Below, one piece after another: positions 1 to 64,000 of a stretch of DNA of 64,000 bases (positions within the stretch are counted from its first letter, which is position 1; each line of letters opens with the position of its first letter). The stretch is from the NCBI RefSeq assembly GCF_030269925.1, contig NC_085127.1, positions 7,757,501-7,821,500 on the forward strand, written 5' to 3'. This stretch comes from Bombyx mori (Eukaryota > Arthropoda > Insecta > Lepidoptera > Bombycidae). The notes under the pieces were generated by a model. It made no database searches. It saw only the letters and a list, made by a program, of their open reading frames with translations, and was not told the origin of the DNA. Position numbers and translations under genes: made by a program.

Positions 1-461
1 TTTTTTTTTTATGTGTTTGGCTTCGTCAAAATAAGTCGCTTTACATTCAAAGTCACGTGAATTATTAATAATAAATACGGTGACATGAAAATGAGTTAAT
101 ATAAATTTATAATTACATTATTAATTGATCGTTTCAGGCTGTCAGGACTATCTACATAACCAGTATTATTTTATTAATTTAGGGAAACTAACAGTCACCT
201 AATAACATTAGAAATATATATAGAAAGACAATGCGAATACCAGTAAAGTTTCCATACAGATAAAAACAATAATCTTGCAAAATAAATGAAAGAAAAAATA
301 GGAGCTCAGTATCTAATTAGATGGTTTCGATAAGTAGTGAATTACACTTATTATTCAGAAACTTACCTAATACCCACCGTCATAATAATAATATAGACGT
401 ATCACAACACTCTTCCTGATATAATTACCTGACCGTTCAAAAATATCACATGTAGTAAATA
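1..461. other. AT-rich spacer
   Basis: Nothing recognisable: AT-rich sequence beginning with a short T run. No frame, repeat family or RNA could be supported. Confidence 0.5.
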
Positions 462-659
462 AAGGGTTTTTCATTAAGAGCGCTCAAACTTTTAAAAAAA
501 ACCTGTTCAAGTGATATTGCCAAAATTTTTATTTTATTTTAAAAGATATTCGATGACATTGTGTATAGAATTTAAAGGCCAAATGGCCGCCGCGACTACG
601 CTGTAGGTGGTGTATCCTGGTGGACCAATTTTGTATGACATTTTCGCTTAAATGGGGCT

Positions 660-1104
660 TATTTTTTATTTTTTATTTGCTTTGATGGATAGACGAGCTC
701 ACAGCCCACCTGATGTTAATTGGTTACTGGATCCCATAGACATCTACAACGTAAATGTGCCACCCACCTCGAGATATAAGTTCTAAGGTTTCAGTATAGT
801 TACAACGGTTACCCCACCCTTCGAACCGAAACGTATTACTGCTTCACGGCGGAAACAGGCAGGATGGTGGTACCTACCCGTGCGAACTCCCAAGAGGTCC
901 TACTACCAGTGATAACGCAAATTATAATTTTGCGGGTTTGATTTTTATTACACGATGTTATTCCTTCACCGTGGAAGTAAATCGTGAATATTTGTTGAGT
1001 ACCTATTTCATTAGAAAAATTGGTACCAGCCTGCGGGATTCGAACACCGGTGCATCGCTGCATACGAATGCACCGGACGTTTTATCCTTTAGGCCACGAC
1101 GACT
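660..1104 (-). mobile_element. Bm1 SINE, full length, nested in the mariner-like element
   Basis: On the minus strand it runs from the tRNA-derived head (GTCGTGGCCTAAAGGATA, then the B-box-like GGTGTTCGAATCC) to the tail AAGCAATAAA-like end, here degraded to a T-rich run on the plus strand. Bm1 is the abundant Pol III SINE of Bombyx and encodes nothing. Its position inside another element dates it as the younger of the two. Short open frames on both strands over this stretch are chance frames of the SINE. Confidence 0.9.
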
Positions 1105-1124
1105 TAAAATTTTCACGAACACAT

Positions 1125-1480
1125 TTTCACGAAGAACGCGAGCTATGGTTGAGATTTCACGTAGCCTCACAGAAAGTAGTCGAGCAGTATTAAGTCACAT
1201 TTGATGATGTCCCCACCACGCCAGATGACGAAGCCATCGAATTTCTCTTCCAATAAATTTAATGTTTACCGTGCTGTATGGCAAGTGGCGCCGTCCTGTC
1301 GGAGCTACATGTTTGTGAGATACATACCATCTATCCTAAGTAACAATTTTTTTTTATCATTATCCGATATCGGACGCCTTTGATATTGAACGCGGCTGCT
1401 GACGCATCTTCGAAGATATACTTCGATGATACCGCCGGACAAGCGTGTAGCGTTCCATGCTGAAATGTTATGATATATAT
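1125..1480 (-). pseudogene. Mariner-like transposase pseudogene
   Basis: The minus strand can be read, across a stop and missing residues, as MERYT near the start, then RQDGATCHTAR, LLEEKFDGFVI, RGGDI and CDLILLDYFL.GYVKS. This is the order of the catalytic-core block of transposases with the QDGATCHTA signature in the Tc1/mariner superfamily. The usual WPPRS segment after GGD(I/V) is gone, there is a stop in place of the W before GYVKS, and most of the N-terminal half is deleted. It cannot encode an active enzyme. Confidence 0.65.
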
Positions 1481-1550
1481 TGTGTCATCGCTTTACCAAA
1501 ATGGCCGCTATGAGCTATCAAAGTTGAGCGTTCCTATTGAAAAACCCTAT

Positions 1551-2535
1551 ATACAATTATGTATGGGGCTGGATATGATGAATAATATATTATTATCTAA
1601 TTACGAACAGGACATTTCAACCTTATTACATTCAACATTCAATATAAAGCCGTCGAATACTTCTTGCAAGAACTCAGTTCGATATCCGTGTTAAGTCATT
1701 TGTATTTCAAAATTAAATGTTATAATTTTTTACTTTCCATTGTTTCGACTTGATCAGTATTATACTGTTTCAAAATATTAAAACCCAATAGTAAGAACAT
1801 GTCTTACTATTTATGTAAAACGAGCATTGTACTCTTATATGAATTTGTAAGCTCTCTAAAAGCTCTCAAAGTAAACCTAGCTTTTGACCTCTTAAATAGA
1901 ACTAGCATCGCTTAGGCCACATTTTTAACGCAAATTCCCTCGTAACTGACTTATACGTGAGTATGGAATGCAGATTTGAAGCGATAATAAGATTAGATAG
2001 ATAAATATATCCAGCGATAAAAGTACATCAAATCTATCAAATTATACTGTAACCAACAATAATAATTATTAATTTATTTACATTCGTAATTAAATTAAGC
2101 CAAAGATTCCTTCTTTTCATACTTTATTTAAAAGCACTACCCATCATCGGCAAACGGGCGAAATCTGAGAAATTATTTCGTTTTTTTTTAAATTCAGTGA
2201 ATTAATTTAAATTCGCAATTTTTTATTCAGCTTTAGTTTAGTTAAGCTTAGTGAAGATTTAAAAATAGATAGCTGTAAGCTGTAACTAATAATTAGTAAC
2301 ATTATACAAAACACCAATTAGCTTATGTTAGTGGTACTACCGTATAAGTAAAAATATTTCTTGCATATTCTATTACTCTAAAAATATAAGTCTCTTAGAT
2401 CCGTTTTTCCGTAATATTAGTATTTAAATCTGTGTATTTTAAAGCGCTCATTTTAAGAGTTTTAATCGAAAATTTATTTTCACTATTGAAGTTCAGTGCA
2501 TGTTACATTAGGCACGAGGATGAAGTTTAACGGTA
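1551..2535. other. AT-rich spacer
   Basis: AT-rich sequence with no recognisable frame or repeat; small open frames lack any family signature. Confidence 0.5.
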
Positions 2536-2633
2536 GGCAGCGGCTTGGCTCTGGCATTGCTGAAGTCCATGGGCGATGTTAACCACTCACCATCAGGTAG
2601 GCCGTATGCTCGTCTGCCTACAAGAGCAATAAA
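2536..2633 (+). mobile_element. LINE family A, 3' terminal fragment
   Basis: Starts at the ACGGTAGGCAGCGGCTTGGC box and ends TGCCTACAAGAGCAATAAAA. Longer copies elsewhere in the window show that this box lies just after the codons for RRGL.RVLNG at the C-terminus of a jockey/CR1-like ORF2, so this is only the last ~100 bases of a 5'-truncated insertion. It lacks the word GCCCCT present in other copies. Local family label; could correspond to a named Bombyx LINE, which I cannot decide. Confidence 0.75.
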
Positions 2634-3445
2634 AATAATAATTGGTCATAGCGACGGTTCTAGTCATCAAACCGTATCATGACCACTTCGTGGCGGAAAT
2701 AGTTGTGATGAAACCTTAAAACAATCTCCTGTAACAGTATATTCAAAATAATATAATTACGTTTCTTTAAAAATATATCACTAACTAAAAATACTTAAAT
2801 GTCTATTTAGAATTTTAGCACCTTTAGGATCGAAGGTTTTGCATTTAAAAATATCACTTCTACTATCGAAATTATTAGAAGTTCGTCTAGCATTAAATAG
2901 TGCTTTTTTACAAAACATTATTTTACAGCAGACTATAATTATTTTTGTCCATTTTAGCATCATGATGTCATAGTTTTAAATCATTAACATAATCAAATTG
3001 GTTGAGCATTTCTTAAGTACTTTATCAGAAAATAATATACCTAGAAGGCGCTAGACTTTTCATTTTCTATTTGAACACCACAGTATTCATTTGAAACCCA
3101 TTTTGAAATGTATCTAGTCATTAATGTTACCAGTTTTAATAATTATTAATAATTTCGTTATTAATTAGAATGAGGTATACTCGCAAAATATGATGAGTTT
3201 AGCTTAATACTTATTATAAAATATAATCTACGGAGCTGCGCTAAAAGTAACAGTGAAATTAATGAGAAAATTTTAAAAGTTCGGCGTTTGAAACAGAAAA
3301 CCTTATTATGTAATTTATAAAATAATTCAAAACATATTTTCCTAATTAACAAAAGTGTTCATTGGGCTATAAATAAAACTGTTTTGTTATATTATGATTT
3401 CATAGAACATAACTATTCGAAATTCTGTTAAGTTATCCATTATCA
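2634..3445. other. AT-rich spacer
   Basis: No recognised content. Confidence 0.5.
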
Positions 3446-3687
3446 ACTGGTGGTAGGACCTGTTGTGAGTCCGCGCGGGTAGGTACCACCACCTTGCCTA
3501 TTTCTGCCGTGAAGCAGTAATGCGTTTCGGTTTGAAGGGTGGGGCAGCCGTTGTAACTATACTGAGATCTTAGAACTTATATCTCAAGGTGGGTGGCTCA
3601 TTTACGTTGTAGATGTCCATGGGCTCCAGTAACCACTTAACATCAGGTGGGCTGTGAGCTCGTCCACCCATATAAGCAATAAAAAAA
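3446..3687 (+). mobile_element. Bm1 SINE, short 3' form
   Basis: Begins exactly at ACTGGTGGTAGGACC, in the middle of the full-length consensus, and runs to TAAGCAATAAAAAAA. The tRNA-like head and its A and B boxes are absent. The same start point is seen in several other copies in the window (see findings). Confidence 0.9.
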
Positions 3688-4534
3688 TATATATTGTGTT
3701 AGAAAAACATCTGAAAATCAATTATTTATTTTTAATTATTTGTTTAGTCGCTAGGCAAATAACTAAACGTTGCTGTTATCTGAGGACCACGCACTCTTAT
3801 GATATGAAAGTCGAATGTCTGTTATTAATAAAAAAGAAAACTAAAGGAAAATATAAAAGTTTATTATGCTAGCTTTTATTGTTTATCAAGCGGTGCTCAC
3901 TCAAAGTGTCTAAAATTAGTATTAACTGTAGCGTAATAATTTTTTATGGTCATCATTTTGCGAGTAGCTTCCGATAAATAGCTTCATGAATTATAAAATA
4001 TTCATTAAAAACTAAGAATTGACCAAAGAACTTTGAATAAGATTGATAATCTAGTTTAAAATTTGTAAATATCATGAGGAAATCATTAAGACATTACGTG
4101 TAAATTAATAATGTATATAACAGTTGTATTTGCGAATTTTAATGTAAATAAGTAAAAAGTAAATAAATAAAAAAAATTATACTGTTCCACTATAAAAATT
4201 ATTTTTAAAATATTTCGGTCGTATTTGATTTCAGATTTTATTTAGTTTGTATGCGAATGGTGTATGTACTATGCGGTGCGTAAAAAATGATAAAAAGGCA
4301 ACTTTTGTGATCATTGTTGGTGAAATGAAAGTTTAACTTCGATTATATGAACTGTAGTATTTTTTATCGTCGATTTTCATTTCATTTTGATTTGTCCCTA
4401 CCCATTCCTTAAATGTTTGCAAACACGCTTTTTTTGCCATGGAAGACATTTTGGTTTTCGACCGGCCTGCTCTTAAACCAGTAATTCCAGGGAGTCAGAT
4501 GTAATACGTAAATTAGGACCTAGTACCTAGTTTT
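3688..4534. other. AT-rich spacer
   Basis: No recognised content; a 72-codon open frame begins in Bm1 tail sequence and has no family signature. Confidence 0.5.
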
Positions 4535-4782
4535 ATTACTGGTGGTAGGATCTCTTGTGAGTCCACGCGGGTAGGTACCACCGCCCTGCCTATTTCTGCC
4601 GTGAAGCAGTAATGCGTTTCGGTCTGAAGGGCAGGGCAGCCGTTGTAACTATACTGAGATCTTATAACTTATATTTCAAGGTGGGTGGCGCATTTACGTT
4701 GTAGATGTTTATGAGCTCCAGTAACCACTTAACACCAGGTGGGCTGTGAGCTCGTCCATCCATCTAAGCAATAAAAAAAAAA
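4535..4782 (+). mobile_element. Bm1 SINE, short 3' form
   Basis: Starts ATTACTGGTGGTAGGATC and ends in an A run after CATCTAAGCAATAA. Headless like the copy about 1 kb upstream, in the same orientation, but the two differ at several positions, so they are separate insertions rather than a recent duplication. Confidence 0.9.
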
Positions 4783-5289
4783 GTAAATAAACGTGATATA
4801 CACTAAAAAGCAAGCTCTACCAGGTAAGTGCCAATCAAAACATATAATATTATGTATGAGAATAGAAAACCAGAACAGAACCAGAGAATAGAAGAGAGTC
4901 GAGCAAACCATAGATCATACGATACACTACAATTAGGGACATCCTATCGGGTTGTAGTTGATTTTATGATTTGACTTAACTTTTTTTTATTTCCTTTGTA
5001 GGCAGTTAAGGATACTGCCGATTTGATAGTGAGTGCTCATCGTTACTCATAGTTATCAGCAATAGCAAGAGCACAACCAAAGCCACTGCCCACCTCCTAA
5101 AGAAATTAAATAATTATTAAATTTCATTTCCACATCATTTTCAAAAAAATCACAAAAAGGGTGACCATTTTAATTAAAGTAATAACCATTTTAATTACTT
5201 TTAAATTGAATTGTTATTGATATTCGGTTCGATTGTATTACATACCTATTATATCAGAGATCATATACACTACAAGTGCAATTTTCTAA
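4783..5289. other. AT-rich spacer
   Basis: No recognised content, apart from a weak LINE A-like stretch around 5000-5095 (GTAGGCAGTTAAGG, then a CAGCAATAGCAAGAGCACA-like segment) too degraded to call. Confidence 0.4.
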
Positions 5290-5731
5290 TTTTTTTTTAT
5301 TGCTTAGATGAGTGACCAGCTCATGGCTTACCTGGTGTTAATTGGTTACCTGCACCCATAGATATCTACAACGTAAATGCCGCCACCAATATGAGTTCTA
5401 AGGTCTCAGGTTTTACCGTACAGCGTCTGCCCGACCCTTCACACCGGAACGCATTACTGCTTCACAGCAGAAATAAGCAGGGTAGTGGTACCACCTATAT
5501 GTGCAAGCGATACAAAACGTTCTATTACCAGTAATTACACAAATTATAATTTTGCGGGTTTGATTTTTATCACACGATGCTATTCCTTCACCGTAGAGGT
5601 AAATCGTGAACATTCGTTCAGTGCGTATTTCATTGGAAAATCGGTACTTGCCTGCGGGATTCGAACACCGGCACAGTCGCATCGCTCCATACGAATGAAC
5701 CGGACGTCTTGTCCTTTAGGCCACAACGACT
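5290..5731 (-). mobile_element. Bm1 SINE, full length
   Basis: All parts are present on the minus strand: head ending at GTCGTTGTGGCCTAAAGGAC, B-box-like GTGTTCGAATCCC, the central ACTGG box (here CTGGTAATAG) and an A-rich tail. It carries more substitutions than the youngest copies. Its 5' end directly abuts a family A LINE fragment. Confidence 0.9.
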
Positions 5732-5744
5732 TCGTAACAACGGT

Positions 5745-6245
5745 CCCCCCTCCCCTCGCTTTTCATCCTGTATATCAATGACATGCTGTCTATTGATGGC
5801 ATGTCTTGCTATGTGAATGACAGCACGAGGGATGCGCGATATATCGGCCATCAGAGTGTCTCTTTGGCTTTCTTTGTGTTATAGACGGTATATTCTATGG
5901 GAAATGCTCTGAGCAATTTTTTGAGATGATCCCATCATCTCGTTTTTGCCACCGCACCGCCCGCCACCGGAGTAGAGTACATCCATACTAGCTGAAGCCA
6001 CTGCGTTCATCTAAAGTGCGTTTCCAGAGATCCTTTTTGCCACGTACTCTGAGACTTTAGAATGAGCTCCCCTCCACGTTCCCTGAGCGCTATAACATGT
6101 CCTTCTTCAAATGAGGCTTAAGGAGAATACTTAACGGTAGGCAGTGGCTTGGCTCTGCCCCTGGCATTGTTGAACTCCATGGGCAACGGTAACCACTCAC
6201 TATCAGGTGGGCCGTATCCTCGTATGCCTACAGAATAAAATAAAA
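5745..6245 (+). pseudogene. LINE family A ORF2 remnant, RT core to 3' end
   Basis: Read across frame changes, it gives LYINDMLSIDGMSCYVNDST, where jockey/CR1-type reverse transcriptases have the catalytic YADD; here the first D of the pair is replaced (VND). It then jumps by an internal deletion to the C-terminus: FQRSFLPRTLRL.NELPS, ERYNMSFFK and RRILNGRQWLGSAPG, followed by the 3' box and TGCCTACAGAATAAAATAAA. Several stops and the loss of the thumb region make it inactive. 5'-truncated, as usual for target-primed insertion. Confidence 0.75.
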
Positions 6246-6339
6246 TAAAGAAGAATAAGACTATATAATGTAATCTTTTTCAAGATTTGTTTAGATTCGA
6301 ACATGCGCAACCATATAATGAAAATAATATATAGATATG

Positions 6340-7500
6340 GAACAAATGTTGTGTGTATTGTGTTTGTTCTTGGAGATAAAAGATGTCTAAACTGTGACGA
6401 AAAGTTTGTAACGCTAGAAAAATTAAAATTAATTTTTTTTTTTAAATTAACGCCCTCTAGCGTATACGTGGCGCAGTGTGGGGAAATATATTATAATTAT
6501 GAAACGCTGCTTAGTGCACTTATCCGACACTGTATGGCGTGACTGTACTATCTTGTCTGTGGTTCGAGGGTGAGATTGTCACAGCAGTATAGGGGGTACA
6601 TTCGAGAACCGTAAGACAATTAATATAAAAGGACAAGTCACTTTGTCCGAAGCCTTTTTCAATCAACATCTCTCGAGCTGCAGTGCAAGTTTTATTACGT
6701 ATTTACCATAGTCAATTTATCAGTTCCTTGGTGTATTTTTATTCAACCAGGATAAGTGTTTCATAATTTATTCTCCACACTGTGTCCACAACTATTATCT
6801 AAATAGAAGTTAACACCACTTTGTCTTGTCGTGTAGGTCCTAATAACTGGTACATTCCATGTACATCAGTTAGGGTGCGGAGTGTGAACTTATCACCTTC
6901 GAGATCCCGCAGTACTTTTCTACGTGGACGCTGCCGGAAGCGAGGTGCTCTGGCTTGGCGATCCAGAAAGTACTTGACTACCGTAGAACAAAGAAACACA
7001 CCTGCATACACAACCTGGCTCGGATCCAGCAACCCCAGTTGCGGGGAAGCAATCCAGTCATCGTTCGTCATTTTGTGAACCACTGGTGATACCGTCTTAG
7101 TTTATAATATTGTTATTTAATCTCACTTTCATTAAATTCTTTCTCCTGTGTTCGGTATACCTACCGACACATAATAGACAAAGATACCGTACCACTAATT
7201 TATTCTGTGTAAACAATTATAATCATTAAATCTGTAGTTAATAAACTCAAGTGTAATATATATTGTAATTGTTTCATTTATTGGCGTGAGTCTCCCAGAG
7301 CGGTAAGTGGTGGCGCCCTGAGATCCTCCTCACAGAGTCTCCTGTTCACCGGTTGTCTACCGGTGGTGACGTGTCTAGAAGTGGTGCGACTCGGCCCCGT
7401 GTCTCTCGACCCATATACCACCTTTTGGGGAGTGACGCGACTGGGCCTCATGTAACATCGGCATACCAGGGACACCCTTAGACACAGACACGTTATAAGT
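6340..7500 (+). mobile_element. Possible LTR-type retroelement remnant
   Basis: A stretch richer in GC than its surroundings holds a good TATA box (TATAAAAGG, 6624-6632) and a polyadenylation signal (AATAAA, 7240-7245), the arrangement expected of one LTR. After GTAATTGTTTCA comes TTATTGGCGTGAG, then TGGTGGCGCCCTGAG, either of which could be a primer-binding site. Between promoter and AATAAA lies a segment with open frames on both strands (6799-7083 minus, 94 residues; 6821-7078 plus, 85 residues) that I do not recognise. No second LTR, gag or pol was found. It could equally be another repeat or an unrecognised host promoter and exon. Confidence 0.3.
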
Positions 7501-7859
7501 TTATGCTACTATGTAATACAGTAAACACGTAAATACTTTTAAAATACAATATTACAAAAAGAATATTATATACAATATTAAAAACATAACTCAATTATAA
7601 ATTAATAATTTTTCTTGTAACGCGAACTTATGTACGCTAATGTAAATTTTGGCAGCTACTTCAACACATATGAGGTAAAAGATGTATTGGAATGGGGTTT
7701 ATAACCCGCATGCGTAGGTACATCAATGTTATGCATTCTGATGAATAAATAACATTGTTTGAGCAGTTGTTCCACATTATAATGGGGCCTTCGATATTAT
7801 GTTTTGATTTCACATTGGCATTCATTTTTTTTTCACATAATATATTATTTATTTAATCA
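7501..7859. other. AT-rich spacer
   Basis: No recognised content. Confidence 0.45.
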
Positions 7860-8840
7860 AAATATCTACCATTATTATCTATACAAGCTGCCATCGAAGT
7901 TCATTTATGCCTTTGCGATAGAACATTGTGATCTAGATTCTGCCAACTATGTGAAAGCATTTTGTACTGCCTCCTGGGAAGGAAACTTTTTATCACGTAG
8001 AAAATTGTCCAAATCACGAAAATAATAGTAGTCCGTTGGAGCAAGGTCTAGCGAATAGGGAGGGTGACGAATGGATTCTAATTGCGGTTCCTGTAGAGTT
8101 AAAACGGTTTCTCGTGCTGTATGAGGTCTCGCGTTATCATAGAGCAATAATGGTAAAATCAATTCATGAGTTGGGGATGTTTCACTGCAAGTTTTGCTAA
8201 CATTGTTCGGAGTTTCGCACAGTAGACATCTGCCGTTGTTGCTTGACCAGATTGGAGAAAGCTATAGTGAATAACACCATGCTGAGACCACCAAACAGTT
8301 ATCAATACCTTTTTATTGGTAAGCCTTGCTTTAGGACACTGTTGCGGCGTTTGATCTGGGGTCAGTTATTGCGTTTTTCTCTTACAGTTATCGAAATAAA
8401 TACACTTTTCATCATATGTCACAATTCGATCCAATATTTCTTCATTTCTGTATCGATTCAACAAGGCAACACGCGTTTTTTTTTGCAGACCAGTCAAATC
8501 ATGAGGCACCCATTTTTCATATTTTTTATTTTATTGATTTAAAGCAAATGAGTCAATATTGTTGGTAGGGTAACGCTAAGCGGTCCCACTAATTCCTGAG
8601 TAGTTTGGCTCGAATCGGGTTGCACCAAGTCTTTCAATTCATTGTTATTTACATGAGTGAGCGGCCACCCACGTGGTTCGTTCATCAAATCAAAATTTTC
8701 ATCACAAAACGCTTAAAGCAAAACGCAACATTAATATTGCGAGCTGTTTCTGCAGCGTTAGTTAAGCGTCGGAACTCGTATTCAAAAATCACTCGAATTT
8801 TCGGAGTATCAATCTTTCTTGTCTAAGCTGAATAAAAAAA
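7860..8840 (-). pseudogene. Mariner transposase pseudogene (irritans/mellifera-like type)
   Basis: The minus strand, through several frameshifts, gives a nearly complete series of mariner blocks: YEFRRLTNAAETARNINV, FDLMNEPRGWPLTHVNNNEL, SVTLPTILTHL, KWVPHDLTGLQKK, LLNRYRNEEILDRIVTYDEK, ITVWWSQHGVIHYSFL, YDNARPHTARETV, HPPYSLDLAPTDYYYF and LDNFLRDKKFPSQEAVQNAF. TYDEK carries the first catalytic aspartate, DNARPH the second and LAPTDY the third, 34 residues on, as in a DD34D enzyme. Coding order and length match a mariner of about 345 residues. Frameshifts and stops (for example TQ.LTPD and LMN.FYH) show it is dead. The outer terminal repeats were not found with confidence. Confidence 0.85.
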
Positions 8841-9424
8841 ACAACTGAAAGCCGATAATCGAATGTTGTGCATTTAAAAAAAAAAGAACCTCATAGATAC
8901 TATTTGAAAAAGTTTCACTCAAAAATCTCAAACCATGAAGGTTCTATGTCAATTCGAAGTACCTATTACAATAAAACGGCAAATTCATACTTCAACCCCT
9001 ATTATTACCGCACATTTTTTTTCGAGCCGTGGGCCAACTCTTGTACTAGGTTCCAGTTAAGTTCGTTCTCCTATCTACTTTATAAATAAAGATAGAATTT
9101 CATAAATTTTAGAAATATAACACAAAAATTTTGGGAAAAAAAAATTGGTTAAATAGACATCGTATTTTTATAGCATCCTGAAGGATAATAATTTGAAAAC
9201 ATAAAAATGAATTCTTTCAAAAGTAAAAATTCAGAATAATTTGAAGTCGGAAGACCAGTCCGGAAAGAAACCAAACAAAGGTAACGATGTTCTACTTAGA
9301 AAAAAAATTGTAATCAAGAAAACATCGGACATAAAATACCGCAGACCTATAGCTTTTTTTTTGTTGTTTTTGATATCACATTATAGTAAAATTGTTACAC
9401 CGATATGATGACAATTGATAACTG
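8841..9424. other. AT-rich spacer
   Basis: Probably includes the 5' flank of the adjacent mariner element, but no terminal repeat could be identified. Otherwise empty. Confidence 0.4.
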
Positions 9425-9502
9425 AAACGCATTACCGGCAGAAACATGCAGGGTGGCGGTACCTACCCGCACAGGCTCACAAAACACCATAGCACCAGTA
9501 AA
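9425..9502 (-). mobile_element. Bm1 SINE, central fragment
   Basis: Only the segment AACGCATTACCGGCAGAAA through CCATAGCACCAGT is left, about one sixth of the element. On the minus strand its 5' end is again at the ACTGG position. Confidence 0.7.
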
Positions 9503-9837
9503 ACAACATTATTGTCCAATTCCAATAAAATTCAATGATATTTATTAATTCTACCGCTTTCTATCCGTCACCATCGAATAATTCTCAAGTAATATATCAA
9601 TCATTTTCGGTACAAATTGCAATTTGTTGGTAAAGCTTGACCCGCCTTAAGTTCATTACTAAAAAGAAGATTGAAAAGAATCTCTTGTTAACTTTTTGCG
9701 AGGATTCGCTTACAAGAGTTTTTTTTTGCTTGATAGTTCTAATTAAAGTTTGCTTTCATTATCGGTACAATATATCGATTTGGTTTTTATTCTTTATTTA
9801 TGAAAGGTATCCTTATTGGTGCAGGTGTCTGATATAA

Positions 9838-10195
9838 ATTTTAATGCCCTTGTATGCAGAAGAGCATACGGCTCACCTGATGGCGAGTGGTTTGCATGAA
9901 TTTCAGCAATGCCAGAGGCACAGCCAAGCTGCTGCCTACTATTAAGTAGTTACTCTCCACAAACCTCGTTTGAAGAAAGACATGTCATAGCACTCGGGAA
10001 ACACCGTGGAGGGGAGTTCATTCCAAAGTAGGATTGTACGTGGCAGAAAAGATCTCTGGAAACGCAATGCTGGTAAACGCAATGTTTTTTGGTAGTAAGG
10101 ATGACCTCCGCTTCGGTAATGAGTGGTGCGATTTACCCTATAGTAAGGCACAATTAACCCAAATTTGCCTTCGATATCCAATTCCTACCCGCCAA
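9838..10195 (-). pseudogene. LINE family A, ORF2 C-terminus and 3' end
   Basis: Minus-strand frame of 79 codons reading YRSGGHPYYQK, then LRFQRSFLPRTILLWNELPS, VFPECYDMSFFKRGLWRV. This is the family A C-terminal domain with the reading frame still open. After it come a one-base-shifted C-terminus, the 3' box and a short T run (A tail on the coding strand). Cleaner than the copy at 5.7 kb and so probably younger. Confidence 0.8.
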
Positions 10196-10770
10196 TCAAA
10201 CCAGATCATTTGTTTAATGAAAAATATACGCTCATTTACAAAAAGGATCTAATTACAATCAATTTAGTTTAGGAATTAACGTTTTAAAAGTCCCCAATCT
10301 ATTTGTTATCAAGTCTTAAAATTCTTTGACCCGTAAATCGTTTGAAACTTGGATTCGAACCTTTGTTAAACGAAGATTAATGATCTCGGAATATGTATTT
10401 ATAAATTGTAATTTCTTTTATTCGCCCGAAATCAGAACGGTTTATTTAATGGTACCAGAGGGGTATTAATGGAAAACCGGCTCTAAATTCACTTCATTCC
10501 ATTTATCTTTGTGTACATTACAGCTAAGGAATGAGTAGGCAACTATTAAAAATATATTCTTTTGTGTGATTGTAAAGAGAACTGGATTTGTATGGTTAAT
10601 ATTTTTCTCTTAACACAATGAGATTTGTGATAGATATTTACCGCATTGACGGAACAGGTACACAATAATTGATGTATGTATTATTATTTGAATTGAAAAT
10701 TCACATTAATTTAAAATTAAATTGGAGGTGTGTACTGTTAATTTTTTTATTAAATGAATACCATTCATGA
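10196..10770. other. AT-rich spacer
   Basis: No recognised content. Confidence 0.5.
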
Positions 10771-11168
10771 TTTCTTTATTGCTTAGATTTGTGAACGAGC
10801 TCACGGCCCATATGATTTTAAGTGATTAGCGGAGTCCATAGTCATCAACGTCATAAATGCCGCTACCCACCTTGAGACACGAATTCGAAGGTCACAATGT
10901 TTACAGTACAATAACTGCCCCACCCTTCTAACCAAAACGAATTAATGCTTCACGGCAGAAATAGGCAGGGTACCGGTACCTACCCGAGCGGGCTCGCAAG
11001 AGGTCCTACTAGTAAAAACGCAAATTAGAAATTTTGCGGGTTTGATTTTTATTACACGATCTTATTCCTTCCTCGTGAAAGCCAATGGTGAACATTTGCT
11101 AAATGCGGATTTTATTAGAAAAATTAGTACCTCCCTGCGGGATTCGAACACCGGCACAGTTGCATCAC
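10771..11168 (-). mobile_element. Bm1 SINE, lacking the head end
   Basis: Tail, body and ACTGG region are present (GGTCCTACTAGTAAAAACGC at the centre) up to CACCGGCACAGTTGCATCAC. The last ~40 bases of the head, including the A box, are missing and the copy is cut off against a family B LINE fragment. Confidence 0.85.
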
Positions 11169-11189
11169 AAGTCTGAGGGTTGTGACCAC

Positions 11190-11345
11190 ACTAGACTAGA
11201 CCTAGCAAGAGCAGTGACCCACTGAGAAGATTCAGCGACTAGCTCAGTGGGTTGTATCTTTGGGTCAGGTTGCACGTCGAACTCTTGAACCAGAACGGTG
11301 ACCAGGATTGAAGTGGACTATCGTGCTCACGTTGCTTAATTGTTA
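11190..11345 (-). mobile_element. LINE family B, 3' UTR fragment
   Basis: Carries the family B signatures CCTAGCAAGAGCAGTG, CCACTGAGAAGATTCAGCG and CAGTGGGTTGTATCTTTGGG with an internal deletion that removes the CTACCACCGGATCGG segment. Non-coding. Confidence 0.7.
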
Positions 11346-11584
11346 TTGAACAGACACCACTGAGATATAAATAAATCTGAAGGTGGGTTATAGTGCTGTT
11401 GTTTGTAAGATCGTCTAGCCAATTAAAATTAGGCGAAGAAACTCTCCATAAAAACTCTAGCCATATCTAAAAAAAATCTATAAAAGAATGATTTCTCGTA
11501 CTCGATCCTTTGCTTTTCAAATTAGTAAAACATGTGTTTGATTTTACAAATCCGCGATTCTTAACCCACTCCTTTAAACTTTTT

Positions 11585-11688
11585 ACTGCCTTTTAAAGCA
11601 GACGAGCGTGCAGCCCGTCTGATGGTGAGTGGTTTCCGTCGCTCATAAGCGTCAGCAATTTCAGGGTCACAGGCAAGCCGCTTGTGGA
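11585..11688 (-). mobile_element. LINE family A, 3' terminal fragment (left half of inverted pair)
   Basis: Minus-strand copy of the family A tail: its 3' end (GCTTTAAAAGGCAGTAAAA) points left. It stands back to back with the next fragment. Confidence 0.7.
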
Positions 11689-11815
11689 TATTACTTAACG
11701 TTAGACAGCAGCTTAACTCTGCCCCTGGCATTGCTGAAGTCCATGGGCGAGGTAACCACTCACCATCAGGTGGGCCGTATGCTCGTCTGCCTTTAAAGGC
11801 AATAAAGAAAAACTT
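11689..11815 (+). mobile_element. LINE family A, 3' terminal fragment (right half of inverted pair)
   Basis: Plus-strand copy from ACTTAACGTTAGACAGCAGC to CCTTTAAAGGCAATAAAGAAA. Together with its left neighbour it makes an imperfect inverted repeat of about 230 bases whose 5' sides meet in the middle. Confidence 0.75.
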
Positions 11816-12361
11816 AATATATAGTATATTATGTTAACTTCATAACGCGGATAACGCCGAGTACACACAAAATAAACTATTATTTATTGCTCAAAGATAG
11901 CCAGCTTATTTATCTGGAATTACATTCCAATGAGGTATCTTAAAAACCATACCGGTACTTCAAAGTTCAAACAGAATTCATAATATAGTTTGAAAACAAT
12001 CGAACTTCAATCGATTGTTTGAAGTTGTTCTTAGGAAACCAATTGAAGAGTTACCAAACCAATTAAGCAATTAGATAAATAATGATTGTTGCTGAGACGT
12101 TACCAAAGAATTGATTAATGACTATTAACTGTTGTGCGGCTGTGGAAATGAAGAGCGAGATACTCGAAAGTCATCGACTGACTATAATTCTTGCTCAATA
12201 TAGATTCAATTATAACACACTTAAATAAGACTATCCTACTCTTCGTTAATACACTATCTCAAACAAAATTGCACTACAGCTTACTTATCAAACTATATCT
12301 AATTTATTCTAAGAACCCGTTGATCTTATAGATAAAATTTAAAATTATAATTTTCGCGGGA
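11816..12361. other. AT-rich spacer
   Basis: No recognised content. Confidence 0.5.
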
Positions 12362-12599
12362 GATTTTTTTTATGGCTTAGGTGGGTGGACGAGCTCACAG
12401 CCCACCTGATGTTAAGTGGTTACTGGAGCCCATAGACATCTACAACGTAAATGCTGCCACCTACTTTGAGATAATAGTTCTAAGGTCCCAGTTTTTACAG
12501 TACAATGGCTGTCCCACCTTTCAAACCGAAACGCATCACTGCTTCATCACAGAAATAGGCGGGCTGGTGGTACCTACCCGTGCGGACTCACAAGACGTC

Positions 12600-12675
12600 C
12601 TACCACCAGTAAAACGTTTTACCACCAGCAAGACGTCCTACGGACTAGTAAGATGTCGTACCACCAGTAAACTTG
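12600..12675. repeat. Tandem copies of the Bm1 central box
   Basis: The word TACCACCAG(T/C)AA, which marks the middle of Bm1, occurs three times, with AAGACGTCCTAC or AAGATGTCGTAC between the copies. This looks like local slippage or unequal exchange inside the SINE; no other copy in the window shows it. Confidence 0.65.
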
Positions 12676-12742
12676 ATAATTTGATTTATAGTCTGATAGG
12701 TATAGTTTAATATATTTTTTTGCAAATTTATTTTTTGTTACA

Positions 12743-12931
12743 TTTTTTTCCTACATATGCTGATAGCCTTGAGAGGGTATTTCAGCATTGCCCTAGCATG
12801 TAGGTGAGCTATCGTGGCTCAAAACGGAGTTGGTGCTAACGCTGGCCCTAGCAAGAGCAGTGCTTCGCAGAATCTACCACCGGATCGGAAATGCGACCCG
12901 CTGAGAAGATCCGGCGAGAAACTCAGTGAGC
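12743..12931 (-). mobile_element. LINE family B, 3' UTR, inserted in Bm1
   Basis: On the minus strand it runs from CTCACTGAGTTTCTCGCCGG through the CCGATCCGGTGGTAGATTC block to the terminal CATATGTAGG and an A7 tail. Flanking GTTACA direct repeats (12737-12742 and 12932-12937) are the target duplication. Strong 5' truncation leaves only UTR. Confidence 0.75.
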
Positions 12932-13336
12932 GTTACACAATGTTGTTCCTTCATCTCGGAAGTCATTTGTGAACGTGCATTAAATAAATACATATTGCAT
13001 TAGAGAAATTGGTACCTACCTGCGAGAGTCGAATGTAGGCATAGTCGTATTACTCTCCATACAAAAACATCGGGTGTTTTTTTCCTTTGGGCCACGACGA
13101 CTTCAAAAATACGTTACTTACTCAAGCGTTATAATTTTTTTTATAAAAAATGGAAGACGAAAAATCTACGGTTTCAGATTCAATTAAAAAGAAAGCGATC
13201 CCTAAGGCTGTATATTAATTGGATTATCTTCCGTATAAAAACTCTTAAATTTATAAAACTTAACTCTTCCTAAATTTAAAGGTTTATCGAGTTTAACTTT
13301 GAATAAGGACATGGCATTGGAGGTTTTGATACTAAA

Positions 13337-13557
13337 CTAGCGACCCGCCCTCGCTTCGCTTCGGAAACTGTAATTTATTATTGATTTCTCCACTATTTAA
13401 GGGATGTTATTATACATATAAACCTTCCTCTTCAATCACACTATCTATTAAAAAAAAACGCATCAAAATCCGTTGCGTAGTTTTAAAGATTTACGCATAC
13501 ATAGGGACAGACAGATATAGGGACAGAGAAAGCGACTTTGTTTTATACTATGTAGTA
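13337..13557 (-). mobile_element. Helitron-type non-autonomous element
   Basis: On the minus strand it begins TTACTACATAGTATAAAAC (a TC start with one change is expected) and ends GCGGGTCGCTAG next to T, with an inverted CGAAGCG/CGCTTCG motif just before. A TC start, CTAG end and subterminal hairpin are Helitron marks. It carries no protein. Its terminal ~20 bases are shared with the copy at 43.8 kb. Confidence 0.55.
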
Positions 13558-14375
13558 AAGTAGCATAAAGAGGTCATTGGCTTTGTCTTTTCCCATCATT
13601 ACTCGTAAACACTGAATAAATAACTTAATAATTCTTGATGTAAGCTAAGACTATTATCCGCATCTTTAAACAAAAAAAAACATTTTTAGTATTTACAATC
13701 TATATTTCTTTTTATCTAAAGGCAAGCAAATATCTGTGCTACTTGCTCGAAAAATGCTAAAACAAAAATGTCATAAATAAGGTATCTCAAACAACTATGG
13801 CAACGCGGAATGTTGTAATTAGATCCATTATGAGTACATTCCGCTTTTCATCATTAAAAGAACATTGAACTTATTTTGGATTATGAACTGTATTTACTGT
13901 ATGTATAAATGAAATGCTATGTAAAGCGTTATTAAATACATGGCAATCTGATGTGTTAAATGATATGGTTCCATATATTACTAGCTGGTATTTCTTTCGG
14001 GTGTTAGATCATAAACCAAAGTACTACTACAAATATCGAAATGATTTGTAGGTCTCAGTCAGCAATTACGAAATTTACTTCGAATATCATAATATATTTT
14101 ACTTCCATTGCGAATACTTTGCAAGAAATATACGACTGTAAATAATCCGTTCTTAGTTCGAGAACAAATTTCAGATAACATTAATCACTTCATCGCGTGA
14201 TGAATCGTATTTATCCAAGCTTTTAGGATTTCCTTTCCGGATATCTTCTTCAAAAGTAGGTACTTGATTGATAAACGTAATTTGAGTATAGATTAATTTC
14301 TGAACGGTTACAAACTGATCCTACAGGATTTAAATTTCGATTTGAACTATAAAATTTTGTAGCAGTAGTAAGTAG
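13558..14375. other. AT-rich spacer
   Basis: No recognised content. Confidence 0.5.
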
Positions 14376-14520
14376 TAGCCGGAGCCCCAAACGTTGGTCC
14401 GACCAGATCTCCGAGCAAACCAGCGGACCATTTAGCGCTGCACTACACCAGGCAACTGACCGGAACCGATGGAGGCTGACAGTCGACAAGCTAAAACGGA
14501 GTCACGATCCTCAGCAATGA
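14376..14520 (+). pseudogene. RTE-like LINE, C-terminal remnant
   Basis: Plus-strand codons read RSPKRWSDQISEQTSG, ALHQATDRNRWRLTVDKL, then SHDPQQ and stop. RSPxRWSDQI and the terminal HDPQQ mark the C-terminus of a lepidopteran RTE-clade-like ORF. The rest of the element is missing. A purine-rich run (GAAGAAGAAG) follows the stop as 3' tail. Confidence 0.7.
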
Positions 14521-15224
14521 GGGAGCGATGGAGAAGAAGAAGAAGTAAGTGCATAATAATATACATCCTTCGATTTATGTTCATCCAGCAGCTTTTTAGA
14601 GTAATTACTTAGTTATAAAACACTAATTAAACTGTTGTGATTTTTTTGGTAATGCTCTATTTGTGTACATAGTGAAGCAAAATACTTAGTTGTAGGTTAC
14701 TTAATTGTGCCTAGCATACTTTCAAATATCAATTTTTTTTCTATAGTTTTCCATATTTAGGTAACTGCGGTTTGTATCATCTTTAATATGGATAATGTTT
14801 AAATTTACTCCTGACGCTGTTGATTTGTAAAATTGACTGGTGATTTGTTGCATATCACCATCCAAACAACTGAGTTTCTATGAAAAAAAGAATACTAATA
14901 TTGGTGTGTCGCAATCTTGTCTGAGTTTATGTGGAATAAATAAAAATAATCCTTTTAGAAAAGAGACGAATATACCAATAATTGGTTAAAACTGTTTTGA
15001 AAACTTTCAAAGCCACAGATGTAAGGGTATAAAGGAACGAAGAGAAAATCTGTGTGGGTTCCGAATTCACGCTAGGCATATGAATATCTAAAGATCCAAA
15101 ATATAGTTTCTGAAACTTAGTTACCATATATGGACCGTAACCTTGTTTGGTTATGCTAATTTTTATTTCCATTCGTTGTCGAAATCGAAGAATAAATAAT
15201 TAGGAACAATTTAGGATTACTTGT
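14521..15224. other. AT-rich spacer
   Basis: No recognised content; an 81-codon minus-strand frame has no family signature. Confidence 0.45.
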
Positions 15225-15467
15225 GTTTTTTTATTACTTAGATGGGTGGACGAGCTCACAGTCCACCTGGTGTAAAGTAGTTACTGGAGCCTATTGACAT
15301 CTACAACGTAAATGTGCCACCAGCCTTGAGATATCAGTTATAAGGTCTCAAGTAAGTTACAACGGCTGCTCCACCCTTCAAACCGAAACGCATTACTGCA
15401 TCACAGCAGAAATAGGCAGGCTGGTGGTACCTACCCATTCGGACTCATAAGAGGTCTTACCATCAGT
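15225..15467 (-). mobile_element. Bm1 SINE, short 3' form
   Basis: Tail to ACTG(A)TGG only; on its own strand it starts ACTGATGGTAAGACC, the recurring headless start. Confidence 0.88.
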
Positions 15468-16069
15468 AATGATAAAAGGATCCTCGATATCATAATCAAC
15501 GAGGTTAATGTGTAAATATTACAATCATGCTGATTTATTGAAATGATCCAATGATAGAGCCTATCATAACTAGCTCACCGCTATATAGTCCTCCTTAAAT
15601 TCATTGAAAGGTTAGAGTGTTGTTATGCTTATAAGAAATTAAAAAAAATCTATTTTAAAATTACTACCTTCAGTTATACGTTCTTAATTTACTTTTGCAT
15701 CACAAGAAGCTTTCAATCGATAAATTTTAAGTTATTCGTCTCATTAGAGGCCACAATATAATTGTTTAGTTCTTGATTACTTTCATAAACTTCATCGCTC
15801 AAGTTTAAGGAAATTATTGCATAATGTGAGTTGTTTTCTAGAGGCGCTCCAGACCGCAAACCTTCATTTCTTAAATCACAAAAAATGATTTTATTTAATT
15901 AAATGAAGTGTCCGATAGATTTTTAAAAGTGTCAAATATAACTATTTGCTTTTTATTTTATTTTTAATACTTCAACTTTTTACCTTAGAGAAAAACGGTC
16001 ATAAGTATTGACAGACAAATAGACGAGAAAGAAAGTGTCATTTTTTCCCACTTTTGCTGCGTTGGTGAC
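15468..16069. other. AT-rich spacer
   Basis: No recognised content. Confidence 0.5.
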
Positions 16070-16437
16070 TTAAGGGGCTATTCCTACTACTCATGGACCA
16101 CCGGCTCACGGGCTCAACCTGAGAGAATTGCTAACACTAACCCAAGCGAGAGCAGTGCTTTGCTGAATCTACCGTTGGATCGGAATCGCAACCCACTGAG
16201 AAGATCCGGTGAGAAACTCAGTGGGTCTATGGGTTAGTTCGCACGTCAAACTCTTCGTCGTATACGACGAGTTCGAAGAGAACGGCGACCGGTGCTCAAA
16301 CAACTGAGAGTGGATCCGGAGGATTCGACAAGACCTGTTTTGGGCGACGGCGGCTTTGCGTTGCTCCGTCGCTTGGGTCAGATACGTAATTAGCGTCGGC
16401 CACGATAAGAGGATTAGCATGTCACGCTGCTTTATCA
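16070..16437 (-). pseudogene. LINE family B, ORF2 C-terminus plus 3' UTR
   Basis: The upstream part on the minus strand encodes the end of ORF2 (KAA.HANPLIVA, then SRRRPKQVL), matching LIVAAGNYIPDP and RRRPKHVI of the longer family B copy at 18.9 kb. Downstream is UTR with CCACTGAGAAGATCCGG. No clear A tail or target duplication was seen at the left edge. Confidence 0.7.
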
Positions 16438-17224
16438 AAATAAAAAGTGACTACTTAAGAGTTTCGCTTTTTATCTTTTTGAAGACTGTTGTACCCTAAC
16501 ACTAAAAAGACAGAACAAGTAAAAAAAAACAGTTAATGTATTATATATAAGCAATTTAGTATTAGGAAAATATGTAAGATAATGTTAATCGATATTTTAT
16601 TATGATTAAACTGGGTGTTCATTTACATACATGGTGCCAGCTTTGTTGAGCTCATTTCATCAAAATTTTGATTTGTTATATTGTTTATAAAAAAAAGTTT
16701 TTTTCCTAATTGACTTACAACGAAACACCCGCATTCATGATTAAAAAGACAGTTTTGGTACCCTCCAAAGTTCGAGGTTGAAATTTCAAACAAATTTCAC
16801 CCTTTATCACTGGAGCTGACACAAATTCACATTAAACTTTTAATAGTATGCAGAGTGCGTTTGTTTGTATCTAGTCGCCTCTTATTACGTGCTGTTAAAT
16901 TAAATTTCGGCCACGTAATAACCAAAGTAAGCTGTGACCTTTCATTTCGTTCGTTCTGGTGGGTAATTAGTTTGTTTCCAAGAAATGATTAGCTTAATGA
17001 CTTGAAAAAGCTTATATTAATTGGCGGAATTTTAAAACCCGAAGACTTACTGACCTTCTTGTGTTACAGAGGTTCGCGTGACTAATTATCCATTTAGTAA
17101 TAAAACATTTTACGTAATTTTGTAATTAAGAAAACTAACCGAAAGAAGGCCAATTCAACTCGAAATACGCAAAACATTAACCGAAACTCGCTCCTTTGCT
17201 TTCGGCTTAAATTAAATAGGTACT
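16438..17224. other. AT-rich spacer
   Basis: No recognised content. Confidence 0.5.
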
Positions 17225-17535
17225 TTTATATTTTATTGCCCTTGTAGGCAAACGAGCATACAGCCCACCTGATGGCAAGTGGCCACCGTCGCTCATGGAC
17301 GTTAGCAATGCCAGGGGCAAAGTCAAGCCGCTGCCTACCATTAAGTACTCTCAGCAAGCCTCGTTTGAAGAACGACATGCCATAGCGCTCGGAAAACAGC
17401 ATGGAGGGGAATTCATTCCAAAGCCGGATGGTACGTGGCAAAAAAGATCTTTGGAAACGTACTGTCGATGAACGCAGCGGTTCCAGATAATATGGATGAA
17501 CTTTGCTCCGATGGCGGGAGGTGCGATGATAATTC
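17225..17535 (-). pseudogene. LINE family A, ORF2 C-terminus and 3' end
   Basis: Minus strand: MPRTIRLWNEFPSMLFSERY, then GMSFFKRGLLRVLNGRQRL with an open 71-codon frame, then the 3' box and an A-rich tail ending in ATAAAATATAAAA. The 5' break lies in the PSERSSS-like segment upstream of the motif. Confidence 0.8.
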
Positions 17536-18386
17536 TTTTTTTAGAATTTATGAGTGGAATAAATGTTTATTATTTTTATTATTATTCTGACGAGTTTTAC
17601 TGTACGATGTCTACGGACTTACATTTATAAAAGATATTTTTTTTAAAACAGTACATTTTTGGTCCTTAAAGTTATTAATCGTTAATGATTTAGAGCTGTT
17701 ATACTTATAACAGATAATATTTATCCAAAACTGGTCATACAGGTGTGTTTCAAGTTTACATCGAAAGAATTAATTTTAATTAGACACGCTTACCACATCG
17801 CAACTGTCGTTCAGCGTATAATTTCGAAAACAAACCAAGTGCGGTCTGATAGAATGCAATTTTATTATTTCGATTGACTTAACTGTGTATAATATCCGAT
17901 TACAGCGTTTCGATATGTATCGATTATTTCAATTCATGCGGTTTTAGCGAGAACGTATCCGTTCGTCTCCCATTGTCTTCGATCATCACAAAAATGCTCG
18001 TATCGAAATTGATTTTTATCTAATATCTACACCGGTTTCTATTTTTAATCTGTTTAGTTTTAGTACCCTATAAAACAAATTGAAATAAACCGTTACGGCA
18101 TAATCTTGTGTTTATAAATTTCATTTTAATGATATTATTTCCGATATTCGAATGTTTTGCAGCATTAAACACCATATTTGTGGGGATAGCGGTATTCTAA
18201 CACTCGATCCTTTTTTAAGGGAAGATGAAGTCAGACACATACAAAACAAACCGCCAGACATCAAGATACTCTCATGTATGATAAATGTCAATAACGTAAA
18301 AAAATAGAATAAGACAGTAGCTACTTTAATATTCATACGACGAATATTACCTCGGTCGTGTGTGACCATAAAACTGTAATGTTTTT
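17536..18386. other. AT-rich spacer
   Basis: No recognised content; an 82-codon minus-strand frame at 18121-18369 has no family signature. Confidence 0.5.
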
Positions 18387-18692
18387 TATTTATTTTTTAT
18401 TGCTTAGTTGGGTGGACGAGCTCACAGCCCACCTGGTGTTAAGTGGTTACTGGAGCTCATAGACATCTACAACGTAAATGCGCCGCCCATCTTGAGATAT
18501 AAGCTCTAAGGTCTCAGCATAGTTACAACGGCTGCCCCACCCTTCAAACCGAAACGCAATACTGCTTCACGGCAGAAATAGGCTGGGTGGTGGTATCTAC
18601 CCGCGCGGACTTACAAGAGGTCCTACCAAAAGTAATTACGCAAATTATAATTTTGCGGGTTTGATTTTAATTACACGATGCTATTCCTTCGC

Positions 18693-20030
18693 TTTTTTTT
18701 TCCCTACCTAAGCTAGTGGTAGCCTAGAGAGGCTATTCCAGCGTAACCGTAACTAGTAGGTGAGCTCACGGGGCTCAAACCTGACGACGATGCTAACACG
18801 AACCCTAGCAGAAGCCGTGCTTCGCAGAATCTACCACCGGATCGGAAACGCGATCCACTGAGAAGATCCGGCGAGAAACTCAGTGGGCTGTGTCTGAGAG
18901 TTAATTTACTCGTCGAGCCCTTCGTCGCAAGCGACGGGTTCGACGAGAACGGTGACCGGTGCTTGAAGTACCTAGAAGCACCGTTAGTGGATCGGGAGGA
19001 TCCGAGATGACGTGTTTTGGGCGACGTCGACTGCTTTCCATTCTGTCCACAGGATCGGGAATGTAGTTACCGGCGGCCACGATGAGAGGGTTCTCGTGTC
19101 GTGCCGCTTTATCGAAGTGGCGCATCGACGCCGACTGCAAATACTTACTGACGGACTCTAAGTCCAGGTCGTCATGGAGGTCGACGTTCCTGACGAACCA
19201 TGGGGCTCCAACGGCTATCCTGCAAAAACGGGATTGAATAATTTGGAAGGATTTTAAGTGAGTGCGGGCCGCGTGAGCGAACACTACACTTGCATAGGTC
19301 ATGACGGGGCGTATGCAAGTTTTGTAGAGTGTCACCTTATTTCTAAAGGACATTTTACTTCGCCTGCATATCATCGGGTAGAGACGTCCTAGAATGAAGG
19401 CGGCACGGTCGCGTACCGTCTTAATATGAGGGCGGAATGTCATCCTTCTGTCGAGGGTGACGCCTAAATTTTTGACCTTCGGGGTCCACGGTATGGGCTG
19501 GTCGAACATCGTGATTGGGCGAATGGCGGAGGCGGAGGTGTCGTCGCGCCTAGACGGGAGAGGGATGCTCAACGTGGTGTTCGGAGGGCGAACCCTTTTG
19601 AAGAGCACCGCTGTGCTTTTCGTGGGGTTGATGTCGATGCGCCACTTCCGGAACCACTGTCCCATGGTGGTAGCTGCGGTCTGAAGTCGCCGACAAAGCA
19701 ACGCCTTCTTCCTACACGAGTAGTAGATGGCGGTGTCATCGGCGAAGAGCGCCAGATGGGTCTCCGGAGAGCGGGATATATCATTGATCTACAAACTGAA
19801 TAATAACGGGGAGAGGGCGGAGCCTTGCGGGACTCCGGCTGTGACGTGACGGGGGCGGGATCGCGTTCCCTCGACTCGATATCGGAACGAACGGTTCGAC
19901 AAGTAGTCTCGTATGATGAACACGAGTCTGTCTGGCACTCCCATGTTATACAGTTTGTATATCAAACCGTTATGCCAGACTTTGTCGAACGCTTTCGCTA
20001 TATCGAAGAAGAGGGCTCCTGTCGGGATGG
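18693..20030 (-). mobile_element. LINE family B, 5'-truncated insertion with target duplication
   Basis: 1,338 bases flanked by the 9-bp direct repeat TTCCTTCGC (18684-18692 and 20031-20039) and ending on its own strand in an A9 tail. It holds the reverse transcriptase from motif A to the C-terminus and about 200 bases of 3' UTR. All features fit target-primed reverse transcription, with 5' truncation at an IPTGALF codon block. This is the best copy of the family in the window and the reference for identifying the fragments. Confidence 0.92.
18901..20030 (-). pseudogene. Reverse transcriptase ORF2 fragment (jockey-like), one stop codon
   Basis: One continuous frame on the minus strand ending at TAA (18901-18903). 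RT motif A is FFDIAKAFDKVWH (catalytic D near 20002-20004), motif B GVPQGSALSPLLFSL, and motif C LFADDTAIYYS (19735-19749) keeps both catalytic aspartates. The thumb follows with LGVTLDRRMTF and LYKTCIRPVMTYASVVF, then a basic C-terminus (RSRRTRRLRRRARRVN). The single defect in the part that survives is TAG at 19789-19791, where related enzymes have Y in LYINDI. The endonuclease and N-terminal RT are missing. The upstream 10 codons that extend the frame belong to Bm1. Confidence 0.9.
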
Positions 20031-20172
20031 TTCCTTCGCCGTGGAGGTCAATCATGAACATTTGTTGAGTACGTATTTTATTAGAAAAATTGGTACCTGC
20101 CTAAGATTCGAACACCGGTGCATCGCTCAACACGAATGCACCAGACATCTTATCCTTTAGGCCACGACGACC

Positions 20173-20702
20173 ACAAAAACCTTAACTTTAAAATGAAGAT
20201 AGAAGAAAAGTCAAAGCGTTGAAGTAGTTTCAATTAAAAGCCAAAGATAACTAGATAAATTGTGAGCTATCAGTTGTTCCGTATTGATCGATGCGTTTGA
20301 AATTGTCGTGGACTAAAGTACATATACTCGTAAGACGCCCAGTATACTCTAATTGAGCGTGAGGATTCAAATCCTGCAGACCGGTACATGTTTGTTCTAA
20401 TATAAAACTTGAAGTTCCACGACGAAGAAACGACAATGTATTATTAGATAACAATAAAAATAGTTAAAAATTATAAATTTCCACAATTATTTATGGTGCG
20501 ACGTATTGTGAGCTCGTAGGTAACCACAATTTACCAAAGTACTCGGAATTAAAAGCTCAAGGAATCGTTATAGAAATGCTTGGATACATTATACTGTTTT
20601 CGCTCATTATATTATCGGTTCCTATTCATACTGCAGTCTGTTGTAAGACTGTTTTAAATTATTTTTGTTTATGTAAGCTATTTTAACTCGATGCACTCTG
20701 TT
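20173..20702. other. AT-rich spacer
   Basis: No recognised content. Confidence 0.5.
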
Positions 20703-21265
20703 TTTTTATTGGGTCAAGAATCTACTACAAGGTCTCCATGTCTAGGGGGAGCGCGGGGTATGTGGGACTGGACGGTCCCCATATATGGTATTTGGGTCCA
20801 ACCCATTAAACAACTGCCTTTCACTTTCGCACTGTAGCACTAAACACCATACACCACGCTAGAGAGCTGGTCGCGCGCCGTACGGCCTCAACCCCCCAAG
20901 TCGTCCCGTGACCTTCACGAGGGGGAGGCTGTCTCCTACAGGGACCGGGACGTACTGTCTCCTTCGACACCCAGCTCGAAAGCAAAGAGAGAGGAGCTCT
21001 CTCTCAGTTCCATGGGCTCCTTCTATGGCTGACGAACAAAAACTGAGCATCGCCTTCTAGGATGTCGCCAATCGTCGTGCTCGGCAGCGACGGGTTGTCT
21101 GCTATTACTGTGACGAGGGCAGCGTGTGCTCCGCAGTGTCCTCCTCGTAGCGGTCGTAGCCTACCGAGTCTGCGAGGATCGGGTGGAAAGCTCGACGGTC
21201 CGTAAGCCGCAGGACGAGTTCCCCGAGCGGCGAGACTATGCCTCAAACTCTAAGTCCGTCTGCCT
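20703..21265 (-). pseudogene. R1-clade-like LINE, C-terminal remnant and 3' UTR
   Basis: GC-rich block. The minus strand reads ILVLRLTDRRAFHPIL, then YDRYEEDTAEHTL, which matches the HCDxxEDTAEHTL block after the RT/RNase H part of R1-clade ORF2. Then, after frame changes, come an ERELLSLCFR-like basic end and a UTR with CAGTCCCACATACCCCGCG and a terminal AATAAAAAAA. Frames are broken at several points. The family call rests on the EDTAEHTL block and the layout. Confidence 0.5.
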
Positions 21266-21334
21266 GTTTGCTTAACTTTTTTTTTCATTTTGTGCTTCAC
21301 CTATTTTTGAACCTCAGATTTTTTTAATGCATTT

Positions 21335-21437
21335 TTTAGGCAGGCGTGCATACGGCCCACCTGATGGTAAGTGGTCACCGTCGCTCATGGACGTCAGCAA
21401 TGCCAGGGGCAAAGCCAAGCCGCTGCCTACCAGGTGA
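21335..21437 (-). mobile_element. LINE family A, 3' terminal fragment
   Basis: Minus-strand tail from GGTAGGCAGCGGCTTGGC to CGCCTGCCTAAAAAATG; very short, otherwise close to the consensus. Confidence 0.8.
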
Positions 21438-24296
21438 GGTGGAAAGATATTGATTGGTAAGCATATCTTATCTTTCGATCTTGAACACACAAATGCTTAG
21501 TGGCACAAATGGGCTTTCGCATGGAAAGGCCACACAGTACTATTTCGGGAGATACTTCTGTTATCGCGTATCCGTATCCCTGCTAAATAACAGAGCAGGC
21601 TATTGTTAGTGTAGGGTTCTCTGCCCTCTATTATGATTTCGTCCATTCCATTTATCTGTATGTCACACCCAATTTACTTGAGAAGGTTTGGATAAATGAA
21701 ATCTAGATGATGTATTGAAGAAACCCTTACATTAAAAATGAAGAATAAACAAATAATGAGTGTACGTAATGTGTCAGATCTTCTTAGATCTGTCTTATGA
21801 TATGGCGGTTACTAAATTACTTTTCTTATTTCACTCAACAGTTGGTGAGATATGAGCTTCTGAAGTCGTAATGAGTGTGTCTACCGAATGGAAATATTTC
21901 AATAAGAAAAGGGATTTTAGAATTTTAATAAATAAAAAAGGGAAATCGGTTGGAATGAGATTCTGTGAGGGATGTTTGAGTCGTGGAATATAAATGTTCA
22001 GTGATATCAGAAGTTTTCAGCTCTTGCATATGCATAATTCGGCAATATAACTGAAGACAAAGATTTAATGAAAAGAATCTACGAATCCCATTAGAATTTT
22101 CCACCGCAACTTGCCTACCGCTACATGCACTGCGTTGAACTAAAAAATTATGGTCAACAATTCTCCTACTCTTCAAGATGGAATCTTCATTGTAAAAGCT
22201 TAATGGTGGCAGATATTTTAATATGGTACAAACGGAGTTAGGAGTATAGAAAAGTAGAAATAATTACTATCATTATGGATGGATAATTAATTGTTATAGG
22301 ATCCATGCCTTAGAAAGCTGTAGCCTATAACAACTTCTAAACATATTTCTTGCAAAGAAAGGATACAAGAAAACTCATATAATAATTTACGATAACTTGT
22401 AAGAGATTGCGTTGCTTTTTTGATGGCTTCATTTAATCTAGCGGTTAGTGACCCTGCGTCGGGCTGGTGTCGGTCTTGGTCCAAATATTGTTGGTATTCA
22501 ACATTTAGTTAGATATTATACAAAACCGTATTTTAATAACAGAAACAAATATCGCATCATGAATAGCGAATTTAATTTTTGTTACATTATATCTTTTTGT
22601 GAGGAGGCGTACCTACAGTGTACACATATTATAAATAACGATTTATATAAATATGATGACTATAATTTTTATCCAGAGCTCAGAATCGTAGACACGATCA
22701 ATCTGTTAGTTTTGTAGCAGACGAATCACCTGCTGTTAGATTATTAAATTGATTGCCTACAATTTGTTTATAGAGAAAGAAATACATGGTACTAAACAAA
22801 GTTCGTATCCATCTATCGTCGAGAACACTTCTATAAACATCTCATACGTTGGAAATAATAATGACAAATATTTAAAAATATTAAAATTTATTATCACGAG
22901 TCATAATCAGAGCCAGTGCTCTCTTGTTTAATTTATTCAGTTCTAAATAATATATTGTTCGACCCTGAGCAAACCACTGAAATGAAAATGGCTTTCGATA
23001 TTATTAAATAAATATGGACGAGATTAAATCGGAAATTGGATTGAAATTATTCTAATTTATAATAGTTGCATATAAATAGGAAAATGATTGCATGTTCATT
23101 TGGAACATTACTTAGATATGTTGGCTTATTATTGGAAGATAAATAAATCAAATGACGACCTACTGTTAATGAACTTGCCCTTGTAACATATAATATTATT
23201 ACCAAAATCAATTATCTTTTAGACCATTCAAACTGTCTATATTGTTATTGATGTTATTCAGATGCCATTTAACGACATCCCGTTGCTTTTTAATTTGATT
23301 AATAACAAAATCGTCTGGTAAAGAGATGTTGGCGAAAATGAAACTATTTGTAGAGTTTCTGTTGATTTCCAGACATTGTAATAGAATTTAGTTGTGTTCT
23401 AAAAAGGAATATGTTTGACAAATAAAGTTGTAATAGTCTTAGGTTTATCGTTTAACAAGAAAAGTTAAAGGATATTTGAAAAACAAAATTGTGATAGGAA
23501 TTCATCAAACATTTTACTGGCGGTGTAGGTTCATCAAAATTCAAATAATTCAAAGCAAGCATTGTTAAAGACCCGAGCGGAGCCGGAGCGGGCCGCTAGT
23601 TAGTAATATTTTGATGGTGTAGTGTGAATGTTCTTGTTGATGTGAAATGTTTTGTTCGAAAAAGGCTTGATCAAATGAAGGTCCCTAAATCAACAAAGTA
23701 AAAATTAATGCTTATTCAGGTATTCTTTTACCCTGAAATCTTTTACTTAAAGATACACTTTGTGACCTGTGACCCTTTCATGAATTTAATCTTGTTCGAT
23801 AAATATTTGCCTGTACTTCTACAACAAAAGGCGCACACTTTATTTGACGTAAATTGTTCTGAACCCTTCTGTTGTATTAGGCATCCTTTTATTACGTTTT
23901 CCTTATCATAAACTTTTGGTTTATTTGGCAGGAGTTCACGTGATGAACATCTGTGTTGGGTTGTGTGTGTTCACACAGGTTATGAATCCGTCGAAAGAAA
24001 GACCTTTTGATCTCTGTTAAACATAAAATTATGCTTTATATTAATTAAGTATCTGTATATATTATTAATCTCGAAATACTCGTAACTTTATAGGTAATTG
24101 TTTTTCGAATAAGGTTTCTCGTCAACGACTACAACTAAAGTTAATTAAGATAGTTGCAAAGTCAAATTTCATTGCCATTTTATTCCTTAACTAATGATCC
24201 GAAGAATTACCTATTTTGATTAATAATATATGTAGGCATTAGCAAATAATCATTCATGAACTCGAGATGATAAACAAACGCTAAACTTATCTCATT
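21438..24296. other. AT-rich spacer, longest empty stretch
   Basis: Nearly 2.9 kb without a recognised repeat or gene. Several 60-89 codon frames occur on both strands, all AT-rich in composition and without motifs. A weak A-box-like GCGGTTAGTGACCCTG near 22441 is noted but not called. Confidence 0.45.
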
Positions 24297-24366
24297 TACC
24301 GAGTCGTTAGTGACACGGATCAGTGTCCCATAACACCGGTATTCGATTCCCAATCGGACTATTTTT
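24297..24366 (+). repeat. Candidate tRNA-derived SINE head
   Basis: CCGAGTCGTTAGTGACACGG resembles a degenerate A-box region and GGTATTCGATTCCC a B box, spaced as in a tRNA. It does not fold as a normal tRNA and has no usable acceptor stem, so a SINE relic is more likely than a gene. Unlike Bm1 in sequence. Confidence 0.4.
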
Positions 24367-24937
24367 TAGCATAACTAATTAATTTCAGAGTTCGGGTATA
24401 CACATTGCCTTATCTGAATTTGCGAAACTCATACTATAGGGTAAATCCTCGTGGTTTTGGGGTCATTGAACGTGTAAGGTTCATTTATTTACATATAATA
24501 TGATACTTGGCACACTTTTGCTTTAACACCTATTTTATATTAATAGTTGCTTAGCTTATACGATATCATGTCTATCCTATTCGACAACTACCTAACAGCT
24601 GAGTTCATCTGCTTCTAGAATAAAATAAAGTGTTTTTGATATCGTTTACAATATTAACGCTACGGAAATATTTTTGATAATCAATATATTGATAATCAAT
24701 AATTCACAAGTTCAATAATTCAAAGGTTCACGGCATTTCGCCCGTTTATAACATAGCGAGTATATTGCGAGTTTTTGTATAGTAATTTAACAATAATAAA
24801 TTTAACAACTTTCAAATAGTCTGATGACATAAACATTAAGGTTTAGCGGGGCCAGTGAAATCGTTATAATTGTTGTACTCGTAGTAAGGATACTTAAACA
24901 ATAGTATATTCTATGGGTAAGGGATTTTTTACATCGA
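24367..24937. other. AT-rich spacer
   Basis: No recognised content. Confidence 0.5.
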
Positions 24938-25622
24938 TGTCTTCCTCCTTGAGTCGCATTCCTCATGTCTGAGGGTCGTGACCAACTCCTCCCATTATCC
25001 TTCGGATGATGTTTCGCCATCTTCCTCTATTCTCGGTGGTGTGCATGGCATCGTAGACTGTGGTATCCAGAGTGGTCCGGATTTGGCCAGACATTGGATT
25101 GCGGCCACGGGATATTTTACCTGCAATCTTGCCAGCTATCATACATTTTTCAAGATTGTCACCCCTCTTTCTGGCGACATGATCGAAGAACTCAAATATC
25201 CTCCTGAGGCAGATGGTAGAGAGCCTGGTTTGGATATTGAGTCTTAATATGGATGTTTTAGTCCGGTATGCTGTCCACGATTTGTGGCATCTTCTTCCAG
25301 TACTGCATCTCGAAGGCGTCATTGCGGTGGCGATCAGCTGATTTCAGAGTCCACATCTCAGCATTATAGAGAATATTTGAGAACACCAGAGTTTGGTTTG
25401 GCCTGGTTTTAAGAAATATCTTGGTATCTGTCCATGTTCTATTGAGGTAAGACATAGCGCTCTTTGCTATGCCTATGTGCCGTCTGACGTCACCCCCACA
25501 AAACCCGTTGCTGCAGATATTAGCGCCCAGATAGATAAAGTGAATCGATGTACTACGTTCGAACAATACTTGAAGCACCTTTATTGCTTTCATGGAAGGC
25601 AACAGTTTACTCTATCGAATAT
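24938..25622 (-). pseudogene. RTE-like LINE, C-terminal half
   Basis: Two minus-strand frames join by one frameshift near 25262-25320. Upstream frame: FIYLGANICSNGFCGGDVRR, then RIGIAKSAM-like, TLVFSNILYNAEMWTL. Downstream frame: WTAYRTKTSILRLNIQTRLS, FFDHVARKRGDNLEK, GKISRGRNPMSGQIRTTL, then GHDPQT and stop. This is the connection and C-terminal domain of lepidopteran RTE-type endonuclease/reverse transcriptases (YLG, NILYGAEMW, RRLxYFGHIARR, RGRxPxRWSDQI, HDPQQ). The 3' flank is GAGGAAT-rich. RT catalytic motifs are not included. Confidence 0.8.
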
Positions 25623-26284
25623 TTTTCTATAATAAAATGTGCGTTATATTTTATTTGTGTCAACAAGTGGATCAGTAAAATAAAATACAAAAAGATTCTT
25701 TGATTTATGTTTCTATTCTCAGTAAATCTTTCTGATGAGGGTTTTTTCCTCACCTCGCTTGAGAGCTATGTAATAAGCAGCTGAAACATTTGTACAGTAA
25801 ATTCACCGAATGAATGAAGATAATTTACAAAGGTTTAATTAGGGTTGTACAAAATTTACTTAACACAGTTTTCCAAGTAATCTTTTTTTTAGAAGATCAA
25901 GGTTAAAATGGTGTTGCCGTAATAAAAGACGGAGACTGAAACGATTAAATAAAAATAAAAAAATTTAGATGTACATATGTTTAGCTAATACGGCTTTAGC
26001 TACTTTAAAATCGGAGTCATTGGGATGTAAAAAGTAAATTGATTTTTAAAATTTTGGCAGTTTCATCCCAACGAGGAGCTACGCTCACACCTTGTCAACC
26101 AATAATTCTATAAACACATAGTCTGGGCCTGGTTTGAAAAATTTTTCATCTTTCTGGACACACATAAGTAACAAAACAATTATGATTTGAATATTACTGT
26201 TTTCTTTTAATCTACGCTCTTTAAAGCCATAAAAGCAACCCCGTTGTGAGGTTAGAGGTTATTCAGGTCAGGGTATTATTTTTT
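25623..26284. other. AT-rich spacer
   Basis: No recognised content. Confidence 0.5.
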
Positions 26285-26529
26285 ACTGGTGATAGAACCT
26301 CTTGTGAGTCCACACGGGTAGGTACAACCACCCCGCTTATTTCTGCCGTGAAGCAGTAATGCGTTTCGGTTTGAAGGGCGGGGCAGCCGTTGTAACTATA
26401 CAGAGACCTTAGAACTTATATCTCAAGGTAGGTGGCGCATTTACGTTTTAGATGTCTATGGGCTCCAGTAACCATTTAACACCGAGTGGGCTGTGAGCTG
26501 TCTACCCATTTAAGAAAAAAAGAAAAAAA
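26285..26529 (+). mobile_element. Bm1 SINE, short 3' form
   Basis: Starts ACTGGTGATAGAACCTC and ends in an A-rich tail broken by G. Headless, with the recurring start point. Confidence 0.88.
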
Positions 26530-27897
26530 GTGTGTGTGTCCGCTCCGACGCACGACTGGAGTTTACTGGATATAAAAAATTAAACGAAACAATACGAGAA
26601 ATAGTTCTATATTACGACAACACGATACACTACAGATTATTAACAAATTAACGAGACACAAAACAAACGACTAACAAATATATGAAAATACAATAATGAG
26701 AGAAACGCGCGATCAGTACGAGGCTTTGTGGCGGACTGCCGGCGCAGGCGCATAACGCATTTCGTGTGACATGCTAGTACGATTTTGGTCCCCATAATTT
26801 TCATACCCCGGGCCTATATATGTAAATCGATTCTAAAGGAGTAAACTCCAAAAATAATTATAGAAAATTCAGATTGAAAATAAAAAAATAGATTAAGTCG
26901 AAATAAACTTCACAATTGTTTTGAACAGTTTTTAAATAGCGTATACTTACATTGGTTACACTCCGGTAAGAGTTGAGCGGCAAAAATCCGTGTTAGTCCT
27001 AAATAAAATCTAGGTCAAGCTAACCACGAGTCAAAAGTTCAACACGAGTGTGGTATAATATTTCAACTTTGTTCAATAAGAAAGCCCTCGTCCATCTGTC
27101 GTGAGCAGATATTTCATAAATGTTATCGTATTACCGAAAGTCTTGTTTCCGACTTATCCCATCGATTTGTCTCGACGATCGCAACGCAACCCGTTACACT
27201 ACCCGACACAATTTCATCGACTAAATCAACAAACCCCATGTGATCACAGATACAGAAGGTTGATAGTAGCAAAGATATTTACACTTTAAGGCGCTGACCA
27301 AATTTTTGTCCCTGGAAAGTATAAAGTGAATTTGATTTTGATATTGTTTGTTAGCTTGGAACTGTTAAATTGTATGTTACTATTGTCGAAATATTGCCTT
27401 CAAGGTAATTTTGTTTTGGTGTCCAAGTACATATATACTCTTTTTATTTCTCTCCCTATTAGAATTCCTACTATAAGTTCCGCAGTAAGTTCGTGGCTTG
27501 GTTAATGATCTAAAAGATCCGAAGGACTCCCAGCTAGACGCTGAGGCAGTTGAAAATCATGCTAGGTGGAACACCAAAACCCAAGTTGCGGACACGACTT
27601 TTCTAATTTGGTAATATTGTGATATGTATATTTGTGCCCAATTCTATGATCCGTAGTAGAATTAGTTGTTGATGGAACAAAGTTAGGAAAATTAATGTTT
27701 TATTCAAATTTAGTTTAATGAATATATAGTGTGCCAATCGGACGAGTTATTCTAAAAATTATGCGATCATTAATTATGGTCAATGTACTTTAATTTTTAA
27801 AATGATATTGTCGAAAATATTGTAATATCGTAAAATGAAATGTGTCTTTTGTTGATAAGACGCTTAATCGTTTCTAGGTTTCAAATATTCAAAGGTA
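26530..27897. other. Spacer with a GC-richer patch
   Basis: A short GTGTGTGT run follows the Bm1 tail. Around 26720-26760 the sequence is GC-richer (CTGCCGGCGCAGGCGCATAA), of unknown origin. No gene or family recognised. Confidence 0.4.
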
Positions 27898-28195
27898 CAC
27901 ATTTTGTTACATATCCGACCCAAGTGAAGGGGCAACACAAATACGCCGGATTTAATCTGGGTGCTTTTAGGCCCCACAAGCACCGGTCACCGTGCTCGTC
28001 GATCTCATCGATTACGACGAAGAGTTCGATCAGCAAACTAACCCATAGACATTTTCTCAATAAGTTGCGATTTCGATCTGGTGGTAGATTCGGCTATGCA
28101 CTGCTCTTGCTCTGCTAGTGCTAGGAAATTCTCTCAGGCTTAGCCCGTGAGCTCACCTTTTAATACCAGGTGAGCTGTAAACGCGTCTACTCCTT
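27898..28195 (+). mobile_element. LINE family B fragment, plus strand
   Basis: Shows, in plus orientation, CACAAGCACCGGTCACCG, then GATCTGGTGGTAGATTCGG, CACTGCTCTTGC and CCCGTGAGCTCACC, in the same order as the family B C-terminus and UTR. Old, with many changes; all reading frames interrupted. Confidence 0.65.
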
Positions 28196-28840
28196 AACTT
28201 ACCTTCAATATTATTTGAAGTATTGCTATTTTTAAAAAAAAGTTGAGAGCCGCTGTCTTTTTTAGATAGTTCAAATGTCATATTCGTAGCGTTCTTAAAT
28301 AGGTTTCATTATTCCATATTATTTCACATTTTCCAATTTTATGATTATCTTGTTTCACTCATCAGTACCTTTCCTTACTTTAATTATCTTATCGGTGACG
28401 ACCCTGTCTACCCGCTCTTTGAAATTAGTTCAGAAAATAAGCTTATTAAAACCGAAAATCGCATATCAGATTTAAAGTTTATCTTACGTGTATCTCGAGA
28501 ATTTTACTGAATTAATGAAGAATCACAAATCAATTTAAAAACAGATTTTATAAAATTTAAAAAAAAACGGTGATCATTTCATTCGTAATAAGACAATTAG
28601 TATTCAAAATAAACAGTAGTCTGACGCATTATTTTGATATGCATATTTTTCTTTTTAATACATTTTAAAGGTTTAATGAATAAGCCTAGTTGGCTTAAGT
28701 GACATTATTGCAACTTTACAGGAGAGCCATTTAAAGTTTAAAAAATATCATAACAAAAAAACTTCTTCGAAGATTTCAATGTAGTAAACTTAAAAGAAGT
28801 TCAATTAAAAAAATCGAACTGCTGATGCTAATACCAAATA
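28196..28840. other. AT-rich spacer
   Basis: No recognised content. Confidence 0.5.
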
Positions 28841-29143
28841 TCATCTATCTATATATAAGTATATAAAAATGAATTGCTGTTCGTTAGTCTCGCTAAAACT
28901 CGAGAACGGCTGGACCGATTTGGCTAATTTTGGTCTTGACTTATTTGTGGAAGTTCAGAGAAGGTTTAAAAGGTAGACGGATATGAAAATGCTCAGAATT
29001 AAACAAAAATAACATTTTTGTTTTTTCTTTGATGTGACCCCCGTCGGATGTATTCCTTTTCTTTGTTTTAAGTTTATTTTATACAAAAGTTTAGGTATTT
29101 TATTGATCGATTGAGGCACTACGAAGTTTGCCGGGTCAGCTAG
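28841..29143 (+). mobile_element. Helitron-type non-autonomous element (Lep1-like)
   Basis: Starts TCATCTATCTATATATAAG, passes ATGAATTGCTGTTCGTTAGT and ACGGCTGGACCGATTTGGC, and ends TTTGCCGGGTCAGCTAG followed by T. The start, the interior words and the CTAG end agree with the widespread lepidopteran Helitron-like group often called Lep1 (recalled, not checked). The segment GGCACTACGAAGTTTGCC before the end can form a small hairpin. Flanked on both sides by TACCAAATA. No coding capacity; the 64-codon minus-strand frame is not a gene. Confidence 0.7.
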
Positions 29144-29419
29144 TACCAAATAAAACGCACCTTTAATTACAAAGTTGAATGTCGCGTATTAAGCTAAATG
29201 TCGCTGACACCAAATAGCCTTTCAGCCCTCGATACATAACATATGAGAATATACTTCAAATCGGTTAATGTTTTATATTGTTAATCTTTTTCTATTCGAA
29301 AATCACGATTTTTAGGGCGATTTACATAATTAAACCAAAATATTTTATGATGCAGATCTATGCATCACTAAACAGTCGTTACTTTGTTGGGTCATAAGAA
29401 AGCATAAAACTATAATGAA

Positions 29420-29832
29420 CTAGAAGGTCCCGCAGTAGTCAAAATTCGACTATAATTAATTGGAATTGTAAGTTATTATGATTGTATTTTATACTTCTAT
29501 AATCACAAATTTCGCCAAGGCTACACTATAAAAAAATATTAATAAAGACAAACAATATTTAATCTATTCTCAATTTGACCACACACGTCAAGAACAAAAG
29601 TTTGACAATAAATAGTATGCATACGTGTGTGCGTCAAATACATGGTATGTAGTGTGTGTAATGTTTTCTTTATTGATTTAATCTATCTTTTATGCATTAT
29701 TTTTAAAAAAATATTAGCATTGTGCACTTCTTCTCTGTATTCTCTATAAGTGTGGAAAATTTCATACTCCTCCTTTCGCGCAATTTTCGTAAAAAGGGAT
29801 ACAAAGTTTTGCTTCACGTATTAATATATAGA
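29420..29832 (-). mobile_element. Helitron-type element, copy 1 of a pair
   Basis: On the minus strand it begins TCTATATATTAATACGTG after A and ends with a subterminal palindrome (AGTCGAATTTTGACT, one mismatch) and GCGGGACCTTCTAG before T. It matches the element at 39986-40424 along its whole length, which fixes both ends. Non-coding; the 92-codon plus-strand frame here overlaps the element but has no signature. Confidence 0.7.
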
Positions 29833-30363
29833 TGTTATGAAGACATTCATTATAGTTTTCAAAAAATACAGTATAATAAAAACAAATCGAGAAATACTCG
29901 TATAATAATACGAAAGTCAAGAGAAGACAAATCACAGTGCTCAATAATTACAAAAGTAAGCGCAGAGCCGAAGTTAAGCATAAAAGATCGCTTCGAATAA
30001 AATTTCATGGAATTCCCGGCATTGTAACAAAACGATAAAACCTCGTTCCTTTCCCAATTGGGGTACGAAATTTATACAAGGCCAAGGCCAATATACAATT
30101 GTAATGCGATTTTTTCGGACAATTCTTGCAACACATAACATAAAAGCAAGTCACAAAATAACGATCAGGTTCAGAAAATTATTCTACACAACTTTTCTTC
30201 ATCATAATTAATTAACAAAACAATACATAGTAAGATGACAAATTGTTCTATATTACTAAGCTCACAGCAACATATCAGTGAATTGAAATGGCGAGGATTT
30301 AGTTTTGTCACTGTTGAATTTGGTTGGTTAAATATTTATAAAAACCTTTCGATTTATTAAGTA
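29833..30363. other. AT-rich spacer
   Basis: No recognised content. Confidence 0.5.
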
Positions 30364-30592
30364 CTAGCTGTACTCGCCCGCTTGGCTAGGCATTTAAAAT
30401 TAACATTATTATTATATTAATATTTATTGTCATTATTATCAGGGAGTCCAAAACTCATATAAATATTAGCCTATCCATTAAGTATATGTATTTTCTACAT
30501 GGATACCAAGTTTCAAGCCAATCGGATGCATGGTTCAGTAGTTATAACGGAACATCCGTAAAAACCACTGTAGATTTATATATTAGTATAGG
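30364..30592 (-). mobile_element. Helitron-type non-autonomous element
   Basis: Minus strand ends GCGGGCGAGTACAGCTAG before T; the opposite end is the AT-rich CCTATACTAATATATAAATC. Interior includes AAGTTTCAAGCCAATCGGAT on the plus strand, a segment common in short lepidopteran elements of this kind. The expected TC start is not intact. Confidence 0.5.
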
Positions 30593-30734
30593 TATATGTA
30601 CCTCGGTGTTGCTTAAATGCAGGTACCTGATATTGAGTGATTAACGGAGGTCACAGAGATCGCGATGTGATCGTCATTAGCGCCATCAGGAGTGACCACC
30701 TCGGATTCTCAATCGCGCAGTAATAGAGCTATTT
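30593..30734. other. Short spacer between a Helitron-type element and an R1-like LINE
   Basis: Nothing recognised. Confidence 0.4.
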
Positions 30735-31705
30735 TATTAATTTTTAGATCAGGTGGAAATCGCCGGACTTCTGCCACTGGGGATAGAGGGCGGGGCAGAT
30801 CGGAGTCGAACTGACTAAAACCTCCTGTCGCTCAAAAACCCACGTCCAAACCTCGCATGAGTCAGAACTCATGAAAAGTCAAAGAGGGGAAAGTAAAGTG
30901 TTGCAACCACAATGGTGGCCCTCTGCCGTCGGCTTGGCTCCGATCCGGTGCAGGAACTCACCGAAGCAACCATGCCCAGTGAGGACCTGCGTGAGCCGGA
31001 AAGTGAGGCGTCCTCTGTTATGATTCACCCAGTCCACAAGGACTGGGCGAATCACCTCGACGGCCCTACGACCAGCCGAAGGATTAGCCAGCCGCCTGAA
31101 CCATGATTCCAGCACGGACCGCCGAGATTGGGCCCTCCGCGCTCTGACCACACTGGGGCTGGGACGCGCCACGCCCCGGGCACGAAGGTCAACCCACCAC
31201 TGATAGTTAGCAGCGAGCGTCTCCGCCTCCAGGACCCAAGGCAGCGTCCCAGCCAGTACACACGCCACCTCGAAGGTGATGGCGCGACAGCCACGGATGA
31301 CCCTGACCGCGACGGTGCGTTGCGGCCGTTGCAGCAGCTTCGCTACCCCACGGCCAGGAACTGGCCCATACGGGTACCCCGTATAAGGCCATTGATCGCA
31401 CCACCCTGTATAGAGACGGCGCGTCACCTGGTCAGGCCCCCCGACGTTGGGAAGAAGCCGGCTTAACGAACGGCCACCCTCAACAAACGAGGGACCAGGT
31501 TCTTAAAGTGAGCACGGAAGGTCCAACGACTGTCCAGAATGAGGCCGACTTCAACTGCACCCCGACCCTAATACGGACGCCTCCAACCACGATATAGGCA
31601 TCGACAGGTGGCACTCTCCGGGGCCTGTGGAACCACATGGCCTCGGATTTACTGAGCGCCACGTCGAGGCCCAATCTCCTGATTTTGCCAAAAGAGCTAA
31701 CTAGC
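30735..31705 (-). pseudogene. R1-clade-like LINE, RT thumb to C-terminus and 3' UTR
   Basis: GC-rich block on the minus strand. First frame: RRLGLDVALSKSEAMWFHRP, then YIVVGGVRIRVGVQLK, the post-motif-C part of R1-type reverse transcriptase. After frameshifts comes an 182-codon frame with RTVAVRVIRGCRAITFEVAC, VLAGTLPWVLEAE, then LTFRLTQVLTGHGCFGEFLH and HHCGC, the RNase H-to-zinc-knuckle region. The usual EDTxxH block after HHCGC is deleted and the frame stops. The UTR runs to CTGATCTAAAAATTAATAAA. Composition contrasts with the AT-rich flanks. Inactive. Confidence 0.75.
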
Positions 31706-32814
31706 TTTAAATCAGAATGTATGATAGCTTCATGACAGAAGTAAGATATATGACGGGTCCAATAATCACTCAATGCCAAGTGGGTTGTAAATATAATGAT
31801 TTCAATTTGACTATCACCACTGACACATTTATTTTTATATTCATCATATTCTCAGAGGCTTGTTTTGCTTTGAAAAAAAAAAAGACTTATCCATATCCTT
31901 TTAAATGGCAAAGCTTAATCATTCCTTAATTAGGACTAAATAAAAAGAAAGTGAATTTGGCTTACTTGCTTCAGATTCCATTTTGTTTGTCTGATTTTCT
32001 ACTTAGGAAACTTAAACTAGAAAATTGAGAAATCTGGTTAGACGTAGTACAATTTACAATAAGTTTTCTTCTCAAGGTTACGATACACTTAACAAACTTT
32101 CCCAGAATTGGGCCATTGAATTTATTCACCGTCGCGTATCAATAATGAGGCTCTCAATAATCTGGGAACTTTTCTCGAAGCTGGGTGTAAAGTTCCGATG
32201 TTTCACGTAACTTGTTTGTCAAATATTATGATAATGGAAGTGTTGAGTTTCTTATGACTTAGTAAAGGTTTTAAGATATGTTTCAGTTTAGCGCAGATAA
32301 TGATGTTAATGTTTTTGTTTACATTCACAGTACAGAATTCGAGAAGACATTAGTGTTTTTGGATATATCTGAAGAAAATGAATTAATGGGTGGTTAAAGC
32401 TATATTAGCTTCGTTAATTATTTAATGCTCTTTGTTTCTAAGCTAAGAGATAAATAGTGCTAAATTCTAGAATTTTCGTAGGTGACCGCTAATCTTTTAC
32501 GATTACATTATTTCAATAACGCACATGCATTAGTAAGTAGTGTTGGGAAAATTTCGATTTTGTTGCTCTTTACTATAAGCCCCAGAATAATTTAAATTTG
32601 CTTTCTACGAAGTAAATGTTGATATTAATTCGCCGAAGCCATTAAGGTAAGCATTATTATATGAATTTTATTAGGCATTTCGTCTTGAAATGTTGATTTC
32701 GTATTTTTCGTTCAGTTATATTTTCAAGGTTTATTTATTATTGTCGCCTTGATTACAAAGGAAATAATTTATCTGAGATTTTTTTTCTTTCATCCTGCTA
32801 ATCTCCTCCTTCTC
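31706..32814. other. AT-rich spacer
   Basis: No recognised content. Confidence 0.5.
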
Positions 32815-33005
32815 GCGTCGCTTTGCTCATTACTGAGGGTCGTGACTCCCTCGCTGCATCAGTTTCTCCCGTACGATTTCCCTCTATCTGCTGCGATCCT
32901 TAGCTTCATGAAGGGCATTGTGGAAGTTGATGTTTAAAGATGATCATATTTGGTCCGACCATCTCGCGGGAGTGCGTCCTCTGGGACATTTGCCATCTAC
33001 CTTTC
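32815..33005 (-). pseudogene. RTE-like LINE, C-terminal remnant
   Basis: Minus strand gives GKVDGKCPRGRTPARWSDQI, then after a stop and frame changes HNALHEAKDRSR, REIVREKLMQRGSHDPQ and stop. Same domain as the copies at 25 kb and 58.6 kb but more decayed. The GAGAAGGAGGAG-rich 3' flank matches the tails of those copies. Confidence 0.7.
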
Positions 33006-34024
33006 CTGCTACACAAGCTAAATTTCACGAAGTAAAGTTCTGAATGTGGTATAACAATTGATAGCTTAAATATATATCGTACATTTTTCTATAATTTTAA
33101 ATTAGATATAATTCCAAAGCCAACCTATCCAGCTATCATTAGCCTTACTAATATTGTCAACTCTTACTATTATTATTATCTTTCAAAAACGAAAACTCCA
33201 TATAATGTCCATTTTATTCAAATGTACAATAAGGAACATTGTTCCCGGGTGGTGGAGGTATTAAGCCCGGAGAGCATTGTAAGTATCATCACTCTGACCA
33301 TTTCTACGGCAAAGCTTTAGCGCGTTCCAGTTTGTATACAGTTGAGATATGTGGATAGTGTCATTCAATCAGCAGTCATAATACGTTTAGTTCAAATTAA
33401 AATAGAAATGCTTAAGCCTTCTGGGAGCCGAATGTAATCAAATAACGATAATAATGCACAATAAAAACCACTAACGACTCAGCCTCTCAGATAGATGTTA
33501 CATAATTCTCCTTGGTTTTATGACTTTGAAGATCATCGTACACAAACGGACAGAAAAAAAACAATAAAAATATTAACGTTTTTAGTAGTATGACTAATAA
33601 GTGTGTAAATGAGTAAGTAACTCTGGTTTAGAGATTGAACGAAATACGAACAAAAAGTATCCAAAAAACAAAAGAAAACAAAGATTTATCATCTTACAAC
33701 GCAATGACAAATTACACATTAACATAATAATAAAAGACAAATTCGAACGCTTACATTGTCATTTAAAACCAAAAAGAGGTTTTATGTTTTCAGAGTTGAT
33801 TTGTTGCTTTAAACAGAACAACATAATAATTAAAGTACACTTGTTTGTAATCGAGTATATCGTATTTCAGTCAGTCGTCCGTGATTACGAAAGCTGTAGA
33901 GTCGAGACGTCGAAAATAATATGTCAATATAACGCCCTTAAGGAACGCGCGAATAAAACTGGTTTTAATTTTGTTTAAGGCTCGCGAAAACAATATGAAA
34001 TACCAAAAAACTTATTTGTCATTA
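33006..34024. other. AT-rich spacer
   Basis: No recognised content. Confidence 0.5.
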
Positions 34025-34452
34025 AAGTTTTTTTTTATTGCTTAGATGGTTGGACGAGCTCACAGCCCACCTGGTGTTAGGTCACTGGAGCCCATAGACA
34101 TCTACAACGTAAACGCGCCACCCATCTCGAGATATAAGTTCTAAGGTCTCAATATAGCTACAACGGCTACCCCACCCTTCGAACCGAAACGCATTACTGC
34201 TTCACGGCGGAAATAGGCAGGGTGGTGGTACCTATCCGTGCGGACTCCCAAGAGGTCCTACTACCAGTAATTACGCAAATTATAATTTTGCGGGTTTGAT
34301 TTTTATTACACGATGTTATTCCTTCACCGTGGAAGTCAATCGTGAACATTTGTTGAGTACGTATTTCATTAGAAAAATTGGTACCCGCCTGCGGGATTCG
34401 AACACCGGTGCATCGCTACACACGAATGCACCGGACGTCTTATTCTTTAAAA
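34025..34452 (-). mobile_element. Bm1 SINE, nearly full length
   Basis: From an A-rich tail through all body blocks to CACCGGACGTCTTATTCTTT. The last ~15 bases of the head (GGCCACGACGAC) are missing. Body sequence is among the closest to the shared consensus, so this is one of the younger copies. Confidence 0.92.
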
Positions 34453-34609
34453 TCCTTTTGCCTCTTAATACGTTGGAAGAAATGCTTAGCTCTAACTTAC
34501 TTATTAGGATTTATCCAGAACGCGAAGTTCTGGGCACAACTAGTAACACATGAAAATAATATACTATCTAAAATTTATCAAAATGACGTCGCTTTTATTT
34601 AAGAAAAGT

Positions 34610-35065
34610 GAGAGAGTTGAGGTCCTTAGAGGTTACAAGTCAGGGAGACCCATGAAGACGATGCATAATGTGCATGTACATGCGTCTCGCAAAAGAGTAA
34701 CAGGGTGACGAATTACCCCATTCCCTGACCCACGCTGATTGCGGCGCACTGGGGATTCCGGTGGTGTGGGTTGGTGACGCCGTCTAGACGGACTTCCAAT
34801 AGCTCACTGACTGCGAAGCCATAGGGTTGTGACACTGACAACCGCCAGTTCAGTGTCCCGTGGGGTTAAAGTAGTGGGAGGAATTACACTTCGTGCGAAG
34901 TTCTCTGCCTGCCCCGGTTTAGTTCTGTTTCATCTCAAGCTCAGACGCGAATTGTTGAGTAACAGAGGCTTAAAACAGTTCAACTCCACATTCCTTACCT
35001 GCCGCCGCGTAAGCGGAAGTCGTACAATTACTTCCTGTCGCAAAAGAATAAAAAAACAGCAGTAT
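34610..35065 (+). other. Unclassified GC-richer segment ending in an A run
   Basis: Distinct composition from both flanks; it ends GCAAAAGAATAAAAAAACAG, which suggests a retroposed 3' end. An 79-codon frame (34829-35068) starts MTLTTASSVSRGVKVVGG and matches no family I know. It could be an unrecognised LINE 3' UTR, a processed transcript fragment or a host exon. Left edge placed only approximately. Confidence 0.35.
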
Positions 35066-35512
35066 TAACACAGATCAATTACTTTTTTGTTATTTCTTCG
35101 ACGTGAATTAAATTATTCACACGATTTATTGTTTAATGGTTTTATAATTCGACATATTAGGAGTTTTGTAATTATTGTTTACTCGTTGTTTCTTTTTTCT
35201 AGTAATTCGTTGTATATCGTAGTTAATTTCATCCGAATCATTGTTATATTACTAATTTCCTTACAGCACTATATTATATTCGCGACAGCACAGAGAATTA
35301 TAGCCAAGGGCCTTTAATTGACTGCAATGAATTAAGATAGTCATTCTATCAATCAGGCTTTGCGTAGGCTCTTTGCGTCATACCCTATGACATTGCGCGT
35401 ATTTATCAAATTATCAATAAGGCATTTCGTCAAAGCATCAGATTATATCTGAATCGTACAAACAGCATTGATAAATATTGCAATTAAAATTGATTGATAT
35501 CGATTGATAAAA
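35066..35512. other. AT-rich spacer
   Basis: No recognised content. Confidence 0.5.
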
Positions 35513-35625
35513 TTTATTGTCCCTGTAGGCAGACGAGTATACGGCCCACCTGACGGTGAGTGTTTACCGTCGCCCATGGACTTCAGCAATGCCAGGGGCA
35601 GAGACAAGCCGCTGCTTACCGTTGT
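35513..35625 (-). mobile_element. LINE family A, 3' terminal fragment
   Basis: AACGGTAAGCAGCGGCTTGT through CTGCCTACAGGGACAATAAA on the minus strand. Confidence 0.8.
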
Positions 35626-36489
35626 CCCAGAACAATTACGCCCACACCCAGAATTCCAGATGCCTTGAAGAAATCGGACCGGGCAACGAAATAAAAGAAT
35701 CAGTGTATTTTTTTACGCCCTAACTCTTCTAAAAGAATTATAGTTGAAATGATCACAGCTTTAAGCTTAAGATACTTTAGTTAAAAAAAAAACCAAAATC
35801 AATGACCGAGTTACACTGGTCAAATATATCACTTTATATAATTGTAAATACCACGAAAATCGTGAGAACTGTTACGAAATAATTGGCGGTAAAAATAAAT
35901 GGATACAAAATTATCCACGATTAGCATAACAATAAGTTGTACAATATAACTGTGAATATAAATAGCTCAATAAAATGTAATGGTCAATACAAGGTCAACA
36001 GCTATGAGCAATTTATCTTCACAGTTTTGCTTACATTTGTCGAAAACAAAAAAAAAACGGTATTTTTATCTAATTAAAAATAAATTACAGACTCTATTGT
36101 TTTTTTTCTTTGAATAAATAACTCTTCGTTTTTTTCGTTCCTAATCAATAAACCAATGCTTTACAAACTATGTATTCTGCACTAATCAATCAAAGTGAGA
36201 CAATCATTATACAAATGACACTTCGACCACATGTCTGAAGGTTCGTAATGGTTTTCTCGTAGTAATATCTACAGTCTCTTGTTATCGGTAACAAATGTGC
36301 CGTGACCTTTTTCGCAAATCAACGCAATAAAAAAAAAAAAAAAACGAAAGTATGCAGTGTCTTGTAAATTATTAAAGTTTATATTTTTACATTATTTTTC
36401 TACGTAAATGTACTTTAGAATAGCTTTAAAATACGAATTAGTTTTTGATTGAGTCCATTATTTATATATAGCTTTTGAAATTATTGTAT
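35626..36489. other. AT-rich spacer
   Basis: No recognised content; includes an A run near 36329-36345. Confidence 0.5.
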
Positions 36490-36607
36490 TTGCGGCAGGC
36501 AGCGGCTTGGCTCTGCCCCTGACATTGCTGAAGTCCATGGGCGACGGTAACCGCTCACTATCAGGTGGGCTGTACGCTCGTCTGTCCACAAGGGCAATAA
36601 AAAAATA
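36490..36607 (+). mobile_element. LINE family A, 3' terminal fragment
   Basis: GGCAGGCAGCGGCTTGGCTC to CCACAAGGGCAATAAAAAAA, close to consensus. Confidence 0.82.
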
Positions 36608-37776
36608 ATTGTGTTTTAACTGACACAGGTAAGTAGGTATTTTTAAATCCAAAATAAGTCTCTGTTGTTGTGAATTGCAAGTGATTCGGTTACCTCGTGA
36701 CTCAATTGAAAAATGATGGTCACGAAAAAAAAAAAAGAACCGACACGAAGTTCAAAAAATGATCACGTTGTCATAAAATATTGAGTGATTGATAATAATG
36801 TAAATATTGTTTAAGCAAACTACGTATTAAGAAAGTATATTTTGATTACACGTTTAATTTGGTTCTGCTTTTATTGCTATTTGAAAGAAAAATATTCAAG
36901 GAAAATCATCCGCATAACTTATTATTTGGTTTATAAAATATATATATAAATTGTACAATACATTTTGTTATTTTATATAATAATATATTATCTAACTTGT
37001 CCCTGTACTCCCTTCCATACTAAAGTGCATGACTGATTTACAGCTAAAATATGCTCCGACTAACAAGACTTGAAGTTGAACTTACAAATTCACCATCAAA
37101 CCAAATTTAAATTATTACTGCTCGCGATTATTATTATACGTTGTTCGTTCATCCTGTAAGTTGTTACTAAATATAATGGCGTTCTATATATGCAGCGCCT
37201 TAGAATACAAAGAGAGTATATGATCTTGGATTCAGTCAAGTCCCTTTATTTGATTTGACAAAAATTTTAATCTGCGTTTATTCAATAGCGACAGTATGTT
37301 CTATCTCTAATTCAACATATTTTACAAACAGATGAATACGCGTTCATTTAATACTAAGATATGCTGGCATCACTCTCAATATCCCAATTCAATCTAACAT
37401 AGATCTATCAGTATTACCCGCACCGATTTGATTGATAGTTGCAAGGTTTCGGTTCACGACCTTTAAATTTCATCAAGGTCCTTTTTTTGTAAAATTCAGC
37501 TCACATATTCGTTTCCGAATACTGTCTCGACGAGGTCGGATGCTTGGATAGATAAGCGAGTGCGTGTTATTACTGGATTCAATTATTTTCCGGGTGCTAC
37601 AACCCTAAAACGCGGTGTAGTGATGGGAAGTCCAATGGGTAAACCACAAAAACATCCCTATTCTGGTAAGATCCAATGTAAGTGTGACCTAAAAACAAAA
37701 TTTAAAAAAAATATAAAATAACATATCAGATCTATAAATTAATAACGTCGTGTTTTAAATTTTTTATAAAGTTAAG
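36608..37776. other. AT-rich spacer
   Basis: No recognised content. Confidence 0.5.
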
Positions 37777-38205
37777 AAGTCGTCGTGGCCTAAAGTATAA
37801 GACGTCCGGTGCTTTCGTATTGAGCGATGCACCGGTGTTCGAATCCCCGGGGGTTACCAATTTTTCTAATGAAATACGTACTTTTTGTTGTTCACGATTG
37901 ACTTCCACGGTGAAGGAATAACATCGTGTAATAAAAATGAAGACCGCAAAATTTGCGTAATTACTGGTGGTAGGACCTCTTGTGAGTACACACGGGTAGG
38001 TACCACCTCCCTGCCTATTTCTGCCGTGAAGCAGTAATGCGTTTCGGTTTGAACGGTGGGGCAGCCGTTGTTACTATACTTGGGACCTTCGAACTTATAT
38101 CTCAAGGTGGGTGGCGCATTTACGTTGTAGATGTCTATGGGCTTCAGTAACCACTTAACACCAGGTGGGTTATGAGTTCGTCAGCCCATCTAAGCAATAA
38201 AAAAA
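37777..38205 (+). mobile_element. Bm1 SINE, full length, plus strand
   Basis: Complete from AAGTCGTCGTGGCCTAAAG to CATCTAAGCAATAAAAAAA. This is the clearest plus-strand copy and shows the order of parts: tRNA-like head (about 75 bases), then the TTCCTTCACC and ACGATGTTATT region (read on the other strand), the ACTGG box, a body with CGTGAAGCAGTAATGCGTTT, and a 3' tail. Its head has CCCCGGGGGTT where other copies have CCCGCAGGCGGG. Confidence 0.93.
37786..37846 (+). promoter_or_regulatory. Internal Pol III promoter of Bm1 (A and B boxes)
   Basis: A-box-like GTGGCCTAAAGTATA at the left and B-box-like GGTGTTCGAATCC (37834-37846), spaced as in a tRNA gene. GTTCGAATCC fits the B-box consensus; the A box is weaker. 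Whether this copy is transcribed cannot be seen. Confidence 0.65.
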
Positions 38206-38344
38206 TCTAATCAAACCTTCTAATCAAATCATAAATTGGATTCCTACTAATAGTTATTTGACGCCAGACTCAGGGGACCGTGGGTTTTGTTATGATCGAT
38301 TGCTACTTGCGCTATCTGAAATGTATGAACTGATCAGTTTTTTT

Positions 38345-38555
38345 TCTTTCTTTTTTTTTCCTACCTAAGCTGAGAGCCTTGAGAGGCTATTTCAGCGTAA
38401 CCTTAACTAGTAGGTGAGCTGACGGGGTTCAGACCTGACGACGTTGCTAACACGAACCCTAGCAAGAGCCGTGCTTCGCAAAATCTACCACCGGATCGGA
38501 AACGCGACCCACTGAGAAGATCCGGCGAGAAACTCAGTGGCCTGTGTCTGAGGGT
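38345..38555 (-). mobile_element. LINE family B, 3' UTR fragment
   Basis: Minus strand from CAGACACAGGCCACTGAGTT to CTCAGCTTAGGTAGG and a long interrupted A tail. Nearly identical to the UTR of the copy at 18.7 kb, so a recent sibling. The flanks CTGATCAGT and TTGATCGGT may be a worn target duplication. Confidence 0.82.
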
Positions 38556-39985
38556 TTGATCGGTGGTGACTTGAGGTTTGACTACACAAAATCATGTCGA
38601 CTAGAAAATTTCAACAATATAGTATTCTCGGTACTAACGCTTTGTGAATGATTTCATGACTCGTCTACGACAAATCACAGTGAAACATCTGTGAAAACAG
38701 TAGTAGCATTGAAACGCTGAGAAAACTCAGGGTTTGAACGTTTTCCGCCACTTGGCCAGTCTTTGACAGAACGTTGACGCGCGATGTCGCATGCACCGTA
38801 AATCGCCTACGGTATCTGTTAACTTATTTTTAAAAAATATATATACAACAAAAATGTGATATTTGAATTTTGGAACGGAACAAATGTGACTTATAGGTAC
38901 AAATGTGATTCGTGGTAGCTCTGTGATTATTTTCTGTTTTAATGTTTGGAAAAAGTTGTACTGTAAATTTTTGAATTAGAACGTTCAAAAGTTTTGGGCT
39001 ATTTGTCACGTAAGTTGGAAATTTCTTGAATATGATTTATTTTATCGATTTCTCTTACAAATAAAGTTTACTAATTATTTAAAACATTCTGATGGTTATT
39101 AGAAAAATAGTGTCATTTTCAGCTATTCGTTAAAAAACAGCACAGTTGAACAAACAATGTAACTTATTAAGTGTGTTTTATTTATCTATTTCATTATGAT
39201 TTATTTTTAATACTCTCAACGCGAAGGAACATTTAAATATTATTGTTTTTAGTTGATTTTTTGTAGAACATATTACAAGTAAGGCAAAGTGAATAATAGG
39301 TATCTATACATGAAAATAAATCAAACTTTATGCAATAAATAACTTTGGAGCCATGGAGGCTTTGCCCTTAAGACGTCATTCAAACCAGAAATTGTTTCAG
39401 GCCCCGTGTCTGAATGGCCGTGAATACCAACTTTTTCATTTACCAATCTTGACGATATGTCTATCCCAAACGTTATGGAATTTGTAATTAATAAACTGTC
39501 AAATTAGTTAATGTATTAGTTAAAAAAAATTGATGTCTATGTATTTTTTTAAGGGATTTTATGACCTGGTAACTAAGACCTTTAAGTCATATCTTATTTT
39601 AATTTATATTCTTATTTTTATGAAAAATTATAATATAGAGTGAAATGAAATGAAATGAAATGAAGATGATTAATTTGAGATGAAATTAAATGAAATGAGA
39701 TGAGATTATATGGGATGAAATATAATCTCAGTAAAATGGTGGTCATTTATTGAGATTTTTTCAGTGGACTTTTTGGAAGATCCCGAGAAGTACCGTTATT
39801 ACACATTTAAATCTGAAGAAACACTAAATAAACAAAATACAACAAATCACACAACTTCACTCCTCGCGTTCCCGCCAAAAAGTTCCATTTCTATGTATTA
39901 TAATCATCTAACGCCTTAAAAAAATTAATTAATTAATATTTAATTTTCTTATTTATATTATATATATATTATAATATTAGTATAA
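38556..39985. other. AT-rich spacer with a GAAAT-type simple repeat
   Basis: No gene. At about 39641-39723 the word GAAAT or GAGAT recurs (TGAAATGAAATGAAATGAA), an impure pentanucleotide array. Confidence 0.5.
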
Positions 39986-40424
39986 CTAGTGGTCCCGCAG
40001 TAGTCGAAATTCGACTATAATTAATTGAAATTATAAGTTCGTACACTATTATGATTCTATTTTCAAAGACTATTATACTTCTATAATCACAAATTTCGCC
40101 AAGACTACACTATAGAAAAATATTAATAAAGACAAACAATATTTAATCTATTCTCAATTTGACCACAGACGCCAAGAACAAAAGTTTGAAAATAAATAAA
40201 TAGTATGCATGCGTGTGTGCGACAAATATATGATATATAGTGTGTGTAATGTTTTTTTTATTGATTTAATGTATTTTTTAGGCATAATTTATAAAAATAT
40301 TAACATTGTGCACTTCGTCTTTATATTCTCTATAAGTGTGGAAAATTTCATACTCCTCCGTCCGCGCAATTTTCGTAAAAAGGGATACAACGTTTTTCCT
40401 TCACGTATTAATATATTTTATAGA
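39986..40424 (-). mobile_element. Helitron-type element, copy 2 of a pair
   Basis: Minus strand begins TCTATAAAATATATTAATAC after A and ends with the palindrome TAGTCGAATTTCGACTA and GCGGGACCACTAG before T. Compared with 29420-29832 it has a few small insertions (for example TTCGTACACT) and scattered substitutions. The hairpin is perfect here, one mismatch in the other copy. Confidence 0.75.
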
Positions 40425-40819
40425 TACAGTTTCTGGGTTAGAGACAACTGTAGGGGGTCAAAAATAACATATATTGCATATTCATTTGCACAGAATTCGT
40501 ATTATTACAACTGAGAACTGATATTAACAAAAATTGAAATCTCACGGTAAATTTAACCGCCAAGTAAGAAAATGAAGATTCACATAATTGCTTGACGTCA
40601 TCGCGTAAGACGAAAGTGCACGGGGGAGATAGCAAGACTCCCCATTCGATTAAAATATTTATTTCATACGTGAGCTTATTTTACTTACACAAATGGTAGT
40701 ATACATAAAATAATCCGAAATATTTCTGGCATACACTTCTCTCTACGGTATTATCTAAGTGGTACGATGGGTCTTTCTTCAAACGACATTGGCGGAGATT
40801 CCTCTCGAGTCCCCGATAA
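40425..40819. other. Spacer
   Basis: No recognised content. Confidence 0.45.
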
Positions 40820-40945
40820 GTTTTTTTTTTATTGCCATTATAGGTAGATGAGCATACGGCCCACCTGATGGTGAGTGGTTACCGTCGCCCATGGACTGCA
40901 GCAATGCCAGGGGCAGAGCCAAGCCGCTGCCTACCGCTAGTGATG
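40820..40945 (-). mobile_element. LINE family A, 3' terminal fragment
   Basis: Minus-strand tail with AGCGGTAGGCAGCGGCTTGG and an A9 end; very close to consensus. Confidence 0.82.
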
Positions 40946-41048
40946 GTGACCACTCCCCTTAGGTAAACTGTATACTCGTTTGCCTTTTAATGAACTAAAA
41001 AAACAAGAACCATTACATATGAAACAATGCTTCCTGTATTAGAATACT

Positions 41049-41131
41049 TACCCCTCCTGGCTGAGCCTTTGCTCATCCACCTGTTCTGTTAAAACTGAAA
41101 AGGCCCAGTAATTCTACAATGATAAAAAAGT
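41049..41131 (+). mobile_element. Family B-related LINE, 3' end fragment
   Basis: CCTCCTGGCTGAGCCTTTGC to GAAAAGGCCCAGTAATTC and an A-rich end. It is the plus-strand equivalent of 56958-57045, the 3' end of the B-related variant, not of the main family B. Confidence 0.65.
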
Positions 41132-42362
41132 ATTAGAATTGAACTCTAATATGAAAAACATACTCAAATTTAAAAGATGCTCAAGCCTTTTGACGCTTAT
41201 AGTGAAAGCCAAGGCTCTTGATCGGTAAGTACTAAGTAAAAAAGGGTGCGTGTACTTATGTACGCGTGTAAGAAGTTATACTTTATTTTTATTAAATTTA
41301 TTTCTTTTTTTTATTTAAATTTTAATCAATTTGAAAAAAAATCGATTAAACAACATCCTCAAACACGCATATTGGACATCCCTTTTCTTGACATCGTATA
41401 AATTCGGTAATTCTCGGTACGGTTCGGAAAGTTCACCTGCGGCTATATTCAGACTCGCCAAGTTACGTCGGTCGTATTGTAATGAGCGATTTAGTGGGCA
41501 ACTTCATTCTGTTAATTTTGTGTCCCGGTGCGCGCGCATCGTAAAATTTCACTCTCATCAATTTTTCATAACGCGCCTAAAGAAGTATAACTTCAAAAAT
41601 AAAAAGATAGTAACTATCTGAAATAATCTTAAATTTTAACATGCAAAGAGTCTCATTAATTTTTAATGTAATAACTGCTTCGAAAAGAGGGCTGCTGATT
41701 ACAGCAGCTGAAAATAGAACGGAATAATTGCATATTAATGCAATTGTTCCATTCTGTTTTATATTAATTTAAGCTTCGATAAAAGAATGGTATTAAGAAA
41801 AAGGTCAATTTTGTGATTCATCCTACTTGATTATGACGAAGGTCATTAAACTTTGATGAACCCTATATTTTATAAAACTTGTTTGGTTTTAATACCGTCT
41901 GTGGTTTATTTGTAAAAAATATACAGAATTCGAACATTAAATTAAGATAAACTAAGGTTGCTTTTGTTGGCAATTTACTTAATTGTTAAGTCATGAGTTT
42001 TTTTTTGCAATAAACAAAACATTCCTGATTAATGGTTATAATTTTTTTTTTGGTTTATTTAGATATTTATTTTAGTCTTTAAAAAATAAGATTATATTTA
42101 ATTTATTGATCAAAAGTGACGTTATTTGAAATGTTACTGATGCTTGTGTTTTAATAAAGAAATAAAGCTCACAGGTTAGAAATTGTTGAACATGTCATCA
42201 GTAGCGTTGTACATATTTATGCACAACTTAACGTGTGAAAAATATTGAAGCTACTATTACGCTTTAATCTAGCGATTTTTATCGTCTGTGTATTATTTCC
42301 ATCGCTTCGAAATCTTTAGTATTTGTGATCATAGACAACTAAGGTGGATACCAATTATATGT
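41132..42362. other. AT-rich spacer
   Basis: No recognised family. A 96-codon plus-strand frame (41331-41621, MKKNRLNNILKHAYWTSLFL at its start) has somewhat higher GC in its middle but no motif I recognise. Confidence 0.4.
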
Positions 42363-42609
42363 TTTATTTATTTATTGCTTAGATGGGTGGACGAGCTCAC
42401 AGCCCACCTGGTGTTAAGTGGTTACTGGAGCCCATGGACATCTACAACGTAAATGCGCCACCCACCTTGAGATATAAGTTCTAAGATCTCAGTATAGTTA
42501 CAACGGCTACTCCACCCTTCAAACCGAAACGCATTACTGCTTCACGGCAGAAATAGGCAGGGCGGTGGTACCTACCCGCGCGGACTCACAAGAGGTCCTA
42601 CCACCAGTA
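42363..42609 (-). mobile_element. Bm1 SINE, short 3' form
   Basis: Starts, on its own strand, at ACTGGTGGTAGGACCTCTTG. Sequence is very close to consensus, so a recent copy; yet it is headless. Confidence 0.92.
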
Positions 42610-43808
42610 AACTTTGTATATTGTATATTGTGTGAGTGTAACCTTAAGAGTACTTTTAATTATATCTACTACCTACTCGCAAAATTTTTAGAAAGTACTA
42701 CATATAAGGTAGTGAACGAACAAAGTTGCCGATTTGAGTCCCGCAGTCAGATACTGACTTTAAAGTTGTACATATTATTATTGTAATCTACAAGTCTGGA
42801 AAAACATCTTTGTGCTTTAAGAAGCTTATAAAATCATCATTCTCATGCCCTTCTCCCTGGGATCAGTGCAACATGTTGTCTCTTTCCATACTCATCTATC
42901 ACATACGATTTCTTGGCTCACTCCCCTCTTACACATATCGTATTTCACACAATCCATCCATTAATTTAAAAAAATAAGAAACTTATAAAACATGTTGAAA
43001 AATTAACAGTCTAAATAGATAAACTTATTGCCGCATTAATTATTAAAGTATGTTCATCTCGCAGTGTCAAAATTGTTGCTATTCCAAAATATTTATTTAT
43101 GAATTAAGGACGTCTCACGATACTCATAACCGAGTTTTTTTTATTAATCAATGGCAGCTTATTTGGCAGTGAAAAAACATTTTTAGGACATTCATCTCCT
43201 CAATTTAAAGTTGCCATCTAAAGCAAAAGTCGAGATTAGGTATAGGGTTCATAGAACGAAAAACTTATTTTTTACGTTCAAATAATTAGATTATCATGTT
43301 TTACCTGTTTAATGTCATCAGTTGTATCAGATGACTAAACAACAAAATATAGCCAGAACTGTAATAAAATGAAAAAAGATATTATTAACTTTAACACGGA
43401 TTTATAATTTTTGCGTGATTTGCAACAGGGCAGATAACTTATAATATGTAATAGTAAAAACAGTGCAACTTTACAAGTACAAATTAAAAATAATCAGAAG
43501 TATATATACTAAACGACGTTATTGACAATTGTATTCCATTTATTCGCTACACGGGTAATAATATTAAGCTTCGAATACTTGGGAGCGTTCATTCATTTTC
43601 TTGGAATCAGTCAAAGGATGTGGATTACTGTGTAAATGTCGGCGAGAATCAACAAGACGAGATTTCTAGCGTTTCTTCATACGTGTTTCCTGCTCTCTTG
43701 AACTCTTTTAGATACATTCAATATCGCAGTCTTGTTGTAGTTGACTTTACTATTGTAGAGCGTAAGACTAAATTTTCGACTCGGTATTTAATCATATTTT
43801 ACTAATGA
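42610..43808. other. AT-rich spacer
   Basis: No recognised content. Confidence 0.5.
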
Positions 43809-44009
43809 CTAGCGACCCGCCCTCGCTTCGCTTCGGAAACATTAAAACACACATGAAACAAAAAAAAAAAAAAAAAGTAGCCTATGTTCATCAGGGACAA
43901 TGTCGGCTTCTAATGGAAAAAGAATTTTTCAAATCGGTCCAGTAGTTTCGGAGCCTATTCGAAACAAACAAACAAACAAATCTTTCCTCTTTATAATATT
44001 AAGTATAGA
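43809..44009 (-). mobile_element. Helitron-type non-autonomous element
   Basis: Minus strand starts TCTATACTTAATATTATAAA after A, has AAATCGGTCCAGTAGTTTCG on the plus strand and ends GCGAGGGCGGGTCGCTAG. It shares its CTAG-side end, including the CTCGCTTCGCTTCGG segment, with the element at 13.3 kb but not its other end. An A run of 17 lies inside. Confidence 0.65.
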
Positions 44010-44029
44010 TATAGATGACAGATACGCGG

Positions 44030-44240
44030 TAAGCACAGTCAGATGTCAAGAACTTATGGGTTTTTGTTATGCCAGGTCCAAAGATGAGCCAGTGTCTGTT
44101 GTAAAATGCCTTCTTTCGGTCTCTCTCTCTCTCTTTCAGACCACAGATATCCACTGCTGGACCTAGGTGTCTCGCAAGCCTTGACACAATGACCGGCCTT
44201 GCGCTGCCTGTATCCGCGTCTATTTTAAACACAAACAATT
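44030..44240 (-). other. Possible LINE tail fragment with a CT run
   Basis: The minus strand can be read VSRLARHLGPAVDICGLKER, which resembles tails of lepidopteran RTE-type copies, next to a (CT)n run at 44127-44140. Too short to be sure. Confidence 0.25.
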
Positions 44241-44309
44241 TAATAATTAAATTACATGCTATTCATGTATACGCTACTTTCATTTTATTTAATCCTGTAG
44301 TTAATTAAA

Positions 44310-44545
44310 GGAAGATTTGAGTTGCTAGAGCAATTAATGGATCTTATTTGGGCCGGGCGCCGAATATTCGCACGAGATCCCCGCGATGAGTGGAGTCTGG
44401 CGGAGAGAAAATATGTGAGTGGTTACGGCAGTCCCACATACCCCGTGCTCCCCCCTCCCTCCAGGCGTGGATACGGCGGACGGTCAAAAAAATGGGGGAG
44501 ATTACCGCGGCTAGCACTGCTAATGATACTTTGGCCCTTTAGATA
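44310..44545 (+). other. GC-rich segment, possibly R1-like LINE 3' end
   Basis: Holds CAGTCCCACATACCCCGTGC followed by TCCCCC, which matches the UTR of the R1-like remnant at 20.7 kb (on that copy's own strand) with two changes. A 74-codon frame (LLEQLMDLIWAGRRIFARDP after M) covers it but is not recognised. Confidence 0.35.
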
Positions 44546-44579
44546 ATTTAGCATTATTTTTTTACGTGGTACAATTACG

Positions 44580-44672
44580 CACCTTGTATTAAGCTATTGT
44601 TGGAGCTCATAAAGATAAAAACGTGAATGTTGTAACCCATCTTGATTATGAGCTCATAGTCTTAATTGTTTA
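44580..44672 (-). mobile_element. Bm1 SINE, old fragment
   Basis: CACCTTGTATTAAGCTATTG, then GGAGCTCATAAAGAT and AACGTGAATGTTGTAACCC align block by block with the Bm1 3' body but with many changes. Confidence 0.55.
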
Positions 44673-45036
44673 TAATATTATAAAAGTAAAGTATCCCCCC
44701 TCATTTATCACAAAATCTCCAAAAATATTCGTCTGATTGACTGAGACATTAAGATTGGCACTGATTTTATTTTTATTATGTGAAAGCGGATCTTACGTCA
44801 ATCTTATATACCTACAGCACATATACATATGTAGTACACATATCAAAAATTGCCGGTGTAATGTATTGAACTGTTTGTTTAAAGATCCGATTACCGAAAT
44901 CCGAAATTCTTGATACTGAAAATAAATTGCTATTCATAAATATTTAATAACGGTACGTCTAGTACTGTACAGGGGTGTTTCAGGGGTGAATCGAAAAGCG
45001 TGATTATTTCGTTGTGGAAAAGAAAGGCCGATTGTT

Positions 45037-45205
45037 GTTCACTAGTAATTATGCAAATTTATAAATATCGTCAACTTGGTTTTTTTTAATTGAACGAATC
45101 CTAGTGGAAGTCATTTGAGTTAAGAGAACATGAGTCAAGTGCGTATTTTATTAGGAAAATGAGTATCATCTTGCGGGATTTGAACCATTTGCGGAAGCCT
45201 AGTCG
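45037..45205 (-). mobile_element. Bm1 SINE, old head-side fragment
   Basis: From CTAGTAATTATGCAAATT to TGCGTATTTTATTAGG and CTTGCGGGATTTGAACC. It begins at the central box and continues into the head, the complement of the short 3' forms. The B box is mutated. Confidence 0.6.
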
Positions 45206-45368
45206 CTTTAGTGGGGTAGAACTTATGGCTTATTTTCATTGTAGTTCTCTTTCGACTGTAATCGCTTGGCACTGGGATGACCGTCTGTTTTTTTTGCAAA
45301 CTACGTCTTAATTCTCTCACACTGATATTGATCTGAGTAACATAGTTGCACACTCTGAATTAGATGTA

Positions 45369-45401
45369 GCCACCGTCGGGTCATCGTGGCCCGATGGTGG
45401 C
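45369..45401. repeat. GC-rich inverted repeat (hairpin)
   Basis: GCCACCGTCGGG and CCCGATGGTGGC pair over 12 positions with one G-T, across the 9-base loop TCATCGTGG. Origin unknown. Confidence 0.6.
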
Positions 45402-45727
45402 ATTCCTTAGGGAGGCACGGATCGGGCCTCAGAGTTGTTATCTCTATCCGAACTTGAGCTGTACCTAACTGGCAGGGCTGATTTGTATGCTGTATAGATG
45501 ATATGGTATTTATTTATATATGAACAAATATACTTATGAATGGAGATATGATAATGACGAAAATGGGAATGATGATAATTAGGTGATGGCGTCATTTCCT
45601 GTATAGTTCACGGGGATCGGACTTTCACTCGCAGGCTTCCACTTCCGCATTCTTTTTGCTTATCCTCTTTCATCCATTTACATTCATGCTTTTTTTTTAT
45701 TTCGATACTACTTTTGCTACAGGGCGG

Positions 45728-45784
45728 GATCGATGGAGACAGTTGGTTGACGAAATCGGACGGAGTCACGATCCTCAGCAGTGA
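45728..45784 (+). pseudogene. RTE-like LINE, last 18 codons
   Basis: Plus strand reads DRWRQLVDEIGRSHDPQQ then stop, followed by a GAAC/GAGAGA-rich tail. Same C-terminus as the remnant at 14.4 kb. Confidence 0.65.
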
Positions 45785-48004
45785 GGAACCGATCGAAGAG
45801 AGAGACTACTTTTGCACTTGCTTCCTCTTTAACTGGTTACATCTCTACCCTGATATGACTCTAATGGAGTTTGTTGATGAAAGCATGTTAAATACCGATT
45901 GCTGTACTGTTTTATTATCAAACTTGGCATTTCTATTTTTGATCTGATGACAATACAATGATGCAACGTTATCGATCTGTTGTCATTATAAACTTGAAGG
46001 ATTGATGAGAGAATTCATGCTAGAAAATCTAATTCCAAAGTGCTTTCACAAAATATTTCATTCTGTTTTTAAGCTATAATTATTTTTGTATTGTACAACA
46101 AACCCACTCGTCAATGTAAAGTAATTTTATCATTGTAATACAAACAACAAAAGTGAGAGGTCCATTTCAAAAAGATTAGTTTAATAAAATTTTGTACTCC
46201 ATAAACGTTGCTTTGTTTATTTCAACTCAATTAAAGGTGTATTCCCTTTCCTTAAGCCGATTTCCTCAATTATTTCAGATTATATTATTCACTAATTTAT
46301 TAATTGGAGAACATTCTTTGTTAATTCATCTCTCTCATAACGAAGTCTAAAATGTTTCATAATCAATGTACTTTTAGAATAATGATTTACACATTTGCGA
46401 AATTTGTTAGACTTTCAAGTAATTAATTATTTGTATTAACGATTTGAAAGTAAACAGCTAAACTATTTGAATTTGTTTAAAATTTCAAATAAACTAAGAA
46501 TACCTACTAATTATTATCACAGAGTCCAATTTCTGAAAAAAATATTTAAAAATAACTAATGATTTCTGAAACAAACAGAAAATTTTAACCGAATATTTAA
46601 TTGCTTCAAATATTGATTAGCCTTTCTTTAGTAACTTTGAAACTTTTTAGTAAATTTAAACTTTTTAATTAAAGTTTCAATAATTTGTTTTCGATGTGTA
46701 CCTACATCAAACATTTTTATTTAAAAATTTTAAAACAGAAACAAAATTAATTGCGTGTAAACCCACATCTATACGTCTATACATATCTACTAATATACAT
46801 CTATACATATCTATAATATGTTGGTAATTACTGTGTTGAATATGCGGCACGTGTCTCTCCTCAAAGAGGGTAATCAACGTAATTACTCTTCATAATAACG
46901 CGGAAAATCCAAATAAAATAGGTTTTGTTAACGAATCGCGTATAAATAAATAAATAACAATGACATTTATTCACACCGTTTCTTTGTTGGATATTATAAT
47001 GTAATTGAGAGAAAAAAAGGGTTTTAATTGCTTGTCATGTCACTAGTGTAATAGTGCTACTTTACTAAGTATTCTGTAGTATCATTAATGTAAACAAAGA
47101 AGTAGAATTTACTTATATTTAAATGCATACTTTTTTTTGTTACAAATTACATTAATATTTGGGTTGGGAACATTCGTCATTTTTTTATTTGTATAGATAA
47201 GTAGATAAGTTTATCCCCAAATCGATGGATTCCAGGTGCTTACCGGAGCTTAATATCATAAATTGACATGTCCTACCCGTTAAAACGAAAACTGTTTCAC
47301 AGCAAAAATGGTGACACTTTATCAATTTATTTCCAATAACGTTATTGCGAGGCGTCCTTCAAAGAAATAATTCAATGTAATGACATAGATATACATCTTA
47401 TAGCTGCAACGAAGACAAAACATAGCATAAGCCTAATTTGAAGAGGAAATTATCTCGCGTTAATTTATTTGAGACTTCAAAATAAACAGGAAATTGATTC
47501 TCACCTGAACTGACAATAGCGTCTGGAGTGAGCGCATCAAATATCTTAATTTTAAACTAAATAGATTTACGAGTAAAAGTACTTTATTCTAAGTTTCTCT
47601 CCTACTTCTTGATGGCTTTTCCTGCTATACTTAGAAAGAAGTTCACGATTATATGGTATAATGTGTTTTGGCTTGCAGTCAGCTGCTTATCTGTCATCAA
47701 CCAACGTGTTATATGAAATGGGAGGTATTTACTAATGGGAATAATCAGGGAAAGTATTCCTTAGCTCTTAATCGTTAGTTAAACTCACTGCCGCCTTCCA
47801 GACTAACATGAGGCTAAGGTTTATCTCATTTAGGATGTATGACTACTGTCAAATTTCTTCTTAGTCGTTTGCAATCTTGGCAGAGTGATTGTAGTCATCA
47901 GTTCTGGTGGTGGTACGCTTCACAGGATGTCGTCATTCCTCGCGTACCACGGTCTTTCTGGTGCACTCGTTGACGGGGTCGTTTAGAGCTGCCTTTGTTT
48001 CAAA
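45785..48004. other. AT-rich spacer
   Basis: No gene recognised. A very degraded Bm1-like stretch may lie at about 47205-47320 (GCTTACCGGAGC, CCTACCCGTTAAAACGAAAA, CACAGCAAAAATGG). Imperfect ATCTATACAT repeats occur at 46768-46816. Confidence 0.4.
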
Positions 48005-48475
48005 TCAAATCAAATGAAAAAAAATTTATTCAACATAAATGAAAGTACATACTTGTTGAACGTCAAAAGAACTACCGCCAATTCACAAGAACCAGCCTCC
48101 GTCCTGAGAAGAATTGGCAAGAAACTCAGCGGGCATGTCTTTTTTTTTTATATTATATAAATTTTTTTTATTATAAGTTTTTTGTTAAATATTATTTTTT
48201 TAGTGAGTATTATAACATAACAATTATTACAATATTGAAATGCCCGGAGCGAGCAACTCATTCCCACTTTGTGCAATCTTCTAGATAATCATTGACTTTA
48301 TAGTAAGCTTTATTGCACAGATGTTCTTTAATAGTTTTCTTAAACCTATGTATATGTAGGTTCTGAACATCTTGTGGGATTTTGTTGTACAGGCGCACAG
48401 ACAAACACCCGAATGAATTTCGTATCTTATGTAACCTACTCATCGGCACAACAAGCTTGTGTTTGTTCCTAGTAT
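48005..48475 (-). pseudogene. LINE family C, ORF2 C-terminus and 3' UTR
   Basis: Minus-strand frame: NSFGCLSVRLYNKIPQDVQN, then LHIHRFKKTIKEHLCNKAYY and KVNDYLEDCTKW, the typical C-terminal block of a jockey/CR1-type ORF2 (RLYNKLP, FKKxLKxxLxxKAYYxxxDYL). The UTR has GCTGAGTTTCTTGCCAATTC and GGCTGGTTCTTGTGAATTGG and ends in a short TTTGATTTGATTTG repeat. The start of the block is the break point. Confidence 0.8.
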
Positions 48476-48984
48476 TTCTATTTTAGTCGATCCATCGTAA
48501 AGTCAAATGCGAAAGCGTAAATGCTTCGCGGCAGGATTTCATTTATTTGTCATTATTTATAGTCCAATTTAAATAGTTCATTTATTATTAGAATTTCTCA
48601 AAAAAAAATTGTACATTTCGGCAGGATTTGATCTCAACACAAAAAATGATGTTAGAATCTTTTGGGCCAACTTCGGCAAGAAACAGTTTTAAAGTTCAAT
48701 TTGGTGACAATTTATTCATTTGTTTTTAAACATTAAAAATAATTCGATTATTTATCGAGATTTACTTTGAGGCTTGGATGTTCATTTGACATAGGTTTGA
48801 CTTTGACAATAAAAGTATTCTAGGTACTAGATGAATAATAAAGTTTTAATAGTAGCATAAATGGCGTAAGTGGACCAATCTCGAGAACCGTAACAGCAAT
48901 GAACGACTAAAGTTTGTTTTTGGTCTAAATGTCAGCTTAAGCCGAAAACAATGATAGTTTTTGAAGGAAAATTCAGGAAATTAT
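48476..48984. other. AT-rich spacer
   Basis: No recognised content. Confidence 0.45.
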
Positions 48985-49085
48985 CGTTTTTTTTTTTAAA
49001 TTTAAATATGGTGACGATCACACAGACTGAAAACTGGTGCCCATGGATATCAGCAATACCAATGACAGAGTTGAAACGCTAAAAA
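48985..49085 (-). mobile_element. LINE family A, old 3' fragment
   Basis: Only the GGTGCCCATGGATATCAGCA and AATGACAGAGTTGAAACGCT blocks are still recognisable next to a T run. Highly diverged. Confidence 0.45.
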
Positions 49086-49426
49086 TATATTTCGCGAAAT
49101 TGTAACTTAAACCGCTGGTAGTTAGGACTCGCGTGTTCCCTTGAGCCTGTTGATCTTGTGCGTCACATGTGACGTAATATGTACTTTACAACGGCTTAGT
49201 CATACTACATAGCTAACAGCTACAAAGCTAATAGCTAAAAAGTTTGACTTCATACGGTATTTATAATGCCAATTTTATATCATTGACCAGTTCTGTGTTT
49301 GTCAAAAAATTGTCGTGCTCTAAACTCGCACGGGTTCCTCGACAGTATTACTGCTTGAATTCCGATTCCAGGTAAGACAACGAATATAATAATATGTACT
49401 GTAGTTATATAATTGAGACGTCGTAT

Positions 49427-49547
49427 CGGTAGGCAGCGGCTTGGCTCTGCCCCTGGCCTTGCTGAAGTCCATGGGCGACGGTAACCACTCACCATCAGGT
49501 GGGCCGTATGCTCGTCTGCCTACAAAGGCAATAAAAAAATAAAAAAA
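49427..49547 (+). mobile_element. LINE family A, 3' terminal fragment
   Basis: ATCGGTAGGCAGCGGCTTGG to CTACAAAGGCAATAAAAAAA, followed by more A. Very close to consensus. Confidence 0.85.
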
Positions 49548-50960
49548 AACTTCAACCTCATATCTAAAAGGGGGTGACGGCATTCACAATGTGATGATAC
49601 CTATTCGATCCGGCAATCACTCAACCAAATGAACTGTGATCTCTTTCACTCATTAATGCAGTCAATAAAAAAAGAACCCTTCCAGTCTTTCGTGGCCACG
49701 AAAAGAGAAATAAGGTTGCGTACTAAGTCTCACTGAGCCCTATTTCAATAATATCATATTTTATCTCTGAGGCATTTCAAAAAACTTATGTTACTTACAG
49801 ATCGGAACGCTTCATTTTTCCCAGTGAAGCCTCAGTCTTCTGTCGATTGACATTTTCCCGTATTGCTCAATATTTATTTGTTATAAATCGACATGGGCTA
49901 GTGATCGACGCAAGCCGATCCCTGTGTTATTGTTTGGTTTTGTTCGCTTTCATTTTAGATGAACGATTGCGCTGATTGGAAATGAAGCTATGCTCTCGGA
50001 AAGCGAATCGGATGTGGGCGAATTAATATCGTTAGTAATGTTGTTCGAATTTCCTAATTTATGTAGGATTGGTAAGAACGGAACGTATGAAAAGGGTGTG
50101 GAACGGAGTGTTAAGATGTGAGTGAGAGACAATGGAATTAACAACTCAACGGACAGAGAATTGGAAGATGGCGAGGACGGTTTAAAAATAAGCAAGACGT
50201 AATAGAAGTGTTAATTATTAATTATTATTATAATTGAAGATTTTTGAAGAGTGGAAGTTTTATTTTATGCGCTGCGATCCCTATTCTACATTTATGTATT
50301 TCTTATTAATGGTACCGCTTATAGGATTCGGGTTTCCGTCATAATATGGTTGAACTTCAGACTATCAGTATTTAAAAATGTTCGCGTACTCTAACTTCAT
50401 TAATCCATATCTCAGACGGTAGCCAATATCAATCATAAAAATAAATTCAAAAGTCGTCACGTTGAAAAATCAATTTAAAACTGATTCATCGTTGTCTTTC
50501 ACAAAGCAATTTACTAGCCAAGAAACTCATCTTATTCCGTAATTGTGAGTATCTCATAAGGGCGTCGGTCGGTACATTGGCACTGGTCGGCCTCAGTCAT
50601 CGGGGCAAAGATCTTTAACCTTAAGATGAAACGCCTTTTTTTGAAATAAAAGGGATAAAGCCAAATTATTGTTAAATCAAGAAAAAATTTAAATCTATCG
50701 AAAGGCAAAAATTTCTGTAAGCACGTACTTATTGGACATTGGAATTTTATATACTATTTCAATCTTTGAACTTCTTTTTTTTAGTTTCGGTGTTTTTGAA
50801 GCAACTAATTTCGCTTTGATGCTCCCAGTGAAAAGCATAGCACAGTTGTACTTGTTTTCAGAGTTAGCTTCGATACGCCCACTTCTGGAATTACTGTCTA
50901 AAGGTTACGGCTGAGGTCAGAAATTTCTTTGCGATAAGGTTATTCCTTGTTCCTTGTCCC
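49548..50960. other. AT-rich spacer
   Basis: No recognised family. A perfect 16-base palindrome TTTCGTGGCCACGAAA lies at 49688-49703. An 81-codon minus frame at 49950-50195 has no signature. Confidence 0.4.
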
Positions 50961-51052
50961 TACTCTAGTAGTAAACTCGTTCCTACTTTAGTAGTAAATT
51001 TATTCTTACTTTAGTTGTAATCTTGTTCCGATTCTAGTAGTAATTTTGTTAA
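50961..51052 (+). repeat. Minisatellite, four copies of a 23-base unit
   Basis: Units begin TACTCTAGTAGTAAAC, TACTTTAGTAGTAAAT, TACTTTAGTTGTAATC and GATTCTAGTAGTAATT. Each is 23 bases, differing at a few positions. Confidence 0.8.
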
Positions 51053-51263
51053 AAAAAACCAGCCACCACACAATAAATATTAAAAGGCTACATTGATTTG
51101 TAGAAGGAATAATTAACATACATATTGTTTAATTGAAGTTCATTTTAGTATTTAATAAGTTAATTTAACAATTTAATTAATGTTAGTACAATTATTATAA
51201 GTTTAATAAATTTAGTTAAATATTTATTATTAGTTATTAAATAGTTTATGTAGTAATTAAGCC

Positions 51264-51614
51264 AAACTTTGAAAAATATTATTGAATAAAAAGATTTTTT
51301 TATGTGGCTTGTCAATCATTTTATAAGTGTGAGCTGATAGGATATGTTACTAAGTATTGATTGGAGTTCTTAGTTATGACAACATAAATGGCGCAACCCT
51401 TTAGACTAGTTTGGCTCTGTTGTTTTATAATGACGGATATCTGTCGTATTAGATGGCAACCGATGCCTTACATCGCTAGGACAATGCCATTCAGTAGGCT
51501 GTAATTGGCATAATGCCAATAATACCAAATTTAAAAAATACACCTAACCACTATAGAAATTAGGTAGCAAAATAGGTGGGAATTGTGACAGCTGCTAACA
51601 ACAACAAAAAAACA
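51264..51614 (+). repeat. Unclassified ~340-bp interspersed repeat, copy 1
   Basis: From AAACTTTGAAAAATATTATTG through TGTGAGCTGATAGGATATGT, GATGGCAACCGATGCCTTAC and TTGGCATAATGCCAA to a GCTAACAACAACA tail. Matches copy 2 at 52386-52727 in inverted orientation along its whole length with scattered differences. It encodes nothing. The (AAC)n-type end suggests a retroposed element (SINE or LINE 3' end), but no A or B box is evident. Confidence 0.75.
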
Positions 51615-52014
51615 AAATTAACTTTAATTTAAATATCATTGTACACAGGTACAAATAAATAGCCTGAAAGGTACAACGTTCCAAGAAAACAGTTGAAAAA
51701 AAAAACCCGGTCAAGCAATGCAAAACTGAAGCCAAATTATTGCCAAGGAAATAAAACTTTAATAATATAAATGAGATTTTCCTTTTGTACTGGTCCAACC
51801 TTCTAAAAAGTTTAATTTATATAGACAGGTTACTTAGATTTTTCTTCGCGCAAAAAAGGGTTGTTCCATTTAGTTTTCACAGGAAAATAAAATCAATTTG
51901 AATAAATGAAAATAGAGTCCAGATATAACTAAATAATATAATGAGATTTCTTCATTCGCTCTATGTAATTTAGTTTATGTTGAAATAGCAACAAATAGTA
52001 TATTGCTATAACTT
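51615..52014. other. AT-rich spacer
   Basis: No recognised content. Confidence 0.45.
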
Positions 52015-52835
52015 GGTCAGACACGCATTGAGAAATAAGGCGATCTTACGATTGTGTGTTCAACAAAGCCCGCGGTTCCTCCCGCGTTCTTCACGACGTA
52101 AGTTCCCTTAGAAGAAAATATCCGAACGGTAATTTGATAAAGCGGCGCGCCACGATAACCCTCTTGTCGTGACTGCCGCTCATTATTTATCCCATAGATA
52201 ATACACATCCGACACAGGCGACAGGGCAGCGCAAAGCCGCCTTCGCCCAAAACATGTCTAGTGAGTGCATTTGGGCTCTTCAAGCTCCATTCTCATTGAA
52301 CTCGTTAATTATGACGAGAGGTCGACGTGCGAACTAGCCCATAGACACAACACACTGAGTTTCTCAGCGGATCTTTTCAGTGGGTTGTTGTTGTTTGCAG
52401 CTGTCACAGTTCTCACCTATTCTGCTACCTAATTTATTTAATGGTTGGGTTTATTTTTAATTTGGTATCATTGGCATTATGCCAATTATAGCTTTCTGGA
52501 TAGTATTGTCCTAGCGATGTAAGGCATCGGTTGCCATCTAATACGACAGTTATCAGTCATTATAAAAAAACAGAGTCGAAACTTGTCTAAAAGGTTGCGC
52601 CATTTATATTGTCATGACAAAGGGCTCCAATCAATGCTTAATAACATATCCTATCAGCTCACACTTATCAAATGATTAACAAACAAACATAAAAAAATCT
52701 TTCTATTCAATAATTGATTTCAAAGTTCGCGATTCGAATACGGCGGTAGATTCAGCGTAGCACTGCTCTTGCTAGTACCAGACTTAGAAATTTATCCCAG
52801 TTTGAACTCTGTGAGCTTATCTTGCGATCCGTGAG
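52015..52835 (+). mobile_element. LINE family B fragment interrupted by the ~340-bp repeat
   Basis: The left part includes GATAAAGCGGCGCGCCACGA (codons DKAARH of ORF2), GACAGGGCAGCGCAAAGCC, and UTR up to TCAGCGGATCTTTTCAGTGG. The UTR resumes at 52728 with CGCGATTCGAATACGGCGG and TGCTCTTGCTAG and fades out near GTGAGCTTATC. The order on both sides of the insertion is that of family B. Confidence 0.72.
52386..52727 (-). repeat. Unclassified ~340-bp interspersed repeat, copy 2
   Basis: Inverted relative to copy 1; sits between GCAGTGGGT-type and CGCGAT-type sequence of a family B LINE, which fixes both of its ends. Shared cores include GGCAACCGATGCCTTACATC and GGCATAATGCCAA. Its own strand reads 5' AACTTTGAAATCAATTATTG to AACAACAACA 3'. 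No clear target duplication beyond a possible GTT. Confidence 0.78.
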
Positions 52836-52981
52836 CTGCTGGATTTGCTTTCTAGACTGCCAGCTATTACGCAGGAAAATGTTAACGCGTTAGTAGCGTC
52901 TGAATTTTTTTTACCTGTATTCTGGGCTGTATACGCCGCATGTATTGGGGATGCCACGATTAACAACGTAGGCGACCCTTC

Positions 52982-53464
52982 AAGTACGCCCTACCACCAG
53001 TAATTACGCAGATTATAATTTTTGTGATTTGATTTTTTTATACGACGTTAATCCTTCGCCGTGGAATCATTCGAAAATTTGCGAAGTACTTATTTCATTA
53101 GAAAAAATTGTACAGGCCTGTGGGATTCGAACAGCAACACAGTCACATCGCTATATACCAGGGGTTCCCAAACTTATTTTGTCTAGTACCCACTTTGAAA
53201 ATAAATTATTTTTTAACTCCCCCATTTTATCACCTACTTAGAGACCACTATTTATAGCGAGAGCTCAGTCGGTATCTAAGAGTCCTCCTAGATAAAAATA
53301 CAAATCGCCTCTCAAGCTTCTGCACAGTGCCCCCAATTTTTTTCTGGGTCTTTTACCGCCCACCTTTAGGCCTACAGCGCCCATAAGGGGGCGTTATCGC
53401 CCACTTTGGGAAAGGTTGCTGTATACGAATGCACCGGGCGCTTTATCTTCTAAGCAACGACGAA
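52982..53464 (-). mobile_element. Bm1 SINE, head-side part, interrupted by a hAT-like MITE
   Basis: Central box to head: CCACCAGTAATTACGCAGAT, TTCATTAGAAAAAATTGTAC, GGGATTCGAACAG, then, after the insertion, CGAATGCACCGGGCGCTTTA and AAGCAACGACGA. The 3' body of Bm1 is missing. Old, with several changes. Confidence 0.8.
53159..53418. mobile_element. hAT-like MITE with 8-bp target duplication
   Basis: 260 bases. The left end CAGGGGTTCCCAAACTT and the right end (other strand) CAACCTTTCCCAAAGTGGG are imperfect terminal repeats of the C-A-x-x-G/C-TTCCCAAA kind seen in hAT elements. Flanks CTATATAC (53151-53158) and CTGTATAC (53419-53426) are an 8-bp target duplication with one change, the hAT length. 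Interior GGGGGCGTTATCGCCCACT has its own inverted parts. No transposase. Confidence 0.78.
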
Positions 53465-53565
53465 TTTATAAAAGTTACCAATGAATAGCGCCTTAAATAA
53501 TCTGTGACTTGCTAACTTACCCACGTTTTTCGCTTCATTTGAGTGTTCTGTTGACAATTGTTTAC

Positions 53566-53705
53566 TTTTTTTTATTGCTCGTGTAGGCAGACGAGCACAC
53601 GCAAACCTGACGGTGAGTGGTTACCGTCGCTAATGGACGTCAGTAATGCCAAGGGCAGAGCTAAGCCGCTGCCTACCATTAAATACTCTCCACAAACCTC
53701 GTTCT
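53566..53705 (-). mobile_element. LINE family A, 3' fragment
   Basis: Minus strand from CGAGGTTTGTGGAGAGTATT (codons RGLWRV) through the 3' box to CACGAGCAATAAAAAAA. Confidence 0.8.
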
Positions 53706-54404
53706 AAACGCGGGCTTTTGTTTTTCGCTTGGGAAATTGAGTTACTAAATACAGCATTATAATAGACATTTTGGTGACCTATTAAACCTTTATCAGGTGT
53801 ATTCACAGCTGACTGATCACTTACAGCGACTTTTTAAATAATTACGTTAAAATGATAATTATGTTTAAATGAAAATGAGAACAAAATCGTTTTTGATTTC
53901 TATTTCAATAGTTTTCAATAATAAAAGACCGTTTTAATATTAATTAGTTAATTTAGATAGAAAAAAAATTGTTACATTTATTTTTTATTTATTTCGATTC
54001 GTAGTAGGTGATATTTATCACGTTTTTTTTTAGTAATCATACTCCTTGACCCTCTTTCGATTACATCCAAAACTTCTTAATCGAAAACTTATTTAGAAGT
54101 GTCAAAATCAATCTTCGATGAAAATTTTCAACGAATACTTGTTGTAGTCCTCAGTGTGATAAAAGTTTAGATTAAACTTGTTCGCTGAAGTATTTCGATC
54201 CCTTGAGGCCAAGCCTTTTGAGCCTAAACAATGCTGACTCATTTTGCTTGTATGATGAAAAGTATGCGATCAAAAACAAAAATTAATATCGTTTTTAATT
54301 TTTAACGGTAAATATCGTAGGCGTACATGAATATTAATAATTGAATTAGTTGTTTACTCTTATTTTATGATTCCCTAGTTGATAAATATTATAATATAGT
54401 CGTA
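53706..54404. other. AT-rich spacer
   Basis: No recognised content. Confidence 0.5.
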
Positions 54405-54779
54405 CTAGCTGACCCGGCAAACGTTGTTTTGCCATATTTATGATTCCTAGGAAATTTCTAGTGTAGAAAAAAAAAACTAACTTATTGTTAGTATGTAAGA
54501 ATGTGGTAAAAGAGTGAAAGAGGAATGTAGCGCTATGAACGACGAGGGAATATAAAAATAACAAAACCTCATTTAACAATATAACAAAAAAAAAATGTCC
54601 AAAAACTAAAAAGCAAATGCTAGGGGTGGACAACCCTTATTACCTAGGGGTATAAAAAAGAGATAGTAGCCGATTCTCAGACCTATAAAACATGCATATA
54701 AAGTTTCATAAAAATCGGTCAAACCGTTTCAGAGGAGTATGGTAACTAACATTGTGACACGAGAATTTTATAAATAAGA
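54405..54779 (-). mobile_element. Helitron-type non-autonomous element
   Basis: Minus strand begins TCTTATTTATAAAATTCTCG after A, continues GTGTCACAATGTTAGTTACC and ends GGCAAAACAACGTTTGCC, GGGTCAGCTAG, then T. GGCAAA and TTTGCC form a clean 6-bp stem just inside the CTAG end, as Helitrons have. The interior is AT-rich and non-coding (a 95-codon minus frame lacks any signature). Confidence 0.75.
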
Positions 54780-54954
54780 TATAAATATGTCTAATTGTTT
54801 GTTATCTATTTGCTATTTATTAGCTATTGTTTGTTAAGATTAGATTTAACTTTGAACTCGGGCCTCGAGGTAGGTGGGCTTAGTATTTATCTACCTTGCG
54901 ATACCTAGAGGCTCCTATAGTACTTTAGAATCAAGACCGTGTGCTACTCAGTTC

Positions 54955-55326
54955 AGCTATGCCAAAAACAGTTTGTCTCATCATCGAAGTAACTCATCAT
55001 CTCAGCCTGTCCATTGTCCACTGCTGAACATAGGCCTCTCCAAGTGATCTCCAGTGCGGCCGGTCCGTTGCCACCTGCATCCAACGTGACCCAGCGGTTC
55101 TTACCAGGTCGTCGGTCCATCTCGTAGGTGGCCGTCCCACACTGCGCTTGCCAGTACGTGGTCTCCACTCGAGGATCTTTCCGCCCCATCGGCCGTCCGA
55201 TCTTCGCGCTATGTGGCCTGCCCACTGCCACTTCAGCGTGCTAATCCTACGGGCTATGTCAGTAACTTTGGTTCTTCTACGGATCTCCTCATTTCTGATT
55301 CGGTCCCGTAGAGAAATACCAAGCAC
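54955..55326 (-). pseudogene. RTE-type LINE, C-terminus with open frame
   Basis: A 109-codon minus-strand frame: MLGISLRDRIRNEEIRRRTK, VTDIARRISTLKWQWAGHIA, then RRSDGRWGGKILEWRPRTGK, RSVGRPPTRWTDDLVRTAGS, RWMQVATDRPHWRSLGEAYV. This is the well-conserved C-terminal domain of RTE-clade endonuclease/reverse transcriptases in Lepidoptera. It belongs to a different subfamily from the HDPQQ type. The UTR ends GATGATGAGTT-like, a GATGA repeat typical of RTE tails. The frame is intact over the part present, so the copy is fairly young, but RT and endonuclease are missing. Confidence 0.88.
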
Positions 55327-55838
55327 AGTAACTCACTCGAGCTAAAAAATTCTAGAGCTTTTTTTTAATTTCATCGTTGCTATGTGCATTTTCCCGGTAT
55401 TTTAACTATTATATTTACAGCTCAAGGTTAATACTTGATTAATTTGTCAAAATTTTACACGCATTATATAGCTTCGAACAACGACGATTTATGAAGTTTT
55501 CTTGATACATTCCAACAATGAGTGATTTTCTGAACTGATTGGACTTGTAATAAAAAAATACCATATTTTAGAATATTAAAAAAAAAAACGTCCAAAATTT
55601 ATAGAGGTATAATAATGACAGTTAATTCCGTGAGTAATTTTTTTATGGCAAAACATCAAATTGTCTTAATTCCTTTTAAGCTTCGATTGTAATGGCAGTC
55701 ATTATGATTACGACGTGAAATCTCCAACTATACATTCCGGGGAACAATTCAATTTACAACAATATAAAACTTGTTTTGCTTATAATCGAAAATGAATTCT
55801 TAAAAGTTAAGGTCAAAATTATTTACAACAACATTTGG
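55327..55838. other. AT-rich spacer
   Basis: No recognised content. Confidence 0.5.
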
Positions 55839-55850
55839 AAATCCCAGATT

Positions 55851-56168
55851 TGTTAAAATTTTTTTTTTTTTCAATTTTTTATTAACAAAAAGTCAAATCA
55901 AAATAACTTAACATAACTCAACCCACACAGTAGAACAGATCTTCCAACGCGCTTGAAGGAGGCACAGTCCCCAAGATACTGGCTACGTTGCCTCGTTGGA
56001 CAGCCAGACTCACTCTCTGTGCAAAGTACCAGCCAGCCTTAGCATCATGTGTAACCTCCTTCAAGCGTTTGGAGATTTCTGTTAAAAATTTTTTTGCTTC
56101 AGGGCCCCAAGGGCCCATCGTCTCAACCGCGAAAGGCAAAAAAGAATAAGAAGACGCTTTACTCAAAT
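55851..56168 (-). mobile_element. Short LINE insertion with 12-bp target duplication
   Basis: Flanked by AAATCCCAGATT (55839-55850 and 56169-56180). On its own strand it ends in AATAAAAAATTGAAAAAAA plus a longer A run. It carries only the C-terminus of an ORF and 3' UTR. Perfect target duplication and intact frame indicate recent insertion. Confidence 0.88.
55918..56166 (-). pseudogene. Retrotransposon ORF C-terminus (FAVETMGPWGP type)
   Basis: The frame reads SYSFLPFAVETMGPWGPEAK, then KFLTEISKRLKEVTHDAKAG, WYFAQRVSLAVQRGNVASIL, ending GTVPPSSALEDLFYCVG. A VETxGPWGP block followed by QRxSxAxQRGNAASxxG is found at the C-terminus of reverse-transcriptase ORFs from many animal LINEs. I recognise the block but not the clade. 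There is no native start: the first codons are set by the 5' truncation, and the inverted-repeat bases at the junction are translated here. Confidence 0.75.
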
Positions 56169-56196
56169 AAATCCCAGATTATATTTGAGTAAAGCG
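56155..56196. repeat. Perfect 14-bp inverted repeat spanning the LINE target duplication
   Basis: CGCTTTACTCAAAT (56155-56168) and ATTTGAGTAAAGCG (56183-56196) flank the 14 bases AAATCCCAGATTAT. The left arm is the last LINE-side sequence, the right arm lies in the flank. Confidence 0.9.
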
Positions 56197-56881
56197 TATA
56201 TGTCGGCGTTACGCCAGGGTTTTCACTCATAAGATCTATTACAATGAAAATATAATACAATTCCATAAAACGTTAACATTAATTACTTATAACAAAAAGC
56301 CACGTCTTAGTTTTTACACAATTAGCCATTTTGTGATGGTTATAGTAACTACAATTTATTTTATACAAGCAGATGTAATTACTGCGAAAGAATTCACAAA
56401 ATATGGCTTAATATTCACAATACATATTTGAGTGATTTTTACATGACTCTGACACTAATTAATTTATTTATTTTATTATTATTATTATTCCAGAATAGTA
56501 ATATAATAGATGGCGCCAATAACATGATTTGCATAACAATTGCAATATTTAATGAAATTATTAACGTTAATTATAATTTATTATGAATATTTATACTTTA
56601 TTAATATTTGATTATTTTAACAATCATTTGTGTTTGAAACTAATAATAAATAAATAATAACTGTTCATGACGATGGTGAAGAAGAAACCACGCATGACAG
56701 AATTTTGATCGTTTTATTTAACTACTTTTAAAATACATTATTTTACAAAATATGTTGACGCGTGTCACGCTGCTGGTCGACGAACATGAATCCCAGGCCG
56801 CGGGCGCATCCTCCTCCCGCTGCCTTACCCCGTCCCCTCTCTCGCCCTGAACGTCGTGAACAATAACATAGAATAAGCTAA
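56197..56881. other. AT-rich spacer with a GC-rich patch
   Basis: Mostly AT-rich, with an ATT run at 56474-56489. Around 56755-56850 it turns GC-rich (GACGCGTGTCACGCTGCTGG, CCCAGGCCGCGGGCGCATCC), of unknown origin, possibly the end of another retroposed sequence. Confidence 0.4.
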
Positions 56882-56890
56882 ACTATACAT

Positions 56891-56892
<2 letters not shown>

Positions 56893-56960
<68 letters not shown>

Positions 56961-57314
56961 ATTGATAGTTTACTGGTGGCCCGAAGGCCTTTCCAGTTTC
57001 ACCAGGACAGGTGGGCGAGCAAAGGCTCAGCCAAGAGGGGTGGGATTTGCTAACAACTGCCCGAGTGCCTCCGAAGGAGACCTAACAACTCAAGAGCAAT
57101 TGTTTCGCGAATGAATCTACTACCGGATCGGAATCGCGACCCGCTGAGAAGATCCGGCGAGAAACTCAGCGGGCTGATGCATGGGTTAGGTTGCACGTCG
57201 ACCTCTTTGTCGAGTTCGACGAGTACGGTTACCGGGGTCCCTAAGCCTGCCCCTAGTATTAGAGCTGAAGGCATCTAATGCAAAGGTTATTGGATCTGAT
57301 GGATCCGTAAGGAC
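56893..57314 (-). mobile_element. Family B-related LINE, 3' end with very long A tail
   Basis: On its own strand it ends AACTATCAATCAT followed by 65 A. The body shares CGACCCGCTGAGAAGATCCG and ACTCAGCGGG with family B, but the terminal part (GGCTGAGCCTTTGCTCGCCC, GAAACTGGAAAGGCC) is different, so this is a separate family with a related C-terminal/UTR segment. Flanks ACTATACATAAT and ACTATAAATAAT (57315-57326) form a target duplication with one change. Confidence 0.8.
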
Positions 57315-57472
57315 ACTATAAATAATGTTAATTATTGTCAATAGTAGCGTTTGCGCCAATACATACATTTAATATTATTATTTATGTAGCGAAAATATCC
57401 TCGCGTAAGAGTTGTGACGTTTTCAAGTTTTATAAAATCTAGTGTGGAATTAGTATGCGATTTTAATGTGGA

Positions 57473-57796
57473 TTGGTTTACTTATTTGACGAGGACAGGG
57501 TGTCGCCATGCTTTCCTTTAAGTTATATCGTGTGTTCCCCCCGTAATCAAGGTCTATCCGCTATGACTTATATTCAACCCGGTACAGATATGTCCCGAAG
57601 CAAGCATGCTCAGATCAGCATCCAGTCCCCGGGAATTGGGCAAATCGCTTCCAAGATTCGCCCTAAGTTTGGCCAAATGTTTGACAAGCTACCCTTGCTA
57701 TCCTCCCAGCGCGAGCTCTCAAAATATGGCCTTGCGCGCTCGATTTTACTCGTAGTTAACAGATGTGTAATTTTTCTTACAAAAAATTCTATTTAA
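57473..57796 (+). CDS. Unrecognised open frame
   Basis: 107 codons from ATG, with a middle part of more balanced composition than its surroundings: TYIQPGTDMSRSKHAQISIQ, then SPGIGQIASKIRPKFGQMFD, KLPLLSSQRELSKYGLARSI. No signal peptide, membrane segment or known motif. It could be a fragment of an unknown repeat, a host exon or chance. A TATA-like or splice context could not be established. Confidence 0.2.
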   Translation: MVYLFDEDRVSPCFPLSYIVCSPRNQGLSAMTYIQPGTDMSRSKHAQISIQSPGIGQIASKIRPKFGQMFDKLPLLSSQRELSKYGLARSILLVVNRCVIFLTKNSI

Positions 57797-58205
57797 TAGC
57801 TCCAGAAGTTAGTCTCTAGTTCTTGTACTTATTATTTACAATAGCTCATAAAAATCGCAACCTAAATGCTTCTGGACAGATTGAATTGACAGATTGACAG
57901 ATTGAATCGAATCGTGGTCTACAATACACTCTAACGCTAGTTGCTATTCTTTTTGGTACGAAACTTGCATTCAATTAAGTTTATACTGTTTATGCAAATG
58001 CGGTTAGAGATTAAACTTTTGTTGACAAAAAACATAATTTTCAGTGTCAGCCCAAACAATACTGTCGATTTGAATCCTTTAATATTGTATGTTTAATATA
58101 TATACACGTGCTATGTTCTGTACAGTCTTCATTTAATTATGAAATGCTCTATTGTTTTATTATTCATTGTATTAGAATAATGAAAATCTCATTTAAATAA
58201 CAGTT
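57797..58205. other. AT-rich spacer
   Basis: GACAGATTGA is repeated near 57876-57906; otherwise nothing. Confidence 0.45.
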
Positions 58206-58440
58206 ATTTTTTTTGTTGCCTTTGTAGGCAGTCCAGCACCACCTTATGGTGAATGTTTACCGTCTCTAATTGACGTCAGTGCCAGGGAAACAGTCAAGTC
58301 ACGTTTCAAGAACAACATGTCACAGCACTTGGTAAGCACCGTGGATGGGAGTTTATTGCATATCGGGATGGAATATGGCAAAAAATTCTCTAGAGACACA
58401 CTGCCAATGAACTTTGTATGGATTGTGTGATAGTAAAAAG
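58206..58440 (-). pseudogene. LINE family A, ORF2 C-terminus and 3' end, old
   Basis: Minus-strand codons still show IPICNKLPSTVLTKCCDMLF, LKRDL, matching LWNELPSTVFPExYDMSFFK, then the 3' box (AATTAGAGACGGTAAAC) and CCTACAAAGGCAAC. Many substitutions. Confidence 0.65.
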
Positions 58441-58509
58441 AATTTGGCGGGATCGTCTCGAACAACTCCTCAGAAGATGAAGGCATGTAATGTAAATCCT
58501 CCTCCTTGC

Positions 58510-58760
58510 GTCGTATTCCTTCCTCATTGCTGAGGGTCGTGACCACCATTTTGTATCACCTTCGCACGCACGCTCTTTCTCCACGTATTCTTGTCTTTGG
58601 CGATGTGGAATACATTGTGCAAAGTGGAATCAAGAGCGGTGCGGATCTGGTCGGACCAACGTATTGGGCTGCGCCCCCGAGGTATTTTCCCATCTATCTT
58701 ACCAGTCACGATGAGCTTCTCGAGATTGCCAATGCTTCCTGTAATGAAAATCACATACAT
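58510..58760 (-). pseudogene. RTE-like LINE, C-terminal domain with open frame
   Basis: A 78-codon frame: GSIGNLEKLIVTGKIDGKIP, then RGRSPIRWSDQIRTALDSTL, HNVFHIAKDKNTWRKSVRAK, GGHDPQQ and stop. Best-kept copy of the HDPQQ subfamily in the window. The 3' flank CAATGAGGAAGGAATACGAC is the same kind as at 24.9 kb. Confidence 0.82.
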
Positions 58761-58892
58761 AGAATTAAAAAAGTGAAACTACTTAAACTAAAACTTGTGT
58801 TGTTGGAAGATGTTTAGAGTTTAACCGCATCTGAATCTGACAAACCATATGTTTAAGATTAGAGGCATGCTTAAAGCGCACGAGTATCAGTA

Positions 58893-58960
58893 TCATCCTA
58901 TGTCTGCCCTGAAGCAATTACGTTCACCGATTCCAAGGGTAGAACAGCCACATAAAATTA
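58893..58960 (+). mobile_element. Bm1 SINE, old fragment
   Basis: CTATGTCTGCCCTGAAGCAA, TTACGTTCACCGATTCCAAG and GGTAGAACAGCC follow Bm1 CTATTTCTGCCGTGAAGCAG and its continuation, with many changes. Confidence 0.5.
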
Positions 58961-60229
58961 CCTAAAGCAATTGACCGACACCGAGTGGATTGAAAGTGAA
59001 CTTCCTCTCAAATCAGTTGTCAAGAGTACTCGACGCGTTACCTCTGAAGAACCAGCCATTATTTTTTATTAAGCAAGCAATCAAATATCAAATTTTCTTT
59101 ATTGAATTTAATCCAATATTTATTTCAGCAGTTTCAGTAATTTTTAACGTTTACTTATTACATTTTTGTATATTTATAAACCTTTTAAACTTTTTCGGTA
59201 TGAGCCGAATAATAATTCTTAGAATTTCGGTAATTGTAAAGTCAAATAATCGTGTATTAGGAAGATTTTCATTGAAAATTTTCACTTCCTTTTTGCTCAG
59301 AGTTCAAAAAATAAATAAATAAACGCCAAATAATAAAAACTAATAATTAATAATGATAATCACCAGAATCGACTCATAAGTATCGAAGATTAACAGATTA
59401 CGATAGATTCTTCTAATTTAACAAGTTTTAACCGTGATTTTCACATTTCTGGAGTTCACGATACTTTAGCGCCGTTGCAAGCGCCAGTATCACTAATTAA
59501 TAGTAGTATACATATAACCATAGCGCTTGCAATAGTCATAAACCGATAAATAATAGTGTTTATAATATACTTAATACTATACTGTAATATACTTATAATA
59601 GCCGTGACAGTTTAAAGCAATCCAATAGTTTTATAGATATCACACACAGGTAAGAAAGCGGTTCAAGATTGTCATAACATTATTATTGAGTGTACTTTAC
59701 TTTAGTTGTTATGATACACGTGATTTTTTCAATGACTCAATAGAGGACATCTGTTTCTTTAACGACACCACAGTTCCGTATGCTCAAGTAAACATTAATG
59801 CTTACGTCAGGCGTCAGCGTGAAAATCTGCTGGCCACAAATTGCCATGAAAATAGATTTGTTTTGATCGATAAATTAATAGTTTTAATTTTACCAAACTT
59901 TTATGATGTATTAATTAATTAATGTGTCAATTTAGTATTGAAATGTGAAAAGGAATAAAAAAGTAAAAGTTTACACAGAAGTTCATGCAAAAATTTGTTG
60001 AATCTTTAAATATATCTTACATTCAATGGAAATGCTAATGTTCAACTGCCTTTAAAAAGATAAAAATATTTTATTGAAAATATGATAATCTACATAAATT
60101 TTCCATCGGTACGTATAACACGTCCATTTCATGGAAATAAGATTGACGATGATTCGAATTATTTATATTTCGACGTTGTGGAAACTGTGAAAAAAATTGT
60201 ATTTGAAAAAAAAAATATATATAGAGAGA
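58961..60229. other. AT-rich spacer with one inverted repeat
   Basis: No family recognised. TTGCAAGCGC (59475-59484) and GCGCTTGCAA (59523-59532) are a perfect 10-bp inverted repeat. A 110-codon frame at 58990-59322 is highly hydrophobic AT-rich sequence without a motif. Confidence 0.4.
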
Positions 60230-60345
60230 GAGTATTCTTTATTGTACAACAAAAAACAAATAAACAGTGCGATACATTAAATACAAAAAAGTACAATTGG
60301 CGGTCTTATCGCTAAAAGCGATCTCTTTCAGACAACCATCAGGTG
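60230..60345 (-). mobile_element. LINE 3' UTR fragment (Lepidoptera-type)
   Basis: Minus strand: GGTTGTCTGAAAGAGATCGC, TTTTAGCGATAAGACCGCC, then TTGTACAATAAAG. This UTR is common in lepidopteran LINEs (recalled). A GAGAGAGAG run is at the 3' edge. No coding part. Confidence 0.65.
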
Positions 60346-62402
60346 GACAAGAATCATTTGGAAACGAACTACGAAATATACCCAACGAAATATACCCATA
60401 TGTTTTAGTGTGGCTAACGTTCGATGTTGTGTATTTGAAATCCAATTTTTTTGCATTAAATTACTCATTCTTTGCCGTTTAATTATTCACAGAAGTTTTT
60501 GTAAATATATTATCACAAAATACTCAAAATAGCAGGATATCGTAATAATGGTTGAAGGAAATTTCAAACCTTCAAACCCTTAGGAACTCAAAAAAAATTG
60601 TTTATTATTACAAGATTTTCCATTTCTCTTTAACTTCTACTTTTCTACCTCTGTCATCTATTTACGATCAGGGTACTTTGCTTCATCCCCACTATCTGGA
60701 GCCAACAGAATGATCCACCGTGTATTTTATTCAGACTATTTTTTTGTTGGCAAAACCCGTGTAGTGCTGATAAGAAAATCTGTCAACGGTGTTTCTTGAG
60801 TCTTATAAAGTATTTTTCTTCAAATGGGGATTAAATGAAATCCTTCAGCAGCAGACCCTACCTAAATCCTTGATATTGCTGTCTTTAACATATTATACTC
60901 GTTTGCAATCAATCGAGAGCATTAAATCTGTTAATAGCTATGTCAATATTACCGTAAGGTGGTTTTAGTAGTATCACTACCAAAATAGGAACGCTGGCAT
61001 TATGCCACGGTGCTGAGAAATCGTAATCACGCACAAATAATGGCTTGTGGCCAAATCATTTCAAGATTAGATAGATTTGAGTAGGCGCATAAAATCTGTG
61101 GATTGGCCAAAATATTTAGCATTTATGTTGAACATTTGGCTTTCTGATGGATTGAGTGAAGGCCCTATTAGGACTTCAAATTTCAAATCATTATATCCAC
61201 ATGCTTCTTTCACTAACTGTAAATTCATCCACTAATGAAGGTTCATTAACGAATTATCTAGAAACAAAATAAGTACGCACAGGATTCATAACTATTCTTG
61301 ATTAAAATGAATCATTAACATGCACATATTTTATATTATTTCGTTCACATCTTCATGTTAGGTGCCGTTTATTAAATAAATGATACAATTGTTTTGCATT
61401 TAATAATTATGTAACTTTTTACTTACTCCCCGTTTCAGTGTGACCGTAATTACAGATAAGTTCTGCAACGATGTTTGACTAATGGCTAGTCTCTGAAAGG
61501 CGACTACCGCAGAGACCACAGTCGAAAGTTGTATATTACGTTCGTTCAGAAATCCAAAGCGGCAGTATTTATCTCGTTGAAAAACTTTACTTTTAAATGA
61601 TCGTTTTTTTTATTATTTTAAATCTCAAATTAGATTGAATCTGTATGCATAGATTTTATTTAAAAAGAGAATGCTTAGAAAATGTATCTTCTACTATCCG
61701 CAATCACCTATTCCACTATGAATAAATATTAGACTGTTGCATCTAAACTTAACGTTAGATTAGTTGGTGATAGCCCAGTGCCCACTTTGTGATTCTACAT
61801 GCGTTCAGCTTTGAATCGTGTAACACTCGTTGTACGATATGACTAGGGCCTCATGTCTTCAGGTACCTTAACGGAGGTAGGTACGTTTTCATCTCTATGA
61901 GCTCTAGTAAGCCTACTAATATTATTATAATAACTTTTCGTAAGCAATAAACTTTTCATGTATAATAACATCTAGTTGAGTTACTTGAGTTAAGTGAAAC
62001 GTAATCTATTCAACAAAGCAAATATATATCCGATGCTTAATTAATCCTGACCCATCGCAAGTTGAATATTAACTAACTAACTTTGATTAGTTAAGAACGT
62101 GATCTGCGGGGAACGAAAAAAAAATTGACAAAGGAAAGAAAGTTTGAAGCTGTGAGTTAAGGAGATTCAGCTTTTTAAACGCATTAAGAAAGATACCTCA
62201 ATATATAATAGGATTTCTATAGAATCTTATCACAAAATATACACATAGACGTTCGATGAAAATAAAATTAAAATCCGAAATAAATTTACCTTTGAATTTA
62301 TACTACTACTAATCTGGAGTCAGTCGAAATTGCCTATGTAATATTTTAATCCTATTTTTTAGTTATAGCAGAAAAATAAACTTAAAAGTGTATTAACAAT
62401 TT
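60346..62402. other. AT-rich spacer
   Basis: About 2 kb without a recognised gene. A very weak Bm1-like stretch may lie at 61870-61950 (GGTAGGTACGTTTTC, ATGAGCTCTAGTAAGC, GTAAGCAATAAAC). Confidence 0.4.
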
Positions 62403-62790
62403 ATTTTTTCTCTACCTAATCGTTGGTAGTCTAACGGGCGATTCCAACTACGCGGGGACTGGTAGGTGACGTCATAGGGTTCAACTTGGAAGTATTTGCT
62501 AACACTAGCCTTAGCAATAGTAACGGTAGCTGAATCCACTACCGGATGGAAATCGCGACCCACTGAGAAGATCCGGCCAATAACTCAGTGTGTTGTATCT
62601 ATGTACGTCGGCTTGGTTGCACGCCAAACTCTACGTCGCATTCGACGAATTTGTCGAGAACAGTGACTGGTGCTTGGAGAGCTTAAAAGCACCGAGAGTG
62701 AATCAGGAAGATCCGATAAGATGGCATTAGGGCGACAGCGGGTATGCGTTGGCTACATCATTTGGTCTATGACTATGTATAGCTATGCAT
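62403..62790 (-). mobile_element. LINE family B fragment, old
   Basis: CTACCTAATCGTTGGTAG, CACTACCGGATGGAAATCGC, CCACTGAGAAGATCCGG, GAACAGTGACTGGTGCTTGG and GCACCGAGAGTGAATCAGG keep the order of the 18.7-kb copy from the 3' end into ORF2, with many changes. It stops directly at an old Bm1. Confidence 0.72.
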
Positions 62791-62794
62791 TTTG

Positions 62795-63141
62795 TTTTTT
62801 TATTTAGGGTAAACGGGCTCACAGTTCAACTCATGTTAAAAGGTTACCGGACCACATAGAGATTGGTCTCTTGTCTCGAAGTAAAAGTCGTGAATTCTGT
62901 CACCCACTTCGAGAGCTGATGTCGAAGTCTTTATGATTATATAGAGCTGTCTAACTTTACAAAAATCGTTTCTTTTTCTCCACAACCTTGTTCTTTCACC
63001 GTAAAAATCAATCGTGAACAGATATCAGGTAAGTATTTTATTTGATTTATCCAATGCCTGCCAGCGGTATTCGAATCCCGATACAGGCGTATCGCTTGAT
63101 GCGAGTACATCAAGAAGTCTTATCTTTTATACAACAATGAC
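62795..63141 (-). mobile_element. Bm1 SINE, old, nearly full length
   Basis: Body blocks ACGGGCTCACAGTTCAACTC and CACCCACTTCGAGAGCTGAT, head blocks TTCTTTCACCGTAAAAATCA, GGTATTCGAATCCC and ACAACAATGACTTC. The central part is deleted. Its head end lies about 25 bases from the start of the GC-rich terminal block. Confidence 0.65.
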
Positions 63142-63164
63142 TTCGAAAAGGAATAAGTAAGCTT

Positions 63165-63360
63165 GCACGGTGAACCATTCTCGCTCACGACTCGGTCGTG
63201 CGCGGACGTGCTTTCCGATCCGTGGCCCGCTTGCGAGCCGCGTCTCTGAACTCACAGTTGTGCTCGACAGTGTAGTGACCGTGAATACATCGTGCGTACA
63301 ATTCGGTAGTGCGGACGTGCCGATCCGTTGGTCGCTTGCGATCTGCGTATCGAGGTCCAT
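63165..63360 (+). repeat. Duplicated ~110-base unit, candidate LINE 5' UTR monomers
   Basis: CGGTCGTGCGCGGACGTGCT, CCGATCCGTGGCCCGCTTGC and GAGCCGCGTCTC recur about 110 bases later as CGGTAGTGCGGACGTG, CCGATCCGTTGGTCGCTTGC and GATCTGCGTATCG. The copies differ at many positions, so the duplication is old. Tandem 5' units that carry a promoter are known from several LINEs; here that role is inference from position upstream of a possible ORF1. Confidence 0.55.
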
Positions 63361-63405
63361 TTTTGTGCGCTAAAGTTTTGTAACCGCGAACCCACCCTTA
63401 CCAAC

Positions 63406-63718
63406 TGCCTTTTTCAAGGCAACCAATCGCTACGTTCAGCTTCCTGTGGCACTCACAGGCTAGCGATTTCCTAACCCTTCCCAAAAACAACAGTCTTTTT
63501 CAAGACTAGACCCCCGCTCGCGATTCTGCCTGCTGTAGCACTATACAGCCCGAGCGGGTTCCTTTCCTTTTCCCCGCCGATTGCCGTTTTCACGGCATAG
63601 GCATTCCCCCCCCCTGCTCCTTGCTGTCCTGCAGCACAGGGGGGTTACAAATCCTATCCTATCCGGGGCCTCGCCTTTCGGCGAGTTCAACAAAAGTCCC
63701 GGGGCCGCCCCCCCCGGG
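63406..63718. repeat. Array of alternating structured hairpins in the leader
   Basis: X-type: 6-bp stems closing TTTC at 63406-63421 (TGCCTT), 63492-63507 (AGTCTT), 63582-63597 (TGCCGT) and 63670-63685 (CTCGCC). Y-type: two-tiered stem-loops at 63425-63468, 63513-63558 and 63609-63644, each with an 8-bp outer stem (AATCGCTA, CCCGCTCG, CCCCCCTG) and a 5-6 bp inner stem (CCTGTG, GCTGTA, TGCTG). Y1 and Y2 loops are GCACT and GCACTA. A final CCCGGGG/CCCCGGG stem is at 63698-63718. Linkers before each X are C/T-rich. Pairing is exact throughout while sequences differ. Confidence 0.85.
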
Positions 63719-63736
63719 CAAGAAGCAAGAAGAAAC

Positions 63737-64000
63737 ATGGAAGAAAGTGCAAGTGTTTGTGACAGTGATCTTGTCGGGTTCCTCCGGGATAGGTACCCGT
63801 CAATTAGGGCCGAATATTTAGCATTTAGGGCCTCTCGTGGCAATCCCTCCCCCCCCGCGTCCGTCGCCGCGTATTTCAACCGTGCCTCGGAGGCACGCCG
63901 CGCGCCCCCCGCCGCGTTAAGTTCGAGCGCACGTTCCGACGATGCGACTCACGAAGCGCCTAGCGCTACCCCCACCCCCGCGCCCGCGTCGATTACGTCA
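63737..64000 (+). CDS. Partial frame, candidate LINE ORF1 (gag-like) N-terminus
   Basis: 88 codons open to the window edge; no stop seen. ATG has a good context (AAACATGG). The frame has no stop back to 63539, but no earlier ATG. Product begins MEESASVCDSDLVGFLRDRY, then PSIRAEYLAFRASRGNPSPP, ASVAAYFNRASEARRAPPAA, followed by an S/T/P/A-rich stretch with acid residues. A short folded start followed by a low-complexity P/S/A region is common in non-LTR ORF1 proteins, and the GC-rich codons match the RT frames of LINEs in this window, not the AT-rich flanks. No zinc knuckle or coiled coil falls within the visible part. It could instead be a host first exon. Confidence 0.5.
   Translation, partial: MEESASVCDSDLVGFLRDRYPSIRAEYLAFRASRGNPSPPASVAAYFNRASEARRAPPAALSSSARSDDATHEAPSATPTPAPASITS

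Follow-up and report, generated by a model that had tools for sequence, protein, structure and literature searches.

Why hairpins with different stems and one common loop should follow each other at regular intervals directly upstream of an open reading frame is the question raised by positions 63391–63740 of the window, by which is meant the whole analysed stretch of 64,000 nucleotides. The original prediction described four hairpins with a TTTC loop and perfect 6-bp stems, and these were recovered at starts 63406, 63492, 63582 and 63670, with the predicted spacing of 86, 90 and 88 nt and linkers of 23, 23 and 25 nt before the second, third and fourth. Three larger stem-loops with 8-bp outer stems also lie where they had been placed, the first two with GCACT(A) loops, 5' bulges of 10 and 11 nt and a 1-nt 3' bulge. 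The proposed repeating module holds for the first three small hairpins (X1–X3), which alternate with the larger ones (Y1–Y3), but not for the fourth (X4), which is a separate hairpin adjoining the ATG. The segment itself had been drawn too long, since its end at 63740 overlaps ORF1, whose ATG occupies 63737–63739.

All these features lie on the plus strand. X1 (63406–63421; TGCCTT-TTTC-AAGGCA, 5' flank CCAAC), X2 (63492–63507; AGTCTT-TTTC-AAGACT, 5' flank ACAAC) and X3 (63582–63597; TGCCGT-TTTC-ACGGCA, 5' flank CCGAT) resemble the histone 3' stem-loop. Y1 (63425–63468) has an 8-bp outer stem, a 10-nt 5' bulge, a 6-bp inner stem, the loop GCACT and a 1-nt 3' bulge; Y2 (63513–63558) has the same stems and 3' bulge, with an 11-nt 5' bulge and the loop GCACTA; and Y3 (63609–63644) is shorter, with an 8-bp outer stem, a 5-nt 5' bulge, no 3' bulge and a loop unlike GCACT(A). 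The linkers of the array are unpaired and pyrimidine-rich. The GCACU(A) loops could kiss UAGUGC upstream or AGUGC past the ATG.

The abundance of these hairpins exceeds that of shuffled sequence, as predicted: none of 5000 dinucleotide-shuffled versions of the 350-nt segment contained two or more TTTC hairpins, and seven contained one. Elsewhere in the window there are two on the plus strand and none on the minus strand. Folding of 63391–63740 gave z-scores of −4.85 (plus strand) and −3.35 (minus strand), and on neither strand did any of 100 shuffles reach the stability of the native sequence. No ribozyme (HDV-like or hammerhead) appeared when the 5'UTR was compared with Rfam at E ≤ 10, and matches to c-di-GMP-I and anti-hemB were rejected, as they rest on a GAAA hairpin and C runs.

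The element and its relatives in the same genome

The segment occurs in at least 40 places, its own included, with 99–100% identity (40 of 476 candidates scored) in the searched genome of 461.7 Mb and 30 contigs, of which the window is part. Alignment of four full places gave an element of about 5.3 kb, extending from 63176 to about base 68464 in window numbering (L009:5464). Its leader, or 5'UTR (63176–63736, plus strand), is 561 nt long with the X-Y array as its second half, and copy alignments begin at 63176 in 26 of 28 aligned rows and two bases later in the other two, the 28 rows representing 26 distinct places with the window's own among them. ORF1 (63737–64000 and beyond the window end, plus strand) has 540 codons and a PRE_C2HC zinc-knuckle region (PF07530, E 1.6e-18), and ORF2 encodes an AP-type endonuclease and a reverse transcriptase (PF03372, PF14529 and PF00078), with no RNase H match at E ≤ 0.01 in the domain search. 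Copy alignment and these domains bear out the prediction of a LINE leader: the element (family A) is a jockey-like LINE, the clade name being one that we take from the domains. It shares both ORFs and their domains with jockey-like non-LTR retrotransposons, from which it differs in the histone-like hairpin modules of its leader.

The first half of the leader consists of two similar units with GGACGTGC (63204–63351, plus strand; GGACGTGC...CCGATCCGTKGSYCGCTTGCGA), which lie 105 bases apart as a direct repeat (D2) of 81% identity and are promoter-like, with a putative downstream-promoter-element character. GGACGTGC was also present in 17 of the 18 leaders of families B and C described below.

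Several observations concern the element as a whole. Behind the near-constant leader stand three versions of the ORF1 start, which diverge abruptly about 10 bases before the ATG (window 63726–63760, L011 and L012), as if leaders or N-termini had been swapped. X4 matches of the family A type lie about 5.3 kb apart on one strand (G000 C1:5927759, 5933062 and 5938374), like head-to-tail copies of the whole element. The window also holds partial copies of related LINEs at 18952–20073 (minus strand) and 16299–16442, with 84% and 58% protein identity to family A ORF2. A protein filed under Acinetobacter baumannii (P0001) is 72% identical to this ORF2 and is probably animal contamination.

Scanning the ORF2 alignment against viral contigs and genome contigs returned no relatives, so all leaders compared here come from the window's own genome, and the data from other species comprise ORF2 proteins only. 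Two protein searches gave at least 46 and at least 51 places, from which 26 upstream stretches were taken. A leader with X4 was present in 18 of them, 14 of type B and four of type C, each type being sampled upstream of a stop-free ORF2, and the other eight carried no such leader. X1–X3 were absent from all 18 sampled B and C leaders, indicating that they are not required by every relative.

Further relatives came from the X-like hairpin pattern CAACNGNCVTTTTCANGNC, in which base pairs 1 and 3 are free and base pair 5 is other than T, and which matched 41 places genome-wide. Eight of these have the sequence of the histone H1 stem-loop and lie on contig C24, one of which (L112) was checked as lying behind an H1 gene; because the pattern was composed after sight of the H1 stem-loop, they are not independent evidence. 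Twelve of the 33 other places were fetched, of which 11 belong to family D and one, an old copy (L122), to family E, and a search with L122 gave a second family E copy (L125, 72%). The family D array has two modules, one fewer than the three of family A, and reads X (AGTCTT-TTTA-AAGACT), Y (loop GCACT), X (TGCCGT-TTTC-ACGGCA), a second Y and X4 (TTTC). The first X of family E (TGCCGT-TTTC-ATGGCA) contains one G-U pair and is followed by a Y with the loop TCATTA (L122) or GCATTA (L125), a decayed second X and X4. Another locus (L126) matches family E at X4 and ORF1 only, and the lone genome-wide match to RTGTGGCACTCACAY (L127) was set aside as chance, having no match to family E or LINE ORF queries.

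X4 (63670–63685, plus strand; CTCGCC-TTTC-GGCGAG) is present in sampled leaders of families A to D and decayed in E. Its loop is TTTC in families A and D and GCAA in B, C and E (in E seen in L122), the 18 sampled B and C leaders having GCAA in 17 cases and GCAG in one B copy. The X4 pattern with any loop (GGGGCCTCGCCNNNNGGCGAG) matched 1901 places, and the 100 matches listed of these have the loops TTTC, GCAA, GTAA or GCTA. Among 19 places fetched, X1–X3 accompanied all 14 with the TTTC loop, in four of which base pair 3 of X1 is a U-G pair, and none of the five with GTAA or GCTA. The block before the ATG, GGGGCCTCGCC-loop-GGCGAG with CCCGGGG downstream, is kept across the sampled leader types, with GGGGA in D and decay in E, and its loop alternates between UUUC and GCAA or close variants.

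Pairing within and between families

Seven X rows from families A, D and E were paired in 42 of 42 cells, a count that excludes the mismatch-bearing hairpins (the decayed second X of L122 and both X of L125). Base pairs 1, 3 and 5 vary on both sides; base pairs 2 (G-C), 4 (C-G) and 6 (U-A) and the loop UUU(C/A) are invariant. Covariation among these rows was 0.587, compared with 0.203 (sd 0.069) for shuffles, none of 500 being as high, but it rests on few events, since the seven rows hold only four different stems. Two of the five covariation measures did not beat the shuffles: for double-change pairs 344 of 500 were as high, and for further pair types 359. Control (a) can be exceeded by related sequences.

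Five hand-aligned Y rows, excluding A_Y3 and the second Y of families D and E, which have another shape, were paired in 69 of 70 cells, with double changes in 11 of the 14 pairs, and exchanging their 3' arms reduced pairing to 165 of 280 cells, or 139 of 252 when the exchange between the two E copies is left out. RNAfold preferred a slightly different form for D_Y1, in which the outer stem has seven pairs and the bulge forms a small additional hairpin; for the Y of L125 it gave a weakened inner stem. Inner pairs 3–5 (UGU/ACA) are identical in all five rows of the three families, which have 5' bulges of 9–12 nt, and four of the five loops read GCAYU, L122 being the one that differs (window 63425–63558, L113:230–275, L122:347–394 and L125). 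Rfam scans named no counterpart for the Y hairpins.

Family A copies are so young that their identity with one another is uninformative. Substitutions shared by at least two of 41 rows, representing 40 distinct places, fell in one of 130 stem columns and eight of 205 others, a difference that is not significant (Fisher p 0.16). Indels fall outside the stems, except for an AA insertion aligned to the edge of the 3' arm of X1, and fetched copies with AAACC at this edge retain the arm.

These counts bear on whether the hairpins are a functionless by-product of an old tandem duplication, a reading that is very improbable. The modules are plainly derived by duplication, and the depletion of stem changes within family A is the non-significant one just given; the pairing counts contradict this reading, because stems differ between modules and between families with pairing kept throughout X and in all but one cell of Y, and because the exchange of Y 3' arms destroys so much of it. 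The original prediction had taken different sequence with kept pairing as a mark of selection on RNA structure, and selection on the X-Y leader RNA structure is indeed likely from these comparisons, since the arrays of families D and E, in this same genome, have other stems and are still paired.

Likeness to the histone 3' stem-loop

No described counterpart of the array had been known to the original prediction, a statement that no longer holds for the X hairpins, which resemble the histone 3' stem-loop by Rfam model, by a model built from the hairpins themselves and by comparison with histone H1. The Rfam scan of the 5'UTR, which preceded any idea of histones, matched RF00032 at X1 with 22.9 bits (E 0.00059), below the cut-off of 34. 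RF00032 did not match X2 or X3 scanned alone, nor L113 and L116 of family D or L122 of family E. Across the genome, 43 RF00032 matches were listed with 18.8–33.5 bits, including 25.6–33.3 bits beside histone genes confirmed by tblastn, and as all of those listed, with the highest at 33.5 bits, score below 34, the Rfam cut-off is unsuited to this species. No family A leader was recognised among the matches listed, for which 75 of 152870 candidates were scored, so this listing is neutral on the LINE. Four matches of 21.1 bits (L104–L107) were rejected as leaders, their hairpin GGTGCTTTTAGGCACC belonging to a repeat with a match to the 3' portion of related LINEs.

A covariance model made from X1–X3 alone (R1) was run on 14 of the 30 loci found with RF00032 (42.6 kb, partly overlapping) and gave 20 rows, 19 of them at E ≤ 0.0022. 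Of these 19, 17 correspond to 11 distinct places in a histone cluster or beside a histone gene; no nearby histone gene was found by tblastn for L038, L044 and the weak L029. Because the loci had been chosen by RF00032, ten of the 11 places mostly reflect agreement of the two models. The remaining one is new: the top R1 match, at 30.6 bits, is a stem-loop behind a histone H1 gene, confirmed by its linker-histone domain in Pfam, which is absent from the RF00032 matches listed. Unrelated sequence scored at most 12.3 bits across the 64-kb window and at most 13.3 bits across 38 other loci (68 kb), a specificity that covers the fetched sequence. On the hairpins of families D and E, R1 gave 34.8, 28.5 and 19.3–19.9 bits, and 11.2 bits on the decayed E hairpin.

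The reciprocal model, R2, made from the core histone stem-loops of this genome, recovered X1 alone in the window and weakly (14.5 bits, E 0.08), the D and E hairpins with 9.3–11.3 bits and the H1 stem-loop with 20 bits; since R2 finds X1 only weakly, the likeness of the X hairpins is to the form of H1 and not to the core form. A core rule that follows the histone consensus and was composed after sight of X1–X3 (base pair 2 G-C, base pairs 3 and 4 Y-R, base pair 6 U-A and loop UYUN) described only X1–X3 among 88 readings, which cover 44 places with perfect 6-bp/4-nt hairpins in the window on both strands, and none of 64 readings taken from 36 loci, those of families B and C among them. Taken together, X and histone rows were paired in 72 of 72 cells and had the same base pairs 2, 4 and 6 in 12 of 12 rows.

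The features shared with the histone 3' stem-loop are the 6-bp stem with a 4-nt loop, found in X1–X3, the D hairpins and, with its one G-U pair, E_X1; the G-C second pair and closing U-A pair, found in seven of seven LINE X rows and five of five histone rows when the decayed E hairpins are excluded; and the loop. The loop consensus of histone stem-loops is UYUN, UUUa in Rfam, and the X hairpins have UUUC, or UUUA in D_X1. An A/C-rich 5' flank is also common to both. An A after the stem occurs in A_X1, A_X2, D_X2 and E_X1, but not in A_X3 or the two D_X1 rows. The X hairpins differ from the histone element in their first pair, which is U-A or A-U in all seven rows and not G-C, and in their 5' flank, where the two A's before the stem are replaced by C or T at −1 with A at −2 in seven of seven rows; the 22.9 bits of X1 also lie below the Rfam gathering score of 34. 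Their position differs as well, as the histone stem-loop forms the end of a non-polyadenylated mRNA and is followed by a U7 site, whereas the X hairpins lie in a 5'UTR upstream of ORF1 and not at a processed 3' end, in two or three tandem copies alternating with Y hairpins.

The stem-loop closest to the X hairpins is that of this genome's H1 (CAAC-AGCCCU-UUUC-AGGGCU-AACAA), which likewise has A-U as its first pair and C at −1. H1, X1 and X2 depart alike from the core histones in having CAAC on the 5' side and a first pair other than G-C, and X1 and the H1 stem-loop have this CAAC and most of the 3' flank in common, with stems that differ by compensated pairs. The X hairpins may have originated by capture of a piece of histone 3'UTR or by convergence, two origins indistinguishable here.

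The histone likeness also bears on the strand. The original prediction had raised an antisense or minus-strand product, and every family A X loop does read GAAA on the minus strand, which itself folds below shuffles (z −3.35). The plus strand, however, is the mRNA strand and folds further below them (z −4.85), the positions that never vary are the ones of the histone element as read on the plus strand, the UUUA loop of family D reads UAAA on the minus strand, which is not of the GNRA type, and in 17 of the 18 B and C leaders sampled it is on the plus strand that X4 has a GNRA loop, GCAA. That the functional strand is the minus strand, as antisense RNA or cDNA, thus has little support and is scarcely credible.

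A candidate role in SLBP binding

The array, its compensatory pairing across families A, D and E and its likeness to the histone element, above all to that of H1, are observed; binding by SLBP, an effect on translation, export or timing and a role of Y are what we infer. As the hairpins keep the recognition features of the histone stem-loop, they suggest that the element borrows the host's machinery for histone messages so as to be active during DNA replication. SLBP is abundant in S phase. That X1–X3 are tandem docking sites for SLBP, through which the LINE would borrow S-phase handling of histone mRNA, is an evenly poised proposition. The fuller account is one of molecular mimicry, by a LINE, of the host's replication-dependent class of mRNA: a LINE lineage would have copied the histone stem-loop into its 5'UTR, multiplied it and kept it there, with SLBP licensing the element's RNA for translation and delivery in S phase alone. 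This account is put forward more tentatively, with a probability somewhat short of even.

Under the SLBP proposal, the leader RNA would present tandem mimics of the histone stem-loop, each with a bulged partner hairpin. Bound SLBP would recruit the translation machinery to the LINE RNA through SLIP1 and eIF4G or eIF3, as for histone mRNA, and this help would be confined to S-phase cells. Several sites per leader would give higher avidity, possibly allowing a weak mimic to compete with histone mRNA. Passages of PMC10388802 describe a nanomolar affinity of SLBP for the histone stem-loop, a minimal site in which the stem is preceded by two A's and followed by one, and a contact between G7, in the second pair, and Arg181 of SLBP. 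Recruitment of translation through SLIP1 and eIF4G or eIF3 is described in passages of PMC5706932 and PMC7084953. A viral frameshift RNA is reported as bound by SLBP (PMC12166091), so that SLBP may also have sites in RNAs other than histone mRNA.

The Drosophila telomeric elements HeT-A, TART and TAHRE have jockey kinship. Like human L1, they have life cycles tied to S phase: E2F1-Dp transcription gives expression of the telomeric elements at the G1-S transition (in passages of PMC11698117), and L1 insertion peaks in S phase, with a link to replication through dNTP supply and replication forks (in passages of PMC5821460). The word SLBP does not occur in the main texts of these two papers, and no description of SLBP or of a histone stem-loop in a retrotransposon leader was found among the open-licence PMC papers listed by the literature searches. 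If true, the SLBP proposal would add a direct link between a LINE and S phase at the level of RNA, beside transcriptional links or those through dNTPs and forks, and would show that SLBP sites can serve in tandem and within a 5'UTR. A natural panel of site variants would then be available in families A, D and E, with the B and C leaders as counterparts without sites.

The array could instead bind the LINE's own ORF1 or ORF2 protein and mark the RNA for its own particles, the histone likeness being a coincidence to which a hairpin so short, and with so U-rich a loop, is open; this is unlikely, though it carries some weight. Arrays of constant-loop hairpins that bind a protein are known from the phage MS2 and PP7 operators, and the X array resembles these in its tandem hairpins, constant loop and free stems, the features required by a coat-like protein that multimerises. 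It differs from them in alternating two hairpin types and in loop and pair constraints that follow a host mRNA element. Family D combines another ORF1 start with a two-module array, as own-protein binding might allow, and the conservation of UGU/ACA in five of five Y rows and of GCAYU in four of five means that a recognised motif unlike that of histones may exist in Y. Such binding is harder to reconcile with a leader that is near-constant in front of three different ORF1 starts, with sampled B and C leaders that have X4 and a similar ORF1 start and lack X1–X3, and with invariant positions that are those of the histone consensus, the best outside matches of R1 being histone genes.

A structured leader for translation entry, IRES-like or assisting scanning, which would act by its shape and pyrimidine-rich linkers and without SLBP, is improbable. 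The array does lie directly upstream of ORF1, with linkers that are unpaired and rich in pyrimidines, and X4 with its GC-rich block adjoins the ATG in all five sampled leader types. Shape alone, however, explains neither the constancy of base pairs 2, 4 and 6 and of UUU(C/A) nor the module numbers of two in family D and three in family A.

Two further observations concern the histone loci. At L036, L038 and L044, histone-like stem-loops score 27.3–32.6 bits with RF00032, and tblastn detected no histone gene within the 3 kb of the locus. Copies of a related LINE, with ORF2 86–88% identical to that of family A at the protein level, lie between the histone genes of contig C24 (L039, L040, L045 and L050–L053), where they seem to have multiplied along with the histone repeats.
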